Positions 1-64,000 of a stretch of DNA of 64,000 nt are shown here, piece after piece. Every line of letters begins with the position of its first letter. The stretch's first letter is position 1. Under the pieces are notes generated by a model that did not search any database, was not told where the DNA came from, and was given only the letters and a program-made list of their open reading frames with translations. A program made the translations under genes and the position numbers. This DNA comes from an uncultured Candidatus Saccharibacteria bacterium (GTDB lineage Bacteria; Patescibacteriota; Saccharimonadia; Saccharimonadales; Saccharimonadaceae). The stretch is taken from contig CAMVCL010000004.1 of NCBI GenBank assembly GCA_947165975.1, forward strand, positions 1-64,000, written 5' to 3'.

Positions 1-56
1 GTGGTGATGGTAATCTTGAAATCACTATGTTAAGAGAAATTGCGCCTAGGAGATAG
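1..56 (+). CDS. C-terminal end of a large surface protein (partial)
   Basis: Only the last 17 codons and the TAG stop (54-56) are inside the window; the reading frame begins at base 3. The encoded tail, GDGNLEITMLREIAPRR, is nearly identical to the tail of the 1155-residue secreted protein at 55460-58927 (GDGNLEVTMFKELAPRR). I infer that the gene entering from the left is a paralogue of that protein, or at least shares its C-terminal module. Nothing can be said of the rest of the gene. Confidence 0.75.
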   Translation, partial: GDGNLEITMLREIAPRR

Positions 57-64
57 AAATAAAA

Positions 65-99
65 AAACTGGTTCGGGATAAATCTTGAACCAGTTTTTT
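65..99. terminator. Bidirectional terminator between the partial gene and aspS
   Basis: A 10-bp stem (AAACTGGTTC at 65-74 with GAACCAGTTT at 87-96) has a 12-nt loop. It is followed by T's on the plus strand and flanked by A's on the other side, so it can end both the incoming plus-strand gene and aspS on the minus strand. Confidence 0.85.
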
Positions 100-108
100 A
101 TTATGTGA

Positions 109-1908
109 TTAGTCTTCTTCTGGAAGAATAGCTAAATGTGATTCTTCTAATTGAATTTGGTCAACTTCAGATGGTGAATTCATCATGAGGTCTACACCAG
201 AACCATTCTTTGGGAAGGCGACAATGTCACGAATGTTTTCGACAGATTCCAAAACCATGAAGATACGATCGAGACCTGGAGCACAACCAGCATGCGGTGG
301 CGCACCAAACTTAAAAGCGGAAAGCATACCACCAAAACGAGTCTCGACATATTCGTTATTATAACCTAGGATGTTGAATACTTTGTACATGATTTCTGGA
401 TTATAGTTACGTACGGCGCCAGAACAGACCTCATAACCGTTCATGACCATGTCATATTGATCGGCGACAAGTGCAAGTTTTTCTTCGTCGGTTTTTGCGG
501 CCTCTAGGGCTTCAAGGCCACCTTTTGGCATACTGAACGGGTTATGGCCAAAGTCTAGTTTGTGATTATTGTCATCCCATTCGTAGAATGGAAAATCTAT
601 TACCCAAGTATAAGCGACTTCATTAGGATTTTTTAGGTTGAAGTGATCGGCGAATTGAATACGAAGTTGTCCTAAGACTTTATTAACTTTGTTTAGTTCG
701 TCAGCACCGAAGAAAACAGCGTCGCCGGTCTTGGCTCCAGTAAGTTTTTGAACTTTTTCAATTTCGTCTTCGGTCATAAATTTGAGGATTGGAGATTTGG
801 CACCTTCTTTAGTGTAGAGAATATAGGCTAAACCACCTGCTCCGAGCTTACGAGCTTGTTTGGTAAAATCGTCGATTTCGCGACGGGTCAGATTGGCGCC
901 ATTTTTTACGCAGAGGGCTTTGACGCACGGTGTTTTAAAGACTTTAAAATCAGTTTTTTCGAATACCTTGGTGAGATCAATTAGCTCCATACCATAACGC
1001 AGATCAGGTTTATCTACGCCATAAGTGTTCATAGCGAATTCAAATGGTAAACGAGGAACTACCGAACCTTTGATCAAGTATTTTTTAGCTGGTTCAGAAT
1101 TTAAGACTAATTTCTTTTTGCCAAATTCGGTGGCAAGAGTAAGGAATAGTGGTTCGAGCTCACTACGGACTACTTCACCGTCACTGACGAAAGACATTTC
1201 ACAGTCTAGTTGATAGAAATCGCCGTATAATCTGTCGGCTCGTGGATCTTCATCGCGGAAACAGGGAGCAATTTGGAAATATTTATTGACACCACCAACC
1301 ATAAGTAGTTGTTTGAATTGTTGCGGTGCTTGAGGCAAGGCGTAGAATTTACCTGGATGCAATCTAGATGGTACTAGAAAATCACGAGCACCTTCGGGAG
1401 AAGAATTAGCAAGAATTGGAGTTGTAACTTCAGTGAAATCGTGGTCGTACATGTAATTACGAATAAAACGATAGAATTCTGAACGACGTTTGAGAATCTT
1501 TTGCATAGTGGGGCGACGAAGGTCAAGATAACGATATTTGAGCCGTAGTTCTTCAGATGATTTTTCGCCATCATCGTGAGTGTTGACTGGAAGCGGTTCG
1601 GATTTGTTGAGCAATTCTAGAGTATCAACAACAAGTTCTATTTTGCCGGTATTAATGTTTGGATTAATAAGCTCTGGGGCTCGTTCACGCATTTTGCCAG
1701 AAGCTTTTAAGACGAATTCATCGCGGACAGATTCGGCTAATTTGAAGGCCTCTTTAGTTTCTGGAGTGATGACCAATTGGATGATGTCGGTATGGTCACG
1801 TAAATCTATAAAGATTAAGCCACCGTGATCACGACGTGAATTGACCCAGCCTGCGACGGTTACTTGTTTGCCCAAAAAATTGTTCAGTTCATTTGCTAAA
1901 TTTCTCAT
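109..1908 (-). CDS. aspS: Aspartyl-tRNA synthetase
   Basis: Class II aminoacyl-tRNA synthetase of 599 residues, charging tRNA-Asp (possibly also tRNA-Asn) in the cytosol. It has an N-terminal OB-fold anticodon-binding domain (GWVNSRRDHGGLIFIDLRD, about residues 20-38) and the motif 2 region FRDEDPRADR. A bacterial-type GAD insertion domain follows, then a C-terminal motif 3 region (PHAGCAPGLDRIFMVL). Length is normal for bacterial AspRS. The start is supported by an extended -10 (TGATATAAT on the minus strand) ending 7 nt before the ATG, which suggests a leaderless transcript. The CBS-domain gene lies 24 nt upstream on the same strand, so read-through co-expression is also possible. Confidence 0.97.
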   Translation of the reverse strand: MRNLANELNNFLGKQVTVAGWVNSRRDHGGLIFIDLRDHTDIIQLVITPETKEAFKLAESVRDEFVLKASGKMRERAPELINPNINTGKIELVVDTLELLNKSEPLPVNTHDDGEKSSEELRLKYRYLDLRRPTMQKILKRRSEFYRFIRNYMYDHDFTEVTTPILANSSPEGARDFLVPSRLHPGKFYALPQAPQQFKQLLMVGGVNKYFQIAPCFRDEDPRADRLYGDFYQLDCEMSFVSDGEVVRSELEPLFLTLATEFGKKKLVLNSEPAKKYLIKGSVVPRLPFEFAMNTYGVDKPDLRYGMELIDLTKVFEKTDFKVFKTPCVKALCVKNGANLTRREIDDFTKQARKLGAGGLAYILYTKEGAKSPILKFMTEDEIEKVQKLTGAKTGDAVFFGADELNKVNKVLGQLRIQFADHFNLKNPNEVAYTWVIDFPFYEWDDNNHKLDFGHNPFSMPKGGLEALEAAKTDEEKLALVADQYDMVMNGYEVCSGAVRNYNPEIMYKVFNILGYNNEYVETRFGGMLSAFKFGAPPHAGCAPGLDRIFMVLESVENIRDIVAFPKNGSGVDLMMNSPSEVDQIQLEESHLAILPEED

Positions 1909-1932
1909 ATGTGTTATTATATCACTTTTTGG

Positions 1933-2508
1933 CTATCCTAACAAATAATCTAATAATATCTGTATAGTGAAGAAGCCAGCAAGGGAGTCGTCGGAGTCAA
2001 GAACTAGGAAATAATAACTGTTAGTACGCTCGATTTCTTCAATGACGAATTGGAGGGAATCGGTAGTGTGAAGATAGTTGACGTTTTTGTCCATGTACTT
2101 TTCGGCACGATCAGTTTTTTTGATTTCAAGGGCATTGAGAGCTTCGGTGTGAATGATGCCTTTGACTTTGTCGTGATTATCAACTACTGGGAAATTCGTA
2201 AAACCGGATTTGTATAATTTATCTAGTGTTAGAGGGCCTAAGATATCCTTGGCATTTACGAAGACCATTTTGGATTTTGGAATCATCAGTTCGTTAACGA
2301 TGCGTTCATCAAAACTCATAATGGCGGCGATGCGACTACGGGCTTGTTCGTTTAGAATACTGCGTGGAGTGCGTTGTAATATTGCGATAAAATCCTCAAT
2401 GGTTTTAGGGGTATATTTTTCGGGTTTTTTGACTGGTTTAGGAGTGCGAAAGCGCTCGAGTTTGGGGTCCAACCATTCGACGATTTTGCGCATTATCTTT
2501 TCGAACAT
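1933..2508 (-). CDS. CBS-domain-pair protein (CorC/HlyC-like, lacking the membrane part)
   Basis: 191 residues with two CBS motifs. The first contains VNELMIPKSKMVFV and FTNFPVVDNHDKVKGIIHTEAL (residues about 75-125); the second contains YMDKNVNYLHTTDSLQFVIEEI and YFLVLDSDDSLAGFFTIQILL. Such pairs usually bind adenine nucleotides. The layout resembles the cytoplasmic part of CorC/TlyC proteins, but there is no DUF21 membrane domain and no C-terminal CorC_HlyC domain, so the partner is unknown. The first 50 residues are basic. The ATG lies 10 nt from the -10 of a palindromic promoter shared with the divergent DsbA-like gene. The gene is probably co-transcribed with aspS. Confidence 0.8.
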   Translation of the reverse strand: MFEKIMRKIVEWLDPKLERFRTPKPVKKPEKYTPKTIEDFIAILQRTPRSILNEQARSRIAAIMSFDERIVNELMIPKSKMVFVNAKDILGPLTLDKLYKSGFTNFPVVDNHDKVKGIIHTEALNALEIKKTDRAEKYMDKNVNYLHTTDSLQFVIEEIERTNSYYFLVLDSDDSLAGFFTIQILLDYLLG

Positions 2509-2509
2509 G

Positions 2510-2529
2510 ATATAATATATTATATCATT
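2510..2529. promoter_or_regulatory. Palindromic divergent promoter
   Basis: A perfect 20-bp palindrome carries an extended -10 box (TGATATAAT) on each strand. It lies between the CBS gene (minus) and the DsbA-like gene (plus). Each -10 overlaps the other's start region, so the two promoters share one melted segment. Almost the same palindrome recurs at 53631-53647 between tsaE and murC. Confidence 0.65.
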
Positions 2530-2551
2530 ATTTCATTAAAGGGAGTGATTC

Positions 2552-3310
2552 ATGAGGAAAAAAAATGGCTTTTCGGTAATTTCGGTGATTATAGGCATAG
2601 CGATTGTGTCGCTTATTGGAGTTGCAGCTTATTTTGTAATTGACGGAAATAACAATGCGACAAATTTTAAAGAATATGACTTTTATTCGGTAATTGCGCC
2701 AGACAAGAACAATGGCGAAATTGGTGACCATGTAAAAGGCTCTGAGGATGCAGCTGCATTGATTTTTGAATATGCGGATTATCAGTGCCCTGGTTGTGCT
2801 TCGATTAATTCTAAAGTTAATAAAGCAATCGAAGAATCTGATGGTAAATTAGCGGTAGTATATCGTAGCTTCTTATTGTCGTATCATAAAAATGGTACTG
2901 CTGCGGCTTCGGCAGCTGAGGCTGCTGGTATTCAGGGGTATTGGAAACCGTATGCTGATAAACTATTTTCAGAACAAGCTGAATGGGAGAATGCTTCCGG
3001 TTCGGAGCGTTCAGCGCTGTTTAATAAGTACTTTGAGGAAGTGACGGATGGTAAAGGGGATATTGATAAGTTTAATCAGGATATTGCAAGTGAAGCAGTT
3101 TCAAAAAAGATTAGTTTTGATATGGGGATTGGTAAGCGAGTAAACGTGGAATCTACACCGGCATTTTACGTTGATGGGCAGGAAATTAACTGGAGTGAAG
3201 CTGGTAGTGTTGTTGTAAATGGAAAGACTATTAGTTGGGAAGCAGGTAGATCTGGTGATGAGTTTATTAAACTATTAAAAGATATTGCTGACGCCAAGGC
3301 TGGTGAATAA
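2552..3310 (+). CDS. Membrane-anchored DsbA-like thiol-disulfide oxidoreductase
   Basis: 252 residues. An N-terminal membrane segment (about residues 8-28) is followed by an extracytoplasmic thioredoxin-fold domain with the CxxC site in YADYQCPGCASIN (about residues 75-80). The later ESTPAFYVDG segment carries the cis-proline expected after an insert helical domain. The family (DsbA/BdbD, thioredoxin_4) forms disulfides in secreted proteins. This fits the neighbourhood, where many predicted surface proteins contain paired cysteines. The start has a good ribosome site (AAAGGGAG, about 8 nt upstream), unlike most genes here. A strong hairpin terminator follows. The membrane quinone partner is not in the window. 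Confidence 0.88.
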   Translation: MRKKNGFSVISVIIGIAIVSLIGVAAYFVIDGNNNATNFKEYDFYSVIAPDKNNGEIGDHVKGSEDAAALIFEYADYQCPGCASINSKVNKAIEESDGKLAVVYRSFLLSYHKNGTAAASAAEAAGIQGYWKPYADKLFSEQAEWENASGSERSALFNKYFEEVTDGKGDIDKFNQDIASEAVSKKISFDMGIGKRVNVESTPAFYVDGQEINWSEAGSVVVNGKTISWEAGRSGDEFIKLLKDIADAKAGE

Positions 3311-3324
3311 ATAATAGCTATATT

Positions 3325-3356
3325 CAAAACCCCCTCTGTGCACCACAGAGGGGGTT
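3325..3356. terminator. Strong bidirectional hairpin after the DsbA-like gene
   Basis: CAAAACCCCCTCTGTG pairs with CACAGAGGGGGTTTTG across a 3-nt spacer at 3341-3343. The stem is long enough to end the DsbA-like gene on the plus strand and the small ORF at 3367-3456 on the minus strand. Confidence 0.85.
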
Positions 3357-3366
3357 TTGACGAGCA

Positions 3367-3456
3367 TTAAATCTCGATAAACTCTTGCCAAGGAGCAGGA
3401 GCTATTTTTGACTCTTGACGTCCCTTGTTGGAACGTTTTGGTCGTTTGATACGCAT
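3367..3456 (-). CDS. Small basic protein, 29 residues
   Basis: A 29-codon ORF encodes a protein that starts MRIKRPKRSNKGRQ and ends WQEFIEI; it is basic at the N-terminus. Support comes from context. There is a promoter on the same strand (3561-3589: TTGCGC, 17-nt spacer, TAGAAT). An AAGGAG element lies 12 nt before the ATG, and a strong terminator comes directly after the stop. The leader of about 100 nt contains complementary segments (CGCTC with GAGCG; AGACTT with AAGTCT). I do not recognise the protein. It could be a leader peptide or an RNA-binding protein; the transcription unit is better supported than the protein. Confidence 0.5.
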   Translation of the reverse strand: MRIKRPKRSNKGRQESKIAPAPWQEFIEI

Positions 3457-3560
3457 GTATCTAGTTTTCTCCTTAATATTCTCGCTCGTCGACCGACCCA
3501 CCTCGCGAAAGACTTTTTTAGCCGTAAGTCTATTGGGAAAAATAATGAGCGATAGGATTT

Positions 3561-3589
3561 ATTCTAGCAAAGAAATTTGAAACGCGCAA
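3561..3589 (-). promoter_or_regulatory. Promoter of the 29-residue ORF
   Basis: On the minus strand, TTGCGC, a 17-nt spacer, then TAGAAT. It points into a leader of about 100 nt that ends at the ribosome site of the small ORF at 3367-3456. Confidence 0.5.
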
Positions 3590-3614
3590 GCATAAAAATG
3601 ATATAATCAGTAGT

Positions 3615-4289
3615 ATGAAAAAGCGTGGGCGCATAAAGATACACAAGATCAAAACTTGGCAGCTTTTGGTAATTTTGATTCCACTTCTTTTTATTGATGC
3701 GACCTTGCTTAGGCTTGATCATATTCGGATGACAGAACTTAGGGACGCTGTGCTGGCGGCGGATGAAGCTGATGACGATGATGGCATAACCAATGGACTA
3801 AATGAGCTTAAAAAATTTGTTTTTTCTAATATCGTGATAAATGTTGTGGATGATAATGGGAAACAAAAAATAATGTTTGGGACGGGCCCATTTTATTTGG
3901 AACATCAATATATTAGAGCCGCAAATGCAGCATTAGAAGAGGCTGAAAAGAATGTTGCTTCTGATGGTAATCCAAACGGGAATGTTTATGCGGCAGCTTC
4001 ACAAGTTTGTCGTCCGCAGGCGATTGCGAATGGATGGACTTGGGATAATCCAAATTATATCAACTGTATGATGAGTGAGATACAAAAGTATCCAGCAGCT
4101 GACGAACTAACAAGCAGTATTGTGGCGAATCTGCCTTCGACTGAGTTATATCGTAAGAATTACGCTTCGCCACTATGGGCGCCGAGTTTGTCTGGGGTGA
4201 TGATCTTGATTACAGCTATTATTATTGTTGTAGTTTTGATAAGATTTGTAGTGTGGATAATACTGCGCCTTTCTCTGTTATTCTTATGA
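3615..4289 (+). CDS. Unknown protein with N- and C-terminal membrane segments
   Basis: 224 residues. A basic N-terminus precedes a membrane helix (LLVILIPLLFIDATLL, about residues 18-33), then an extracytoplasmic region of about 150 residues containing two cysteines (SQVC and INCMM). A second hydrophobic helix at the very C-terminus (MILITAIIIVVVLIRFVVWII) is followed by almost nothing. I recognise no family. The ATG is 7 nt after an extended -10 (TGATATAAT), suggesting a leaderless mRNA. The two cysteines could be substrates of the DsbA-like protein upstream; this is inference. Confidence 0.75.
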   Translation: MKKRGRIKIHKIKTWQLLVILIPLLFIDATLLRLDHIRMTELRDAVLAADEADDDDGITNGLNELKKFVFSNIVINVVDDNGKQKIMFGTGPFYLEHQYIRAANAALEEAEKNVASDGNPNGNVYAAASQVCRPQAIANGWTWDNPNYINCMMSEIQKYPAADELTSSIVANLPSTELYRKNYASPLWAPSLSGVMILITAIIIVVVLIRFVVWIILRLSLLFL

Positions 4290-4326
4290 TTATTGATGTG
4301 AATAGGGAAAATCCTTAAAAAACCTC

Positions 4327-4379
4327 TTGACAATTGTTTTCTAGGGTCATAAGATAGGATTATAATAACTTAAGGAGGA
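4327..4379 (+). promoter_or_regulatory. Promoter and strong ribosome site of the 67-residue gene
   Basis: TTGACA (4327-4332), a 17-nt spacer and TAAGAT (4350-4355), then a TATAAT at 4361-4366 and the ribosome site TAAGGAGGA at 4371-4379. Which -10 is used is uncertain. The near-perfect Shine-Dalgarno predicts strong translation. Confidence 0.6.
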
Positions 4380-4387
4380 AAGCATAA

Positions 4388-4591
4388 ATGGCTTACGAAC
4401 ACACCAACGGTAAAGGCGTGAAATATTACTTACACAAATCTGAAGTTACTCTTCGCGGTGGCAAGCCTCAAACAATTTATTTCTTTACTAAGGAAGAAAA
4501 TGGCGGTAAAGGTACTCCATGTGATCTTCCAGCTGATCGTGAAGTGGTTGAGAATCCACGCAATGGTTTCTTGACTCTCAAGAAGAAATAA
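4388..4591 (+). CDS. Small conserved-looking cytosolic protein, 67 residues
   Basis: 67 residues, no membrane segment, rich in Lys and Gly (TNGKGVKYYLHKSEVTLRGG; C-terminal LKKK). It looks like a compact beta-rich domain. A strong promoter, an excellent ribosome site and a tight terminator make a single-gene unit that is probably highly expressed. The gene at 19891-20106 is similar in size, basicity and expression signals but not obviously in sequence. Function unknown; nucleic-acid binding is possible but unproven. Confidence 0.75.
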   Translation: MAYEHTNGKGVKYYLHKSEVTLRGGKPQTIYFFTKEENGGKGTPCDLPADREVVENPRNGFLTLKKK

Positions 4592-4606
4592 TTAGAATAT
4601 AGTCAT

Positions 4607-4637
4607 AAAATATCGCACATTTGGTGCGATATTTTTG
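4607..4637 (+). terminator. Terminator after the 67-residue gene
   Basis: AAATATCGCAC (4607-4617) pairs with GTGCGATATTT (4623-4633) around a 5-nt loop, followed by T's. Confidence 0.85.
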
Positions 4638-4679
4638 TTGACCATTTTATTTTTGATGGAAACTTGATAGGATAGTAAT

Positions 4680-6353
4680 ATGAGCGGAGAAAAGATTGGT
4701 AATTCTGAAGAATCAGTACCAACTATTAAAGGGGAATTAGGGGAGTGGAGTGAAGGAATTGATTTAGAAAAAAGGATGCCCAAGCCTTTTGATATTGATT
4801 TGAAAGATTTTTTTGATAGAGATGAATTAGAATTGGTATCATCTGGTAAATCCGAATCGGAAATTGCCGAATTAGAGAAAATCAATCATGAAGCGTTTTT
4901 GCATAATAATGCAGAATTTGAAAAGTTGAATGAACGGATTTTGCAGATAGCAGAGCTAGGGCCAGATGAAATTGATGCTTTATATCATGACAAAAATACT
5001 AGTGATTCCGATAAGTCCATAATAGTTTGCATTGAGGTTTCACGGATGTCAGATGAAGAATACGATGCGTGTTATGCTGAGGAACCGGAGTTACTTGGAA
5101 ATATTAGTAAGGTGGCAGGTTCTATTTATGGGTTTGGTATTGCGTTTTCGCGTAGTAAACTTGAGAGAGACGATGCTCCTTTTAGAATAATGACAGAGAG
5201 GGAACGTGAAGTTACTAAACCTGGTTCGGTTGAAGATATTGCATCCGCTGCGTTGGAATCTTATGTGATGAATCCAAATTACGACAATTATCGTATTTCG
5301 GATTATTCAGAATATCTCCATGGCATTATGCTAGATTGTACAAAAAGGACGATAGATGATAAAGACGGTACAATTGCGGAAGAGATTGATTTGGAAAAGT
5401 TTCAGGAACGAGTTATAGAGTCGATGAGTTGGGCGGTTTTAGATGCTTTTTCTGTACAAAAAGATTATACTGCTGCGGAATATGATGAATTACAAAAACG
5501 CGCTGTTAAAATGTTTGCTGATTATAATACGGGTCATCATTATATTACAGATGAAGAGTACTATGTTGGTCAAGTATCAGTTGTGGATGGGAATAATAAT
5601 CGCCGAATGGGCAGTATTTATGCATATGAACAAGATGATTTTTGGGATAATTACATGAAGAGCGTTCGAAGTAATAACGATGAGGTGTTTAGGTATAGCA
5701 GTGAGGTTGCTCGTGCAGAAATGGAACCGTGGGCGGATAAGATTGATCTAGAATATTTAGAATTTATCAATGATGACGATAGCTTGGATTGTGAAGAAAA
5801 GTATAGAAGAATTACGGCTTATATTCAAGGGGTTTTTGAAGTAGAAAACTTGGATGAAAATGGGCAAAGCCGTCCGATTAGCGTAAGATGGTTTCGTTTT
5901 GAGGAATCAAAAGTAAAAAAATTGATTAAAAAGGTATTGGGAATTTCTGAAGAAAATGAAGATTTACCGGAAGCATATGCCGGAGGGTATTATTCGGATT
6001 CGGAAAAGAGTATCTATTATATTAAACCGGAACAATCAAAAACGAAATTATCACTTGCTGAAATTGATACGGTTGTGCATGAAATGTGGCACGCTAAGCA
6101 ATTTGAGTTGATGAGAGTGCAACCTGGTACGAGAGTGAGTACCGATGATATAAAGGTACGTATGTACGAGAAGAATAGTTCGGCTTATAATGTACTCGAA
6201 CGTAGGCTAATGGAAAAAGGCAATGAAGCTTATTATATGCAAGTTTTGGAGCGGGAAGCGTATGCGATTGGGAGTATTATACAAGAACGTTTGGACAGGC
6301 GTCGCAATAAGACGCTCGGAGAAAAGATATTAAGTCTATTTAACTTTAAGTAA
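4680..6353 (+). CDS. Putative zinc metalloprotease (HExxH), otherwise unknown
   Basis: 557 residues, acidic, no signal peptide or membrane helix visible, so probably cytosolic. Near the C-terminus it has VVHEMWHAKQFE, which fits the HExxH zinc site, and about 60 residues later EREAYAIG, which could supply the third (glutamate) ligand as in gluzincins. The 450 residues before it match nothing I know and are rich in Asp, Glu and Tyr. The start is an ATG after TAGGAT plus 6 nt, consistent with the leaderless pattern of this genome. A toxin or a maturation protease are both possible; substrate unknown. Confidence 0.7.
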   Translation: MSGEKIGNSEESVPTIKGELGEWSEGIDLEKRMPKPFDIDLKDFFDRDELELVSSGKSESEIAELEKINHEAFLHNNAEFEKLNERILQIAELGPDEIDALYHDKNTSDSDKSIIVCIEVSRMSDEEYDACYAEEPELLGNISKVAGSIYGFGIAFSRSKLERDDAPFRIMTEREREVTKPGSVEDIASAALESYVMNPNYDNYRISDYSEYLHGIMLDCTKRTIDDKDGTIAEEIDLEKFQERVIESMSWAVLDAFSVQKDYTAAEYDELQKRAVKMFADYNTGHHYITDEEYYVGQVSVVDGNNNRRMGSIYAYEQDDFWDNYMKSVRSNNDEVFRYSSEVARAEMEPWADKIDLEYLEFINDDDSLDCEEKYRRITAYIQGVFEVENLDENGQSRPISVRWFRFEESKVKKLIKKVLGISEENEDLPEAYAGGYYSDSEKSIYYIKPEQSKTKLSLAEIDTVVHEMWHAKQFELMRVQPGTRVSTDDIKVRMYEKNSSAYNVLERRLMEKGNEAYYMQVLEREAYAIGSIIQERLDRRRNKTLGEKILSLFNFK

Positions 6354-6359
6354 AGAATA

Positions 6360-6388
6360 GAGCGGTCAATAGTGACCGCTCGTTTTTT
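6360..6388 (+). terminator. Terminator after the metalloprotease-like gene
   Basis: GAGCGGTCA (6360-6368) pairs with TGACCGCTC (6373-6381) around a 4-nt loop, then a T-run. It also lies just past the 3' end of the minus-strand gene. Confidence 0.88.
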
Positions 6389-6395
6389 AATCTAC

Positions 6396-7067
6396 TCACT
6401 TCATGGCAGCTTCGATGTGCTTTTTACGGATTTCATCTGTAATACGGGCAATTTCGGCCGGTCCTTTTGCGAATCCGGGTACTGCCCATGCACCCCAAAG
6501 TTCACACACGGTGCTGTGGTTAGGTTTGGCGTCCAGGAATGTAATTGCATGGAAGGTCGGTTGCCAGCCGCAGAAGATAAAGTAGAGTCGGGAGCGTTCC
6601 CACTGTCCAGCTGACATTATGACGTGGAGCTGAGAGAAGGAATCGCCACTTTCGGTAAACAGTTCAGCTGCCATGCGGTCCTCATCGTTGCCGCTGAAGA
6701 CGACTGGTAGCATATGAACCATTTCGTTATTGATACCGTGTTGGTTGAGCCATTTGGCACCAGCGGCGGCTAACGATATGGTCTTGTGTCCCTCATGAAC
6801 ACCACCGAAGGTCATGTAGTAGACGGTCATACCTTTGGCTTCTAGTTCAAGACCGACAGAGAGACCTTTTTGGAGGCGCTGCTCATATTCGGGGCCAGGT
6901 GTGCCGTCGGCGTTTAGCGGATGTTGGGCCTTAACAGCAACGATGGCATTTTTGCCGTTGCGTTGTAGGCGATTTAAGGTGTTAATGCGAGCTTGTTCTT
7001 CGAGTACGGCCCACTGATATACTTCGTCGGTCATCCAATCCTGACGGATTACTTTCGCTTCTTTCAT
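6396..7067 (-). CDS. DUF218-like (YdcF/SanA/ElyC-type) cytosolic protein
   Basis: 223 residues, no membrane segment. The core has the layout of DUF218 proteins: a hydrophobic strand (NAIVAVKAQ), a glycine turn (MTFGGVHEGHK), LAAAGAKWLNQHGI, then further strands ending in HAITFLDAK. The closest named relatives are YdcF and SanA, but the match is by eye and partial. Base and codon use is more GC-rich than its neighbours (CTG, GCC, CGG), and it has a consensus-like promoter with a GGAGGGG ribosome site rather than a leaderless start. Both suggest possible transfer. The stop is TGA, so TGA is a stop codon in this organism. Confidence 0.65.
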   Translation of the reverse strand: MKEAKVIRQDWMTDEVYQWAVLEEQARINTLNRLQRNGKNAIVAVKAQHPLNADGTPGPEYEQRLQKGLSVGLELEAKGMTVYYMTFGGVHEGHKTISLAAAGAKWLNQHGINNEMVHMLPVVFSGNDEDRMAAELFTESGDSFSQLHVIMSAGQWERSRLYFIFCGWQPTFHAITFLDAKPNHSTVCELWGAWAVPGFAKGPAEIARITDEIRKKHIEAAMK

Positions 7068-7137
7068 TTGTCTATCCCCTCCATAGAATTTGAGTAGATT
7101 TCTAAGTTACCTACTTATGTCTATAAGCACTGTATAT

Positions 7138-7166
7138 ATTATACCATACTTAACTTAAAAAGTCAA
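7138..7166 (-). promoter_or_regulatory. Promoter of the DUF218-like gene
   Basis: On the minus strand TTGACT (7161-7166), a 17-nt spacer and TATAAT (7138-7143) with an extended TG. A leader of about 65 nt runs to the ribosome site GGAGGGG. Confidence 0.75.
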
Positions 7167-7301
7167 GATAAGTATTTGCATCTATAGAGAGGATATTCAG
7201 AAAAAGCTACAAAATAAGGATAAGGAAATCTTATAAGAACACTATATAATATTAGAGATCATGGTATAATTATGTAGTATAAGCATAATAAAAATAGAAG
7301 T

Positions 7302-7850
7302 ATGGAAAATAGTAAATCTAACGAGATAGTTTCAGCTGATAGTAATTCCTTTGACAAACCATCAAACAACACGTTTGTCGCAGACCAGATTTATCCTACG
7401 CCGGCATCGCCCACTTCGTCGGATTCTTTTGTAAACAATTCTCGAATTAATGCTTCTCAGGCCAACAATGATCAAGAAAACGACAAACTATCTAGCTATA
7501 ACGTAAAAAAATCGTTCATATCTATTGCTACGGCAGTGTTACGCGGCGCTGGCGTTCTTATGGTTATTCAATATATCTTTATCGTTGTTATCTCGGTGAT
7601 TGGTAATTTATTGATTACGGTTAATCCAGATACAGGAGAGAAGATAAACGGTCCCGACAGCATAATTCCAAGTATGCTGGGAGAGTGGAAGTCTTTTTTG
7701 ATATTTGTAGTTGGTATCGTTTGCTTATTTATATCGCATAAAGCCTCTAAGAGTAATGATGCTGGTGTGCATAAAAAAACTAGGGCAAGAATCGAAACAA
7801 TGGAAAAGGAGAGGGACGCCGTCCATAAAAGTACTACTTCAAATTCTTAA
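7302..7850 (+). CDS. Unknown protein with two membrane helices
   Basis: 182 residues. The first 60-65 residues are Ser/Asn-rich and probably disordered. Two hydrophobic segments follow (GAGVLMVIQYIFIVVISVIGNLLI and FLIFVVGIVCLFI), joined by a short loop, then a charged tail (KTRARIETMEKERDAV). I recognise no family. The ATG is about 30 nt after an extended -10 (TGGTATAAT) without a visible ribosome site. It is the first gene of the accessory segment 7300-11040 and is followed by the first copy of a diverged direct repeat. Confidence 0.65.
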   Translation: MENSKSNEIVSADSNSFDKPSNNTFVADQIYPTPASPTSSDSFVNNSRINASQANNDQENDKLSSYNVKKSFISIATAVLRGAGVLMVIQYIFIVVISVIGNLLITVNPDTGEKINGPDSIIPSMLGEWKSFLIFVVGIVCLFISHKASKSNDAGVHKKTRARIETMEKERDAVHKSTTSNS

Positions 7851-7877
7851 GAGAAAATAATTTAAAGTTGAGATTTG

Positions 7878-8024
7878 TTAGGGTATTAAAAGGTAAATAT
7901 ATATTGGGCAAAACAGCGGTTTTCGCCTTATTTTGCGTGCAAAACTAATACAAGATTACAGTCCAGACCTCACAAGACTTAAAAAAATTTACTACTAAAA
8001 AATCGGCCAAAATGCCGACTTATA
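7878..8024 (+). repeat. Diverged direct repeat, copy A
   Basis: Starts with TTAGGGTATTAA (7878-7889) and ends with a 21-nt segment at 7989-8009 that is exactly repeated in copy B, followed by a small GCCG hairpin. The two blocks are 111 nt apart here and 112 nt apart in copy B. The middle is only loosely conserved but keeps the same alternation of GC and A/T tracts. No ORF is visible. The 3' hairpin can act as a terminator. Confidence 0.7.
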
Positions 8025-8137
8025 TAAAAATCTGGTGGGGACGAATTGGGCAGGCATTAACAATCTATAGGGAAGACATTCGAAAAAAATTAGACCATGC
8101 TATAATAGAAACATAAGTATTTAAGACGGGAGACTCA

Positions 8138-8836
8138 ATGGAACAAAATACTAATACTGGAGTGCCAATGACGCCAGCAATAGACAATAAGCAAAAAAAT
8201 GGAAATAGTTTAAAAATTGTTACTTTGATTGCGTGTGTTGTAGCGGTTTGTGGCATTGGGTTTGGCGTTTACGGTATGATGCAAAGTTCGCAAAAAGATA
8301 GCCAGATTTCCGATTTAAAAGTTCAAATTAAGAAAGATGATGGAACAATTACCACAATTGAAACTCCTGAAATTGAAACTAATACCAATGATGGAACAAC
8401 AGTAACTATTACTGATACAGCCAAAGTTAGCGGCGGTCCTTATATTGAAAACGGATATTTCTATGTTCCAGAGTGGGGCTTGAAGTTTAGTATCCCTAGC
8501 GATTTAGCTAATTATGGCTATTCCGTAGATTATGACGAGGCTCATGTGGGGTATTCTCAGCCCTCAATTGGTTTTACGGCAATGTTAAAATCCGATATAT
8601 TAAATGACGCCCAAGCGGTTTATTATGATAATATTGAAACTTGTGCTATTGTGAACGTTTCTAAAGAAAACTCAGATTGGAATTCATGGGGTATAAACGG
8701 GATAATTAAAGATTTTGACGACTATAAGTTATTAATATGGAATTATTCTCGTCATGGGAGCTGCGATTACAATCTCCATATTGACGAAGTACAGGAGAAA
8801 ATCCAAACGATGTTCTCAAATCCAGAAAAAATCTAA
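8138..8836 (+). CDS. Single-pass membrane protein with extracytoplasmic EWG domain
   Basis: 232 residues. A short cytosolic N-terminus and one helix (IVTLIACVVAVCGIGFGVYGMM, residues about 28-49) precede a coiled-coil-like and Thr-rich stalk, then a compact domain beginning YFYVPEWGLKFSIPSDL with two cysteines (TCAIV, SCDYN). The protein at 28096 has the same topology and a matching opening (RYLCIEDWGIALSLTDNI), so they look like paralogues. Function unknown. It has an extended -10 (TGCTATAAT at 8098-8106) and a leader with GGGAGA before the ATG at 8138. It sits between the two copies of a direct repeat, as a movable cassette would. Confidence 0.7.
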   Translation: MEQNTNTGVPMTPAIDNKQKNGNSLKIVTLIACVVAVCGIGFGVYGMMQSSQKDSQISDLKVQIKKDDGTITTIETPEIETNTNDGTTVTITDTAKVSGGPYIENGYFYVPEWGLKFSIPSDLANYGYSVDYDEAHVGYSQPSIGFTAMLKSDILNDAQAVYYDNIETCAIVNVSKENSDWNSWGINGIIKDFDDYKLLIWNYSRHGSCDYNLHIDEVQEKIQTMFSNPEKI

Positions 8837-8845
8837 TAAAAAATC

Positions 8846-8883
8846 AAAAAAGCACCGTGGGCTTGGTCTGCAGGTGCTTTTTT
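8846..8883 (+). terminator. Terminator after the EWG-domain gene
   Basis: AGCACC (8851-8856) pairs with GGTGCT (8873-8878), extended by A and T tracts, with a 16-nt loop and a T-run. Confidence 0.75.
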
Positions 8884-8897
8884 AGTGACCAAATTGT

Positions 8898-9044
8898 TTA
8901 GGGTATTAACAGACATTTTAACAGGGGTAAAAACTGCATTTTTGGCAGTTATTTGCCATAAAAATGTCTAAAAAATGCATACTATTGTTGCAGGGTACTT
9001 AACAGAAACTTACTACTAAAAAATCGGCCATTTTGCCGATTTAA
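8898..9044 (+). repeat. Diverged direct repeat, copy B
   Basis: Second copy of the repeat at 7878-8024: TTAGGGTATTAA at 8898-8909 and the shared 21-nt block at 9010-9030. It ends in an 8-bp hairpin (AAATCGGC with GCCGATTT). This repeat and the terminator before it fill the first half of the gap 8837-9233. The rest holds only the promoter of the next gene (TGCTATAAT near 9189-9197); I see no gene. Confidence 0.7.
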
Positions 9045-9233
9045 ATAAAAATTGCCTTAGAGAGACACAGGGGAGAGTCGCTTTTGTACGTTTCTTTATA
9101 TCTCGGTACTTTTGAATTTTTATCTATTAGCCATCAAACGAGTACGAATATACGACGGTCGCGAATCTTTTCTTGCTTTTTTAAAAAATGCTATAATTAT
9201 TAGCATAAAGGTTATACTACCAAAGGACAATAA

Positions 9234-11036
9234 ATGACGAAGAACAAAAACTGGATTATCGCTACTCTCGTATTCATGGGTTTCACTATGTTTACTGGGA
9301 GTTTTTTAATATCTACTAATGTCTCTGCTGACGATGTAGTAGACAATGTTAACATCAATGTACCCATATCTTGTTCTATAGAAGGTACTGGTATGACTTC
9401 ACATAATGCCAATATGATGAATGGTACCTATCAGAATAATATAGGTACTACTACCATGAAAGCCTTCTGTAATGATAACAATGGTTTTTCTATTTATGCG
9501 ATAGGCTATTCTGATGATACTTATGGTGAGACTCATTTAAGTAGCTCAGTAGACCCTACCTATAATATCGCTACAGGAACCGCTACATCAGGAGATGTAT
9601 CTAACTGGGCCATGAAACTAGCTACTAATACAAGTGCTACCTATGCCCTAACTCTAGATAATGGATTTGGTAGTTATAGTTCAGTACCAGCAACTTATAC
9701 TAAAGTCGCACATAGAAATAGTGGCACAGATACGGGTACTAGTGCCACTGGCTCAGAGCTAACTTCAACCTATGCAGCTTATATGAATCAAACTCAACCT
9801 GCTGGAACTTATACTGGACAAGTGAAATACACTTTAGTCCATCCAGCAAGTGAAGAGCCACTTCAACCACGTCCTGCTACTGCCGGATGCATTAATTACT
9901 TTGCTAATGCTAGTACAGCTATCGGTGAGATGGGTTGTCAATCTGCATCAAATAATGCTTCTGTCACGCTATGGGCTCCTAACTTCAAGCGTGATGGCTA
10001 TGGCTTCGCTGGTTGGAATGATAAATTTGATTATTCTGGTAACTACTATGGCCCTAATGAGACTATCACCGCTCCAGGTGACGTACAGACTAATGGCCTA
10101 AGTCTCTATGCAGTATGGATCAAATCTGCTGGTTCACTTCAAAACTGGAATGGATGTTCTAGTCTAGCAAGTGGTGCTACTACTGCCCTCACAGACGAAA
10201 GAGACAACAACACCTATGCTGTTGCTAAACTAGCTGATGGCAAATGCTGGATGATAGAAAACTTAAGACTAGCAGACAAAGATGCAGGTAATAACGACAT
10301 CAACTTATCCTCATCTAACACTCACAACCCATCTACTCCACTAAACAACTCTTGGTACTATAAGAACCAACAAGGTACTCTCACCACTTCTAATCATCTT
10401 TCTGTCACTTCAGATCCTACTTCTACTAGTCCAGATACTGCTTGGTGTCAGACAAGCTCATCTGATTGTATTGACCAATCCATGCTCGCTACCAATAACA
10501 CTACACTATTTACCACCAATACCGCCTCAAGCTACTCTGCAGCAAGTAATGTCTACAGCTACGGTAACTATTACAACTGGTATTCCGCTACAGCAGGCCA
10601 CGGTAAATATTCTAGTGGTTCAGGCTTTACTGCCCCAGGTGATATCTGTCCTGCAGGTTGGCATTTGCCACGAGGTGGTAATAAATCCCAAGAAGCTACC
10701 AACGAATTCTGGCAACTAATTGTTACAGGATTAAATGGAGGTACAAATCCAGCTAACTATGATAGCTCCACGATACCATATTACACAGGAACTACAGAAG
10801 GAACTCCAATCTCTAACGCCCTTAGATCATATCCTAATAACTTTGTTTATTCTGGGTTCGTGTATGATGGTTCGTCGGTCTACCGTCGTAATTCCAACGG
10901 GCTCTATTGGTCGTCTTCGGCGACCGATAGTAACAACGTCTACAACTTGAACTTATACAGTAGCATCGTCTACCCAGGTACGGACTACTACACCAAGTAC
11001 TACGGGGAGATGGTCCGGTGTATCGCTGGCGTCTAG
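9234..11036 (+). CDS. Secreted FISUMP / C-type-lectin-like surface protein, candidate DGR target
   Basis: 600 residues. A signal peptide (residues 1-32, ending STNVSA) is followed by a beta-rich Thr/Ser domain (about 35-200), then a short InlB-type repeat (KRDGYGFAGWND ... LSLYAVW, about 245-295). A Fibrobacter-succinogenes-major-paralogue (FISUMP) domain follows, with DNNTYAVAKLADGKCWMIENLRL, CPAGWHLPRGG, LYWSSS and the terminal MVRCIAGV. FISUMP domains are C-type-lectin-like. The last 35-50 codons (from about 10870) change character: TAC replaces TAT, and NNC codons (AAC, TAC, GTC, ATC, AGC, ACC, GAC) make up 17 of the 26 codons at 10929-11006. That is expected of a DGR variable region. An AAAGGA ribosome site sets the start. 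No reverse transcriptase or template repeat is in the window. Confidence 0.85.
   Translation: MTKNKNWIIATLVFMGFTMFTGSFLISTNVSADDVVDNVNINVPISCSIEGTGMTSHNANMMNGTYQNNIGTTTMKAFCNDNNGFSIYAIGYSDDTYGETHLSSSVDPTYNIATGTATSGDVSNWAMKLATNTSATYALTLDNGFGSYSSVPATYTKVAHRNSGTDTGTSATGSELTSTYAAYMNQTQPAGTYTGQVKYTLVHPASEEPLQPRPATAGCINYFANASTAIGEMGCQSASNNASVTLWAPNFKRDGYGFAGWNDKFDYSGNYYGPNETITAPGDVQTNGLSLYAVWIKSAGSLQNWNGCSSLASGATTALTDERDNNTYAVAKLADGKCWMIENLRLADKDAGNNDINLSSSNTHNPSTPLNNSWYYKNQQGTLTTSNHLSVTSDPTSTSPDTAWCQTSSSDCIDQSMLATNNTTLFTTNTASSYSAASNVYSYGNYYNWYSATAGHGKYSSGSGFTAPGDICPAGWHLPRGGNKSQEATNEFWQLIVTGLNGGTNPANYDSSTIPYYTGTTEGTPISNALRSYPNNFVYSGFVYDGSSVYRRNSNGLYWSSSATDSNNVYNLNLYSSIVYPGTDYYTKYYGEMVRCIAGV
10870..11036 (+). 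other. Candidate DGR variable repeat (3' end of the FISUMP gene)
   Basis: In this stretch Tyr is TAC 8 times and TAT once, the one TAT being in the conserved LYWSS core; upstream in the same gene TAT predominates. The varied codons can all be reached from AAC by changing its adenines. The stretch ends at the stop codon, as variable repeats usually do, and an inverted repeat follows 37 nt later. The boundary is approximate and no template copy is visible, so this is a hypothesis. Confidence 0.45.
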
Positions 11037-11475
11037 CCGTTTCTTTTCGTTTTCTTCAAAAGTCCCAGGAACACTTCAAGGATTTCGCTTCATGCGAAAT
11101 ACCTTGAAGTAGGAGCCAAAAATCACGAAAGACTTCCCACGACCACCTTTGGGACCGCTTGGGAGCGGGCCCAAGGGGAACAGATTTGCCGGCTTTGCCG
11201 GCAAATCCAAGTTTTCTGTACGCATATGAGACGCGATGCGACATAACCTTGGAATCCACTTGAAACGCAAATCCGAGAAACCTAAAAATCATGTCCTATC
11301 GCTGACCTGAATTATACAAGTTCCGTACCCACTTTTACTGCCTTATAAAAAAGTTAGGGATCACGATAGTATATATTGCTATACTTGCCTATACAAGGCA
11401 GCTCAAAAACCAAAAATACCCCTATAAATTGGGGTATTCTAGGCCCGGGATGACTCTCGGGAAGTGACAGTTTTA
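11037..11475. other. GC-rich structured gap after the FISUMP gene
   Basis: No convincing gene. It contains three hairpins: 11073-11110 (16-bp stem with one bulged base, 5-nt loop), 11158-11175 (CTTGGG/CCCAAG) and 11183-11207 (perfect 11-bp stem, loop TTT). An AT-rich stretch and the terminator of tRNA-Ile follow. A minus-strand ORF of up to 78 codons (11056-11292) exists, but it has no ribosome site or recognisable motif and I do not call it. The base composition differs clearly from the flanking DNA. Confidence 0.6.
11406..11438 (-). terminator. Terminator of tRNA-Ile
   Basis: On the minus strand AATACCCC and GGGGTATT form an 8-bp stem with an 8-nt loop, followed by five T's and further T-rich sequence. 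Confidence 0.75.
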
Positions 11476-11552
11476 TGGTGGGGGTACTTGGACTCGAACC
11501 AAGGACACTGCGTGTATAAGACGCATGCTCTGACCAGCTGAGCTATACCCCC
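11476..11552 (-). tRNA. tRNA-Ile with anticodon UAU, CCA encoded
   Basis: All arms fold: acceptor GGGGGTA/TACCCCC, D-stem GCTC/GAGC, anticodon stem TGCGT/ACGCA with loop CTTATAC, T-stem CTTGG/CCAAG with loop TTCGAGT, discriminator A73 and encoded CCA. With U33 in its usual place the anticodon is TAT, reading AUA. Bacteria normally read AUA with tRNA-Ile2(CAU) modified by TilS, so a UAU isoacceptor is uncommon. Confidence 0.85.
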
Positions 11553-11590
11553 GCTACTCTATTTTATCATAAAATGATATAATGATAAGT

Positions 11591-12022
11591 ATGAGCGGGA
11601 TAAAAACAAAGCTTAGACGACTTGGTTTTAAGCTTAAGCATGATTATTTATCGGTGGAGAATGTGGTTTTGATTTTGGCGGTCTTTTTATGTTTGATGTG
11701 GACTTATCAATCGATTATGGCGATGTCTAGAAACTGGAATTTGACCGAGCAATTAACGACTGAAAAAAAATCATTAGAACTATTAAATATTGAGGTTGAG
11801 GCTGCTGAGTTAGAAAATGAATATTATAAATCCGATGAATATCAGGAGCTTCTGGCTCGAAAATATCTAGACAAACAGTTTTCGGGTGAAAAAATGGTTG
11901 TGATGCCAGATAATTCGGAAGAAGCAAAAAATAAACATAAAACCATAGCGACTACGGCCAAGACTGAGAATAACTATACGAATTTCGAAAAGTGGATGAT
12001 GTATCTTTTCCCGAATTATTAA
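11591..12022 (+). CDS. Septum formation initiator-like protein (FtsB/DivIC family)
   Basis: 143 residues from the ATG at 11591 (MSGIKTKLRRLG). An upstream in-frame ATG at 11582 overlaps the -10 box, whereas 11591 lies 7 nt after TGATATAAT as in other leaderless genes. The layout is a basic N-terminus, one membrane helix (VVLILAVFLCLMWTYQSI), then a coiled coil (residues about 50-80). The DivIC/FtsB-like end YKSDEYQELLARKYLDKQFSGEKMVVMP follows. The family links FtsL and FtsQ in the divisome. It precedes the pilin-like genes but has its own promoter. The short coiled coil makes the family call good but not certain. Confidence 0.75.
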   Translation: MSGIKTKLRRLGFKLKHDYLSVENVVLILAVFLCLMWTYQSIMAMSRNWNLTEQLTTEKKSLELLNIEVEAAELENEYYKSDEYQELLARKYLDKQFSGEKMVVMPDNSEEAKNKHKTIATTAKTENNYTNFEKWMMYLFPNY

Positions 12023-12059
12023 TGTTTTATTTTAAATATGCTTGTGCTATAATTATTGT

Positions 12060-12845
12060 ATGAAAAGAAGACTGGGCGGTTTTACAATAATCGAAGTTTC
12101 ATTATTCTTAGCGATTACTGGTTTGATATTTCTTGGCGTGACAGTTGGTGTACAGAGTTCAGTTTTTAGACAACGTTTTAATGATTCTACACAGAATTTT
12201 GCTGAGTTTTTAAGGGGGATTTATGCGGAAACGACCAACGTACAAAGTGCTGATAGTGGCCGTTCTGGACAGGCAATTTATGGTAAATTGGTGACTTTTG
12301 GAGAAACGAGGAGTATAGAAGCAAGGAATAAAGCAACGGATGGGAATACAGCATATATTTATGATGTAGTGGGTCAAGCGAATGGTGATATTGGGAGTGG
12401 AAACATCCTTGATGCTTTATCTAAAGTTGGCGCAGATGTTGTAATAAGGAGCGAAAATAAATTGGCTGGTATTGTAGAAAGCTATAGTCCGAAGTGGTCG
12501 GCACAAATACAACAAGCATGTAGCGGTAGTTCTTGCTCTTATACGCCAATTAAAGCTGCGATTCTAGTTGTTCGTCATCCGCGTTCTGGTACAGTTTATA
12601 CATATGTTATGAATAATGCAACAATTGAGGTTAATCAAAAATTTCAGGATACGAGCAGTAGTATCTTGGATACTTATTTAAAGAATGGTAGCTTTAAACG
12701 TGATGATTTAGATTTTTGTATTAACCCAGAAGGTAGCAAGGAATATAGCAATAGAGCAAATGTTAGAATTTATGCTGGTGCGAGAAATTCGTCGGCAATT
12801 GAAATAATAAATGATGTCGGCACTAATAGGTGTCGGGCGAGTTAG
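12060..12845 (+). CDS. Type IV pilin-like protein (prepilin N-terminus)
   Basis: 261 residues from the ATG at 12060; the in-frame TTG at 12042 lies upstream of the -10 box. A short basic leader (MKRRLG) ends in G-FTIIEVSLFLAITGLIFLG, a class III prepilin signal with Phe after Gly and Glu at +5, followed by the hydrophobic stem. The exposed domain has cysteines QACSGSSC and, at the end, a cysteine in TNRCRAS. It is a pilin or minor pilin processed by a PilD-type peptidase that is not in the window. A leaderless start follows TGCTATAAT by 6 nt. It is first of three pilus-type genes. Confidence 0.85.
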   Translation: MKRRLGGFTIIEVSLFLAITGLIFLGVTVGVQSSVFRQRFNDSTQNFAEFLRGIYAETTNVQSADSGRSGQAIYGKLVTFGETRSIEARNKATDGNTAYIYDVVGQANGDIGSGNILDALSKVGADVVIRSENKLAGIVESYSPKWSAQIQQACSGSSCSYTPIKAAILVVRHPRSGTVYTYVMNNATIEVNQKFQDTSSSILDTYLKNGSFKRDDLDFCINPEGSKEYSNRANVRIYAGARNSSAIEIINDVGTNRCRAS

Positions 12846-12882
12846 TGGGGAATTGAAGATGATGTTGTGTTATAATAAACAT

Positions 12883-13800
12883 ATGCGAAATAGAAAAGTG
12901 CGAAGTGGGTTTACTTTGATTGAACTATCTTTGTCTATTGTTTTTATCGCAGTCTTGTCGATTGCCGTGACGGTTATCGTAATGAATTCTATTTCTTCTT
13001 ACCATCGAGGAATTATTTTGAATCAAATTAATACTACTGGTATGGAGATTGTTGATGACATGAGGGCGGCGATCCAAAATTCTACTGCTCGTTCAGTTAA
13101 AAATGAATGTGCAAATATTTATACCGATGGGATTGGCGCTAGTACGATGCAAAAGAATTGTGAAAACGATGCTGGGCATAATTTCATTTCTGTTACTAAA
13201 AAAGCTTCAGTAACCTTAGGGAATAAGAATTTAAGTGACGTGCCAGTTTATGGAGCATTTTGTACTGGGGCCTATTCTTATATTTGGAATTCCGGTTATT
13301 TCTTTGCAGGAAGTGGCGTAAGCGTACAGGATGGGGTATCAAAAGCTTCAATAAAGTACAAGGAAGCTACTGGTAGTGGCTCTTCAACTGTTAAGACAGT
13401 TTCAGTTAATAAACTATTGAAAATTCGTGATGAGAGTCGTGCTGTTTGTATCTCTGCTGCTTCGGCTGATTATTCTGCAGCGACGACTGGCGCAAAAAGT
13501 GAATTTGATATTTCGGGCGAAGCATATGACGTGGTTGAAGAAACACCATTTGATCTTCTTGAGGGAAGCAATGCATTGGCTATATATGAATTAGGTGCCG
13601 CGGTTCCGGCAGAGAGTACTTCTGTCAACAATACATTCTATACGGTTTCGTTTATCTTAGGTACAGTACAGGGCGGCGTTAATGTAATGTCTACTGGTGA
13701 TTTTTGTACAACGCCCGGTGACATGAATAATTCGGTTGAGGCTATTGATTATTGTGCAATAAATAAATTTAATTTTGCCGCGGAGGCGAATGGAGGATAA
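12883..13800 (+). CDS. Type IV pilin-like protein, second copy
   Basis: 305 residues from the ATG at 12883. The longer frame upstream overlaps the previous gene, whereas 12883 lies 6 nt after TGTTATAAT. The prepilin motif is SG-FTLIELSLSIVFIAVLSIAV with Glu at +5. The exposed domain is Ser/Ala-rich with several cysteines (NECANIY, QKNCEND, AFCTG, GDFCTTPG, YCAINKF). It is likely a minor pilin or pseudopilin. It has its own promoter, although the 37-nt gap to the preceding gene would also allow co-transcription. Confidence 0.83.
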   Translation: MRNRKVRSGFTLIELSLSIVFIAVLSIAVTVIVMNSISSYHRGIILNQINTTGMEIVDDMRAAIQNSTARSVKNECANIYTDGIGASTMQKNCENDAGHNFISVTKKASVTLGNKNLSDVPVYGAFCTGAYSYIWNSGYFFAGSGVSVQDGVSKASIKYKEATGSGSSTVKTVSVNKLLKIRDESRAVCISAASADYSAATTGAKSEFDISGEAYDVVEETPFDLLEGSNALAIYELGAAVPAESTSVNNTFYTVSFILGTVQGGVNVMSTGDFCTTPGDMNNSVEAIDYCAINKFNFAAEANGG

Positions 13801-13801
13801 A

Positions 13802-15112
13802 ATGAAGTCAAGACAAAAGAAGTATAAGAAGGGTGCTGCGTCGTTTTATATTGTGGCGTTTTCAACCTTGATTTTGATGATCATTGCGACGAGCTTTGCT
13901 GCGATTATTATTTCTGAAGTAACTCGGACTTCCAACGATGATCTTTCGCAATCTGCATATGACTCTGCGATGGCTGGTGTCGAAGACGCAAAACTGGCAT
14001 TTTATAACTATCAAAACTGCTTAACCCAGAAAAAGAATAATGGTACGATGCCGGATGGCTGTAGTGAGATTCTTAATTACATGGATAATCCAGATTGTGA
14101 TATGGTTGGGAAAATTCTGGGGCGTTCTTCTAGTAGTGAAGGCCAACCTGTAGTAGTTGAAGAATCGAATACCGTAGGTAATAATATGCAGCAGGCGTAT
14201 ACATGTGTTACGATGACTGATTCGGTGCCTGGTTATGAATCAACTTTATCTTCCTCTAATATGATTCGTGTAATTAAGGCAAAGTTTGAAGACGGCGTAG
14301 ATGCAAGTAATATTGCCAGAGTGAAACTTAGTTGGTTCTCTGATACTAATACCTCTACTGTTAAATACTCTAATTTCGATGGTAGTAATGTAAGTTTTAA
14401 AGCGGCGACGGTAGGCTCAATAGCCGCTCCTCCTACAATTTCATTAGCAATGATTCAGACTGATGAGAAATTTACAATTAGTGATTTTCAATCTTCTAAT
14501 GGTGCAGACAGAAGCGATCGTGGATTGATATATCTAGTGCCAACTGATAGTAAGGAAAAAGCAAAAAAGACCAACGCATCAACTTATATAGGGGCTTATA
14601 ATGATACTTCAAAGAACGTAATCACAGCAAGACAGTTTGCAGATAGCAATAATAAGCTTAAGAAGAATTTACCATATGCGGTGTACTGTTCTGAAGATAA
14701 TGGTGATTATTTATGTTCTGCTACTATTAATTTACCTAAACCATTGCACACTGATGTTCGTAATGACGATACATTTATATTCGTGGCTGGGTTGCCTTAT
14801 GGTGCACCGACGACAGATTTCTTGCTAGAATTCGAATGTGCCGATGATAAAGTTTGTGCAAAATGTAAGGTTGGTGATACGGATTGTGATCCAGCAGCGA
14901 AAGGTGGTACTGCGAACTTGAAGGGTGTACAAATTGAAGTTGACTCAACTGGTAAGGCAAATGATTTGTTTAGAAGAGTTTCGGTAAGGCTGGATAACCG
15001 AGATGATATGTCGCTTTCGATTATGGGACCACTAGAGTTACTAGAATCAAGCGGTCGTGATGCTTTGAATAAAAATTATACGGTGCTGACTGAGCACAAC
15101 TTCCCTAACTAA
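13802..15112 (+). CDS. PilX-like pilus-associated membrane protein
   Basis: 436 residues from the ATG at 13802, which follows a GGAGG ribosome site 1 nt after the previous stop, so translation is probably coupled. The N-terminus KKGAASFYIVAFSTLILMIIATSFAAIII has no cleavable FTLIE prepilin motif. The next stretch SQSAYDSAMAGVEDAKLAFYNYQNC resembles the start of PilX/minor-pilin proteins encoded beside pilins. A large exposed domain follows with cysteine clusters (FECADDKVCAKCKVGDTDCDP). It probably sits at the base or tip of the fibre made by the two upstream pilins. The operon ends at a terminator. Confidence 0.75.
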   Translation: MKSRQKKYKKGAASFYIVAFSTLILMIIATSFAAIIISEVTRTSNDDLSQSAYDSAMAGVEDAKLAFYNYQNCLTQKKNNGTMPDGCSEILNYMDNPDCDMVGKILGRSSSSEGQPVVVEESNTVGNNMQQAYTCVTMTDSVPGYESTLSSSNMIRVIKAKFEDGVDASNIARVKLSWFSDTNTSTVKYSNFDGSNVSFKAATVGSIAAPPTISLAMIQTDEKFTISDFQSSNGADRSDRGLIYLVPTDSKEKAKKTNASTYIGAYNDTSKNVITARQFADSNNKLKKNLPYAVYCSEDNGDYLCSATINLPKPLHTDVRNDDTFIFVAGLPYGAPTTDFLLEFECADDKVCAKCKVGDTDCDPAAKGGTANLKGVQIEVDSTGKANDLFRRVSVRLDNRDDMSLSIMGPLELLESSGRDALNKNYTVLTEHNFPN

Positions 15113-15130
15113 TTATTTGGGATTATATTA

Positions 15131-15155
15131 AACCGGGAGATGATCCCGGTTTTTT
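15131..15155 (+). terminator. Terminator of the pilin operon
   Basis: AACCGGGA (15131-15138) pairs with TCCCGGTT (15144-15151) around a 5-nt loop, followed by T's. Confidence 0.88.
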
Positions 15156-15198
15156 CATAAAAAAAAGGAGCTACTAGGTTGCTCTCTTCTCATAATTC

Positions 15199-15275
15199 TG
15201 GTAGCGGGGGTTGGATTTGAACCAACGACCTTTTGGTTATGAGCCAAACGAGCTACCAGGCTGCTCTACCCCGCG
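15199..15275 (-). tRNA. Initiator tRNA-fMet (CAU), CCA encoded
   Basis: Acceptor CGCGGGG/CCCCGCT leaves 1-72 unpaired (C-U), and the D-stem has A11-U24; both are initiator features. The anticodon arm is TTTGG-CTCATAA-CCAAA, so of the three G-C pairs usual at 29-31/39-41 only two are kept and 29-41 is U-A. The T-arm is GTTGG/CCAAC. The consensus promoter lies at 15361-15389 with a duplicated 5' half of the gene between them. Confidence 0.9.
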
Positions 15276-15353
15276 TCACTTTGTTAAATCCTGGCTCGTT
15301 TGGCTATGAGCCGTCAAAACGGGGAGCTACCAGGCTGCTCTACCCCGCGTCAC
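15250..15353 (-). repeat. Duplicated and inverted tRNA-fMet fragments
   Basis: The 30 nt at 15250-15279 (5' flank and first third of tRNA-fMet) recur exactly at 15324-15353. Between them, 15292-15312 carries an inverted piece of the anticodon arm (GCTCGTTTGGCT on the plus strand, matching the tRNA on the minus strand). The precursor RNA therefore carries a decoy 5' half tRNA upstream of the real one. Confidence 0.85.
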
Positions 15354-15360
15354 GGTGTAT

Positions 15361-15389
15361 ATTATATATTATATGTTAGGAAATGTCAA
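15361..15389 (-). promoter_or_regulatory. Consensus promoter of tRNA-fMet
   Basis: On the minus strand TTGACA, a 17-nt spacer and TATAAT, a perfect sigma-70 match. The -35 overlaps the stop codon of the flavoprotein gene upstream. Confidence 0.85.
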
Positions 15390-16756
15390 CGTTTTTTGGG
15401 GAGAAGTTTTTTGGCGGCGAGTTTAATGGCATTATTAAAGGAATTAGCAATATGTGGTGTTGTGGCAATATCAAGCGTGGTGAGGTTTTGATGAATAGCT
15501 AGGGATAATTCGCTTATCATTAGGCTTGCGTCTGGCGCTACGATAGTGGCACCAATGATGTGATAATTCTTGTCTGTAAGAAGTTTAACAAAACCATAGT
15601 CGAAATTATAAATCTTACTTGCAACTAATTCATCTAGTTTGACGATTGATTTCATGTATTTGCGATCACGCTTAATGAGGTCATTTTCATTGAACCCAGT
15701 AGTGGCAACTTCTGGATAAGTATTAACCAGGCGTGGCATATCTTTGTAGCTAACAATTGCCTTAGTTTTATTAAGTAGATTGGTAGCAAGGGTCAATCCT
15801 TCTTGGCTGGCACGCTCGGTGGAGGATTCGTTGCCAAGACAATCTCCGATAGCATAGATGTTTTTGGCGGAGGTTTGGAATAGTTTATCTACTACAATGC
15901 CAGTATTTTTGAATTTAATACCAGCGTTTTCTAGACCATAATCGAGAATAGGTTCACTACCTGTGGCCAGTACGATACTATCAGTACGTACCATTTTTTC
16001 TGCTCCACCTGCTTGGAAGATAACGTATTTGCTAAAATTATCTTGTTCTAGGGCAACAACTTTGCAACCGACGAGTACAGAAATACCGAGGCGTTGGGTG
16101 AAATAATTATTGAGTGTTTCTCCGACTTCTTTATCCTCTCGTGGCAGTAGTTGATCGGAAGATTCGAGGATAAGAGTTTTAACACCTAGTTCGGCATAGT
16201 ATTCTGCTATTTCGCAACCAGTTGAGCCGCCGCCTACAATGGTGACGACTTTAGGTAATCGTCGAATTTTTATGGCATTATTGGGATTTAGATAATCAAT
16301 ACGATCTGTACCAGAGATTCCGAGAGTTTTGAGTCTAGAGCCAGTGGCAAGAATGAAATATTCGGCAGTAACTTTTTGTTGTCCTATGGCGATCGTGTGT
16401 GCATCAAGGAAGTTCGCATAACCATCTAAACAAACTATTCCAGCTGCTTCGAAAACTTTTTTGTCGTTGCCGCCAGCTTTGATGATGGTACTTAGCTCGC
16501 GAGCGGCAATAGTGGGAAAATTAAAAGATAAATCTTGATTTCTAAATTCTGGATAAGAATTAATCTTAGCATAAGTGTGTGAAAAATCTAGCGCAACTTT
16601 GTATGGTAGATCGCGAGTATTGAGATTGTTGCCGCCATAGAATCGGTTTTCGACCAATGCGACACGCTTTTTTGATTTGGTTAATGCTAATGCGGCGGCA
16701 GAACCAGCGGGACCACTACCAATAACTATATATTTAAAATCGTATTTTTTACCCAT
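15386..16756 (-). CDS. Flavoprotein of the lipoamide dehydrogenase/mercuric reductase fold without redox cysteines
   Basis: 456 residues. The N-terminal FAD site is YIVIGSGPAGSAAALAL, the NAD(P)H site is VVTIVGGGSTGCEIAEYYAELG (about residues 165-190), and the second FAD motif is NIYAIGDCLG. A C-terminal dimerisation domain of the pyridine nucleotide-disulfide family follows. The redox-site helix reads GGNNLNTRDLPYKVAL where active members have GGTCLNVGCIPSK: both cysteines are replaced, by Asn and Asp. The C-terminal His-Glu pair region (AIHQNLTTLDI) is also unlike Lpd. It therefore cannot work by dithiol exchange; a transhydrogenase, NAD(P)H oxidase or quinone reductase role is possible. 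It is last in a run of three minus-strand genes. Confidence 0.85.
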   Translation of the reverse strand: MGKKYDFKYIVIGSGPAGSAAALALTKSKKRVALVENRFYGGNNLNTRDLPYKVALDFSHTYAKINSYPEFRNQDLSFNFPTIAARELSTIIKAGGNDKKVFEAAGIVCLDGYANFLDAHTIAIGQQKVTAEYFILATGSRLKTLGISGTDRIDYLNPNNAIKIRRLPKVVTIVGGGSTGCEIAEYYAELGVKTLILESSDQLLPREDKEVGETLNNYFTQRLGISVLVGCKVVALEQDNFSKYVIFQAGGAEKMVRTDSIVLATGSEPILDYGLENAGIKFKNTGIVVDKLFQTSAKNIYAIGDCLGNESSTERASQEGLTLATNLLNKTKAIVSYKDMPRLVNTYPEVATTGFNENDLIKRDRKYMKSIVKLDELVASKIYNFDYGFVKLLTDKNYHIIGATIVAPDASLMISELSLAIHQNLTTLDIATTPHIANSFNNAIKLAAKKLLPKKR

Positions 16757-16758
16757 CT

Positions 16759-16998
16759 TTATACTATTGTATCACGATTTTGGTAAACATAAGCTAAATC
16801 TTTGTGGTATTTCTTTAATTCTTTAACTATCACACGTTTTAGATCGGTTTCGGTAATGATGGACTTATTTTTTAGTGTTTTTTTAGCTTCTTTCATTGTG
16901 CGATTAATAAAGATCTCCGCAGCACCTTCTGGGATACCGACACCGCGAGCATCAATTTTAAGGTCTTTGATGATTTCCGATTCGTTAAATTCTTTCAT
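16759..16998 (-). CDS. Small helical protein, faintly ATP-cone-like
   Basis: 79 residues, all predicted helical, no membrane segment. The pattern KDLKIDARGVGIPEGAAEIFINRTMKEA, then ETDLKRVIVKELKKYHKDLAYVYQNRD, recalls the second half of ATP-cone domains, where a helix ending in a YxxYR-like motif is typical, but the first strand-loop part is missing. Its start overlaps the end of the upstream membrane protein by 4 nt (ATGA), and the flavoprotein begins 2 nt after its stop, so the three genes form one operon. Function unknown. Confidence 0.65.
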   Translation of the reverse strand: MKEFNESEIIKDLKIDARGVGIPEGAAEIFINRTMKEAKKTLKNKSIITETDLKRVIVKELKKYHKDLAYVYQNRDTIV

Positions 16999-17705
16999 TG
17001 TAGATTTACCTTAAAGCATATTATCAAAACGGCGATGATTAAGTAACTTAGGCTAAGAATTACACGATTGAATGATTTATTTTTGCTGCGAGATTTGAGA
17101 ATATTTGCGAGATTATATCCAGCTTGAAATTTGTAGTGAATAATGAATAAGGGAAAAAGAGGTGCAAGTGTAAGGAGAATTGCTAGAAGATTAATTGGTA
17201 TACTATGAAGGTCTAGGCGCATTAACTCGATTGCAGAAACGATGAAAAGTGGCAAAATAAATAAAAGCTCGCAGGCGATGGAAATGACACCCAGAACGAA
17301 AGCGTCGGAGTTGGTCTTAATGGATTTTGCGCTTGAATCTAATGCTCGGGCGAATTTGCGTGGAATGTATAATTTAGTGCTATTGCCGCGACGATAGTAG
17401 TAGAAGGCTGAAAGAATACTGAACGCAAAGAGGATGCCGATCATAATCCAGGTTAAGATGCTGGTTTCAGGCTGGAAGTTGCCGAAACAAAGAATCGAAA
17501 TGAGATAATAGACAGAGAGTAACACGCATGCCGTAATGATTTCAACACCAATGATAAAGAAGAGCATGAGACGAGAGGCTTTTTTCTTGGAGTATTTGCC
17601 TATAGCATAATGGTACGAAAGCGCAAAAACACCTGGCGTGATTTGTAAGAAAGCCATGATAAGCATAGCCAAAATTAGGATTCCTACAGAGATTAAAACG
17701 TTCAT
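16995..17705 (-). CDS. Polytopic membrane protein of unknown function
   Basis: 236 residues from the ATG at 17705 (MNVLISVGIL). A longer frame starts upstream, but this ATG lies 6 nt after TGCTATAAT on the minus strand. About six hydrophobic helices are visible, with a conserved-looking first loop (FLQITPGVFALSYHYAIGKYSKKKASRL) and a short basic central loop. The outline resembles LysE/TerC-type small transporters but lacks a diagnostic motif. It heads an operon with the 79-residue gene and the flavoprotein, so a redox-linked membrane role is conceivable. Confidence 0.72.
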   Translation of the reverse strand: MNVLISVGILILAMLIMAFLQITPGVFALSYHYAIGKYSKKKASRLMLFFIIGVEIITACVLLSVYYLISILCFGNFQPETSILTWIMIGILFAFSILSAFYYYRRGNSTKLYIPRKFARALDSSAKSIKTNSDAFVLGVISIACELLFILPLFIVSAIELMRLDLHSIPINLLAILLTLAPLFPLFIIHYKFQAGYNLANILKSRSKNKSFNRVILSLSYLIIAVLIICFKVNLQ

Positions 17706-17765
17706 GTTTAAATTATAGCATGTAGGGGGTTGCTTTTCCAGTATGTTCATGTTAGTTTGCTAGCC

Positions 17766-19247
17766 ATGAAGAAATTTTTATTATTTTTAACAGTAGTCAT
17801 GTGTGTGTTTTGCAATAGTTTTGCGATTGGTATTGAGGGTGACGTTACGGCTAGCGATGAAGATATGGAAGTAGAAATAGATGAAATAATAATAAATGAT
17901 AATATTCCAGATTTGTATATTCGGGCGGTTAATCCTGGATATACGGTTGATGGCAAAAACAATGTCGGAGAAATGATTGAGCTTTCCAGAAAGAACTCCG
18001 ACGCACCGATTTCGCTTACCGGAGTAACAGTAGGCTATACTAATTCAAGCGGGAGTGATTCGATTTTGTTCGAATTTCCCGAGAACAGCTGGATGTCCGG
18101 TAAGAATGTCCTCCTTCGTTTGGCTAGCTCATCTTCGGATGAGCTAGCTTCTGTGAATTATAGTAAGACTTTGGCATTTAAGGCTGGATTGACTTTACTG
18201 AAAGATGATGAAGTAATCGATTCAGTTTGCTGGACTAGTAAAGATGACTGTTATAGGGAATTTAGATCTTCTTTGCCGACTACATTGGTGAGAAATCTAA
18301 TGACTAACGAATTTGAGCATGTGCAGGAATATGAACCTCAATACGAAGTGGATAGCTATTATGTAGAATCAAATGGAGATGATGTTGATTATGCGGAACA
18401 GTGCAAAGGATTGCAGTTTTCCGAAATCTTGTCTTATTATGAAACGACAAAATCTGAACAATTTATTGAATTCTATAATCCTAGTTCCAGTCAAATTATA
18501 TTGGACGGATGTTTACTTCGATATAAGAATAAAAATTATGTTCTAAGTGGCGTGATTGGTCCTGAAGAATATAGCATTTATTATCCGAAAGAATTCAGTT
18601 TAACGAAGAATCCCACCAATTCGAATTATTTAGAGCTAGTTGACGTGAATGGAACAGTTGTTGACGAATTGGTTTATTCAAATGGGCAAAGAAAAGGGGC
18701 CGCTTATGCTATGATTGGTATTGATAAGAAAGGTGAGGAAGTTTGGAAAGTTACATATGCTCTGACGCCAGGAGAGGCGAATCATTATCAAGAATATCAG
18801 ACGTGTGAAGAAGGTAAAGTAATTAATACAATGACTGGAAATTGCGTAAAGGCTGTAGAGATTAAGGAAAAGACATGCAAGGTTGGTTATTATCTTAATT
18901 CGGATACGAACAGATGCAAAAAAATTAAGACGGCAAATACAAAGACATGCAAGGCCGGTTATTACTTAAATCCCGAAACAAATCGTTGCCGTAAAATTAA
19001 AGCAACTGAAAAGAAAACATGTAAGGAAGGATACTATTTGAATCCTGAAACTAATCGATGTCGTAAGATCAAGGAGAATAAAGGCGCAGACTATAGTTTG
19101 AAACCAGAGAATTATAGTGAGAGTTCGTCGTTTATAGCGCTTTATGCTGTGCTTGGTGTAGCTATGGTTGGAATATCATATGTGGTTTATGAGTTCAGGA
19201 ATGAAATTAAGAGGCTTTTCGGTAGAGTTTTTCGACGATCTCATTAA
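17766..19247 (+). CDS. Lamin-tail-domain surface protein with cysteine repeats and C-terminal anchor
   Basis: 493 residues from the ATG at 17766. It has a signal peptide (MKKFLLFLTVVMCVFCNSFA) and two lamin-tail (LTD)-type beta domains. The first has EMIELSRKNSDAPISLTG and later DSVCW; the second has EILSYYETTKSEQFIEFYNPS and later VVDELVYSNGQ. Three tandem repeats of the type KTCKxGYYLNPETNRCRKIK follow (about residues 370-440), then one membrane helix (FIALYAVLGVAMVGISYVVY) and a basic tail. Each repeat has two cysteines, suggesting disulfide-linked loops as a stalk. The -10 TGTTAGTTT lies 7 nt before the ATG. The 3' end overlaps the convergent kinase-like gene by 41 nt. Confidence 0.82.
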   Translation: MKKFLLFLTVVMCVFCNSFAIGIEGDVTASDEDMEVEIDEIIINDNIPDLYIRAVNPGYTVDGKNNVGEMIELSRKNSDAPISLTGVTVGYTNSSGSDSILFEFPENSWMSGKNVLLRLASSSSDELASVNYSKTLAFKAGLTLLKDDEVIDSVCWTSKDDCYREFRSSLPTTLVRNLMTNEFEHVQEYEPQYEVDSYYVESNGDDVDYAEQCKGLQFSEILSYYETTKSEQFIEFYNPSSSQIILDGCLLRYKNKNYVLSGVIGPEEYSIYYPKEFSLTKNPTNSNYLELVDVNGTVVDELVYSNGQRKGAAYAMIGIDKKGEEVWKVTYALTPGEANHYQEYQTCEEGKVINTMTGNCVKAVEIKEKTCKVGYYLNSDTNRCKKIKTANTKTCKAGYYLNPETNRCRKIKATEKKTCKEGYYLNPETNRCRKIKENKGADYSLKPENYSESSSFIALYAVLGVAMVGISYVVYEFRNEIKRLFGRVFRRSH

Positions 19248-19827
19248 AGACGGCATCACGCGATTGGTCGCCATTTACTTCGATAAGTAAACCTAGGGAA
19301 TTATAGTGCTGTAGGACAGGAAGAGTTTTTTCGCGAAATTCTTGGAGTCGAGTTCTGAAGGTTTCGAGATCTTTATCGTCTTGGCGTCCGCCGCGATCGT
19401 TGAGGATTTTAGATTCTTTAAAACGTTTTTCGACGTCGGCTTCACTGATATTGAGAATGATAGCGGCTTTAATCTCGTGTCCTGCACCCGAAGCTACTGA
19501 CATAACTTGATTTTCTTCGCCGTGCCAACGACCAATTGATGAAAGAATGAGAGGATATTTAAATAGATCAGCACGCTCGAAATATGGTAGAACCCATTCG
19601 TAAAAAATATTAGTCGGAATAAGGGCGCCATGCTCTGAATAATGATTTTTGGTTTCTTTTTCCATGGCACGAATGATCATACCGGAGGAGAGAAATTTGG
19701 CATCTAATGCTTCTGCTAATCTGATGCCTTGAGTGTCTTTGCCAGACATAGGTAGGCCGAAGATATTAATACTGCCGGTCCCCAACCATTCTTTAATAGT
19801 TGTAAGTTTTTTTTCTAGGTCGTTCAT
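19207..19827 (-). CDS. Adenylate-kinase-like nucleoside monophosphate kinase
   Basis: 206 residues from the ATG at 19827, which lies 6 nt after TGCTATAAT. The P-loop is NIFGLPMSGKDTQGIRLAE, a variant of GxPGxGKGT. The NMP-binding region begins FLSSGMIIRA (adenylate kinases: HISTGDLLR). The lid is short, with NDRGGRQDDKDLETFRTRLQEF resembling the RxDD segment. So the fold is adenylate kinase but the substrate residues deviate, and a different nucleotide or a regulatory role is possible. The first 20 residues extend beyond the usual start. Its 3' end overlaps the convergent surface gene by 41 nt. Confidence 0.75.
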   Translation of the reverse strand: MNDLEKKLTTIKEWLGTGSINIFGLPMSGKDTQGIRLAEALDAKFLSSGMIIRAMEKETKNHYSEHGALIPTNIFYEWVLPYFERADLFKYPLILSSIGRWHGEENQVMSVASGAGHEIKAAIILNISEADVEKRFKESKILNDRGGRQDDKDLETFRTRLQEFREKTLPVLQHYNSLGLLIEVNGDQSRDAVFNEIVEKLYRKAS

Positions 19828-19843
19828 AAGGTCATTATAGCAT

Positions 19844-19875
19844 AAAAAATACCCCAGCACGCATCTGGCTGGGGT
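19844..19875 (-). terminator. Terminator of the 71-residue gene
   Basis: On the minus strand ACCCCAGC and GCTGGGGT form an 8-bp stem with a 9-nt loop, followed by a T-run. Confidence 0.82.
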
Positions 19876-19890
19876 TTGGATAAAATAAGC

Positions 19891-20106
19891 TTAGAAGGCG
19901 GCCTCGAATTTTTGTTTGACTATTTTTGGAAGTTCATCGTTGTGCCACTGTCTTGTGGTTAGATCAAATACTCCAACAGTCATGTGTTGACCAGGGGCTG
20001 TACGAGCCGTGGTGACTCTTACTTTTCCACCTTTAATGGTACCCGTATAGGTGGTGCCTTTCTCAGTTAGCGTGAGGCTCTTGTTATTTTTGCCATTTTT
20101 AGCCAT
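19891..20106 (-). CDS. Small basic protein, 71 residues
   Basis: 71 residues (MAKNGKNNKSLTLTEKG..., ending KQKFEAAF), beta-rich with many Lys, Thr and Gly, no membrane segment. It resembles the 67-residue gene at 4388 in size and expression signals. It has its own promoter (20190-20218 on the minus strand), a leader of about 80 nt with GC-rich complementary segments, a GGAGGG ribosome site and a terminator. Function unknown. Confidence 0.72.
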   Translation of the reverse strand: MAKNGKNNKSLTLTEKGTTYTGTIKGGKVRVTTARTAPGQHMTVGVFDLTTRQWHNDELPKIVKQKFEAAF

Positions 20107-20189
20107 TTTTATCCCTCCTTATAATGTGCACCAGTCGTTAAGCTAGCTTTTCGCGCGGAATACTGGCCCTTCCGTCGCGACGTCCTTCG

Positions 20190-20218
20190 ATTCTAACACG
20201 TACTTTTAAAAAAGTAAA
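20190..20218 (-). promoter_or_regulatory. Promoter of the 71-residue gene
   Basis: On the minus strand TTTACT, a 17-nt spacer and TAGAAT. It is followed by a GC-rich leader that contains the self-complementary GTCGCGAC. Confidence 0.55.
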
Positions 20219-20241
20219 GCGTCAGAAGGAGGCTTAAGAAA

Positions 20242-20279
20242 TTAGCACTCTTTACATTTTAGTGCTAATTTTGTATAAT
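20242..20279 (+). promoter_or_regulatory. CIRCE operator over the hrcA promoter
   Basis: The CIRCE consensus is TTAGCACTC-N9-GAGTGCTAA. Here TTAGCACTC (20242-20250), nine bases and TAGTGCTAA (20260-20268) differ at one position. The -35 box TTTACA (20251-20256) lies in the CIRCE spacer, and TATAAT (20274-20279) follows 17 nt later, so HrcA bound here would block its own promoter. Confidence 0.93.
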
Positions 20280-20285
20280 TAGAGT

Positions 20286-21020
20286 ATGGAAATTACAGAG
20301 CGACAAAGGCAAATCCTCTGTCAAATTATTGAGGAATATGCAGAGACTGCTTCACCAGTCGGTAGTGTGACGATGGCAAAGCTTTTTGGTGTTTCTCCGG
20401 CGACTGTGAGGGCGGAGATGGCAAGACTTGAAGCTTTGGGCTTGATTGCACAGCCTCATACTTCGGCGGGGCGTGTGCCAACTGATGCAGGATATCGTTT
20501 TTATGTGAATAACTTAGAGAATATTGACACTAGCGAAGTTAAATCCTCTGCACCTATTAGTGATGTAAGTTTGGAGCGCGGCATGCACGCTCTTACTAGA
20601 CGAGTTTCTTCGCAATCTCAGGCAGATGCAGCGATTCGGGGGGCAGTAGATACTTTGGTGGAATTGACTGGTAACCTTGGTTTGGCGACGATTGGGGGAC
20701 AATTATATCTTGCGGGTATTTCGAGGCTGTTTACTCAACCAGAATTTATGGATACTAGACGAGTGCAGGCGGTGGCAAAGTTACTAGATAACTTAGAACC
20801 GTGGCTGAGAGAGGCAGCACCAGGTGAGCCTTTAAATATCTTTATTGGCCATGAGAATCCGATAGGAAAGAATTCGGAAGTCTCATTAATAATTTCAAAA
20901 TTTCGCTCACCATTTTCAGATAGAAGCTATATTGGCGTACTAGGGCCAACTAGGCAGAATTATTCTAGAGTGATGGCTTTGGTGAGACGAACAGGAAATA
21001 TGCTAGAGGAAATTTTGTAA
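20286..21020 (+). CDS. hrcA: Heat-inducible transcription repressor HrcA (short form)
   Basis: 244 residues. The winged-helix N-terminus ITERQRQILCQIIEEYAETASPVGS...VSPATVRAEMARLEALGLI, with HTSAGRVPTDAGYRFYV after it, is diagnostic. A GAF-like part follows, with a typical end ISKFRSPFSDRSYIGVLGPTRQNYSRVMALV. Common HrcA proteins have about 340 residues; the part lost here corresponds to the inserted dimerisation domain. The ATG is 6 nt after TATAAT, so the mRNA is leaderless, and the CIRCE element overlaps the promoter. grpE follows after 9 nt behind an AGGAGG site. Confidence 0.96.
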   Translation: MEITERQRQILCQIIEEYAETASPVGSVTMAKLFGVSPATVRAEMARLEALGLIAQPHTSAGRVPTDAGYRFYVNNLENIDTSEVKSSAPISDVSLERGMHALTRRVSSQSQADAAIRGAVDTLVELTGNLGLATIGGQLYLAGISRLFTQPEFMDTRRVQAVAKLLDNLEPWLREAAPGEPLNIFIGHENPIGKNSEVSLIISKFRSPFSDRSYIGVLGPTRQNYSRVMALVRRTGNMLEEIL

Positions 21021-21029
21021 AGGAGGTGT

Positions 21030-21500
21030 ATGAATAAAAAAATGAATAACAAAGAGGCGAACAGTGAAGATGTGTCTGGAAAAACTGACCCTGTTATGCC
21101 TAATAAGCAAATTGAGGAATTAACGGCAGATTTGCAGAGGACGCGGGCAGATTTTGAGAATTTTCGCAAGCAAGTTGAGGTACAAAAGGAAAATGAAAGA
21201 AAAACTACGAAATTTGCTACTATTTACAAGATACTACCACTTTTAGATGATTTTAGTCGTGCGATTAATAGCTATACGGAATTGAAACCTTTGGAGAAAT
21301 CATTAGAAAAGACTATGAAAGAACTGGGTTTGAGTCGAATTGCGTCTGAAGACGGCGTTGATTTTAATCCGGATCTGCACGAAGCTGTAATGGTTGAGGG
21401 TGAAGGCGAAAAAGAAGTAACAGCAGAGACATTGCGACCAGGATATTATTATGAAGGGGAAGTGTTGCGTCCAGCTATGGTCAAAGTGCGAAAAGTATGA
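21030..21500 (+). CDS. grpE: GrpE nucleotide exchange factor
   Basis: 156 residues. The N-terminal coiled coil (QIEELTADLQRTRADFENFRKQVEVQKE) and the C-terminal beta domain (FNPDLHEAVMVEGEG... VLRPAMVKVRKV) are typical of GrpE, the DnaK exchange factor. It is co-transcribed with hrcA (9-nt gap, AGGAGG ribosome site) and so is under CIRCE control. dnaK and dnaJ do not follow, unlike the usual hrcA-grpE-dnaK-dnaJ order. Confidence 0.95.
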   Translation: MNKKMNNKEANSEDVSGKTDPVMPNKQIEELTADLQRTRADFENFRKQVEVQKENERKTTKFATIYKILPLLDDFSRAINSYTELKPLEKSLEKTMKELGLSRIASEDGVDFNPDLHEAVMVEGEGEKEVTAETLRPGYYYEGEVLRPAMVKVRKV

Positions 21501-21531
21501 TATAATATGTAACAATTGAAAGGATTTATTT

Positions 21532-22233
21532 ATGGCTGAATATAAACTTAAAATGGAGAAGCGTGAGCTTACTGGTAAAAAACTGAAGAGTTTAAGGGAA
21601 AAAGGATTGATTCCTTCGGTAATTTATGGTGGTAAGGAACCAGTGCTTTTAGCTTCTGAATATGTTGCAACAGATAAGATTCTATTACAAGCTGGCTATC
21701 ATTCGCCAATTGATCTCGAATTGGACGGTAAGAAAAAAATGGCTATCGTGAGAGATGTGCATGTTGATCCAGTTTCACGTAAGATTGTGAATATTGAGTT
21801 TCAAGCGATTTCGGCACGCGCAGTGGTGGAATCTACTACACCTATCACGGTAATCAATTTTGAAGAATCTGAAGCTTCTAAAACCTATCATTTTGCTATG
21901 GTGCGTGTATTGGATGAGATTGATGTTAAAGCCAAACCAGCAGATTTGCCAAAAGAACTTATAATTGATGCTTCTGGCTTGGTAGATGTTGACGACAAAT
22001 TAACCTTGGCAAATATCAAATTACCAGAGGGCGTTGAATATTCCGATAAGGAAGTTGATCTTGAACAAGTAGTTGTTTCGTTGTATGACCCGGCAGCAGA
22101 GGCGGCAAAGCGTGAGGCAGAAGAAGCTGCGGAAGCAGCAGAGGCAACGGCTGAAGGCTCTGATGAGGGTACCGAAAAGGAATCTGCTGAGGAACCTGCA
22201 GAAGAAGGCGAAAGCAAAGAATCAACCGAATAA
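21532..22233 (+). CDS. rplY: Ribosomal protein bL25, CTC form with acidic tail
   Basis: 233 residues. The N-terminal 5S-rRNA-binding domain (KREL-TGKKLKSLREKGLIPSVIYGG) is followed by the TL5/CTC domain, ending at about residue 180 (EQVVVSLYDP). The last 45-50 residues are almost only Ala and Glu (AAEAAKREAEEAAEAAEATA), an acidic tail much longer than usual. It has its own promoter (TGATATAAT) and an AAAGGA ribosome site. The tail could have a chaperone or spacer role, or be disordered filler. Confidence 0.93.
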   Translation: MAEYKLKMEKRELTGKKLKSLREKGLIPSVIYGGKEPVLLASEYVATDKILLQAGYHSPIDLELDGKKKMAIVRDVHVDPVSRKIVNIEFQAISARAVVESTTPITVINFEESEASKTYHFAMVRVLDEIDVKAKPADLPKELIIDASGLVDVDDKLTLANIKLPEGVEYSDKEVDLEQVVVSLYDPAAEAAKREAEEAAEAAEATAEGSDEGTEKESAEEPAEEGESKESTE

Positions 22234-22272
22234 ATACTTTTTCTACCTGTTTGATGGTATAATGTAAGTATT

Positions 22273-23037
22273 ATGAAAAAAGTACTTGCATTTGACATAG
22301 ATCAGACATTAAATGTGGCCAAGACACCAATAACTGATGATATTGCAGAACTATTGGTAAAATGTCTTGGCCATTTTGAAGTTTGTCCAATTTCTGGACA
22401 AAAATTTGACCAATTTTTAATTCAAATTGTGGACAGGTTACCAAATCCTACCCCTGAACAATTAAGTCACTTACATTTATTTGTGGCGCAAGGTACTCAA
22501 TATTATCGTTATAATGTTGAGGAAAAGGATTGGGAGAGAGTATATAACTATCCATTAACAGACGAGCAGGTTGCTAAAATAACCGAAACAATTGAAACGG
22601 CGGCGAAAGAATTGGGCTATTGGGAAGAGGATAAACTCCAACCAGGTGATGAAATTATCGAAAACCGTTTATCGCAAGTGACTTTTTCGGCGCTTGGGCA
22701 AAAAGCTGGTACGGAAGAAAAATATGCTTGGGATCCGGATTGTAAGAAGCGTGAAAAGATAGTATCAAGATGTAAAGAATTGGCGCCTGAGTTTGATTAT
22801 GAGATTGGCGGTACTACTTCGATCAATGCGATAACTCCAGGAATGAATAAAGTGTTTGGTATGACGCATTTATTAGAGGAGTTGAAAGTCGAAAAGAAAG
22901 ATATATTGTATTTTGGTGATATGACTCAACCTGGGGGTAATGATTATCCAGTGGTAAAAATGGGTATTGATACGATTACGGTTAGAAATCACGAAGACAC
23001 TGGCTTCGCATTGCGTGGTATCCTTGGTGTGATATAA
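22273..23037 (+). CDS. Eukaryote-type phosphomannomutase-like HAD phosphatase
   Basis: 254 residues. HAD motif I is AFDIDQTL near the N-terminus, and motif IV reads LYFGDMTQPGGNDYP. The phrase GDxTxPGGND and the preceding NRLSQVTFSALGQ match the alpha-phosphomannomutase (PMM, HAD IIB) family of eukaryotes rather than the bacterial ManB family. PMM interconverts mannose-6-P and mannose-1-P. The nucleophile is predicted to be the first Asp of DIDQT. The genomic neighbours do not point to mannose metabolism. The ATG is 9 nt after TGGTATAAT. Another sugar-phosphate specificity is possible. Confidence 0.82.
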   Translation: MKKVLAFDIDQTLNVAKTPITDDIAELLVKCLGHFEVCPISGQKFDQFLIQIVDRLPNPTPEQLSHLHLFVAQGTQYYRYNVEEKDWERVYNYPLTDEQVAKITETIETAAKELGYWEEDKLQPGDEIIENRLSQVTFSALGQKAGTEEKYAWDPDCKKREKIVSRCKELAPEFDYEIGGTTSINAITPGMNKVFGMTHLLEELKVEKKDILYFGDMTQPGGNDYPVVKMGIDTITVRNHEDTGFALRGILGVI

Positions 23038-23071
23038 TGATACTAAATCAATAATTAAAGAGGGTGTGAAT

Positions 23072-23704
23072 ATGAGTGAAGAATCCGAAACTAAAAATAA
23101 AAAAGAAATTGGTGACGACTTAGTCGTAAGAGATCAAGAAAAAACAATTCGGAATGTTTTAGTGGTAGCCGCGATTGCGACGGTCTTAGGCTTGTTTGGT
23201 ACGGGGTTTGGTGTATATAGTACAATACAAGTTAATCGCGTACTTGGCTCGTTTGAGAAAAATGATTTAGTACTTGAGGGGGCTAATGGAGTTGATTCGG
23301 AAGATGCAGAAGATGATGAACATGCCGAGATTGAGGAGGATGACGATTTTAGATATGGCTTACCAGCAAGTGCTGATTCGATTGATTATATAAGTTTGAT
23401 GTATGATAATGGTAATAATTATCTTGAAGTTTACAGAGATGATAGTGCCATTGAATATAGTACTCTCGGTGATAATGACGAATATCAAACTAATACTGTC
23501 AATGGTGACATAGATAGAATATTCAAGTTTATTTACGACAATGATTTAGATAAGATTAAAGCCGATGAGGTTGGCGACGAAGATGAGACTTGGTATTTAG
23601 AAGTAAGCTCGAGTGAAGGGTACAGTTATGCTGGTGGCCAGGGTGCTTTACCTGAATGGATCGAAGCTTTAAGACAAGAAATAAAAGCATCCGAAAAGCA
23701 ATAA
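23072..23704 (+). CDS. Acidic single-pass membrane protein
   Basis: 210 residues from the ATG at 23072 (GTG at 23066 is also possible). One membrane helix (VLVVAAIATVLGLFGTGFGVYSTI, about residues 30-53) is followed by a strongly acidic stalk and a compact domain (YISLMYDNGNNYLEVYRDD...WYLEVSSSEGYSYAGGQGALPEWIEAL). Topology (short cytosolic N-terminus, one helix, exterior domain) matches the genes at 8138 and 28096, but the domain differs. An AAAGAGGG element may serve as ribosome site. Function unknown. Confidence 0.7.
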   Translation: MSEESETKNKKEIGDDLVVRDQEKTIRNVLVVAAIATVLGLFGTGFGVYSTIQVNRVLGSFEKNDLVLEGANGVDSEDAEDDEHAEIEEDDDFRYGLPASADSIDYISLMYDNGNNYLEVYRDDSAIEYSTLGDNDEYQTNTVNGDIDRIFKFIYDNDLDKIKADEVGDEDETWYLEVSSSEGYSYAGGQGALPEWIEALRQEIKASEKQ

Positions 23705-23741
23705 TTTTTTAGAATTGCCTTGACTATGATATAATGTTCTT

Positions 23742-25586
23742 ATGAATATATTGGTTGTGGGCAATGTCTTAAAAGACGTTTATCTTAATCTCGATAATAG
23801 AACAGAAGCATTTGAGACTGATAAAAATGGTGTAAAGTGGCTGAATTTTGGATTTAATGCCAGTGAACACCATTTTTTTAGTCGTGAATCAAGTTTGGGC
23901 GGTGCGGCTGTAACTTTAGAAGTGTTAACTAAGATGGGGCTTAAGGCAAATGTTACGAGTTCGAAATTGAAGCTTGAAGATGACGGATTGACTATGGTTG
24001 AGCCGACGGAGACTTATCGTTATATTTTGGTTTCTGATGGTCGGCCAAGTTATATTGTGCCTACAGAATATAAAATTACTACATTTGCTACTCCTGATGA
24101 TTTCTATGATTATATTTTTATCGATCGTTCTGCGAAACTAGATCCTGAAGCAGTAAATAAAATTAATACTTATCTTGATCTATCGCATAATACTAAGTTG
24201 GTGTTATATCTACGTACGGAGGATGACCAAATTTTAAACCAATTACTGCCGAAAGCAGATTTGATCTTTCACGAAGATGGCGGAGAAGAATCGGAGAAAT
24301 CTTACGCGCCTGAATTAAAAAAAATAGATGCAGCTAAATTGATAAATATTTCTGAACATCAGCTTTCTTACTTGGAAATAAAAGAGAATGTTAATGTGAG
24401 CCGAATTGATGTATTGACTCATCTTTCGGCTTATTCCATCGCTTCAGCAACTATATTAGGTGGTTTTATTTTGGGTAATTCAGTAGAAGACAGTTTGAGG
24501 ATGGCGCGTGTTAATATGGAGAACTCCAAAGTTAACTCGGTGTTACCATTGGATGAGCTAAAGGAAATTTCCGAAAACATGGATCCCGCAGAGGATTTGG
24601 AATTAATTGCGGCGAATCTAGTATTACATCCCAAAGGCATCTTGGCAGCAGATGAATCGGGGGGTTCAATAAAAAAGAAATTTGCTCAACTGAATATAGA
24701 AGATACTTTTGAAAACCGCCGTGATTATCGTAATCTATTTCTTAGTACTCCTGATTTAGGCAATTATGTGAATGGAGTGATTTTATTTGACGAGACTGCT
24801 AGACAACAAGCTGATAATGGTCAGAACTTTGTGGATTATTTAATTGCTCAACGAATTATCCCCGGTATTAAAGTAGATATGGGATTAGGGAATTTTGAAA
24901 ATTCTTTGGAGACTTACACTAAGGGACTAGATGATTTGTCTGAAAGGCTGAGAGAGTACTATCGGATGGGGTTAAGATTTGCGAAATGGAGAGCAGCTTT
25001 TGAGATACATTTAAATGAGGCGGGAGATATTATTACCCCTTCGGAACGTGCCGTAGAAGAGAACTGCCGAATACTGGCGGAATATGCAAAAGAGTGTCAA
25101 TCAGCGGGACTGGTGCCGATTGTGGAGCCAGAGGTAGTCTACGATGGTTACTATAGCTTGGAGAAATCTGCAGAGGTAACAGCAAAGATCTTGGACAAGT
25201 TATTTAATGAGCTATCGAGTTTTGAGGTGAATTTGCGTGCTTGTATTTTGAAGTGTAATATGGTGATTGCTGGTAAGCAATTTAGCATTTCTTCTCCTGA
25301 AGAAGTTGGGGAAGCTACAGCAAAAGTATTAAAAGAACATGTGCCGGAAGAATTGGCTGGAGTGGTGTTCTTATCTGGTGGCCAAACTGTGGAACAAGCA
25401 ACGGATAATCTGGCTGCAGTTGTAAAGAATGGACCTTTCCCTTGGCCAGTAACTTTCTCTTTTGCTAGAGCTTTGCAAGACCCAGCTTTATTTACATGGA
25501 AAGGCGATAATGCAAATTCAGGGGCTGCTAAGGAGGCTTTTAAGGCACGATTGATTGCAAATACCGACGCGCTGAAGAATAAATAG
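23742..25586 (+). CDS. PfkB-like domain fused to class I fructose-bisphosphate aldolase
   Basis: 614 residues. Residues 1 to about 285 look like a PfkB/ribokinase-type sugar kinase (N-terminal NILVVGNVLKDVYLN, then LGGAAVTLEVLTKMGLKA). The GAGD catalytic loop is degenerate (SIASATILGGFILG), with Ala at the position of the catalytic Asp. From about residue 290 it is a eukaryote-like class I aldolase: KGILAADESGGSIKKKF, VNGVILFDETARQQ, PGIKVDMGLG, FAKWRAAF, PIVEPEVVYDG, the Schiff-base Lys in ACILKCNMV, FLSGGQ and FSFARALQDPAL. The aldolase half looks active. tpiA follows after 42 nt, so the locus makes and interconverts triose phosphates. The ATG is 6 nt after TGATATAAT. Confidence 0.88.
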   Translation: MNILVVGNVLKDVYLNLDNRTEAFETDKNGVKWLNFGFNASEHHFFSRESSLGGAAVTLEVLTKMGLKANVTSSKLKLEDDGLTMVEPTETYRYILVSDGRPSYIVPTEYKITTFATPDDFYDYIFIDRSAKLDPEAVNKINTYLDLSHNTKLVLYLRTEDDQILNQLLPKADLIFHEDGGEESEKSYAPELKKIDAAKLINISEHQLSYLEIKENVNVSRIDVLTHLSAYSIASATILGGFILGNSVEDSLRMARVNMENSKVNSVLPLDELKEISENMDPAEDLELIAANLVLHPKGILAADESGGSIKKKFAQLNIEDTFENRRDYRNLFLSTPDLGNYVNGVILFDETARQQADNGQNFVDYLIAQRIIPGIKVDMGLGNFENSLETYTKGLDDLSERLREYYRMGLRFAKWRAAFEIHLNEAGDIITPSERAVEENCRILAEYAKECQSAGLVPIVEPEVVYDGYYSLEKSAEVTAKILDKLFNELSSFEVNLRACILKCNMVIAGKQFSISSPEEVGEATAKVLKEHVPEELAGVVFLSGGQTVEQATDNLAAVVKNGPFPWPVTFSFARALQDPALFTWKGDNANSGAAKEAFKARLIANTDALKNK

Positions 25587-25628
25587 TTTATTGTTCTTAT
25601 CTTTAGAGTCATGTGTTATAATTAGACT

Positions 25629-26399
25629 ATGAAAACTTATATCGTGGGCAATTGGAAGTTAAATTTTACCGTAGGTGAATCTTCCATCTATCTTCATAAA
25701 CTATTAAAATCATTACCGAATTACAGAGATACAGAAGTAGTTGTAGCTCCGTCTTTAATAGCATTGCAACCTTTGTCTTTGCAGATAGATAGGCATAAAG
25801 TTAAGTTAGCAGCTCAAAATGGTTTCTATCGGGATTATGGTGCGTTTACAGGGGAAGTTTCTTTCTCACAGCTACGAGGATTAGTCGACTATGCAATTAT
25901 CGGACATTCGGAGAGACGTTATATTCTTAGAGAAGATGATAAGATGGTAGCTAAGAAAGTAGCTGCAGCTATTCGTAATAAGGTAACTCCAATTCTTTGT
26001 ATTGGAGAAACGGAATCTGAAAGAGCATTTGGCGAAACTGCAGATGTAATTCGGGATCAGTTGATCGGTGGTTTATCTGAAGTTGCAGACGACGATTTAC
26101 ATAAGGTAATAATTGCATATGAGCCAGTTTGGGCAATCTCTTCCACGAAAGCTGCAAAGATTGCTACTCCTGATGAAATATCTGAAGTCGTAAAGATGAT
26201 TAGGAAGGTATTGGGGGAAACTTACGGAGAAAAGCCCGCAGAAAATGTGCCGATTCTATTTGGCGGCAGTGTAAATGCCTCTAATGCAGGAGCATATTTG
26301 ACGGTTCCAGGGGTGAATGGCTTGTTGATTGGTGGTTCTAGTTTGATTTTGAATGAATTTACTGATATAATTGAAACAGCAAAAAGAGTTAGAGCATGA
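25629..26399 (+). CDS. tpiA: Triosephosphate isomerase
   Basis: 256 residues of normal length. GNWKLN near the N-terminus, the catalytic His in IIGHSERR, the catalytic Glu in IAYEPVWAI and the phosphate-binding loops (FGGSVN, LLIGGSSL) are all present. It interconverts dihydroxyacetone phosphate and glyceraldehyde-3-phosphate, the products of the upstream aldolase. It has its own leaderless promoter (TGTTATAAT, 6 nt). The next gene overlaps its stop by 4 nt (ATGA). Confidence 0.97.
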   Translation: MKTYIVGNWKLNFTVGESSIYLHKLLKSLPNYRDTEVVVAPSLIALQPLSLQIDRHKVKLAAQNGFYRDYGAFTGEVSFSQLRGLVDYAIIGHSERRYILREDDKMVAKKVAAAIRNKVTPILCIGETESERAFGETADVIRDQLIGGLSEVADDDLHKVIIAYEPVWAISSTKAAKIATPDEISEVVKMIRKVLGETYGEKPAENVPILFGGSVNASNAGAYLTVPGVNGLLIGGSSLILNEFTDIIETAKRVRA

Positions 26400-27139
26400 A
26401 CAAAAGATATATAGATTTTGTGCCGAGTAGGAGTAGGGGTACAGCAAAGAGAGGTCAAGCTGCGCCAAGGGTTGCTCATGTCGAAATGCCGAATAAAACT
26501 AGTAGTCAGAGGGCGGTGCATAGGAATGCGGTAAAACCAGTAGCTAGATCTGTTGTAAGTAGGACTATGCCTGCTATTGCGACTAGGCCGCAAAGATCAT
26601 TAAATAAGATAAGTACCACTAAAACTGTGAATAGAACGGCTACAAAAACTATAACAAAACCGGTGCAGAAAATCACTTCTAGGGCTTCGGGTTCCACCTC
26701 AAAAACTACGGTTGGTCCGATGTTGGGCGTAGTTGAAGACCTAGGTGCACGAGGTGCAGCTGTAAGTACATCGACGCAAAAAGCAACTCAGACGAAGGTT
26801 GCATCTGTTGCTGAGGCGAAAGCCAAGAAAGTGAAGGCGTCCGGACTGAGAAGCGTTGAAACAAGGCCTGAAGCGAAAGCTACTAAACCTACTACTAAAA
26901 GCACTTATAATACGCCAAAATCACCCTTCATTAACCAATCTAAGATTGAAAAACGACCTTTATCTAAGAATGTTTATCAGAAGAAGTTGGTGGTGCCAAA
27001 AGAAGAGCCTAAAGGCCCAGTGACGATTATAACTAAACCAGAGAAAGATTCGCATGTTGGGATAATTGTTACGATTATTATGACAATTATCTTAGGTGCA
27101 ACAGCGGGTACTGTAGCTTTCTTATTGTTGCCTAAATAG
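26396..27139 (+). CDS. Basic disordered protein with C-terminal membrane anchor
   Basis: 247 residues, very rich in Lys, Thr, Ser and Ala and low in aromatics (probably disordered for the first 210 residues), then one helix at the end (HVGIIVTIIMTIILGATAGTVAFLLLP). A tail-anchored, strongly basic cytosolic protein could bind DNA, RNA or the inner membrane surface. Translation is coupled to tpiA through an ATGA overlap. I recognise no family. The next basic gene follows after 9 nt. Confidence 0.7.
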   Translation: MNKRYIDFVPSRSRGTAKRGQAAPRVAHVEMPNKTSSQRAVHRNAVKPVARSVVSRTMPAIATRPQRSLNKISTTKTVNRTATKTITKPVQKITSRASGSTSKTTVGPMLGVVEDLGARGAAVSTSTQKATQTKVASVAEAKAKKVKASGLRSVETRPEAKATKPTTKSTYNTPKSPFINQSKIEKRPLSKNVYQKKLVVPKEEPKGPVTIITKPEKDSHVGIIVTIIMTIILGATAGTVAFLLLPK

Positions 27140-27148
27140 GGGTATAAG

Positions 27149-27544
27149 TTGAAGGAATCTTTACTAAATAGAATTACAAGGGCAAAGAAGAGCGATGTTG
27201 TACACTCTTCAGGTTATGCCAGAGTGCAAAATGCTGGCATTGGCTCTACTTCAGCGCAAAGCTTTGCGGCGAGAAGGCAGATTGATAAGAATAGAAGTTT
27301 TATAAGAAGATATCGTGATTCAAAAATAGTCAATGAATTTGGACGTGAATCATGGCGGGCTAGAAAAGAAGATATGCAATTTAATGGTAGTAACAAAGAA
27401 GACAGTGCAGGTAACAGAACATTTAAAAGCAACGAACTACGAACAGGGGACACTGCATCGGTATCGGCAAGACCTAATATGCCCAATGGCGCACGAACTC
27501 CATCGCAGTTACCAGCTAGGAAAAACCCTGGCATTTCAAGATAA
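27149..27544 (+). CDS. Small basic protein, TTG start
   Basis: 131 residues, Arg/Ser/Asn-rich, no membrane helix, probably disordered (RYRDSKIVNEFGRESWRARKED in the middle). The frame starts at TTG (27149) behind a GGGG element; no ATG is close by. It is the last gene of the tpiA run and ends 21 nt before tRNA-His. Function unknown; the low-complexity composition resembles the gene before it. Confidence 0.55.
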   Translation: MKESLLNRITRAKKSDVVHSSGYARVQNAGIGSTSAQSFAARRQIDKNRSFIRRYRDSKIVNEFGRESWRARKEDMQFNGSNKEDSAGNRTFKSNELRTGDTASVSARPNMPNGARTPSQLPARKNPGISR

Positions 27545-27565
27545 ATATGATATAATAGGTAGAAT

Positions 27566-27643
27566 GGTGGGATTAGCTCAGATGGTTAGAGCGTCTGATT
27601 GTGGTCCAGAAGGTCGTCGGTTCGATCCCGATATCCCACCCCA
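27566..27643 (+). tRNA. tRNA-His (GUG), CCA encoded
   Basis: Anticodon stem TCTGA/CCAGA-type with loop TTGTGGT (anticodon GTG). The extra G-1 faces C73, the tRNA-His identity element. T-loop TTCGATC. The promoter TGATATAAT ends at 27556. Confidence 0.92.
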
Positions 27644-27663
27644 GGTTTATAATTAACAGATAA

Positions 27664-27738
27664 GCGGGTGTAGTACAGCGGTTAGTATGCAAGTTTTCCA
27701 AACTTGAGATAGGGTTTCGACTACCCTCACCCGCACCA
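27664..27738 (+). tRNA. tRNA-Gly (UCC), CCA encoded
   Basis: Acceptor GCGGGTG/CACCCGC, anticodon stem CAAGT/ACTTG with loop TTTCCAA (anticodon TCC, reading GGA). The last 21 nt, including CCA, are repeated at 27783-27803. Confidence 0.9.
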
Positions 27739-27803
27739 TATTTGCTCCATTAGGAGCTTTTTTGGGAGTTGGACCTTCGGTACGACTACCCTCACCCGCA
27801 CCA
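27718..27803 (+). repeat. Duplicated 3' end of tRNA-Gly (att-like)
   Basis: An exact 21-nt direct repeat (27718-27738 and 27783-27803) covers the 3' end of tRNA-Gly through CCA. Integrating elements typically leave such copies. A recombinase remnant begins 20 bp beyond the second copy. Confidence 0.8.
27744..27763 (+). terminator. Terminator after tRNA-Gly
   Basis: GCTCC (27744-27748) pairs with GGAGC (27753-27757) around a 4-nt loop, then six T's. Confidence 0.75.
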
Positions 27804-27816
27804 GTGTTGATGAACA

Positions 27817-27837
27817 GCCTCTTCAAGAGGCGTTTTT
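27817..27837 (+). terminator. Second terminator-like hairpin
   Basis: GCCTCT and AGAGGC form a 6-bp stem with a 3-nt loop, followed by GTTTTT. It overlaps the 3' end of the recombinase remnant. Confidence 0.55.
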
Positions 27838-28056
27838 CATCTGCCCAGAAGAGGTCCGAACCTTTTCAAGCTTATCTATCAGAATCTGCTTGTCTTTCTT
27901 TATCGGTTGTAGCCAGAAGTATTCTTCTAGGCTTAGCCGCCCATCTGTTAAAATGGAGTTCGAACCTAAGGCCGACAAAACCTGCTTTTTGTCTTCTAAT
28001 GTGCCATTATTGAACTTTTCTGTTGCCGATGTCAGCCCAGTAAGGGTCGTCCCCAC
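27823..28056 (-). pseudogene. C-terminal remnant of a serine recombinase
   Basis: 77 codons. The text KFNNGTLEDKKQVLSALGSN, followed by LTDGRLSLEEYFWLQPIKK, matches the C-terminus of large serine recombinases of the type common in Patescibacteria (a lightly conserved KKxxLxxLGSNLxLKDxKLxI segment). The catalytic N-terminal and zinc domains are absent, and the frame is stopped by TAA a few codons upstream of the GTG. With the duplicated tRNA-Gly end it marks the scar of an integrated element. Confidence 0.65.
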
Positions 28057-28095
28057 TATTTTATATAAATGAAGTGGTTATGCTACAATATAGAC

Positions 28096-28980
28096 ATGAA
28101 TACTTCTTCAAATACCCCAGCAAATTCAGGACATAACAATACACTTTCACAAGATAATTCTTCGTCTATGTCTTTCAGTAGTGAAAATACAAGTCCTGCA
28201 CCAATCAGTAATAAGCATAAAGACGAAAGACGTACCCTTATGATTATATTGGGCGCCTTATTTATTATGATTGTCATTTTGACTTGCGCAATTATACTAA
28301 TACATATAAATAACTCGTCACGAGACAATGATGGCGATGAAGTCTCACTACAAGATGATGATGAAAATAGCAAAATTGATAAAAATAATAAGGCATCAGG
28401 CACTAATGATGTTGACTGTTCCCATTCGGAAATTGACTTAAAAACTCTTACAGGAGAAGACAATCCGAATGTCTATAATGCTACAACTTATTTGCGTACA
28501 GATAGTAGATATTTATGTATAGAAGATTGGGGTATTGCATTATCACTAACAGATAATATAGACGCTATCATATACACTCCCGTCAATGACAGCACTGCAG
28601 ATTATATATCTCATAGAGTGAGTATAAAAGCAGTGATTGATGAGAATAACAATGTGAATTGGGGTGGTAATTATATGCCGGATTCTTATTTTTCTGCTTT
28701 GGCTGTATTGGAAAGAGCTGAGACTGAAAAAATGGATTACATAAAAAACCAGTATGGGATTACGGACTCTGATGATGTTTTCCTAAAAACAGATAAATAT
28801 ACATATTTTATACATAAAGCACGCGGTAAAAACTATATAGATTATTACAAGCTTTTGAGCAACGGCTATGAGAAGGATTCTTTTGATATACCAGAAGCCT
28901 TTTATGATGACATCCTGTTAGTTGATGATTTCGTTAGTGATTTTAATAATTATCACGTTTATGATGAGTCAAAAACTTAA
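28096..28980 (+). CDS. Single-pass membrane protein with extracytoplasmic EWG-like domain
   Basis: 294 residues from the ATG at 28096, which lies 6 nt after the extended -10 TGCTACAAT. A Ser/Asn-rich cytosolic part of about 45 residues precedes one helix (LMIILGALFIMIVILTCAIILIHI), an acidic linker, and a domain with RYLCIEDWGIALSLTDNI followed by a long alpha/beta region (AVLERAETEKMDYIKNQYG). It appears related to the protein at 8138 by topology and the EWG opening. It sits next to the mobile-element scar. Function unknown. Confidence 0.7.
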   Translation: MNTSSNTPANSGHNNTLSQDNSSSMSFSSENTSPAPISNKHKDERRTLMIILGALFIMIVILTCAIILIHINNSSRDNDGDEVSLQDDDENSKIDKNNKASGTNDVDCSHSEIDLKTLTGEDNPNVYNATTYLRTDSRYLCIEDWGIALSLTDNIDAIIYTPVNDSTADYISHRVSIKAVIDENNNVNWGGNYMPDSYFSALAVLERAETEKMDYIKNQYGITDSDDVFLKTDKYTYFIHKARGKNYIDYYKLLSNGYEKDSFDIPEAFYDDILLVDDFVSDFNNYHVYDESKT

Positions 28981-28997
28981 TTAGAATTATAGGTAAT

Positions 28998-29190
28998 AGG
29001 ATATAAATAATGGGATTAACTATGATGTAATAATAGAGTGCGGACTCTGTGCAGAGTCGTGCACCAGATTTATTCCAGTCTGAGTTTTTAGAGTCGGATA
29101 AAGGAGAGTATTTTGGTATTTGTAGGAAATGTGTCTTAGCTATTGACAAAAATTGTAATGTGTGCTATAATGAGGAAGATTTGGCGTAGG
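28998..29190 (+). pseudogene. Possible frameshifted zinc-ribbon-like remnant
   Basis: Two adjacent frames read as one cysteine-rich domain if joined by a one-base shift near 29078: first INYDVIIECGLCAESCTRFI, then EFLESDKGEYFGICRKCVL and CNVCYNEEDLA. The CxxC pairs suggest a lost zinc-binding protein. There is no start codon, and the -10 of the next gene lies inside it. This may be chance. Confidence 0.25.
29143..29171 (+). promoter_or_regulatory. Consensus promoter of the Ala/Lys/Glu-rich gene
   Basis: TTGACA (29143-29148), a 17-nt spacer and TATAAT (29166-29171) with an extended TG. A leader of about 80 nt runs to the ribosome site GAAAGGGG. The -10 region GTGTGCTATAAT and a leader motif CAAATTGTAC recur before the gene at 48225. 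Confidence 0.85.
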
Positions 29191-29258
29191 TGTGCCTAGT
29201 TGTCAAATTGTACATACTATATCTACGATGCTATGACTTACGAAAGGGGATAATAATT

Positions 29259-30032
29259 ATGAGTAAGGAAAAACGTAGAGCTGAAAAAGAAACTAAGAGT
29301 AAGGCTAAAGCTGTCAAAAAAGAACCTGAGGTTCTTGCTGCAGAAGAAGCTGCTAAGATAGCGGCAGCTGAAGAAGCTAAGAAAGCAGCAGCTGAAGAAG
29401 CAGAAAGGATTAAAGCTGAAGAAGCTAAGAAAGCAGCAGCTGAAGAAGCGGCAAGACTTAAAGCTGAAGAGGCTAAGAAAGCTAGAGCCGCAAAGAAAGC
29501 TGCTGCAGCGAAAACCACAACAGCTGGACCTGCAGTAGGTGGCGAAGCGAAGGAGAAGAAGTCAGGTAGACTGACAAATGCTGAACTTGCCGAAATGACC
29601 ATAAAATTGGCTGCGGCGGTAAGGGCAGCACAGGGTTCTTTGGATAATGTCGAGGATAAACTCGATGATCATGAATCTAGAATCGCACGTCTGGAAGTTG
29701 CTGTTTTCCCTGAGAAAAAAGCCGCTACCAGCGATGGTGAGACCGCTAAGGAAGCTGAGGCTAAGACTGAGGCTGCAAGCCCGTCTGACACTTCAGCGAC
29801 CACTGCTACTAAGTCAGCTGAACCAGATCCTGTTGTTACGGGTGTCAGAGTAGGATACGCTTACAAATACTGGCATGCTGAAACAGGCTCATGGGGAATT
29901 ACCTCGAATATCTGGGCAGCAAAACAGGCCTCAACAGGAGTATATGATCCGATCTGGGTATGGTATGATGTCAATGGTCACATTGACAGATTACTGACAC
30001 CGGAGGAGGTAGTCAGATATACACCTGCATAA
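29259..30032 (+). CDS. Coiled-coil Ala/Glu/Lys-rich protein with a C-terminal domain
   Basis: 257 residues from the ATG at 29259. Residues 1-90 are a highly charged helix of EEAKKAAAEEA-type repeats; residues 100-150 form another coiled coil (NAELAEMTIKLAAAVRAAQG, DKLDDHESRIARLEVAV). A Thr/Ala linker leads to a Trp/Tyr-rich C-terminal domain (YAYKYWHAETGSWGITSNIW). No signal peptide, so cytosolic or released by another route. It uses a consensus promoter, a long leader and a GGGG ribosome site, unlike most genes here, and a terminator follows. Function unknown; the repeats could be mistaken for TolA-like segments. Confidence 0.72.
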   Translation: MSKEKRRAEKETKSKAKAVKKEPEVLAAEEAAKIAAAEEAKKAAAEEAERIKAEEAKKAAAEEAARLKAEEAKKARAAKKAAAAKTTTAGPAVGGEAKEKKSGRLTNAELAEMTIKLAAAVRAAQGSLDNVEDKLDDHESRIARLEVAVFPEKKAATSDGETAKEAEAKTEAASPSDTSATTATKSAEPDPVVTGVRVGYAYKYWHAETGSWGITSNIWAAKQASTGVYDPIWVWYDVNGHIDRLLTPEEVVRYTPA

Positions 30033-30333
30033 AACCCCATAGTTTCTTCAATAAACCCGGCATAAAATGTCGGGTTTTTAATTTTAAGAATAAGCTTGAT
30101 TATTTGGATAAAAAGGGGTGTAGGTATTGACAAAAAAGCTAAAGTGTGATACAATGTAATTAGTCTGAGTTTTAGGGTGTGTTTTTAAAACAACGACGAA
30201 ATTTAACAACCAAATCATCTCAGATCCCAAAGAAGGAATCTGAGTGCTACCCAAGCACAACTCCCCGTTTTTACCGGGGGGCGTTGTCCTCCGGATTCTA
30301 AAATAAAAATTTGAAAGAAGGAGGTAACGCCTT
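30033..30333 (+). ncRNA. Structured 5' leader of the next gene (with terminator and promoter)
   Basis: This 301-nt gap holds a terminator (30053-30079), a promoter (TTGACA 30127-30132, 17 nt, TACAAT 30150-30155) and a leader of about 170 nt. The leader has three stacked hairpins: 30219-30244 (CTCAGAT/ATCTGAG), 30244-30258 (GTGCT/AGCAC) and 30258-30286 (CAAC-CCCCG/CGGGG-GTTG). It ends in the ribosome site AAGGAGG. It could be a riboswitch-like element or a stabiliser; I recognise no known class. Confidence 0.5.
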
Positions 30334-32025
30334 ATGTTGTTGAGTATCATACTTGCCGTAGCAATAGCGGTGCTAATAATTATTGCGAAACGTTTGCTTG
30401 ACGAAGAGGCATTCGACGAGGCTGTTTTCTCTGACAAGTATACAGCAGCTATCGTGGTAGGTATAATAGCGGGATTTATTAATTATTTTTCTCCGCAGTT
30501 AGTGGAGAGAAATTTATTCTTCCTGGCACCTATCTTTATGATAGTTATGATAGCTTTGCTTGTCTGGTTAGTAAGATGGTGGTGTGAAGAAGGTGGTAGC
30601 TGGAAAGAAATGATTCCATTTGTTATTTTGACAGTTTTGTTCTGTTTGATAATGGAGTCTGCTTACTGGGCAACTGCCATGCTCGTAACAGCACCGTTTT
30701 TAGCTTCCGTTTTACAGTTTGTTCCGTTCTTTGCGGGCATAGCTGCACTTTGGTGTATGGTGTCAAATTATCTCAATTTCTGTATTACAGAGATGGATGA
30801 TACTGAGGCTGAAAGGTCTAGACATAATATACTTAAAATTGCAGCTACTGTAGGCGCAATTCTCTTGGTAGCTGGAACGCTTGCATTTGGAGCAGAGTGG
30901 AGCCCTAATGAAGATGCTTATGCTTCCGACGAAGGATTGCCAGCAGAAGAACAGGTTGAAGATGCATCGACTTCATCTTGGACATTCTATAACTCCGAGT
31001 TACAGACTGATTCGGATGAATCGAACAACTTTAACTTCGGCCCTAATCCGGGCAATCTGACAGCCGATGAGTACGACGCGGACTTCCGTGAAAGACTCAG
31101 AAATGACCCGGCTCTTGGTGCTGCAGACATGGCTTGGGCGGATGCTTGGCTTGGTACAAGGTACCTTGGAGAGTTCTATGACTCTTGCAAGGGAGATTGG
31201 GCTAAGACAATCAATGCGTCAAAGGAAGCATTCATAAAAGATAGCGTTTTATATAACAATACATTGGATGCATTTTTCCAGATGCTTGATTCTGCTGAAG
31301 TAAAGGTTACGACTGGAAAGAACCTTGACGACCAGATGTATATGAATCCATATACCGTGGATTCAGTACCGGACGTCATTGTTATGGAGACGCCTGACCA
31401 TACCGGTACATTCTTGACGTATGTGTTTACGATTAAGGGTACGGGTAAGATTAGCGTATCTTACAGAACGGAATGTGGTTATCAGCCGACAAATGTCGAA
31501 GAGGTAATGGATATTACTCCTCAGGATAAACCGTCGACTCCGGATAAACCGTCGACTCCGAATAAGCCTTCCAATCCAGATAAACCTGGTCAGGGCGATG
31601 AGCCGCAGAAGCCGGATAATCCGGATAAACCTCAGTATAATAAGGACCCGAACAAGGCTCCTAAGAAAAATACTGAGCCGAATGATGATAAGGGACCGGG
31701 ACCGAATACTAATAATCCGTCCGATCCTCAGCATTCAACGAAGGACACCAAGGACTCCACGTCCTCTATGACGCCTGATGATCATAAGAAAGATGTGGAA
31801 AGTAAGAAGGAAACGAATAAGACTCAGAAGACTGGGTCGGATTCGAATACGCCTTCGACCCCTGCGCCGAAGAAGGATACCAAAGTCGATAATAATGGCG
31901 ACAAAGGTACCGGCAATGGCGGAATTAATACACCAACTCCTACCAAAGAGAAAGCTAAGGAAGCTGACTCCGGTAAGGAGATAAAAGATAGTTCTGGTGA
32001 GGCTTGGGAGGGCCCTAAGGACTAA
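30334..32025 (+). CDS. Polytopic membrane protein with Pro/Lys/Asp-rich exterior tail
   Basis: 563 residues. About seven hydrophobic helices lie in residues 1-190. An exterior domain follows (residues about 195-390; DMAWADAWLGTRYLGEFYDSC and VDSVPDVIVMETPDH), then a 170-residue low-complexity tail with PDKPSTPDKPSTPNKP-type repeats, rich in Asn, Asp and Lys, which is typical of cell-wall-spanning stalks. There is no LPxTG. Codon use (TCG, CCG) is richer in GC than in its neighbours. A strong GGAGG ribosome site and a structured leader suggest regulated expression. Function unknown. Confidence 0.72.
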   Translation: MLLSIILAVAIAVLIIIAKRLLDEEAFDEAVFSDKYTAAIVVGIIAGFINYFSPQLVERNLFFLAPIFMIVMIALLVWLVRWWCEEGGSWKEMIPFVILTVLFCLIMESAYWATAMLVTAPFLASVLQFVPFFAGIAALWCMVSNYLNFCITEMDDTEAERSRHNILKIAATVGAILLVAGTLAFGAEWSPNEDAYASDEGLPAEEQVEDASTSSWTFYNSELQTDSDESNNFNFGPNPGNLTADEYDADFRERLRNDPALGAADMAWADAWLGTRYLGEFYDSCKGDWAKTINASKEAFIKDSVLYNNTLDAFFQMLDSAEVKVTTGKNLDDQMYMNPYTVDSVPDVIVMETPDHTGTFLTYVFTIKGTGKISVSYRTECGYQPTNVEEVMDITPQDKPSTPDKPSTPNKPSNPDKPGQGDEPQKPDNPDKPQYNKDPNKAPKKNTEPNDDKGPGPNTNNPSDPQHSTKDTKDSTSSMTPDDHKKDVESKKETNKTQKTGSDSNTPSTPAPKKDTKVDNNGDKGTGNGGINTPTPTKEKAKEADSGKEIKDSSGEAWEGPKD

Positions 32026-32071
32026 TATAGAATTGGGTAGCGGATGAGGCTTAGGCCTAGTACTTTAACTT

Positions 32072-32096
32072 ATCCCAGGAGCTTTGCTCCTGGGAT
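32072..32096 (+). terminator. Strong hairpin after the polytopic gene
   Basis: An 11-bp stem (ATCCCAGGAGC with GCTCCTGGGAT) has a 3-nt loop. It lacks a T-run, so it may protect or process the 3' end rather than terminate by itself. Confidence 0.55.
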
Positions 32097-32206
32097 GCAT
32101 CCAAGTTTGAGACTGAGATGATTTGGTTGTGCAGACGAAAATTAACAATTCGGCTAGCAACACAAAATTCGAGGTGGGAATTTTAATTTTTAATGAAAGG
32201 ATTACT

Positions 32207-33484
32207 ATGAAAAGTATTTATAAATCTGTTGCCACCGTGTCGGCTGCGGTTGTGATCGCTGCTGCTGCGTTGGCACCTGTGATGGTGAATGCTTGGGGTG
32301 ACTCTGATAATGGTCGTCCAAGCTATACACTTGAACAAATTAATGATGGTAAACTTGGTGACAAGATTACCTTTAACTCGATCTCCAATGGTAAGATTGG
32401 TGATGAAAAGAATTTCGTTGGCGCTAAAGTAGCTGGCGCTAGTGTTAGTACTTGGAATGCCAATGAAATCAAAGTGAAAGATGGCGAAACTTATACGATT
32501 CGTTTGTTCGTTCACAATAATAGCCCTCGTGGCATGCAGGCGATTGCGAAGAATGTGAAAGCTTCTTTCTCAATCCCAACTAACGTAGCTAAATCTCAAA
32601 CGATTGTGGGTTATCTTGATTCTTCAAATGCAACTCCGAAGCGTGTTTGGGACGAAGTTACTTTGGTAGCTGACGAGAATGTCTATCTTGAATATGTAGA
32701 TGGTTCAGCTAACTTTAACAACAATAAGGGTGATTTTAAACTTCCTAATGAAGTTATTTCCAGTGGTGCTACCCTTGGTTATACTTCTATGAACGGTGAA
32801 ATCCCTGGTTGTTATGAATATTCTGGTGTTGTAACCATTAATGTGAAAGTTCATAGTTCTGTAGCTGCGAAAGTTTCTAAGAAAGTTCGCATTAAAGGCA
32901 CTAAGGACTGGAGCGAATCTGTTAACGCTAAAGTTGGCGATGAAGTTGAATATCAGATTGAGTACGTAAACTTACTTGCTGAGCAGGTTAAGAACGTGAT
33001 GATCCGCGATATCCTTCCTACTAACGTTGAATACGTTAAGGATTCAACTTATCTTTATAATTCTAACTATAAAGATGGTGTGAAACTTCAAGATAATACT
33101 GTAACCACTTCTGGCATTAATATTGGTGATTACAATGCTAAGGGTAATGCCTATGTTCGCTTTACTGGTAAGGTTGTTGATAAGACCATGCAATGTGGTT
33201 CTAACCAATTAGTAAACTGGGCTAGTGCTACTGTAAATAGCTCTTCTGTAAAGGATGCTGTTTATAAAGATGACGCTTCTGTAATGGTTGATAAGAAGTG
33301 TGAGACTCCAACCCCAACCCCAACCCCAACGCCAACTCCAACACCTGACAATCCAGGTACTCCTGAAACCCCAACCACTATTGTGAATACGGGTGCAGGT
33401 ACCATTGTGACTGGTGCTATTGGCGCAGGTTCAGTAGTAACTACTCTTGGTTACTACCTTGCTAGCCGCAAAAAATTGATGTAA
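32207..33484 (+). CDS. Secreted DUF11-type surface protein with C-terminal anchor
   Basis: 425 residues from the ATG at 32207 (ribosome site GAAAGGA). A signal peptide (MKSIYKSVATVSAAVVIAAA) is followed by two beta domains; the second, near residues 240-350, matches the DUF11/conserved-repeat type (VGDEVEYQIEYVN, VMIRDILPTNVEYV, LVNWASATV). A PTPTPTPTP linker leads to TTIVNTGAGTIVTGAIGAGSV, a hydrophobic helix and RKK. That end has the plan of a sortase signal, but the usual LPxTG is replaced by IVNTG, so sortase use is uncertain. The even codon use and good ribosome site suggest abundant expression, perhaps a main surface protein. Confidence 0.82.
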   Translation: MKSIYKSVATVSAAVVIAAAALAPVMVNAWGDSDNGRPSYTLEQINDGKLGDKITFNSISNGKIGDEKNFVGAKVAGASVSTWNANEIKVKDGETYTIRLFVHNNSPRGMQAIAKNVKASFSIPTNVAKSQTIVGYLDSSNATPKRVWDEVTLVADENVYLEYVDGSANFNNNKGDFKLPNEVISSGATLGYTSMNGEIPGCYEYSGVVTINVKVHSSVAAKVSKKVRIKGTKDWSESVNAKVGDEVEYQIEYVNLLAEQVKNVMIRDILPTNVEYVKDSTYLYNSNYKDGVKLQDNTVTTSGINIGDYNAKGNAYVRFTGKVVDKTMQCGSNQLVNWASATVNSSSVKDAVYKDDASVMVDKKCETPTPTPTPTPTPTPDNPGTPETPTTIVNTGAGTIVTGAIGAGSVVTTLGYYLASRKKLM

Positions 33485-33518
33485 GTTGACCGCTTCATGT
33501 TGGGCGGGAACTTATCAC

Positions 33519-33545
33519 AAAAATGAGCCTTTTGGCTCATTTTTG
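33519..33545 (+). terminator. Terminator after the DUF11 surface protein
   Basis: AAATGAGCC (33521-33529) pairs with GGCTCATTT (33534-33542) around TTTT, followed by more T's. Confidence 0.88.
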
Positions 33546-33583
33546 TTGTCAAAATTAAAATGATTATGCTATAATTTACCTAT

Positions 33584-34471
33584 ATGGATTCATCACAGAA
33601 TAATCCTTTTGGCAGTTTTGGCACGGGTGGGGTAAACCCGGGTGGATTTTCGTCGCCAATGACCGGTGGGGCTAGTGATGATATAGTACTTACTAATAAT
33701 GTACCAAATAAATCAAAAAAAGGTTTGATAATCGGCATTATTGTTGGTGTTTTGATTGTCGTAGGATTAGTTGTTGGATTTTTGGTGATGCAAAAACCCG
33801 GCAAGATCAATACTTCGGATATTTTGAAAAATAATTTTAATCATTATATGAATTATTTGTTGTATGGTATCGATTCGACAGAGGGATTAGTTGGTGAATA
33901 TAATGTAGAAAATGGGGCAGAAATATATGGTGTTCTTAGTGAAGAGCATACAAAGATGGTGCCGTACGCTGCGAAACTGGGAGAGTATTGGGACGAATTT
34001 TATAATAGTGTAAACGATTTTGTGGTAGAAGAAATGACGCGTGACGACTATAACAATCGCGTGAAGTTTGTGATTACCTATTTGAATAACAGTTTGAAAT
34101 TGACGGATGAAGAAGCGGTTTTTGAAATAGTTAGCAATAGTGGTGTTGATGCCGCGAATAACACAGTTAATGATTATTTTTCAAAATTTGAGCAATTTGA
34201 TTTTGAAGAAGCTAGGAATTTTATAGATTCCGGGAAAGTATATTATAGTGGAGTTGTTAAGATGTCAGAAGCGTTGTTGAACGCTGGCTGTATGTCGGAC
34301 GGCGAAAACGCTAAGCCGTGTGATGAAGAAGCTATTCTTGGTGAAAGTGAGGAATATGCTGAGCTAGGCGACCATTATGCTGATATGTCAAATGCAGTTG
34401 ATGATATAGTAGGATATCTGATCGAGAATGGCTGGAAGATTAATACTGAACTAAATAGGGGGAATGAATGA
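33584..34471 (+). CDS. Single-pass membrane protein paired with the VirB6-like gene
   Basis: 295 residues. A Gly/Asn-rich cytosolic N-terminus (about 45 residues) precedes one helix (KGLIIGIIVGVLIVVGLVVGFLVM) and an acidic, mostly helical exterior domain of about 220 residues (VDAANNTVNDYFSKFEQFDFEEARNFI), with two cysteines (AGCMSDGENAKPCDEE). The ATG is 8 nt after TGCTATAAT. The next gene starts inside its stop (ATGA overlap), so the two products are probably made in equal amounts and may interact. No family recognised. Confidence 0.72.
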   Translation: MDSSQNNPFGSFGTGGVNPGGFSSPMTGGASDDIVLTNNVPNKSKKGLIIGIIVGVLIVVGLVVGFLVMQKPGKINTSDILKNNFNHYMNYLLYGIDSTEGLVGEYNVENGAEIYGVLSEEHTKMVPYAAKLGEYWDEFYNSVNDFVVEEMTRDDYNNRVKFVITYLNNSLKLTDEEAVFEIVSNSGVDAANNTVNDYFSKFEQFDFEEARNFIDSGKVYYSGVVKMSEALLNAGCMSDGENAKPCDEEAILGESEEYAELGDHYADMSNAVDDIVGYLIENGWKINTELNRGNE

Positions 34472-36984
34472 AAAAAATTTGGGGATTAATTATCTTATTG
34501 GCAGTATCTTTGTGTGGTACATTGTTTGCTCCAAATGAAGTTAGTGCATACTATAAGGATAATTGTTATGCAATTCAGTATACTAAACCATGGGTAGTTA
34601 AGGGTGATACGGTAGGAACTAGAGTTTATTCAAGTAAAATGCTTTGTTATAAGGATAAAAAGCTAAAGTTGGATAAGAAGCCGGAAAAAACTGAATCATT
34701 AGGTAGACCGAAGTTTTCGAGTGTTACTAGTAATACAGTCGAAGTAAATTATTGTACGAATGGAAGGACATCCCTTTGTCCTTTAGCAAGAGAACGAAAA
34801 ACATATAAACTAAGTGATTATGGTAGTTTCGCTGCATTGGTTCAGGCTATTGATAAAGACATGACTGCATTAGGAAATTGGAGTGATTATAAAAAAGTGC
34901 CTATGGATAAAAACGATGCCAAGACTGAGAGCGGCAGTAATGCAGCTGGTAGTGATGCTGGTGCGGGGGGTGATGATGGAAAGGTTGGCGATGTGACTCT
35001 GAATTGCGCTAATCAGGGCGGCGCGCAGTCATTAGGATGGATTATTTGTCCAATCTTGACGTGGGCGGGCGAAGCGGCTCAAGGTGTTTATGATGGTGCA
35101 GTAGAGCCAGCTCTTAGTGTTGAACCAAAGCTCTTTAATGATTCAGGTAGTTCTGTAGAATCAGCTTGGGCAGTATTTCGCGATATCGCTAATATAATTT
35201 TTGCAATTATTGCGATGTTAGTGATATTGTCTCAGTTGACGGGTGTAGGTATCGATAATTACGGTATTAAAAAGATTCTACCTAAATTAGTCGTGACGGC
35301 TATATTAGTTAATATTTCATATGTTTTATGTTTGTTGGCTGTAGATATTTCTAATATTTTGGGTAATGGTTTGCAGGGGATTTTCGAAGGATTGAAAGAA
35401 TCATTAACTGTAAATATGAATGTTGAGGGAATAGATGGTGGTGGAAAAGAAATTTTGACGACAGCTGGCTCAATGATTGGTCTAGCCGTTTTGGTTTATT
35501 TTGTTAAGGCAACTGGTAAGTTTTGGCAAGCGCCACAGGTAGCTCTAATGCTGTTTATTGCAGCTATTGGCGTTGTGGTGTCAATATTCTTCTTGTTTAT
35601 ACTGCTGTCGGCACGGGAAGCTGCGATAGTGGTATTAATAGTGTTGGCTCCAGTGGCGATGGTTTTGTATGTATTGCCAAATACGAAGAGCTATTTTGAT
35701 AAGTGGTTGAAGATGCTGGGGGGTCTTTTGGCTGTATATCCGATTACAGGTTTATTGGTAGGTGGTGGTAACTATGTTTCTGCATTACTTTTGCATACAG
35801 GTATGAGTGAGAACTTCTTTGGTTCTTTAACCGCAATGATCGCGGGTGTACTACCAATCTTCTTTATTCCGACAGTGTTAAGGGGTTCGATGAATGCAAT
35901 AGGAAATCTAGGTGCGAGAATTACCGACTTTGGCCGTGGAACTGGGAGTAGACTCCAGAGAGGGGCTGAAAATTCTAGGGCCTATAAATCATTACAGGAA
36001 AAAGCGGGAATGTTCGCTAATAAACATCAATTTGAAAACGCTAAAAAATATATGAATGGTACAGGTATTCGTGCTAGGATTGGAAGGGCTGTAAATGGGG
36101 GAAGATATGGTTATGCTGGAATGGCACAACAAATGATTAATGATATGGAGAAAGATGCTAAAGTAAGTAGATTGACTAGTGAAGCTGGTGTTGAGGCGGC
36201 CGCTACGGCCATAACGAAGAGTGTTGATGCTGCTGAAGTCGCAGATTACGAAACACTTATTAATTCCAAAACAAGAAATGGGGAGGATGAAGCTGCCTTG
36301 AAATCATTGATGGCTGGATATGCAACGAATAAGGCAGCCATGACGGCGATTACTAGAATTGCGGGGCGCAGAAAAGATACAGCTGCTAATTTCCTCAAAG
36401 AGAATATGGGTGATATGAGTCAATATAGTCCGGAAATAGCGCAAGCTATGGCTAAAGAAGTTGCGACGGGAAGTAATAGTGCAAACTTCCGCGCGAGTAG
36501 TCCATTGGGTTTTGAATTTGCATCTGCCATAAACAAAGCTTCTTATAATGCTGAAGATGGGTCTTATGCTATTTCTTCTACGGATGCAGAGGGTAATACA
36601 ACCGTTAGCCAGGTACCTTCAAATTATAGTGATTGGAAGGGACAGGGCGATAATGTAAAGAATGCGTTAGAGCACCATGTAACGAATAGTTCGGAGTTGG
36701 TCGGAATGAAAGGTGGTTCTTTGGATGAGATTGCCTCAATGATGGAAGCAGGACAATTGGATAGTGCAACTTCAGCACGACTTTCTGCTCTTGCAAATGA
36801 AACGATTAAGAATAAAGGTATAGGCCCTTGGGATTCTACGAAGGAAGGTACTTTGTATAGAATAGCTAGTATGGGCGCTACTTCTGGTGTTACAACTGGC
36901 AGTAACGAGATAAAGATTAACCACGGTGGAGGGACATCAACAAACGTGGGTACTGGTGCTGGAGCAGACTTTGTATCAGAATAA
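34468..36984 (+). CDS. VirB6/TrbL-like polytopic membrane protein
   Basis: 838 residues. A signal-like helix at the N-terminus precedes an exterior domain with cysteines (residues about 25-200) and about seven helices between residues 230 and 475 (VFRDIANIIFAIIAMLVILSQL, LPKLVVTAILVNISYVLCLLAVDI, ALMLFIAAIGVVVSIFFLFILL). The last 360 residues form a soluble Ala-rich helical tail. The helix pattern and the INxxYxLxxLAVDxSNILG-type segment resemble VirB6/TrbL channel subunits of type IV secretion. The coupled gene upstream is a likely partner. No VirB4-like ATPase is in the window, so the export role is inferred. Confidence 0.72.
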   Translation: MKKIWGLIILLAVSLCGTLFAPNEVSAYYKDNCYAIQYTKPWVVKGDTVGTRVYSSKMLCYKDKKLKLDKKPEKTESLGRPKFSSVTSNTVEVNYCTNGRTSLCPLARERKTYKLSDYGSFAALVQAIDKDMTALGNWSDYKKVPMDKNDAKTESGSNAAGSDAGAGGDDGKVGDVTLNCANQGGAQSLGWIICPILTWAGEAAQGVYDGAVEPALSVEPKLFNDSGSSVESAWAVFRDIANIIFAIIAMLVILSQLTGVGIDNYGIKKILPKLVVTAILVNISYVLCLLAVDISNILGNGLQGIFEGLKESLTVNMNVEGIDGGGKEILTTAGSMIGLAVLVYFVKATGKFWQAPQVALMLFIAAIGVVVSIFFLFILLSAREAAIVVLIVLAPVAMVLYVLPNTKSYFDKWLKMLGGLLAVYPITGLLVGGGNYVSALLLHTGMSENFFGSLTAMIAGVLPIFFIPTVLRGSMNAIGNLGARITDFGRGTGSRLQRGAENSRAYKSLQEKAGMFANKHQFENAKKYMNGTGIRARIGRAVNGGRYGYAGMAQQMINDMEKDAKVSRLTSEAGVEAAATAITKSVDAAEVADYETLINSKTRNGEDEAALKSLMAGYATNKAAMTAITRIAGRRKDTAANFLKENMGDMSQYSPEIAQAMAKEVATGSNSANFRASSPLGFEFASAINKASYNAEDGSYAISSTDAEGNTTVSQVPSNYSDWKGQGDNVKNALEHHVTNSSELVGMKGGSLDEIASMMEAGQLDSATSARLSALANETIKNKGIGPWDSTKEGTLYRIASMGATSGVTTGSNEIKINHGGGTSTNVGTGAGADFVSE

Positions 36985-37013
36985 AAAATGATGGCCTTAC
37001 GGCCATCTTTTTT
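36984..37013. terminator. Bidirectional terminator between the VirB6-like gene and folD
   Basis: GATGGCC (36990-36996) pairs with GGCCATC (37001-37007) around TTAC, with an A-run before and a T-run after, so it works from both sides. Confidence 0.88.
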
Positions 37014-37018
37014 ATTGG

Positions 37019-37804
37019 CTATTTACTTGCTGATTGGATAACATGGTCAAAGAGGCAGGTGACTGTGAGTGGACCAACACCACCAGTAATTGGTGTAATG
37101 GCGGAAAGGTCAGTACGGGAGCGAATCTCTTCTGAGATGTCACCTTTTAGAACGCCGTCTTCGCTAGCGGTTCCAGCGTCAACAATGCAGGTATTAGAAC
37201 CGATATTGTCGTTTGTGATCAATCCTGGAACGCCTGTAGCGGTAATGATTACATCATATTGGATGAGTTTCGAAAGGTCGTCTCCACGGTGAAAAAGTGA
37301 AACATCATAGCCAGAATTGGTAAACATTTTGTATAGGGGGGCACCAACTAATTTGCCACGACCAACTATGGCGATTTTTGCAGTATTTAGTCTAATATCA
37401 TAACCAGCGAGAAGCCAGTTGATGGCGGTGGCGGTAGCAGAATCAAATTGCGCTTTTTCGCCAAGACCGTCGACATCTTTTTGGGGTTCGATCTGGTTAC
37501 AAAGTTCGTCGGTTTTAGATTTGTCTAATAAGGGAAGTTGGATAATGATACCATTGATCGAGTCATCTTGATTAGCGGATTCAATTTTTTTAGCAATGTC
37601 TTCTATAGATGAAGCAAAATAATCTTCGACAACTATACCAATATCTTCACCATATTTGATTTTGAGCTGAACATACTTAGTAATAACTGGATTATCACTA
37701 TCGCGGATGATGAGAAGTTTAGGTTTTTGAGACATACTTCTAACTTGATGAGCTTGACGCTCTTTGATAAACCCCGCTAATTCTCGTCCATTTAATATCT
37801 TCAT
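37019..37804 (-). CDS. folD: Methylenetetrahydrofolate dehydrogenase/cyclohydrolase
   Basis: 261 residues, slightly shorter than the usual 280-300. It shows the substrate-site Tyr and Lys in TKYVQLKIKYGEDIGI, GIIIQLPLL, PQKDVDGLG, the NADP site IVGRGKLVGAPLYKMF and the terminal PITGGVGPLTVTCLFDH. It oxidises methylene-THF to formyl-THF, feeding purine and formyl-Met synthesis. The gene overlaps murB by 4 nt (ATGA) and is translated after it. Confidence 0.95.
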   Translation of the reverse strand: MKILNGRELAGFIKERQAHQVRSMSQKPKLLIIRDSDNPVITKYVQLKIKYGEDIGIVVEDYFASSIEDIAKKIESANQDDSINGIIIQLPLLDKSKTDELCNQIEPQKDVDGLGEKAQFDSATATAINWLLAGYDIRLNTAKIAIVGRGKLVGAPLYKMFTNSGYDVSLFHRGDDLSKLIQYDVIITATGVPGLITNDNIGSNTCIVDAGTASEDGVLKGDISEEIRSRTDLSAITPITGGVGPLTVTCLFDHVIQSASK

Positions 37805-38811
37805 TGTAATTCTACGGGTTCCTGTTTAAGCCAGTAGCCAAATTTATCGTAAACTTTGCCGACAATCTCTTCGCGGGCTTTGGCGAGATCATTGTAGGAT
37901 TGCGCAGATTCGTTGATCAGTACAAGACAAGCTTTGTCGCTAACACGGATACCATTAATAAGTTTGCCTTTGAAACCGGCTTGTTCGATTAACCAGCCGG
38001 CGTTGATCTTGTTGCCATCTTTGCCGCGATGTATAGGATAACCTTTTTCTTCGACTTTTTCAGCCTCTTCGTCAGAGACGTAAATATTATGAAAGAAAGA
38101 ACCGGAACTCGCCTTTTCTAATGGGTCGGGGAGTTTTTCGGCGCGAATAGCAGAGACTGCTTCACGAATAGAAGCTGGACTGTAATCTGTGATACTGTGG
38201 TCGGACAGATATCTTTCGAGGGAATTATAGAAAGGACGAGACATTTCGCCGGAATTTAATTTGAGGGTGATAGAGATTACGAAATAGCGGCCACGTTCGG
38301 TGGTGTTGAGAATACTTTCGCGATAATTAAAATTAAGATCGGAGTTACTGAGAGTCTTGTAGGTTTTGCTGGCGGTATCATAGACGTCAATTGATTCTAA
38401 TACGTCGGAGATTTGTTGGCCGTATGCACCGATGTTTTGGACTGGAGCGGAACCAGCAAGACCAGGAATCTTACTGAGAGCTTCAATACCGGTTAAGCCT
38501 TTTTCACAAGCGTGAGCAACAACATTGTCCCAATATTCGCCGCCCATAACTTTGAGTCGGACGCCATCGGCGGAAAAATCGTCGGCAATACCTTGCATAC
38601 GATTAATGATAATTACGCCATTGAATCCTTCGTCGTGTCCTAAGGTATTAGCACCATAACCGAGAGGAAAAGTAGGGAGACGATATTGCTCGGCAAAACC
38701 ATAGGCATCGGCAACTTCCCCTGGAGTTTCAACTTCGAGGACATAACGGGCTGGCCCGCCGAGGCGCATGGTAGTAAGACTTGAAATCAAAATATTTTCG
38801 TTAACTCTCAT
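37801..38811 (-). CDS. murB: UDP-N-acetylenolpyruvoylglucosamine reductase
   Basis: 336 residues, type I MurB. FAD-binding pieces are seen (FPLGYGANTLG, GLTGIEALSKIPGLAGSAPVQNIGAYGQQI), as is the substrate domain with FNYRESIL and the serine proton donor in ASSGSFFHNI. The C-terminus has NAGWLIEQAGFKG. It completes UDP-MurNAc synthesis, so the organism makes peptidoglycan precursors (murC lies at 53648). The ATG is 6 nt after TGCTATAAT on the minus strand. Confidence 0.96.
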   Translation of the reverse strand: MRVNENILISSLTTMRLGGPARYVLEVETPGEVADAYGFAEQYRLPTFPLGYGANTLGHDEGFNGVIIINRMQGIADDFSADGVRLKVMGGEYWDNVVAHACEKGLTGIEALSKIPGLAGSAPVQNIGAYGQQISDVLESIDVYDTASKTYKTLSNSDLNFNYRESILNTTERGRYFVISITLKLNSGEMSRPFYNSLERYLSDHSITDYSPASIREAVSAIRAEKLPDPLEKASSGSFFHNIYVSDEEAEKVEEKGYPIHRGKDGNKINAGWLIEQAGFKGKLINGIRVSDKACLVLINESAQSYNDLAKAREEIVGKVYDKFGYWLKQEPVELQ

Positions 38812-39043
38812 ACGTTAATTATAGCATGCGAATCTATTAAATGATACTTTTCAGGGAACCCCTTTGGATATTATTTAAGTATTTGGCATAGAGAATGTAG
38901 GGGGTTGTGAATTATTCTTGGGCGTGGTATACAGAGGGCGGAAAGTTGAGCTGACGAGTGTTTTATCATACACAAACTAAAAGTCAACTCTACTATCTAT
39001 CGAAACAATGTATTATAATAATATAAAGAAAGGTAATACTATT

Positions 39044-40078
39044 ATGGCAAAAAAGGAAGCGGTGGATAAGAAAAATACTAAAACCGAGGTTTCCGACGGA
39101 AAGTCTGAGGCTCTGAAATTGGCGATCGCTCAAATTACCAAGCAGTTTGGTGATGGATCGATCATGAAGTTGGGCGAAACTCCAAAGATGGATGTGGAGC
39201 TTTTACCTTCTGGCTCTTTATCTTTGGATTTGGCGTTAGGTGGTGGTTGGCCAAAAGGAAGGATTATTGAGATTTATGGTCCAGAGTCTTCTGGTAAGAC
39301 GACTTTGGCGCTTCATGCGATTGCAGAGATGCAGAAACAAGGTGGCCAGGCAGCTTTTATTGATGCAGAACATGCTTTAGATCCAGCATATGCCAAAAGA
39401 ATTGGAGTAAACACGGCTGAGCTTTTGATCTCGCAACCAGATAATGGTGAACAGGCTTTGGAGATTTGTGAGACTTTGGTACGTTCAAATGCGGTTGATT
39501 TAATTGTAGTTGATTCGGTGGCGGCGTTGGTCCCCCAAGCTGAAATCGACGGCGATATGGGTGATGCGCAAATGGGTTTGCAGGCACGCTTAATGTCACA
39601 GGCAATGCGTAAACTTACTGGTATCATATCAAAATCTCGTGCTACGGTGATATTCATTAATCAGATTCGCATGAAGATTGGAGTAATGTTTGGCAATCCA
39701 GAGACAACTACTGGTGGTAATGCTTTGAAATTTTACGCCTCAGTGCGTGTAGATATTCGAAGGATTGGTCAAATCAAAGAAGGTGATAATATTTCTGGTA
39801 ACAGAACTAAGATTAAGGTTGTCAAAAATAAGATTGCTGCTCCGTTTAGGACGGCAGAATTTGACATTATGTACAACGAGGGAATTTCAAAAGCTGGTGA
39901 TGTATTAGATCTTGGGGTTTCTTATGGTATATTGGATAAAGCTGGGGCCTTCATTAAATATAATGGTGAAACTTTAGGCCAAGGTCGTGAAGCGGTGAAG
40001 AAATTATTCCGTGAAAAGCCGGAATTGATGTCGGAGATTGAGGCTAAGGTACGCGAAAAGGCCGCTGCTGATGCATAG
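39044..40078 (+). CDS. recA: Recombinase RecA
   Basis: 344 residues from the ATG at 39044 (the AAAGG site and the product MAKKEAVDK decide against the longer frame). Walker [11 protein letters not shown], the VDSVAALVP region, the loop [18 protein letters not shown] and the C-terminal domain are normal. It drives homologous recombination and repair. The -10 TTATAAT is at 39013-39019; a second possible promoter (TTGTGA, 17 nt, TATACA) lies near 38905-38933. I saw no clear LexA-type operator in the 230-nt gap upstream. It overlaps the Nudix gene by 8 nt. Confidence 0.98.
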
Positions 40079-40634
40079 TGACGAGAAGTGGCAGGTCTAT
40101 CGTCCAAATGGAGAACCAATAGAAGGTAGGGGGTGGGATGCGGCTTTAGATAATCCAGAGGTGTCGGGTGCGACAGAGATTGTGGGGGTTGCGGTGATTT
40201 TCTTGTATCGGAAGACTAAAGAAGGTTTAGAATTCTTATGGCAAAAACGAGCGGATGGGATTGATCGTTTTCCAGGCTATTATGATATTTCAGCGGGTGG
40301 CCATGTGAATTTGGGCGAGACTGTAGTCGAAGCGGCAATTCGTGAAACACGTGAAGAGATTGGGGCTATAATCACGCCCGAGGATTTGGAATTTGCTTTT
40401 ACGAAATCATTTAATCGGAATCGGTTTGCTTGGATTTACATGGTTGATTATACGGGGCGTGACGACGATTTCCATTTTGACGATAAAGAAGTTTCGGAAG
40501 TGAAGTGGGTGCCTTATGTGGAGATGGAAGAATTTAGAAAAGAATTTGCTAAGCCACCTCTAAAACGAGATGATTTAGTTTTTGATAATTTAAAAGATTG
40601 GCTGGAAATGCATGGAGATTTACAAGTTAAATGA
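40071..40634 (+). CDS. Nudix hydrolase (isopentenyl-diphosphate-isomerase-like)
   Basis: 187 residues from the ATG at 40071. The Nudix box [23 protein letters not shown] (about residues 76-98) is complete. The N-terminus ([37 protein letters not shown]) is like IDI-type Nudix proteins that also include nucleotide-sugar and capped-RNA hydrolases. Its place between recA and recX with overlaps on both sides suggests a link to nucleotide damage or just compaction. Substrate unknown. Confidence 0.88.
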
Positions 40635-41415
40635 TGACGTGCTAGAGGAGAAGTTCGCGCGTAATCTGACAAAAAGGCAAAAGCACGATGCTATACGGAA
40701 TAGTGCGTCGTTGGACGCCAGTGTTTCTGGTGAGGTTTTAAAAATCACCGATCTTCGTCAGGGGGGTAAGAATCCAAATCGAGTGAATGTTTTTGTTAAT
40801 GGAAGATACTCTTTTTCTCTTGATATTTCGCAAGTTGTGGAGCTTGGTGTTAAGGTTGGACGTGAAGTTTCCGCCAGTGAATTAGTTGATTATAAAAAGG
40901 CATCAGAATATGGTAAATTGTATCAGAGGACTCTGGAGTGGGTCTTGATGCGACCACGTTCGGTACGAGAGACGCGTGATTATCTAAATAAAAAACTCAG
41001 GAATGTTCTTAGAGGACCTCTTCGTGATGACGGGAGCGAACGGAGTGAAGTATCCCCTACAACGACGGGCGGGTACGAGCGTGTTCGAGAAGAATATTCT
41101 GAGTTTTTTGATGAGATTATTCAAACATTAATTACAAAGGGTTATGTGGATGATAGAAAGTTTGCGGAGTATTATGTGGAAAATCGGTTTGTAAAAAAAG
41201 GTATTTCACGGAAGCGACTGAAGATGGAATTAATGAAGAAGGGAATTTCACGAGATATTATAGAGGATGTTTTGGATGTTAGGAATGACGAAGAAGAAAT
41301 CCGTAAGATTATTGTTAAAAAACGTCCTAAATATGATGACGAAAAATTAATGGCATATTTAGTACGACAAGGTTTTTCTTATGATTTGGTACGCAGAATG
41401 ATGCAAGATGATTAG
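40612..41415 (+). CDS. recX: RecX family RecA modulator with an in-frame insertion
   Basis: 267 residues. Three RecX helical repeats can be seen: LEWVLMRPRSVRETRDYLNKKL, then GYVDDRKFAEYYVENRFVKKGISRKRLKMELMKKGIS, then IIVKKRPKYDDEKLMAYLVRQGFSYDLVRRMM. An N-terminal extension (GEVLKITDLRQGGKNPNRVNVFVNG) is often found in the family. Residues about 134-160 (GPLRDDGSERSEVSPTTTGG) are an unexpected low-complexity insertion of GC-rich DNA between repeats. It begins inside the Nudix gene (23-nt overlap), so recA, Nudix and recX form one operon. Its end overlaps the convergent PRC gene by 4 nt. Confidence 0.87.
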   Translation: MEIYKLNDDVLEEKFARNLTKRQKHDAIRNSASLDASVSGEVLKITDLRQGGKNPNRVNVFVNGRYSFSLDISQVVELGVKVGREVSASELVDYKKASEYGKLYQRTLEWVLMRPRSVRETRDYLNKKLRNVLRGPLRDDGSERSEVSPTTTGGYERVREEYSEFFDEIIQTLITKGYVDDRKFAEYYVENRFVKKGISRKRLKMELMKKGISRDIIEDVLDVRNDEEEIRKIIVKKRPKYDDEKLMAYLVRQGFSYDLVRRMMQDD

Positions 41416-42008
41416 TCTTTGGGCCCCTTAGTCTCGGCTGGAGCGAAACCCTTTTCTTGATTACGGAATGGATTAACAAAATTGGGAACGAAATCTTCTT
41501 TTTCGGCGCGAGCCTTGATGGTCTTTTCTTCGTCTTTGATGATGATTTCATAATCAGTAATCTCGACGATTTCTTTACGAGAGATAGTGAGTTCAGGATC
41601 GACTAAGGCTTTAATGGTTGGACGACGAACAATGATCTGCTGAGTGATGAAATCTTCAGATGTGATAGTAAAATCAATAACGCGACCAAGTTTGGAACCT
41701 TTTTTAGTTTTAGCGCGGAGACCGATTAGATCAAAATTTAATTCGAGGACTTGTTGAATTTTAATGACATCGTCGGGAGCAACGAGTTCTTCGATGTCGT
41801 CGATAACCATACCATAGTTAGAATATTCTCGAATAGAACGGACGTCAAGGATGTTCGTATTGCGATCTATTAGTGGACCCTCAAGACGAAAAGCAAGAAT
41901 TTTAAGATCATTAGGATCAACAATAGAGCTGGCGATCCTCGCGATGGGCCCACCGGCTTGTACGCTGAGAATTGGAGTTCCAATAAGGCGTGAGTTTGCC
42001 ACTAACAT
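41412..42008 (-). CDS. PRC-barrel domain protein
   Basis: 198 residues with two PRC-barrel-like beta units: SRLIGTPILSVQAGGPIARIASSIVDPNDLKILAF and GLRAKTKKGSKLGRVIDFTI. PRC barrels occur in RimM and in photosystem H subunits and bind RNA or proteins. The remainder is charged and ends in a Pro-rich tail. The ATG is 6 nt after TGCTATAAT. Function unknown; the end overlaps recX on the other strand by 4 nt. Confidence 0.8.
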   Translation of the reverse strand: MLVANSRLIGTPILSVQAGGPIARIASSIVDPNDLKILAFRLEGPLIDRNTNILDVRSIREYSNYGMVIDDIEELVAPDDVIKIQQVLELNFDLIGLRAKTKKGSKLGRVIDFTITSEDFITQQIIVRRPTIKALVDPELTISRKEIVEITDYEIIIKDEEKTIKARAEKEDFVPNFVNPFRNQEKGFAPAETKGPKD

Positions 42009-42098
42009 AGTTTAATTATAGCATAAAGCCACAATAGGATGAATGAATAGTTATAGTTGACAAATGTGTTTGAATAATCTTTATGTTATAATGAACCT

Positions 42099-43904
42099 AT
42101 GTATGCTAAGATAGCTAAATTCTTCTTTTTGGCAGCAATAGTTATTTCCTCTCTCTCTTTTGTTCATCCTGTATCTGCTGGAACTGTCACCAAGGATAAG
42201 ACATTTTCTGTAGGAGGGTGGTCTCAAGGAGCTGTTCTTACTAAAAAGTATTATGTTTTTACAGACTGGAGCGGTAATAGTTATAAAATAGTCAGATGCA
42301 ATCGTCCTAGTGGTAACAATTGTAAAAAGAGTAAAACATTCAATGGAAAACCATCTTCAATGTATCATGAATGGGGCACTGACTATGCCCAGGCTATCCT
42401 TAAGGAGAATTCTGGGAAGCAGTGTATTAAACTATCAACCATGGAAAGTGTCAGTAGTGGTTGTGGCTCAATGGTTAAGAGTAGTGGACTAAATATCCCA
42501 GGTGATAATAAAAAAGTTCGCCAAGGTTGGACTAAATATGGTAGCTATTATCTTCGTGGCTATGGCAATAATGGTGGTATGCAAAACTATATTTGGCTTT
42601 TTAACTCATCAAAAAACCTTAAGAAAAAATGGCCTATCCCACTTAGTGGCGGCGAGATTGAAGATGTCATGGTAGAAGCGGATACGGGCATAGTATGGTT
42701 TACTTGGTATGGTAGTAGTAGACATATAACTTATTATAAGGTTTCCAAATCAGTCTTTAGTAGTTTCATCAAAGCTAATGCTGGCTCTAGTTCATCTTCC
42801 AGCTCTTCCAGCTCCTCTAGTTCCTCCAGCTCTGCCAATGGCAACCCAGGCCCTGCCTCCTCCACTCCAGCCCAACCATCCTACACTACTCCAACATCCA
42901 ACTACGATGGTTCTATAGACACTATCCTCTTTGGTCCTATCCAAGATGATGGTGAAGGCTGTGGTGTCTATATGATTCTTAATCTCATCCTAGAGATCCT
43001 CACCTATGGAGTAGCTATAGCCGCAGCTATAGGTATCACTATCTCAGGCATCACCTACCTCACAGCTAAAGGTAATGAACAACAAACTACTAAAGCCAAA
43101 AGAAGGATCTATGAGATAGTCATAGGCCTAGCTGCCTATGCTGTACTCTATGCAGCCCTATCCTTCTTCCTTCCAGGTGGCAGATTTAATACAAGTAGTA
43201 CCTGTAATAAAGCATCCTCTACTAGTAATGCTGTTACTGGTGATAGGCCTACTATTAGCTATGAGAAGAGTAAATCTGATTCTAGCAAAACGAAATCAAA
43301 AACGAAATCAAAATCAAAATCGACAGCTAAAAGCAGTAGTGCTTCTGCACCTTGGACAAAAACACCAGCATATAAAAAATGTATGAAAAATGCTGCGAAG
43401 GTAGTAAGGGATAAGATTTGTAAAATTGAGGATCCTAGAGAAAGGATTTGGAGAACGGCAGTATTATTGGTAGGAAGAAAAAAAGCGCCTACAGCGGCAT
43501 ATAAAGCTGCATATACTGAGATGAAAACAAATATGGGTGCTTGTGAATCATATGGAGAGGCTTGTAACACTTTTGTGGCTACAGTTTTAGCTGCTTCAGG
43601 TGTTGATGTAGGTGTTCCGAGTAAAAGAAATGGGCACACAAGTAATAATACGAGAGATATGTATAATTATTTTCTGAATCATCCTAAGAAATGGAAGGTT
43701 GTTGGACATAACCCATTAAAATCTCGTGAAGGGGATGTTGTGGTTAAGCCTCGTCCCAGTGGACATATTACGCTTACTGTAAAAAGGAACGGAAAACTAG
43801 TGACTGCGCATGCAAGTAACTGTGGGTTTTATCCAGCTCGTGAGACTTATATTTTTAATGGTTATTCTGGTACGCCAACTGTTTTTCGATATATTGGGAG
43901 TTAG
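42099..43904 (+). CDS. Secreted fusion: beta-rich domain, VirB2-like helix pair, NlpC/P60- or CHAP-like peptidase
   Basis: 601 residues. A signal peptide (FFFLAAIVISSLSFVHPVSA) leads into a beta-rich domain (about residues 25-225) and a run of about 20 serines. A TrbC/VirB2-like two-helix unit follows (MILNLILEILTYGVAIAAAIGITISGITYL, then IYEIVIGLAAYAVLYAALSFFLPGG). After a Lys/Ser linker comes a C-terminal domain with a candidate catalytic Cys (GEACNTFVATVLAASG) and His (SGHITLTV), plus REGDVVVKPRPSG, as in CHAP or NlpC/P60 hydrolases. The helix-pair section uses C-ending codons (CTC, ATC, ACC) unlike both flanks. It is probably a pseudopilus or secretion component that cuts peptidoglycan. 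The ATG is 6 nt after TGTTATAAT; the end overlaps truB by 4 nt. Confidence 0.75.
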   Translation: MYAKIAKFFFLAAIVISSLSFVHPVSAGTVTKDKTFSVGGWSQGAVLTKKYYVFTDWSGNSYKIVRCNRPSGNNCKKSKTFNGKPSSMYHEWGTDYAQAILKENSGKQCIKLSTMESVSSGCGSMVKSSGLNIPGDNKKVRQGWTKYGSYYLRGYGNNGGMQNYIWLFNSSKNLKKKWPIPLSGGEIEDVMVEADTGIVWFTWYGSSRHITYYKVSKSVFSSFIKANAGSSSSSSSSSSSSSSSSANGNPGPASSTPAQPSYTTPTSNYDGSIDTILFGPIQDDGEGCGVYMILNLILEILTYGVAIAAAIGITISGITYLTAKGNEQQTTKAKRRIYEIVIGLAAYAVLYAALSFFLPGGRFNTSSTCNKASSTSNAVTGDRPTISYEKSKSDSSKTKSKTKSKSKSTAKSSSASAPWTKTPAYKKCMKNAAKVVRDKICKIEDPRERIWRTAVLLVGRKKAPTAAYKAAYTEMKTNMGACESYGEACNTFVATVLAASGVDVGVPSKRNGHTSNNTRDMYNYFLNHPKKWKVVGHNPLKSREGDVVVKPRPSGHITLTVKRNGKLVTAHASNCGFYPARETYIFNGYSGTPTVFRYIGS

Positions 43905-44677
43905 TCTTTATTACAATAATTAGTTAATGATTGGGAATCCTTGATATTGTATTGACCGATTTGAAGGCGGCGAAGTTTTGTAAGGTAAGCACCAGTATTT
44001 AATGCATTTCCAATGTCTTCAGCGAGAGTACGAATGTAGGTGCCGGAACTGACGTGACAACGAATGGTAAGTTCAGGATAATGGTAATCAAGGATTTCGA
44101 TCTTGTAAATTTCGACTTGACGGGAGGGGATTTCGAAGTCTTTGTTTTGTCTGGCAAGTTTATAAGCGCGTTGGCCATTAATCTTAATGGCGGAATATTT
44201 TGGTGGAGTTTGAGTGATTTTACCAGTGAATTTTGTGAGAGTAGATTCAATATCGTGTAAATCGGGTTTAATTAGATTATTCTGAGGAATATTTGCAACT
44301 GACGGGGAGCAACTAGCGAGCGAGCCCAGTGACGATGGGTGCGAGCGAAGCGGCGACGAAGAATAATCAAATTGTGTTGGAATGTATTCTCGTATCTCAC
44401 CTTCAGGATCGCCAGTAGTGGAAGTGTAGCCTAGTTTCATGGTAGCTTCGTAGACTTTGTCGAGTTTTAAAAAATCGTTAGATTTTTTGGTCATTTTACC
44501 AGATAGAATAATTAGTAAACCAGTAGCAAATGGGTCTAGGGTTCCAGTGTGTCCAACTTTGACTTTGTGGCCATATTTGGCTTTTAAAAAACCACGAACT
44601 TTGGCAACAACTCCGAAACTAGAAATGCCAGTAGGCTTGTCTATGAGAATAATTTGATCTTCGGGATCTTGATTCAT
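43901..44677 (-). CDS. truB: tRNA pseudouridine-55 synthase with in-frame insertion
   Basis: 258 residues. The catalytic Asp is in GHTGTLDPFATGLL; KVYEATMKLG, PPKYSAIKINGQRAYKLAR and SSGTYIRTLAEDIG are canonical. It makes Psi55 in the T-loop of tRNAs. The C-terminal PUA-type region is short. Residues about 105-126 (SSPLRSHPSSLGSLASCSPS) are an extra loop in GC-rich DNA (44299-44361) between the TGDPEG and PDLHDIES segments. The ATG is 7 nt after TGTTATAAT. Confidence 0.94.
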   Translation of the reverse strand: MNQDPEDQIILIDKPTGISSFGVVAKVRGFLKAKYGHKVKVGHTGTLDPFATGLLIILSGKMTKKSNDFLKLDKVYEATMKLGYTSTTGDPEGEIREYIPTQFDYSSSPLRSHPSSLGSLASCSPSVANIPQNNLIKPDLHDIESTLTKFTGKITQTPPKYSAIKINGQRAYKLARQNKDFEIPSRQVEIYKIEILDYHYPELTIRCHVSSGTYIRTLAEDIGNALNTGAYLTKLRRLQIGQYNIKDSQSLTNYCNKD

Positions 44678-44780
44678 AATGTCTATTATAACAGGTGAAA
44701 CCCTGGTTGCATATCGGCATTTAGAAAAGAAATAGTCACTAATCTTGAAAAAGTTCTAGGGGTGTGATATAATTAGGCGC

Positions 44781-45047
44781 ATGATAACAAAAGAGAATAA
44801 AGATAAGGCTATTGCCAAGGTTGCTCGCAATAAAGCGGACGTTGGTTCTCCTGAAGTTCAAGTTTCAATCTTGACGGAGCGCATCAAAGAAGTGACTGAG
44901 CACGTTAAGAACAACAAACATGACTTTATGGCCAAAAGAGGTTTAATGCAGATGGTAGGGAAACGCAAGAAATTGCTTCGCTATCTCGAAGAGACTGATT
45001 TTGAGCTATACAAGAAGACTGTAAAGAAGCTTGGCCTCAGAAAATAG
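44781..45047 (+). CDS. rpsO: Ribosomal protein uS15
   Basis: 88 residues, complete S15: VGSPEVQVSILTERIKEVTEHVKNNKHDF, then RGLMQMVGKRKKLLRYL. It binds 16S rRNA in the platform. A promoter TTGAAA, 17 nt, TATAAT (extended TG) ends 7 nt before the ATG, so translation is probably leaderless. The rpsO-pnp order known in many bacteria is kept, but an unrelated minus-strand gene has come between them. Confidence 0.97.
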   Translation: MITKENKDKAIAKVARNKADVGSPEVQVSILTERIKEVTEHVKNNKHDFMAKRGLMQMVGKRKKLLRYLEETDFELYKKTVKKLGLRK

Positions 45048-45061
45048 TTTAGTAAATAGAG

Positions 45062-45092
45062 AAGCCCCAAATAAGGATTTGGGGCTTTTTGA
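45062..45092 (+). terminator. Terminator of rpsO
   Basis: An 11-bp stem (AAGCCCCAAAT with ATTTGGGGCTT) has the loop AAGG, followed by T's. Confidence 0.9.
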
Positions 45093-45096
45093 TAAG

Positions 45097-45681
45097 CTAT
45101 TTAAACATTGTCTGAAATTGTTTTTTTGCTTGTTCGAGCTTTGACTTCTTCTTCTTTTTCTTCTTGTCGTCGGCTTCGGTTTTGATGCCACAAGACTTGA
45201 GGAAGTTATCGAAGAGTAAATCGAAGATTTCTCGACGTTCTTCTCCGTCTTCGATATCTTTGATACTTTCAATGCATCTGAGGTACGGAAGATATCCATT
45301 TTCGGTGTCGAGAATAAAGCTGTGAATTGTGTTTTCGAACAATGTCATCTGTGTGCTAAATGTATCGTGGTATCTCTGGATATAGTCTTCTATGTCGAGC
45401 TGGTTTTTTTCAAGCGGTGCATAGTTAAGACAGAAGTTACAAGAGATAAGTTCTACATCTGGGTCGTAGAAGAAAATGCCTGTTACATTGACATGGTATC
45501 TTTCGTCTATTCTCTTTTTGAGACTTGACCAGATTTTTCCCAATGGGTCAAAATCGGGATTATCAGGAAATACTAATCCTTGGATAATCAAGTTGCCGAA
45601 CCCGTTGGAACATTGCTCTTCGAATACAATTTCGTTGGTAATGTCAATAGCTTTTTCTGAATTGATATTAAATGTGCCCAT
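45097..45681 (-). CDS. Unknown cytosolic protein with Lys-rich C-terminus
   Basis: 194 residues, no signal peptide or membrane helix; mixed alpha/beta with cysteines (EEQCSNG, ISCNFCLN, LRCIES, KSCGIK). It ends in a run of seven lysines and a short helix. I recognise no family. It is inserted between rpsO and pnp and has its own promoter (45744-45772) and a GGAGGG ribosome site, like the genes at 29259 and 48225. It may be a recent insertion into the conserved rpsO-pnp pair. Confidence 0.68.
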   Translation of the reverse strand: MGTFNINSEKAIDITNEIVFEEQCSNGFGNLIIQGLVFPDNPDFDPLGKIWSSLKKRIDERYHVNVTGIFFYDPDVELISCNFCLNYAPLEKNQLDIEDYIQRYHDTFSTQMTLFENTIHSFILDTENGYLPYLRCIESIKDIEDGEERREIFDLLFDNFLKSCGIKTEADDKKKKKKKSKLEQAKKQFQTMFK

Positions 45682-45743
45682 GTTTTATATCCCTCCTTGA
45701 TTGATTTGACTGTTTAAACATGCAAAAAACAGTTCATATGTTT

Positions 45744-45772
45744 ATTATATCACATTTTGCTGAAAAAAGCAA
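45744..45772 (-). promoter_or_regulatory. Promoter of the 194-residue gene
   Basis: On the minus strand TTGCTT, a 17-nt spacer, TATAAT with extended TG. It is followed by a leader of about 55 nt and AAGGAGGG. Confidence 0.75.
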
Positions 45773-45861
45773 GATTTGGTATAATTGTAATAACATTAAC
45801 AATAGGGAAGACGGCAGATATGGGCTTTTATAATTTGAAAGTCCGTATCTGAGGTTTTCCC
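45757..45861 (+). promoter_or_regulatory. pnp promoter and long leader hairpin
   Basis: TTGCTG (45757-45762), 17 nt, TATAAT (45780-45785). The leader then folds into a 24-bp stem with two mismatches (45805-45828 with 45838-45861, 9-nt loop). In other bacteria PNPase controls its own mRNA through such a leader hairpin, cut by RNase III; the same is inferred here. Confidence 0.75.
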
Positions 45862-45878
45862 GAGAAAGGATTATTTTT

Positions 45879-48056
45879 ATGGACATTATAAACCCTAATG
45901 GTAAGAAAACGGTGCAAGTTTCTACCGAATGGTTAGGGCGCAAATTGACTCTAGAAGTGAATAGAGTTGGTTTCCGTACGACGTCGTCGGTTTTAGTGAC
46001 TTATGGTGATACTGTGGTACTCGGTTCAGTTGTAGTTGGGACTAAGCCAGTTGTGCAGGACTTTTTTCCTCTGTCAATTGATTATGAAGAAAAGTTTTAT
46101 GCGGCTGGGAAGATTTCTGGTTCGAAATTCATTAAACGTGAGGGTAAACCAGCTGATGAGGCCGTTTTGGTCGGGCGTTTGATTGATCGTCCAATTCGAC
46201 CACTATTTCCAAAAGGATATCGTCAGGAAGTGCAAGTAGTTTGTACTGTCTTATCAATGGATCCATCGTTTAGGCCGGATTGTGTAGCAATGATCGCAGC
46301 TTCTTCTGCATTAATGAATGCTGGATTGCCTTTTGATGGGCCAGTTGCGGGGATCAGAATCGGTCGGATTGGCGGCGAATTTAAGGGATTCTTGTCTCCG
46401 GAAGAAAGAGAACAGTCTCCGATGGACCTAGTGGTGGCTTGTAAAGATGGTAAAGTGATGATGGTCGAAGCTGGTATGAAAGAAGTGCCCGAAGAGACTA
46501 TTATTGAAGCGATGCATTGGGCAGTGGATAAAGTCCAGCCTGTCTTAGATTTGCAGCGTGAATTAGCCGAAAAAGTTGCTACGCCAGAGAGAGAATATGA
46601 ATTGGTCTTGCCAGATGAGGATGTGATTAAAGAGGTTGAAGAATGGACAGACGGTAAATTTGGATCTAAGGTCCGTGGAAATGTGATGGAGCGTGCTCAG
46701 ATTTTGGACGAAATTAAGTATGCAATGCATGATGAATTTGCACTCTCTAAAGGTCAAGGGGAAACTGATAATGAGAAGGTAGCTTGGTATGACGAGAATT
46801 TGCGCGATGTGTACGATCAGGCGTTTGAGCTGGCTTTGTTTAAAGAAGTACGAAGAGGTATTGTAGAAGAAGGAGTCAGGCCAGACGGTCGCAAGTTAGA
46901 TGAAGTACGACCACTTAGTTCCCAGGTAGGGATTTTGCCTCGTACGCACGGTTCATCTTTGTTTACACGTGGTGTGACGCAGGCGATGAATATCGTAACT
47001 TTAGCACCGTTGTCTTATGCGCAAGATGTGGATACTATGGAAGTGACTGACGGGAAGCGTCGTTACATGCATCATTATAATGCTCCTTCTTACACGGTTG
47101 GTGAGCCAGGTAGAATGGGTTCGCCGGGTCGTCGCGAGATTGGCCACGGGTATTTGGCAGAGCGCGCTTTGCTTCCAGTACTACCTTCTGAGGAAGAGTT
47201 CCCTTATGCGATTCGTTCAGTAACTGAGATTATGTCACAGAACGGTTCGACTTCGATGGCGGCAACATGCTCTTCGTGTATGGCTTTGATGGACGCAGGC
47301 GTACCTTTGAAGCGACCTGTTTCAGGCGTGGCTATGGGTTTGATGGTAGATGTGCCAAAAGGTCAGCCAATTGAAGCTTCGGATATTGATAAGGCCTATG
47401 TGTTGACTGATTTGATGGATGCAGAAGATTTTGCTGGTGATATGGACTTTAAGGTGACCGGTACGACTGAGGGTGTGACGGCTTTGCAGATGGATATGAA
47501 GGTACATGGTTTGCCGGTAGAGATTATGGAAAAAGCTTTGAAACAGTCTCATGCAGGTAGAATGTTTATTTTGAAACATTTGACGGATGTGATCCCAGAG
47601 CCAAGGAAAGAGATTTCACCATATGCTCCGAGAATTGAAAAACTGATGATTAATCCCGACAAGATTGGAGCAGTGATCGGTAAAGGTGGTGAGACTATCA
47701 ATAAAATCACTTCTGAAACTGGTGCCGAAGTTAACATTGAAGATGATGGATTAGTGACAGTGTCTGGAAGTGATCCTGAAAAGATTAAGAAGGCTTTGGA
47801 CTGGATTAAGGGTTTGACTGAAGAACCTGAAGTCGGCAAGATCTACGAGGGTACTGTGGTTTCGATTAAAGATTTCGGAGCTTTTGTTAATATCATGCCA
47901 GGGATTGACGGGATGCTACATATTTCACAGATTACTGACAAGAAACGTTTGAAAAAAGTGGAAGAAGTCTTGCATATGGGAGATAAAGTACGTGTGCGTC
48001 TAGTGGCAATCGATCATGGCAAATTGAGTCTGTCGATGTTGAATCTAGATAAATAA
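45879..48056 (+). CDS. pnp: Polyribonucleotide nucleotidyltransferase (PNPase)
   Basis: 725 residues. Two RNase PH cores are present (first from residue 15; second with VRPDGRKLDEVRPLSSQVGILPRTHGSSLFTRG and MEVTDGKRRYMHHYNAPSYTVGE), with a helical domain between. A KH domain (KIGAVIGKGGETINKITSETGAEVNI) and a C-terminal S1 domain (GTVVSIKDFGAFVNIMPGIDGMLHISQI) follow. It degrades RNA 3' to 5' with phosphate. The ribosome site GAAAGGA is well placed and, unlike most genes here, it has a long structured leader. Confidence 0.98.
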   Translation: MDIINPNGKKTVQVSTEWLGRKLTLEVNRVGFRTTSSVLVTYGDTVVLGSVVVGTKPVVQDFFPLSIDYEEKFYAAGKISGSKFIKREGKPADEAVLVGRLIDRPIRPLFPKGYRQEVQVVCTVLSMDPSFRPDCVAMIAASSALMNAGLPFDGPVAGIRIGRIGGEFKGFLSPEEREQSPMDLVVACKDGKVMMVEAGMKEVPEETIIEAMHWAVDKVQPVLDLQRELAEKVATPEREYELVLPDEDVIKEVEEWTDGKFGSKVRGNVMERAQILDEIKYAMHDEFALSKGQGETDNEKVAWYDENLRDVYDQAFELALFKEVRRGIVEEGVRPDGRKLDEVRPLSSQVGILPRTHGSSLFTRGVTQAMNIVTLAPLSYAQDVDTMEVTDGKRRYMHHYNAPSYTVGEPGRMGSPGRREIGHGYLAERALLPVLPSEEEFPYAIRSVTEIMSQNGSTSMAATCSSCMALMDAGVPLKRPVSGVAMGLMVDVPKGQPIEASDIDKAYVLTDLMDAEDFAGDMDFKVTGTTEGVTALQMDMKVHGLPVEIMEKALKQSHAGRMFILKHLTDVIPEPRKEISPYAPRIEKLMINPDKIGAVIGKGGETINKITSETGAEVNIEDDGLVTVSGSDPEKIKKALDWIKGLTEEPEVGKIYEGTVVSIKDFGAFVNIMPGIDGMLHISQITDKKRLKKVEEVLHMGDKVRVRLVAIDHGKLSLSMLNLDK

Positions 48057-48065
48057 TTATCAATA

Positions 48066-48097
48066 ATAACCGCCTTGACTTTAGGCGGTTATTTTTA
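48066..48097 (+). terminator. Terminator of pnp
   Basis: ATAACCGCCT (48066-48075) pairs with AGGCGGTTAT (48083-48092), followed by T's. Confidence 0.88.
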
Positions 48098-48140
48098 TGA
48101 GAATCATGAATAGTTCTAGTTAAGAACAGGGGTAGTGTTA

Positions 48141-48169
48141 TTGACTTTTTGTGTTTAGTGTGCTATAAT
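48141..48169 (+). promoter_or_regulatory. Promoter of the 183-residue gene
   Basis: TTGACT, a 17-nt spacer and TATAAT with the extended element TGTGC. A leader of about 50 nt contains CAAATTGTAC, also found before the gene at 29259, and AAGGAGGG. Confidence 0.8.
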
Positions 48170-48224
48170 ATTAATAGAGGTGGATTTTTGATCTGCCAAA
48201 TTGTACTTTAAGGAGGGTGGAATT

Positions 48225-48776
48225 ATGAAAAGAGTAGACTTAGTGCGAAAACTTTACGATGAATCGCCATTTGATCTTCATGATAGTAAGACCTGCGCAA
48301 GGTTGATCGGCTTTAGGACTGAAATGCGTTGGTGGTGTCCTGGCTCTGATGCTTATCGAGAATTACATAATGAGATCTTAGATGCATCACGTTGGAAGTT
48401 GGGTAAATACACTGATGGAGGCAGATATTTGGATTTGAGACCTTTTTTTAATCTGAATAGAGATAATACTGTAGTAGTGGAGCGGTATTTGACTGATGTT
48501 AAAGTGGACGAATTATCCGATGAAGATGCTTATGAGATATTAGCTTCGATGGCAAATTATCATTCAATGGAGAAGTATATTGAGCTCTTGGTTGGATTTC
48601 CGGCTTACGAACCAAAAGGTTCGTTAGGGGAGATCGCTACTTCGAATAAGTGGGGATATGACAAGAGTAATTATTCTTATGTTTCGACAGTAAGAAATGC
48701 CGATATTGAAATCGTGCGAGAAACTTTGAAATGGCTACAAGAACGAGTATCTAAGAAAGAAAAAATGCATTTATGA
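48225..48776 (+). CDS. Unknown cytosolic protein, 183 residues
   Basis: 183 residues from the ATG at 48225 behind AAGGAGGG. It has no membrane segment and is rich in Tyr, Asp, Glu and Trp (TEMRWWCPGSDAYRELHNEIL; VSTVRNADIEIVRETLKWLQERV). I recognise no family. Its promoter and leader share features with the genes at 29259 and 45097, so these may belong to one regulated set. A terminator follows and lepA starts separately. Confidence 0.68.
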   Translation: MKRVDLVRKLYDESPFDLHDSKTCARLIGFRTEMRWWCPGSDAYRELHNEILDASRWKLGKYTDGGRYLDLRPFFNLNRDNTVVVERYLTDVKVDELSDEDAYEILASMANYHSMEKYIELLVGFPAYEPKGSLGEIATSNKWGYDKSNYSYVSTVRNADIEIVRETLKWLQERVSKKEKMHL

Positions 48777-48786
48777 ACTACTATAT

Positions 48787-48817
48787 AGCCGGTTTTTATA
48801 GACCGGCTTTTATTTTT
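48787..48817 (+). terminator. Terminator after the 183-residue gene
   Basis: AGCCGGT (48787-48793) pairs with ACCGGCT (48802-48808), followed by a T-rich stretch. Confidence 0.82.
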
Positions 48818-48858
48818 AACATTTTAATAGGGGTGATTATATGTTATAATATGTGAAT

Positions 48859-50727
48859 ATGGATAAGATACGGAACTTTTGTATTATTGCGCATATTGAT
48901 CATGGTAAGTCGACGATTGCAGATAGGATGATGGAAATTACAGGGACGGTCTCGAAACGTGAGATGCATTCGCAGCTTTTGGATTCGATGGAACTTGAGC
49001 AAGAGAAAGGAATTACGATCAAATTGGCGCCAGTGACGATGGATTGGAAGGGGATAACTTTGAATCTGATCGACACGCCAGGACATGTGGATTTTTCATA
49101 TGAAGTATCTAGATCTTTACAGGCTGTTGAAACGGCGGTGCTGGTAGTAGATGCAACGCAAGGGATTCAGGCTCAAACGTTGGCAAATGTGTATTTGGCG
49201 ATTGAACAGAATTTAACAATTATTCCGGTTATCAACAAGGTTGATCTGCCAGCGGCGGATGTAGATGCGGTGGCGGCGCAGATAATCAATCTGCTTGGAT
49301 GTAAACGTGCTGATATTATCGAAGCTTCTGGTAAGACTGGGAAAAATGTGGATAAAATACTTGATGCTGTAATAGAGAGGGGGCCAGAACCAACGGCTGC
49401 TCTGGGGACGGAGTCGCTTCGGCCTTTTGTTACGGATGATGTACCTTCTGCTAGCCCAGTCACAACTTCCACGGTGTTCCAGAATAGCGATGGTTTTAGT
49501 TCTAGTACTACAAGAGCTCTCATATTTGATTCCTATTTTGACGATTATCGTGGAGTAGTGTTATATATTAGGGTATTTGAGGGGGAGATCAAAAAGAATG
49601 CCGAAATACTGATGATGGCGGCAGAGACGAAGGGTTTGGCGCTTGAAGTTGGGATATTGACTCCGAAGATGAGTTCGAGAGATGCTTTGAAGGCAGGTGA
49701 AATTGGTTACATCGTAACAAACTTGAAAACTACGCGAGAGGCAAAAGTTGGTGATACTGTGACTTTAGCAAAATTACCAGCAAAGAAGGCATTACCTGGC
49801 TATAAGAATGTGCTACCTTTTGTGTATGCGGGGTTTTTCCCAGTATCAAATGATCAATATAAAGATTTAAAGGAAGCGATCGAAAAACTATCCTTATCGG
49901 ATTCGGCTTTACGATTTGAACCGGAAAATTCACCAGTGTTGGGATTTGGTTTAAGGATTGGTTTTTTGGGGCTTCTCCATATGGATATTATTCGTGAGAG
50001 ATTGGAGCGCGAATTCGGATTAGATTTAATCGTGACGAATCCTTCGACTAATTATGAAGTCGTAATGAATAATGGTGAAACGATGGAAATTAAATCTGCG
50101 GCGGACCTGCCAGACGCTTCGGAAATCCGTGAGATTCGTGAGCCTTGGGTGAAAGGCGAGATCATCTTACCGAAGAATATGATTGGTGGGGTATTGAATT
50201 TGATCAATGAAAAACGCGGTCATCAAACTAACTTATCGTATATTGAAGAACGGGCAGTGATTGATTTTGAAGCGCCAATGGCGAATCTGTTGACGGATTT
50301 TTATGATCAATTAAAGTCTGCGACTTCGGGTTATGCGTCGTTTAACTATGAACTGAATGGCTATCGAGCAGAGGATCTGGTGAGAGTGGACTTTTTGGTT
50401 GGTGGCCACAAGATGGATGCTTTGTCGGTGATGGCACATCGTAGTGAAGCGGATGGGATCGGTCGGACTGTGACGAAAAAATTGAAAGAAGTAATACCAC
50501 GTCAGAATTATGAAGTAGCTTTGCAGGCGGCGATTGGTGCAAGGATCATCGCACGTGAGACAATAGGGGCTTATCGTAAAGATGTAACTGTAAAAATCCA
50601 TACGGGAGATCGTGATAGAAAGGCGAAATTATTGCAAAAGCAAAAACGTGGTAAAGCCAGGATGAAACGTTTTGGTAAAATTGATATTCCGTCGGAGGCT
50701 TTTACGGTAATGTTGAAACGAGACTAG
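48859..50727 (+). CDS. lepA: Elongation factor 4 (LepA) with an insertion after the G domain
   Basis: 622 residues from the ATG at 48859 (8 nt after TGTTATAAT; a GTG at 48853 is less likely). G1 AHIDHGKST, G2 EKGITI, G3 DTPGHVDF and G4 NKVDLP are present; the LepA C-terminal domain ends KRGKARMKRFGKIDIPSEAF. EF4 acts on stalled or mistranslocated ribosomes. Residues about 175-219 (GPEPTAALGTESLRPF, then VTTSTVFQNSDGFSSSTT) replace the short IPxPxGDPxAPL linker found elsewhere, adding roughly 30 residues before RALIFDSYFDDYRG. Confidence 0.96.
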   Translation: MDKIRNFCIIAHIDHGKSTIADRMMEITGTVSKREMHSQLLDSMELEQEKGITIKLAPVTMDWKGITLNLIDTPGHVDFSYEVSRSLQAVETAVLVVDATQGIQAQTLANVYLAIEQNLTIIPVINKVDLPAADVDAVAAQIINLLGCKRADIIEASGKTGKNVDKILDAVIERGPEPTAALGTESLRPFVTDDVPSASPVTTSTVFQNSDGFSSSTTRALIFDSYFDDYRGVVLYIRVFEGEIKKNAEILMMAAETKGLALEVGILTPKMSSRDALKAGEIGYIVTNLKTTREAKVGDTVTLAKLPAKKALPGYKNVLPFVYAGFFPVSNDQYKDLKEAIEKLSLSDSALRFEPENSPVLGFGLRIGFLGLLHMDIIRERLEREFGLDLIVTNPSTNYEVVMNNGETMEIKSAADLPDASEIREIREPWVKGEIILPKNMIGGVLNLINEKRGHQTNLSYIEERAVIDFEAPMANLLTDFYDQLKSATSGYASFNYELNGYRAEDLVRVDFLVGGHKMDALSVMAHRSEADGIGRTVTKKLKEVIPRQNYEVALQAAIGARIIARETIGAYRKDVTVKIHTGDRDRKAKLLQKQKRGKARMKRFGKIDIPSEAFTVMLKRD

Positions 50728-50744
50728 TGTGATATAATTTTTAT

Positions 50745-51239
50745 ATGAAAAAGATTTGTGCGGTAATGGTGATTTTTGCGATGAGTTTGGTGGCGATGCC
50801 TGTTTTAGCAATTACCGAAAAACAAGAAGCGGCGATTGTTGATCGTTGTGAAATAATTCGTGATGGCTTAAAAGAAGTGCAAAAAAATGACGCTAGAGCT
50901 CGAGTACATTTGGGTGGACGCTATGAGTCAATATTAAGTAAATTCATCATGCCTCTAAATATGAGATTAGTTGAGAATAATCTACCGAGTGCAGATTTGG
51001 TAGAAAATCAAAATAGTTTTGCAGAAACTAAGACTTTATTTGTGAATGATTACATCAATTACCAACAAGAACTTGAAGAATTAGTTGCGATGGATTGCAA
51101 GAATGAACCAAATGATTTTTACGAAAAACTAGTAAAAGTGCGTCAAAAACGTAAAACGATGCAACAAGATGTGTTGAAGTTGAGAACTTTGATTACGAAT
51201 CAGATCAAGATTGTGATCGGAATAAAGGGGAAAGCTTAG
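50745..51239 (+). CDS. Secreted helical protein
   Basis: 164 residues. A signal peptide (KKICAVMVIFAMSLVAMPVLA) precedes a mature part that is almost all helical, with two cysteines (VDRCEIIRD, AMDCKNE) likely bridging helices. The ATG is 6 nt after TGATATAAT. The next gene starts directly after its stop (TAG ATG), so both belong to one unit. No family recognised; the helical pair plus the following membrane proteins suggest an envelope complex. Confidence 0.73.
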   Translation: MKKICAVMVIFAMSLVAMPVLAITEKQEAAIVDRCEIIRDGLKEVQKNDARARVHLGGRYESILSKFIMPLNMRLVENNLPSADLVENQNSFAETKTLFVNDYINYQQELEELVAMDCKNEPNDFYEKLVKVRQKRKTMQQDVLKLRTLITNQIKIVIGIKGKA

Positions 51240-51626
51240 ATGCAAGATAAAACGAACGAAAAAAATGAAAAAAAATGGATTCGTCACGGTAGCCGCAACC
51301 TGATTCTTCTTGGAGTTGGGGCGTCATTGTTGGCGATTATTGCTACTAGTATAAGTTTGGCAATTTATCATAATTCTGGTGATATTTATCTTGATAGATC
51401 ACGACCTGGTTTTTTGCCGGACGAGGTTGAAGCGCAAGCAGAAGAAGACGAAAAAGATGAAGATTATAGTTTTCCTAAAAATGGAAAATTAACGGCTGAG
51501 GATTTGGATGAATATTTAGAAAAAATAGATGTTGAAGTTAGAGCGATTGACTCCTATGATGATCCTTTTGGGGCTGGTGCTTTATCGGACGAAAAATTAG
51601 GTATTCCTAAAGCGGAGAACAAATAA
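51240..51626 (+). CDS. Single-pass membrane protein with acidic exterior tail
   Basis: 128 residues. A basic N-terminus (about 22 residues) precedes one helix (NLILLGVGASLLAIIATSISLAIYH), then an acidic tail (EAQAEEDEKDEDY...LDEYLEKIDVEVRAID). No family recognised. It begins at the base after the upstream stop, suggesting coupled translation. It is followed by a new promoter and the fibro-slime gene. Confidence 0.7.
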   Translation: MQDKTNEKNEKKWIRHGSRNLILLGVGASLLAIIATSISLAIYHNSGDIYLDRSRPGFLPDEVEAQAEEDEKDEDYSFPKNGKLTAEDLDEYLEKIDVEVRAIDSYDDPFGAGALSDEKLGIPKAENK

Positions 51627-51633
51627 TAAAAAC

Positions 51634-51662
51634 TTGATTTTTCTATAAAAAAAGCTTATACT
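51634..51662 (+). promoter_or_regulatory. Promoter of the fibro-slime gene
   Basis: TTGATT (51634-51639), a 17-nt spacer, TATACT (51657-51662), then GGAGAG before the ATG at 51679. Confidence 0.6.
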
Positions 51663-51678
51663 AAGAATGGAGAGTTAG

Positions 51679-52836
51679 ATGAAGAAGAAGCAAAAGCAAA
51701 ATATCAAGCAATTACGAATTCAAATGTTTGAGATTTTCTCAATGGTTGCTTTGGTGGCGGCGATTGGTTTTGCGGTTTTCGGGCTATCTAAAACGGTCTC
51801 AGATATTGATGATGCTGTGATTTCTAAGACGCCAGACGCGATTTTGGCAAGTGCTGGTGTTGCTGAAGATAAAGACGTGTTTTTGTCAGTGGCTTATTTT
51901 GACCAACGTGAAGATGAATGTATAGATATATACAATGCTAATGCCTGGAAAGAAGCGGCTAAGCGTCAGTTTGAATGGTCCGAATGTGGATATCATAATA
52001 AAGGTCTCGAACAAGGCTTGGTGGATTATCAGCTTGACAAAGAATACTTGCCAGTTGCTAAGGGAGGGAAGCTGACCTCGAATCGCGGTTTGACCGATTT
52101 AAAACGATGGTTCAATGCGGTTGACGGGAAGAGCGCAAGTTATATAGGCAATCTTAAAATGAATTATCAGGCTGATAATGCGGAGTTTTCATTCCATCAA
52201 AATGAATTTTATCCATTGGACGAAGTAGAATTTAGTAAAAATGATTCGGCGAACGATGATAGGCACAATCATTTGTTTACAATGAATTTTGCAGTGCCGT
52301 TTACTACGCTTTTAAGTGGTAATGAGAGCTTTGAGATTACGGCTGACGATGATACTTTTGTCTTTGTGGGTGATAAGCTGGCAGTTGATCTTGGTGGTAT
52401 TCATGGAGCAATGACTGGTCAATTCGTAATTCATGATAATGGTGATGTCTACGCTGGTGTAAATAACGAAGATATGGCATTTACTGGCGTGAAATTGAAT
52501 GAGGGCGATGGTTCAATTGTACGAATCTTCCATGCAGATCGTGATTCAAGTGAATCGGTGTTTAAGATTAAATTTACTGGAATGAACCTAAGTATAACTG
52601 ACTCTAAGCTCGCTAATCGCGAGGATGATGGTTTGCAGATTGCGTATGATCCAACTGATCCAGGTTATGTGGCGCCTTTAGGCGAAAGTTCTGTAGTCGA
52701 GCCAGACAATACTAGAGGATTTATCGTGTTGGCTACGGTTGAAGCCATAATGGTGATGGTGTTTGCGATTCTACTATCTTTATCGATCCGTGGTGTGGTC
52801 CGAAGAAAATTAGCTGAGACTCAGCAAAAGAAATAA
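51679..52836 (+). CDS. Fibro-slime-domain surface protein
   Basis: 385 residues. It is anchored by an N-terminal helix (FEIFSMVALVAAIGFAVFGL) and ends with a C-terminal helix (FIVLATVEAIMVMVFAILLSL). Between them is a fibro-slime domain: YPLDEVEFSKNDS, HNHLFTMNFAVPFTTLL, FEITADDDTFVFVGDKLAVDLGGIHGAM and VRIFHADRDSSESVFKIKF match the family's FxGDDDxWVFINGKLxxDLGGxH and FxAERHxxxSNF blocks. This PA14-like fold is typical of social or surface adhesion proteins of Fibrobacter and Dictyostelium. It probably presents a sugar-binding face to the host. Confidence 0.84.
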   Translation: MKKKQKQNIKQLRIQMFEIFSMVALVAAIGFAVFGLSKTVSDIDDAVISKTPDAILASAGVAEDKDVFLSVAYFDQREDECIDIYNANAWKEAAKRQFEWSECGYHNKGLEQGLVDYQLDKEYLPVAKGGKLTSNRGLTDLKRWFNAVDGKSASYIGNLKMNYQADNAEFSFHQNEFYPLDEVEFSKNDSANDDRHNHLFTMNFAVPFTTLLSGNESFEITADDDTFVFVGDKLAVDLGGIHGAMTGQFVIHDNGDVYAGVNNEDMAFTGVKLNEGDGSIVRIFHADRDSSESVFKIKFTGMNLSITDSKLANREDDGLQIAYDPTDPGYVAPLGESSVVEPDNTRGFIVLATVEAIMVMVFAILLSLSIRGVVRRKLAETQQKK

Positions 52837-52851
52837 TTTTGGAGATTTAAG

Positions 52852-53184
52852 TTATTTCTTGGGTTTGCTGATGTTGGCTGGTCTACCATATTCTGGGATG
52901 ATGATGGGATGAATATTGCCATGATGATCTTTTAAAGGGATGTTCAGTTCATGAGACAAAGTATTAACTATTGATGCGCCAATTCTCAGTCCAGTGAAAG
53001 AGCCTGGGCCTGACATAAAAGTAATTTCGGTAATATCTTGCCAATCTTTGTGGTTTTCTTGAAGTTTGTCATGAATGAATTGTAATAACTTTTCAGCAAG
53101 ATCGTTAGCAAAAACTTGACGATATTCTTGGTCGTTGAGTTTAAGGATGGTTTCTGGTGTAGAAGTATCTAAATATAGATCCAT
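52852..53184 (-). CDS. tsaB: TsaB-like protein, short form
   Basis: 110 residues; ordinary TsaB has 200-230. The N-terminal LYLDTSTPETIL and the signature FMSGPGSFTGLRIGASIVNTLS are clear, but the second ASKHA lobe is absent. TsaB partners TsaD and TsaE to make t6A37 in tRNAs that read ANN codons. The ATG lies 6 nt after TGCTATAAT on the minus strand, and tsaE is the next gene upstream. It may be a reduced but working dimer module, or a decayed gene; I favour the former because the reading frame is intact. Confidence 0.82.
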   Translation of the reverse strand: MDLYLDTSTPETILKLNDQEYRQVFANDLAEKLLQFIHDKLQENHKDWQDITEITFMSGPGSFTGLRIGASIVNTLSHELNIPLKDHHGNIHPIIIPEYGRPANISKPKK

Positions 53185-53224
53185 AGAGATATTATAGCAT
53201 AGAGTGAAGAGATGTTTAGGGAGG

Positions 53225-53629
53225 CTATTGTGTTACACTTCTAGTGCCGTCTTCATTATATTTAATGGTAATAATAATGTGGTCTTTAGGCAGGATATCA
53301 GTAACAGATTCACCCCATTCAACAATAATGATATTATTTTTGTCGGTAATATTTTCAGATAAATCTTCTGACATTAGTCCCGGATCGGAAAGTCGGTAAA
53401 AATCGTAGTGAATTAGGTTACCACCCTGTGGCAAGGCGTAAGTTTTGGAAATAGTAAAGCTAGGACTAGTGATCGGCTCTTTAATGCCGAGACCTATAGC
53501 TAGACCGCGTACAAAAGTGGTTTTGCCGGCACCTACATCGCCGACTAATTCAATTATGGAAGGGCAATGGATTCTTTTAGCGAAAGCTTTGCCATATTCG
53601 AGCATCTCTTGTTCAGTTTTAATAATCAT
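53225..53629 (-). CDS. tsaE: tRNA threonylcarbamoyladenosine biosynthesis ATPase TsaE
   Basis: 134 residues, normal length. Walker A GDVGAGKTTFVRGLAIGLG, SPSFTISKTY, LIHYDFYRL and the C-terminal VEWGESVTDILP are typical. It fuels the TsaBD complex for t6A synthesis. It shares a palindromic promoter with divergent murC; the ATG is 10 nt from TGATATAAT on its strand. Confidence 0.94.
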   Translation of the reverse strand: MIIKTEQEMLEYGKAFAKRIHCPSIIELVGDVGAGKTTFVRGLAIGLGIKEPITSPSFTISKTYALPQGGNLIHYDFYRLSDPGLMSEDLSENITDKNNIIIVEWGESVTDILPKDHIIITIKYNEDGTRSVTQ

Positions 53630-53630
53630 T

Positions 53631-53647
53631 GTATAATATATTATATC
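53631..53647. promoter_or_regulatory. Palindromic divergent promoter between tsaE and murC
   Basis: TATAATATATTATA gives a -10 box on each strand, 10 nt before each ATG. It is nearly the same as the palindrome at 2510-2529. Confidence 0.6.
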
Positions 53648-54934
53648 ATGAGAATATATATATCTGGTATATCTGGTACGGGAATGGGGCCATTGGCGTT
53701 AATGGCAAAACAGGCTGGATTTGAAGTATTTGGTTCGGACTTACATGAGGGCGCGATTTATCATGAACTAGAGGAATCAGGTATTGATGTGAAGATTGGT
53801 CCGCAGGACGGCGAGTTTTTACGTGAGAAATTAGAGGGAGGGATTGATTGGTTTGTGTATACTTCAGCCTTGCCAGAGGATCATGCTGAATTAGCTATGG
53901 CGAAGCAGGCTGGTATTAAATGCACAAAGCGTGATGATTTTACGGCGTTTTTGGTAGAAAAACTAGGCCTTAAAATGGTAGCAGTAGCAGGAACTCATGG
54001 TAAAACTACTACTACGGCGATGATTGTGTGGGCGGCACTTAAAATGAAACTACCGGTCTCGTATATCGTAGGGACAACTTTGGGTTTTGCGCCGTCGGGT
54101 TCATATAAAAAAGGCGATAGATATTTTGTTTATGAGGCAGATGAATATGATCGAAATTTTTTAAAATATTATCCTTGGCTTGCGATAATTCCAGCAATAT
54201 CTTATGATCATCCAGATATTTATCCGACACGTGAAGATTACCAGAAAGCGTTTGAACAATTTAAATCACAAAGTAAAAATGTGGTTGAGGTTGTCGATGG
54301 AAAAATTACACTAGCTAATGAGGAAATGCCAGGTTTTGAATCGGGTGACTTTAAATTGGCTGGTGAAGTGAGACGACTAGATGCCTGTTTGGCAGCAGAA
54401 GCGATTGAGAGTATTGAAACAGATAGAGCAATAACTGATGGGATAATGATTGAGGCTGACTCAACAAATGTAATTGATGTTCTAAATGAATTTCCTGGCG
54501 TAGGAAGAAGATTTGAGAGGATTGCTGAAGGCGTTTATACGGATTATGCGCATCATCCAGAAGAAATCGCCGCAACTATTGATGTGGCAAGAGATGAGGC
54601 GAGACTACGTAACAAGAAAGGTGTGGCAGTGGTTTATCAACCGCATCAAAATACGAGGCAGTATGAAGTACGTGATGGCTATAAAGGGGCGTTTTTGGGG
54701 GCAGATGTAGTATTTTGGTTACCAACTTATTTAACAAGAGAAAATCCGGACTTGAAAGTATTGACGCCAGAAGAGTTGTCTGGTGACTTAGTAAATAAAA
54801 ATATCGTCAAAACTACAGAACTATCACCAGAGTTAAAAAAAGAACTAAAAACATTACTGGAAGACGATTATTTAGTGGTATTGATGACGGCTGGACCGGC
54901 GGATGGATGGTTACGCGAAAATTTTTCTAAATAG
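53648..54934 (+). CDS. murC: UDP-N-acetylmuramate-alanine ligase
   Basis: 428 residues from the ATG at 53648. N-terminal ISGISGTGMGPLALMAKQAGFEVFGSD, the ATP loop VAGTHGKTTTTAMI, the central-domain segment YEADEYDRNFLKYYPWLAIIPAISYDHPDIY and a Mur ligase C-terminal domain (YTDYAHHPEEIAATI, YQPHQNTR) identify MurC. Mpl is a close alternative, but the motifs fit MurC. It adds L-Ala to UDP-MurNAc, continuing the pathway of murB. Confidence 0.93.
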   Translation: MRIYISGISGTGMGPLALMAKQAGFEVFGSDLHEGAIYHELEESGIDVKIGPQDGEFLREKLEGGIDWFVYTSALPEDHAELAMAKQAGIKCTKRDDFTAFLVEKLGLKMVAVAGTHGKTTTTAMIVWAALKMKLPVSYIVGTTLGFAPSGSYKKGDRYFVYEADEYDRNFLKYYPWLAIIPAISYDHPDIYPTREDYQKAFEQFKSQSKNVVEVVDGKITLANEEMPGFESGDFKLAGEVRRLDACLAAEAIESIETDRAITDGIMIEADSTNVIDVLNEFPGVGRRFERIAEGVYTDYAHHPEEIAATIDVARDEARLRNKKGVAVVYQPHQNTRQYEVRDGYKGAFLGADVVFWLPTYLTRENPDLKVLTPEELSGDLVNKNIVKTTELSPELKKELKTLLEDDYLVVLMTAGPADGWLRENFSK

Positions 54935-54975
54935 TTTTTGATTTTCGATTCTGGTTGTGGTAAAATGTGAATAGT

Positions 54976-55458
54976 ATGATTTCTAAGGGTGAAGGTATTA
55001 CTGGTGATAATAAAGCATTAGTTGGTGTTTTGATTGCATTATGCTCTGTGATGGTGTTATTAATTGGTGGGATAGTTGTTGTAAAGATAAATCAGAATGA
55101 TAATCTTGAGCCTGAATTAGTGTATGAGGAAGAGGATGTAGAGTTAACTCCTAAATCAAGCCTAGAAGAGTATATGAATGAAACAAATGAACAGTTGAAT
55201 AATGCTGCTACCAATGAAGAAAAAGCTATAATCTATACGGATCGTGCGGCTGAATTATTGGATAGGCATTTAGATGGAGAGGGGGATTATTCTGAACAGA
55301 TCTTAGCGGATGCATATAAAGCTGAGGAGTTAGATCCTACTGGTGACACGGCATATGCGATATATATGTATGAACGAGAGCTTGGTTCGAAGGAGAAAGC
55401 TAATGAATACTTGAAGATAGCGGAAGAGCGTGGCCATGTGGCAGGAGGGATGGGGTAA
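54976..55458 (+). CDS. Single-pass membrane protein with TPR-like helices
   Basis: 160 residues from the ATG at 54976 (9 nt after TGGTAAAAT; a GTG at 54967 is also possible). One helix (ALVGVLIALCSVMVLLIGGIVVVKI), an acidic linker, then helices with TPR-like spacing (AIIYTDRAAELLDRHLDGEG..., ADAYKAEELDPTGDTAYAIYMYERELG). The large adhesin gene starts 1 nt after its stop. A scaffold or assembly role for that adhesin is inferred from the pairing. Confidence 0.7.
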   Translation: MISKGEGITGDNKALVGVLIALCSVMVLLIGGIVVVKINQNDNLEPELVYEEEDVELTPKSSLEEYMNETNEQLNNAATNEEKAIIYTDRAAELLDRHLDGEGDYSEQILADAYKAEELDPTGDTAYAIYMYERELGSKEKANEYLKIAEERGHVAGGMG

Positions 55459-55459
55459 A

Positions 55460-58400
55460 ATGAAAAAAATATTAATATGTATTGCTGTAGTATTGTCGAC
55501 TATTTTTATTACTAGTGGCGTTACAAATTCGGATGTATATGCTGCGACAGGAAAACAGGTCTGTAAAAACGATAAAGCAAATGGCGCCATTAAAGATGGG
55601 TGTAAATGTGCTAGTAGTTTTGGCTGGACCTATGGTTGTGGAATGCTTTGGATTAGTGGTAGTAGTAGTTCCTCAGATGTTAGTGATACTGTGACTGCAA
55701 CGGCAAGTACTGGCAAAATGACGATTTATTTGCATGGTGCAGTTTTTGCGAGCAGTAATTATCCTGCTAAGAGAATCAAGTTGATAAAGGGTACGAGTAA
55801 AATTAAAGGAATCAGTAGCGCGAACAAACATAGTACTTATGCCCCGTTTGATAATACTCCGTCACAGATTGATCGAAAAGCGAACAGTAAGAATGGTACT
55901 TTTTCTTCAAATGTAAAATCTTTTAAGCTAGATATTGAAAAGCTAATAAAAACAGAAGGCAATAATTATGTTACGAGTGGAAATTATCATGTCTATACTG
56001 TGCCGATTCAGGTATTTCGTTGTTTTAATAATTACACTAGTAACGATGCATGTTTTTCGAGCCGCTCCGATTTGAAAATTTCCGTTCCTGCTGAACCGCC
56101 AAAAGTTACGATTAAATTAACTGCAAATGCGGTGACGACTAACGGAACGTTGCTTCAGCAGAATATTAGCAGTGATAGTAAAACTGTGAATCAAGGTAGC
56201 TCTGCAACATTAACAGTCAATAATAATAATTATAATAATGCTGGTTATACTTTTGTGGGATGGCGTGACAATGCGAGCTCTGGTTCATTGACTAGTGGTA
56301 ATACTTATACCAAAACTATTTCTGCGAGCCAAACGGTTTATGCAGTTTATGAACGAAATACTTTTGGTGGTAGGATTGAGGCGTCTGGTGAAACTAGTGG
56401 TTCAATAGGATATACGTCTTCCTCGTCTGGGAGTCCGAAGTATTTGAAGATTTCCAATTGTTCACCGACTGATGGATGCAAAGTTGCATTTACTGATTAT
56501 ATGAAGAGGATTTCTGGATCAGGTTCGACTAGCTATCAGGTTTCTAGGACTTCAAACTATTTTACTTCAACACGTGGGGTAGCTAATAATACCAATGTTG
56601 CGAGTGGTAATTCTGGCAATGTGAATGGGGAGAAAGTTGCATCAGATCCTTCAAGTGGACAGTTTACGCTATATCCAGGCATGGTAGTATGTGAACGACT
56701 ATCATTTAAGGCGCACTCTGATGATTCCGATAATACAACTATCGCTTTGTGTGTGGCAGCAGAAGGTAATGCACAACCGCCTGATCCTGGGGATTCCGAT
56801 ACGAATGATCCGTCTGGAGATAGCTCTTTTGTAAATATTAAGGTGAAAAACAATACCGTAAATGCCTATAATAAGTATCAAAAAACAGTTTATGCAAAAC
56901 CATTTGATAATCTATCGTATTTGGCAACTTATAATCCAATACTGCAGTACACATACGACTTGATTCCGCAAAAAATGAGAATAGATAGTGGCACAATTTA
57001 TCCTACAGATGGAAATAATACAACTAGATATCTAGGTAGGAATAATTCGACTTCTATTTTATCGATGTTTAATTACTATAAAAACAGTGGCACGAATAAT
57101 GGTAGAAATCTTAGAAATTGGAATAACGGTGTTAATGTATATAGCGAAAACTTTACTAGTAATATGAGTCAAAATTATACTTATAATGGTGGTTTGACTG
57201 AAAAAAGGCAGATGGATAATTCTCATGATGTAGGTATAAATGAGGTTGGCCGAAGTTTGGTGGAAAAAATCTCAACCAATGTGAATGATGCTGTTAAAAC
57301 TACTCCTGGCCAGGTTTCGTTTACGTTATCGGATAATTCGAATATAGGTAATGTTAGTACTGTAGCAAGAGAAAAGTCTGCAAACGCTTTGGTGCCATAT
57401 AATTATGAAAATTCAACAAGAATTATTTCGAATAGCGACAACACGGTTTTGTATGCGGGTGAGCCTGTGATGATTGACTACGACTATAGTATTAATCCAA
57501 AAACTAACAATCTTACAACTAATCCAGGTGAGAATCGTAAGTATGCGACAACAGTAGGTAATCCAAAGTGGAAACTGGAATTTTGTGTTGGTCAAGCTAA
57601 TTGTGATCAGAATTCTTTTACCTATACAACGTCAGAGAAATTGAATTCTACTGAGCATCGTGACTTTAGTATCGCTACTAAAGAAAAAATGCTAAACGGT
57701 AGAACTGGTGATGATTCGATAAAATTAAGTACTAGTATTAATATACCTGATGTTGCTGCCGGAACACGTGTTTGTATCAGATCGGTGATTTTCCCGGCTA
57801 CTAGTGGTAGAGACGATAATTATAGCAATCCAGACGGAGATGGTAAATGGGCGTATTCTGCACCAGTATGTTTTGTGGTGGCAAAGAAACCAAGTTTGCA
57901 GGTTTGGGGCGGAAACGTTTATTCGCGTGGTCGAATTAATACTGGATTAAGTGTAAAGAGATCGTTATCGGGCTATAGCAACGCTCCTTATTCGGTGGAA
58001 GGTTCTGGTAGTAATTATGTATTTGGTTCATTTGGTGAAAATGGTTTGATAGCTGGAAGTACAGTTGTGGGCTTTTCTAGTGGAGCGAGTACTGGTTATG
58101 CAAGAAACACTGATGGCGTACTTTCGCCTAACCCGTTTATTGTTAATACGGTTGCGAATACGCCAGATGCTGGTGGCGGTCGTTCTGTTTCGCTTTGCGA
58201 TAGGAGCCCGTTGACTTTTGCAAATAGTACATGTGGAAGCGGTTTTGTGGGGATGGTTGGAAGAGCGGCAGGATCAACCGATATAGAGAATGACAAGTAT
58301 AATATCTTAGCAAGTTTTATTCGTGATGTTGAAGATGGTAAAAAAGTTTCTGGGGTAGTTACGTTAAATGATAGGAGTAAGGCACAGCCAGATGGAACAT

Positions 58401-58927
58401 ATTATTATCGTGGAGATGACGATTTGGTCCTCAATGCGCAAAGTGTAGCACAATCAACGATTCAAATGGTGCATTCCGACAAGACAATATATATTAAGGG
58501 TAATTTATTGTATGACGACGAATACGAGAAATACACTCAATTACCTAAACTAGTACTATATGGCAAGAACGTAGCAATTGATTGTAACGTATCTAGAATA
58601 GATGCTCTAATCGTAGCAGATGAGAAAGTAATCACTTGTGATAACTTTAATGGCGATATCAGTGCTGCTAATTTCACTGACGCTATTAAAGCCCGTATCA
58701 ATGACGCTAAGAACTCTAACCAACTATTCATCAATGGTGCAGTGGTAAGTAAGAGCCTGATCGCTAACCGTACCTATGGTGCTGCTACTGGTGCTAACTC
58801 CATTATCCCATCTGAAGTAATTAACTTTGATCCAACCCTTTATATGTGGGGAGGTCTTGGCAATGATGAAGGTGGTGATGGTAATCTTGAAGTTACGATG
58901 TTTAAAGAGTTAGCACCACGAAGATAG
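55460..58927 (+). CDS. Large secreted adhesin-like protein with InlB-type repeat
   Basis: 1155 residues from the ATG at 55460. A signal peptide (KKILICIAVVLSTIFITSG) precedes an N-terminal Cys/Ser-rich segment and beta domains. A Listeria-Bacteroides (InlB B-) repeat follows (NAGYTFVGWRDNASSGSL...QTVYAVYER, about residues 255-295), then a long Asn/Thr/Ser-rich beta region. The last 130 residues (IKGNLLYDDEYEKYTQLPKLVLYG, SRIDALIVADEKVITCDNFN) use C-ending codons and are shared with the partial gene at the left edge. The C-terminal module resembles the ends of PilX-associated surface proteins. It has no transmembrane anchor. It is presumably a pilus-linked or released adhesin. Confidence 0.8.
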   Translation: MKKILICIAVVLSTIFITSGVTNSDVYAATGKQVCKNDKANGAIKDGCKCASSFGWTYGCGMLWISGSSSSSDVSDTVTATASTGKMTIYLHGAVFASSNYPAKRIKLIKGTSKIKGISSANKHSTYAPFDNTPSQIDRKANSKNGTFSSNVKSFKLDIEKLIKTEGNNYVTSGNYHVYTVPIQVFRCFNNYTSNDACFSSRSDLKISVPAEPPKVTIKLTANAVTTNGTLLQQNISSDSKTVNQGSSATLTVNNNNYNNAGYTFVGWRDNASSGSLTSGNTYTKTISASQTVYAVYERNTFGGRIEASGETSGSIGYTSSSSGSPKYLKISNCSPTDGCKVAFTDYMKRISGSGSTSYQVSRTSNYFTSTRGVANNTNVASGNSGNVNGEKVASDPSSGQFTLYPGMVVCERLSFKAHSDDSDNTTIALCVAAEGNAQPPDPGDSDTNDPSGDSSFVNIKVKNNTVNAYNKYQKTVYAKPFDNLSYLATYNPILQYTYDLIPQKMRIDSGTIYPTDGNNTTRYLGRNNSTSILSMFNYYKNSGTNNGRNLRNWNNGVNVYSENFTSNMSQNYTYNGGLTEKRQMDNSHDVGINEVGRSLVEKISTNVNDAVKTTPGQVSFTLSDNSNIGNVSTVAREKSANALVPYNYENSTRIISNSDNTVLYAGEPVMIDYDYSINPKTNNLTTNPGENRKYATTVGNPKWKLEFCVGQANCDQNSFTYTTSEKLNSTEHRDFSIATKEKMLNGRTGDDSIKLSTSINIPDVAAGTRVCIRSVIFPATSGRDDNYSNPDGDGKWAYSAPVCFVVAKKPSLQVWGGNVYSRGRINTGLSVKRSLSGYSNAPYSVEGSGSNYVFGSFGENGLIAGSTVVGFSSGASTGYARNTDGVLSPNPFIVNTVANTPDAGGGRSVSLCDRSPLTFANSTCGSGFVGMVGRAAGSTDIENDKYNILASFIRDVEDGKKVSGVVTLNDRSKAQPDGTYYYRGDDDLVLNAQSVAQSTIQMVHSDKTIYIKGNLLYDDEYEKYTQLPKLVLYGKNVAIDCNVSRIDALIVADEKVITCDNFNGDISAANFTDAIKARINDAKNSNQLFINGAVVSKSLIANRTYGAATGANSIIPSEVINFDPTLYMWGGLGNDEGGDGNLEVTMFKELAPRR

Positions 58928-58947
58928 AGCGTGATATAATAGGGGGT

Positions 58948-60297
58948 ATGAAGACTAAGAGTCAATTCGTGTGTCAACAATGCGGGGCTTCCTATGCTAA
59001 ATGGGTAGGTCAGTGCACGAATTGTCAGGCTTGGAATTCTTTAGTTGAACAAGTTGTTTCGGATAGTAATGGAGCAAAATCGGCGTTAGAGAAAGGACGT
59101 GCGTCTGGTAAGAAGCTTGATTTTGTAAAAATATCTACAATCGTGCCTTCTGATGCGAAGGCGAGATTGTTAACTGAATTTGATGATCTTAATAACGTAC
59201 TTGGTGGAGGAATTTTGATGGGCTCAGTTTCTTTACTTGCGGGACAACCGGGGATTGGTAAATCTACATTATTAATGCAAATATGTGCGGAAATTGCAAA
59301 ACAACATAATGTTTTGTATGTTTCGGGTGAAGAATCGGCTGGACAAGTGAAATTACGTGCAGTGCGTCTAGGCGCCGAATCGAACAAATTGAGTTTTGCT
59401 GCTTCAACTTCGGCGAATGATATTGCAAAAACGATCGAAACGGGGGAATTTGATTTAGTGATAGTTGATTCGATTCAAACGTTAGCGATGGATGAAATCT
59501 CTTCGGCGCCTGGGACTGTTTCACAAGTGACGAATTCTGGTAATTTAATAATTAGAGCAGCAAAGTCGACTGATACGGCAGTGGTGATCGTTGGTCATGT
59601 GACTAAAGATGGAACTCTTGCCGGACCAAAAGTATTAGAGCATCTAGTAGATGTAGTTCTTAATTTTGAAGGTGATAGATATGGTGGGTTCAAAACTGTA
59701 CGAGCAGTAAAGAATCGTTTTGGATCAACTAACGAAGTGGCGATTTTTGAAATGTTGGGGTCAGGACTTAGGGAAGTTCAAAATCCATCAGCAGCATTAT
59801 TGGCAGAACGAACCAATACTGATGGTTCGATAATCCTTGCGACTTTAGAGGGGAATCGTCCGATTTTAGTAGAAATTCAGGCGCTTTGTACTAAATCTAA
59901 TTTTGGGTATCCTAAAAGGACTGCGTCAGGATTCGATATTAATAGATTAAATCTGCTGATTGCAGTATTGGAGAGAAGAACGAAGCTAAAATTGTCGGAC
60001 AAGGATATTTTTATCAACGTGGTGGGTGGGATGAAATTGGCGGACTCAGCAGCAGATTTGGCGGTTTGTATGGCAATTGCTTCGGCGGTGGCAGGTAGAA
60101 AACTAGGCGAGGAATATGTGGTGTTTGGAGAGGTGGGGTTAGGCGGTGAAATTCGCTCGGCGTTCCGTGCTGATCAAAGAATTGCAGAGGCAAAGAAACT
60201 TGGCTTTAAACATGCGATTGGGCCAGCAACTATACACGATAAGTTCGTAATTCCCGTAAATGATCTTAGGACGAGTCTGATAAAATACATAAAATAA
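58948..60297 (+). CDS. radA: DNA repair protein RadA
   Basis: 449 residues. The N-terminal C4 zinc finger CQQCGASYAKWVGQCTNC, the Walker A GQPGIGKSTLL, the RadA KNRFG motif (AVKNRFGSTNEVAIFEM) and a C-terminal Lon-like domain (VVGGMKLADSAADLAVCMAIASAV) are complete. It is a RecA-family branch-migration helicase. The ATG is 7 nt after TGATATAAT. It heads a group of repair genes (radA, ruvC, ruvA), each with its own -10. Confidence 0.97.
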   Translation: MKTKSQFVCQQCGASYAKWVGQCTNCQAWNSLVEQVVSDSNGAKSALEKGRASGKKLDFVKISTIVPSDAKARLLTEFDDLNNVLGGGILMGSVSLLAGQPGIGKSTLLMQICAEIAKQHNVLYVSGEESAGQVKLRAVRLGAESNKLSFAASTSANDIAKTIETGEFDLVIVDSIQTLAMDEISSAPGTVSQVTNSGNLIIRAAKSTDTAVVIVGHVTKDGTLAGPKVLEHLVDVVLNFEGDRYGGFKTVRAVKNRFGSTNEVAIFEMLGSGLREVQNPSAALLAERTNTDGSIILATLEGNRPILVEIQALCTKSNFGYPKRTASGFDINRLNLLIAVLERRTKLKLSDKDIFINVVGGMKLADSAADLAVCMAIASAVAGRKLGEEYVVFGEVGLGGEIRSAFRADQRIAEAKKLGFKHAIGPATIHDKFVIPVNDLRTSLIKYIK

Positions 60298-60316
60298 TTG
60301 ATGTTATAATACTCTT

Positions 60317-60835
60317 ATGAGAATACTTGGAATAGATCCAGGAATAGGAATCTGTGGATTTGGATTAATCGAGACATCGAATAGAAGCGGAGCGAAGGCT
60401 TTGGATTTTGGGGCAGTGACGACCGTAGTTGACGCACCACTTCCGGCTAGATTAAAAGAGCTGTATGATTCCTTATGTGAAGTTTTTGATGAGACCAAAC
60501 CGGAAATGGTTGCAGTTGAGAAGCTATTTTTTTCAAAAAATATTACAACCGGAATTGCAGTAGCAGAAGCGCGAGGAATCGTGTTATTAGTGGCAGAACA
60601 GAGAAAATTGCCAGTATATGAGTATTCACCAAATGAGATTAAAAAGACTTTGACTGGGTATGGGGCAGCAACTAAAAGTCAGATTCAGGAAATGGTTAGA
60701 ATACATCTAGGATTGGAGAAAAAACCAAAGCCGGATGACGCTGCGGATGCGTTAGCGGTGGCAATTACATGTAGCTTTTTGTATCAGTTAGGCCCAGATA
60801 ATAAATACAAATTTTCGAATTCGAGACGAAAGTGA
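60317..60835 (+). CDS. ruvC: Holliday junction resolvase RuvC
   Basis: 172 residues. Catalytic acids are visible in LGIDPGIGICGFGLI, VEKLFFSKN and KPDDAADALAVAI. It cuts Holliday junctions together with RuvAB. The ATG is 6 nt after TGTTATAAT. ruvA follows; ruvB does not appear in the window. Confidence 0.96.
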   Translation: MRILGIDPGIGICGFGLIETSNRSGAKALDFGAVTTVVDAPLPARLKELYDSLCEVFDETKPEMVAVEKLFFSKNITTGIAVAEARGIVLLVAEQRKLPVYEYSPNEIKKTLTGYGAATKSQIQEMVRIHLGLEKKPKPDDAADALAVAITCSFLYQLGPDNKYKFSNSRRK

Positions 60836-60847
60836 TAAAATATTGTT

Positions 60848-61423
60848 ATGATTGCGCATATCAGAGGTAAAATCGAAGAGAAGTTTGGGACGAACGGGAT
60901 CATCGTTGATGTGAATGGCGTGGGTTATGAGATAATGGTACCCTCATTAGATTTTGAAGCTTGTAATCTAGGTGAAGAACGTAAGTTTTATACTTATCAT
61001 CAGGTAAGAGAAAATGCAGAAGAGTTATATGGTTTTACAAGCTTGACTGCTAAAAAGATTTTCGAAATGTTGATTTCGGTACAAGGGATTGGGCCAAAAG
61101 CAGGAATTGCGATTATGTCTTTAGCTGAAGCGGAAGAAGTGCGAAATGCGATTGCAAATGCGGATGCTGGATTTGTGGCTAAGGCATCCGGCGTAGGAAA
61201 GAAATCAGCAGAAAGAATAATAGTAGATTTACGTGATAAGGTTGGAGTTCCGTCTCGGTATGGAGCTACGGAAGTAGCTAAACGAACTTCATCTGAGCCG
61301 GATGAGGCGTTGGATGCCTTGATGGCATTAGGTTTCCCATTAAAGGAAGCTACGGCGGCACTGGAGAAAGTGGATGTGAGTCTACCGGTAGAAGAGCGGG
61401 TAAGATTGGCTTTAAAGAATTAA
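60848..61423 (+). CDS. ruvA: Holliday junction branch migration subunit RuvA
   Basis: 191 residues. The OB domain (MIAHIRGKIEEKFGTNGIIVDVNGVGYEI), the two helix-hairpin-helix motifs (LISVQGIGPKAGIAIMS and KASGVGKKSAERIIVDLRDKVG) and the RuvB-binding C-terminal domain (EALDALMALGFPLKEATAALEKV) are all present. The ATG is 6 nt after TGATAAAAT. Its partner ruvB must lie elsewhere. Confidence 0.96.
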   Translation: MIAHIRGKIEEKFGTNGIIVDVNGVGYEIMVPSLDFEACNLGEERKFYTYHQVRENAEELYGFTSLTAKKIFEMLISVQGIGPKAGIAIMSLAEAEEVRNAIANADAGFVAKASGVGKKSAERIIVDLRDKVGVPSRYGATEVAKRTSSEPDEALDALMALGFPLKEATAALEKVDVSLPVEERVRLALKN

Positions 61424-61436
61424 GATTCTTATTGGT

Positions 61437-62390
61437 TCAATTTATAATTAACCAATCTTGAACTCGATAATCATCGACGACGGATGCTGCGGCGAGAAGA
61501 GGCTGGTATTTTTTAAACTTGGTATTATTGTATTTAAGATAACTGGATGCGGCAAAGTGCATTTGGCGAAGCTTGGCGGGGGTAATTGCGTCTAAGCCAT
61601 TACCGTGAGCGGAGTTGGAACGATATTTGACTTCGGTGAAATAGATCTTATCATCTTTGGTTGAGATGATATCAATTTCATAGAGGTAGGTTTTGTGGTT
61701 CCGTTCTATAATGGTGTGGCCATTTTGAACGAGATAATCGGTTACAGTCTGTTCAGCTTTTTGACCTTTGGAGGTAGTGTTTTTCTTAATTATTTTGGTT
61801 GGCTGGAAGTTTGCGATGGTCTTACAGGGTTCAAAGGATTTGCGGTGTTCCAACGTAAGACCATGTTGATAAATCGCTTCTATATGAGCCTTGGTGCCAT
61901 AACCGACATTTTTGTCGAAGTGATATTTTGGATATTTAGGAGCGATGTCATGCATATATTTATCACGGGCGACTTTGGCAATAATTGAGGCAGCAGAGAC
62001 TTCATGTATTTTAGAGTCAGCTTTAATGACGGTTGAAACATATGGTGAGAGTGGAGTCTGTTTAAGAAAATTAACTTTTCCGTCAATGATAATCTGAGAG
62101 AAAGGGACGTGAAGTGATTGGATTGACTTCACGGCGCGGTGAGTGGCGAGCCGTAAAGCTTCTGAAATACCTATCTTATCTAGTTCATGGGCTGTGACCC
62201 AGCCGAGTCCAGTGGCGGACTCTTTCAGGATTATTCCACTTAAATTTTCACGTTTTTTTGCGGTGAGTTTTTTAGAATCAGCGAGATCTTGAAACCAGGC
62301 GCGGTCTTGTTCCGGCAGGATTACGGCTCCAACAACAAGCGGACCCGCTAAGGGTCCGCGTCCAACTTCGTCGATGCCAAGGATTGGCAC
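61437..62390 (-). CDS. rnhB: Ribonuclease HII fused to a YraN-family (UPF0102) domain
   Basis: 317 residues. Residues 1-200 are RNase HII: ILGIDEVGRGPLAGPLVVGAVIL (catalytic Asp-Glu), ADSKKLTAKKRE, IIIDGKVNFL and ASIIAKVARDKYM. Residues 205-317 are YraN: KGQKAEQTVTDYLVQNGHTIIERNH, YEIDIIS and YFTEVKYRS (a nuclease-like D-ExK site). The two genes are neighbours in many bacteria (rplS-rnhB-yraN); here they are one protein. It removes RNA from DNA hybrids; the YraN role is unknown. rplS lies 3 nt upstream, keeping the classic order. Confidence 0.93.
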   Translation of the reverse strand: MPILGIDEVGRGPLAGPLVVGAVILPEQDRAWFQDLADSKKLTAKKRENLSGIILKESATGLGWVTAHELDKIGISEALRLATHRAVKSIQSLHVPFSQIIIDGKVNFLKQTPLSPYVSTVIKADSKIHEVSAASIIAKVARDKYMHDIAPKYPKYHFDKNVGYGTKAHIEAIYQHGLTLEHRKSFEPCKTIANFQPTKIIKKNTTSKGQKAEQTVTDYLVQNGHTIIERNHKTYLYEIDIISTKDDKIYFTEVKYRSNSAHGNGLDAITPAKLRQMHFAASSYLKYNNTKFKKYQPLLAAASVVDDYRVQDWLIIN

Positions 62391-62393
62391 TGC

Positions 62394-62885
62394 TTAAGCC
62401 TTTTCTTCGGTTGATTCGGTAGCTTTTGGCTTTTCTGTTTCGGTTGGGGTTTCAATAACTTCTACGTCGGCAGACTCAGTGACTTCTTCGGCTGGCTCTT
62501 CTTCGACAGTAGTATCATTTACTGCAGCACGATCAAAGTCCTTACCTTGCAAACGAGCTGATTTTCCAGAGCGTTCACGGAGATAGGTGAGATTGTTGCG
62601 GCGTACTTTAGCGCGGCGAACGATCTCGATCTTCTCGACTAGCGGAGAATGGATAAGATAGGATTTCTCTACACCTACACCAGAAGTGACTTTGCGTACT
62701 ACAATGCGAGCAGTGTGTGATTCTTTGCGATCTACACGAATAACTACGCCTTCGAAGGTCTGGAGACGGAATTTGTTGCCTTCCTTAATTTTCTGAGTGA
62801 CTTTGACGGTGTCACCGGAACGTACATCTACGACGGCTTTCTTTTTTTGCGCATCGCCAATTTGTTTTAGAATCGAAAAACTCAT
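62394..62885 (-). CDS. rplS: Ribosomal protein bL19 with acidic C-terminal tail
   Basis: 163 residues; bL19 usually has about 115. The core is clear (VRSGDTVKVTQKIKEGNKFRLQTFEGVVI, GVGVEKSYLIHSPLVEKIEIVRRAKVRRNNLTYLRER). The last 45 residues are Glu/Thr/Val-rich and acidic (EEEPAEEVTESADVEVIETP). bL25 in this window also has a long acidic tail. It is first in the rplS-rnhB pair; a TATT-rich region precedes it without a clear extended -10. Confidence 0.95.
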   Translation of the reverse strand: MSFSILKQIGDAQKKKAVVDVRSGDTVKVTQKIKEGNKFRLQTFEGVVIRVDRKESHTARIVVRKVTSGVGVEKSYLIHSPLVEKIEIVRRAKVRRNNLTYLRERSGKSARLQGKDFDRAAVNDTTVEEEPAEEVTESADVEVIETPTETEKPKATESTEEKA

Positions 62886-63026
62886 ATTTTACCTTTATTA
62901 TTAGACAATTATCTGTTATTTTAACACACTAAGGGAAAATTATCAAGGGTTTTACTGATTTAATTATTGATGGTATTTTGAGTTTATTTTTAAGGTTATT
63001 TAAGGTTTTTGATTATAATAGTATAT

Positions 63027-64000
63027 ATGGAAGAGAATAATAATATACAAGTTATAGATGATTCAAATAATAAAAAAGAAAGAAATTCCAACAAAGGTAT
63101 GTTTGTGGGGTTGAGTTTGTCGGTGGTAGTATTAATCACATTAGTAAGTGTTTTTGTAGTTTCGATGTTAAATCGTAATACAAGTAGCGATATGAATAAC
63201 GGCGTAAGTATTGTGACGGATGACAATACGGAACTTTCTTCTGGAACGGTGACGACGACGATTGATGGTAGAACGGTAACTTATAAAGCAGCATATGTTG
63301 TGGATGGGATAAGTGCGACGATTTCGTCGGGGACTTATGAGTCAACAACGGACGATGAAGCGGTATTTTTGGTAATAAATGGTGGTAAATTATCCTTAGG
63401 TGAAGATGTGGTTATTAATAAAAGCGGAAGTGAGGAATTTGGTGGTAGAGGAGATAATTACAGCTTTTATGGAATCAATTCGGCGGTTGTAGTCGTTGGT
63501 GAAGGATCGGAAGTTGGGATTACGGGAACAACAATAAATACTACAGTCAATGGGGCTAATGCTGTAGTTGCTACAAATGGAGGAAATGTAGTTTTTGGTG
63601 ATGTAAAGATAACGACGACGGGAGATAATTCACGTGGACTACATGCTACTTATGGAGGAAAGATTGTAGGAAATAATGGAACAATTTCAACTAAGGGTGG
63701 ATCATGCGCAGCGTTAGCAACAGATCGAGGATCGGGAATGGTAAAAGCTTCCGGAATGACGCTTAGTACAGAAGGGGCGGGCTCACCTTTGATTTATTCG
63801 ACAGGCGAAATTGAAGTTAGTAGCTCGTCAGGCACTGCAACTGGGGCACAAATTGCAGTAGTGGAAGGAAAGAATTCGATTGTTTTAAATGATTGTGATT
63901 TTTCAGCAAATGGGATAGGAAATCGTAAGTCGGTTGATAATGCTGGTGTGATGATCTATCAGTCGATGTCGGGCGATGCGGATGAGGGAACTGGTTCGTT
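63027..64000 (+). CDS. Right-handed beta-helix surface protein (partial, runs off the window)
   Basis: The frame is open from the ATG at 63027 to the end of the window (324 codons). The ATG is 7 nt after TATAAT. A short cytosolic N-terminus and one helix (GMFVGLSLSVVVLITLVSVFVVSML) lead to repeating beta-helix text (GEDVVINKSG, GANAVVATNGGNVVFGDVKI, TGDNSRGLHATYGGKIVG, GSCAALATDRGSGMVKASGMTL, GSPLIYSTGEIEV, VEGKNSIVLNDCDFS, VMIYQSMSGDADEGTGS). The SxAxxTDRGxGxV and MIYQSMSGDA phrases match a family of secreted proteins seen mainly in gut Firmicutes. The C-terminal half is missing. Confidence 0.78.
   Translation, partial: MEENNNIQVIDDSNNKKERNSNKGMFVGLSLSVVVLITLVSVFVVSMLNRNTSSDMNNGVSIVTDDNTELSSGTVTTTIDGRTVTYKAAYVVDGISATISSGTYESTTDDEAVFLVINGGKLSLGEDVVINKSGSEEFGGRGDNYSFYGINSAVVVVGEGSEVGITGTTINTTVNGANAVVATNGGNVVFGDVKITTTGDNSRGLHATYGGKIVGNNGTISTKGGSCAALATDRGSGMVKASGMTLSTEGAGSPLIYSTGEIEVSSSSGTATGAQIAVVEGKNSIVLNDCDFSANGIGNRKSVDNAGVMIYQSMSGDADEGTGS

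Follow-up and report, generated by a model that had tools for sequence, protein, structure and literature searches.

What has written the last codons of the FISUMP gene at positions 9234 to 11036, a gene that has neither a reverse transcriptase (RT) nor a template near it? The window analysed here is the whole 64,000-nucleotide stretch of DNA that contains this gene, namely positions 1-64,000 of the forward strand of contig CAMVCL010000004.1 from an uncultured Candidatus Saccharibacteria bacterium (GCA_947165975.1). The assembly of this genome comprises 882 kb in 31 contigs, is 99.5% complete and is not closed, and its closest named relatives are ruminant-gut Saccharibacteria MAGs. An original prediction, made from the letters of the window, read the end of the gene as a variable repeat (VR) and remote target of a diversity-generating retroelement (DGR), and stated that neither RT nor template lies inside the window, which is indeed the case. 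We place at roughly 0.92 the probability that the end of this gene is a DGR-written VR, remote from any DGR and one of at least seven.

Codon signature and layout of the target site

The target gene (9234-11036, forward strand) encodes a protein of 600 aa with an N-terminal hydrophobic segment, a List_Bact repeat and a C-terminal FISUMP (Fib_succ_major) domain, whose Pfam match (E 8e-7) falls under the cut-off and in which the VR extends to the stop codon. Knowledge of the family suggests that this domain may adopt a lectin-like, C-type-lectin-type fold with a host-binding role; its AlphaFold model (pLDDT 37) is unusable for fold assignment, and the FISUMP alignment had no match when searched against the PDB sequences. 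An NNC codon style begins at the last ~56 codons of the gene, and the predicted change of style at the gene end is borne out by counting: at positions 10929-11006, 17 of 26 codons end in C as against 21.8% across the 545 upstream codons (binomial P = 2.3e-6), and when the codons of the gene were shuffled 5000 times, a stretch of 26 codons with at least 17 ending in C arose in only 6 of the shuffles. The preference for TAC that had been noted at the end of the gene, with TAT dominating upstream, is equally plain, as tyrosine is TAC in 8 of 9 cases in the last 56 codons and upstream is TAC 9 times and TAT 25 times.

Alignment to the template of a sister genome (L148, JAFQXV010000006.1) places the VR at about 10842-11066 on the forward strand, so that the predicted site, 10870-11036, stands while its limits prove too narrow. 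The VR core (10929-11006, forward strand) holds NNC codons where sister templates read AAY. A putative initiation-of-mutagenic-homing (IMH) tail lies 3′ of the stop codon (11037-11066, forward strand), ends AAAAGTCCC, and is also present in a paralogue on contig C2 and in the syntenic gene of a relative, G003, where it reads CAGAGTCCC. Directly 3′ of this tail is the downstream hairpin of the original prediction, a hairpin or cruciform at 11073-11110 (assigned to neither strand) with 16 pairs and a 5-nt loop, TTCAT (-15.4 kcal/mol, z = -5.7), which is not a terminator because it has no T run and which is distinct from a terminator-like hairpin at 11183-11207 on the forward strand. The paralogue on C2 has both the IMH-like tail and the 16-bp hairpin in common with the window site, and the order of tail and hairpin is the one found at the cis targets of two sister DGRs (L129 and L148). 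In the Bordetella phage a downstream hairpin is required for efficient homing, and by analogy with that work (Guo 2011, PMC3240598) the hairpin at the window site may serve the same role. At the sister cis targets the identity between template and target stops at a GAGCCC- or GAACCC-like motif, followed in many, not all, by a strong hairpin; the cis target of the DGR on contig C7, described below, has no hairpin of comparable strength.

The repeat ends of L126, L129, L148, L149 and L203 read GC.. in templates and GA.. in targets (AGCATCCT to AGAACCCT, CGCTCCTC to CGAGCCTC), a contrast across species that possibly corresponds to the IMH*/IMH distinction. A near-identical tail, GGGAGGATGGTGCGTTGCGTCGCTGG, is found at the ends of FISUMP genes on C5 (about 2395), C25, C1 (23.8k) and C21 (8.6k) and in L141 (about 5066-5099), and among the genes ending in it is one in G003 (G003:C2:13066) that does not resemble a VR further upstream. 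This tail is a candidate homing signal or recombination footprint.

Templates of sister genomes predict the variable columns

A template was inferred from the closest VR copies of the window's own genome by placing AAC wherever bases 1 and 2 vary, and was searched in 60 relatives. At 14 places in same-genus sister genomes it matched a sequence 54-207 bp from a DGR RT, the RTs having been located by a separate search, and the sequences at these 14 places are real AAC-rich templates. Real sister templates used as predictors remove the circularity of a self-inferred template. In the G001 template, 41 of 55 adenine columns are variable among four of the genome's own VRs as against 24 of 113 other columns (p = 3.5e-11), and in the L148 template the corresponding counts are 39 of 55 and 24 of 104 (p = 7e-9), these p-values being guides rather than exact probabilities, because the Fisher tests assume independent columns and the VR copies are related. 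Of 72 codons standing where the L148 template reads AAY, 66 end in C and 6 in T. Over 19 cassettes, 18 from sister genomes plus that of C7, 414 of 1109 adenines and 23 of 2989 other bases are changed between template and cis target, as summed by hand from the best template/target pair of each cassette. The reading of the gene end as a remote DGR target is thus supported by a self-inferred template that turns up beside sister DGR RTs, by sister templates that predict which columns vary and by the presence in the genome of a DGR RT with avd and template, described next.

The sister templates usually lie 3′ of the RT on the opposite strand, in convergent arrangement (L125-L135, L014, L148); that of L146 lies upstream of the RT on the same strand. 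One RT match, G031:C6:35041-36135, has an internal TAA in the six-frame search, and the ORF list shows an open 382-aa frame from nearby. Similar WSS..VR templates stand beside related RTs in Bacteroidales MAGs (L152, L157, L161; Alistipes/Bacteroidales) and in IMG/VR viral contigs (L209-L222). A phage-borne source for the window VR was rejected, as its exact tail GGGAGGATGGTGCGTTGCGTCGC is absent from IMG/VR and the viral matches of the template peptide are of another type (FSVRAV). Searching the inferred template peptide against 84,980 species genomes did not recover the exact template, the nearest being those of L148 and L146.

The resident DGR belongs to another template lineage

An intact DGR resides on contig C7, comprising a FISUMP target, a 306-aa accessory ORF, a 379-aa RT and a template 3′ of the RT on the opposite strand, and so the DGR-type RT and avd to which the original prediction pointed elsewhere in the genome do exist, paired with another template. 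The RT (C7:38341-39477) carries the motifs YVDD and IGNLTSQ, is the sole RT detected in the genome and has the DGR RT 8ub7 as its closest PDB match (E = 9e-34). In the adjoining 306-aa ORF the C-terminal ~110 residues match Avd (4dwl/8ub7; TM 0.80-0.83, Foldseek probability 1.00, E 0.008-0.05). Between the C7 template and its local target 35 of 66 adenines are changed and 0 of 227 other bases.

The accessory protein (G000:C7 37417-38337; L001:244-1164) is a fusion of an N-terminal alpha/beta domain of ~150 aa with the Avd-fold C-terminus, and similar fusion-type ORFs occur in 12 aligned cassettes; the N-terminal domain has a MutS-domain-I-like appearance for which neither Pfam nor a PDB sequence search gave confirmation. 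The element is flanked by two large serine recombinases (G000:C7 32331-35341).

Complete as it is, the C7 DGR does not explain the window site, because its template mismatches the window VR; as donor of that VR the template was ruled out by 19 of 24 mismatches falling outside adenines and by a differing 3′ end.

Sibling repeats and the syntenic gene of a relative

About 24 FISUMP gene ends were examined in the window's genome. Near-copies of the window VR are present on C5, C25, C2, C1, C21 and C17, every one at the end of a FISUMP gene, and the adenine-derived pattern extends to at least six further FISUMP genes, making at least seven such targets with the window gene included; paralogues of the same family without the repeat, which serve as an internal control, have no codon shift. 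The original prediction had envisaged a near-copy differing only at adenines, and here it failed in this assembly, where the near-copies are other VRs and the C7 template is of a different lineage. At its 3′ end the window VR shows several non-adenine differences from its siblings (GTCCGGTGTATC versus GTGCGTTGCGTC) and so was not freshly copied from a template common to them all. Neither a template matching the window VR nor a second RT was found in the 882-kb assembly with its unclosed contigs, and neither a cognate template nor a cognate RT was found in G003. This narrows what can be claimed about active targeting of the gene by a resident DGR, while the claim of a DGR origin is unaffected.

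The relative G003 (JAFQYG, goat duodenum) carries the target gene at the same genomic place, and its VR differs from the window VR at 32 of 55 adenine columns and 22 of 113 others. The two genes are 99% identical at 9234-9333 and 53-62% identical at 10634-10833, just 5′ of the VR, and this mosaic structure indicates that recombination between paralogues probably acts as well. Nine matches to the inferred template were found in G003, and no DGR RT. The contig with the syntenic gene terminates inside a second FISUMP gene beside serine recombinases like those at the C7 DGR; this pair (G003:C4 57219-60307; L140:7219-10307) adjoins the syntenic target gene, and such pairs possibly confer mobility on DGR cassettes.

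Discussion

We propose a model in which a DGR RT and its Avd-type partner would copy an adenine-rich template RNA, placing random bases opposite adenines, after which the cDNA would take the target's place at the IMH tail and hairpin that follow the stop codon. AAC codons would become NNC, and a putatively lectin-like surface protein would vary at ~20 residues close to its C-terminus. We infer from the sequence evidence mutagenic homing, ligand binding and a cognate cassette, past or present, that is absent from the assembly.

As to where this cassette is, we give an even chance to its still being in the cell, as FISUMP, Avd fusion, RT and template, and to the assembly having missed it as repeated FISUMP/VR sequence breaks contigs, which would refine the DGR origin by making the site an active remote target. 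Contigs C2, C9, C21, C1 and C6 do break within or beside FISUMP genes, as does the G003 contig beside its recombinase pair, and an intact tail and hairpin at the window site point to recent function; the 99.5% completeness of the assembly, the many sister genomes with assembled cassettes and the lack of a cognate cassette in both this genome and G003 speak against a missed cassette. The non-adenine differences that the window VR has accumulated, together with the absence of the cassette from two assemblies, favour loss, and it is quite plausible, if somewhat short of an even bet, that these are fossil or transferred repeats whose cognate DGR is gone and whose variable C-termini now change by no more than drift and homologous recombination between FISUMP paralogues, the DGR origin being kept. 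Several such VRs in G003 without a DGR RT, the mosaic target gene and the description of targets without RT and template in Treponema denticola (PMC4891356) agree with loss, yet the copies are still open reading frames with the NNC pattern, and the tail and hairpin have survived. Both the cassette in a gap and the lost cassette have precedents (PMC10907252 and PMC4891356, respectively).

Diversification of the window gene in trans by the resident C7 DGR is very improbable: this DGR has the sole RT of the genome and a local FISUMP target with a near-identical N-terminus, but its template aligns with the window VR over 58 bases only, with the mismatches and unlike 3′ ends given above. We attach next to no weight to an explanation without any DGR, by ordinary positive selection on the lectin surface and a local shift in codon usage. 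The ligand face is the expected place of variable sites in such folds, but selection of this kind leaves unexplained why randomisation affects bases 1 and 2 of the codons but spares the third, which remains C or T, why DNA templates of other species predict the columns and why same-fold paralogues have no such pattern. A combined scheme, which we consider unlikely, would have a DGR, resident or on a mobile recombinase element, write variants in one place and recombination among ~25 FISUMP paralogues spread the variable C-termini to remote genes; if true, a lineage would retain a large set of variants whether or not it had a template of its own.

Under our preferred reading, that of a remote DGR-written VR, at least seven members of a family of ~24 probable surface proteins carry remote DGR-written variable ends, of a kind that goes unseen when a survey covers only targets beside an RT. 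A life attached to other bacteria is generally assumed for Saccharibacteria, and these loci may bear on how they bind changing hosts. They also permit direct tests of remote-target activity, of template supply and of paralogue recombination added to DGR mutagenesis.

Comparison with known systems

CPR bacteria are already known to carry DGRs, and both remote targets and targets lacking a cassette have been described; the window VR adds a member. It resembles DGR clade 2 of Roux et al. 2021, which is restricted to Patescibacteria/CPR (PMC8144416), in its Patescibacterial host, adenine mutagenesis and C-terminal VR in a target that is putatively of lectin type, the resident RT being likened to that clade by host, mutagenesis and target type rather than by tree; unlike the targets of that survey, which was blind to remote ones, the window VR has no adjoining RT or template. 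The TvpA-type targets of Treponema denticola are likewise several and remote, are of the C-type-lectin type that the window target may share, and persist in isolates without RT and template (PMC4891356), but have an FGE-sulfatase-type domain in place of FISUMP and a cassette that other isolates of that species are known to carry. The DGR loci of Thiohalocapsa PB-PSB1 share targets remote from RT and template and VRs for which the rest of the assembly offers no perfect template, a lack that structural variants later accounted for (PMC10907252); they differ in their conflict-system sensors, transposon-broken cassettes and read-level diversification, whereas the window VR is known from assembled sequence. 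Finally, the mtd site of Bordetella phage BPP-1 has the same layout, with a VR at the gene end, an IMH and a hairpin or cruciform directly downstream (PMC3240598), although with an 8-bp stem, a GRNA-type loop and a known cognate template, where the window site has a 16-bp stem and the loop TTCAT.
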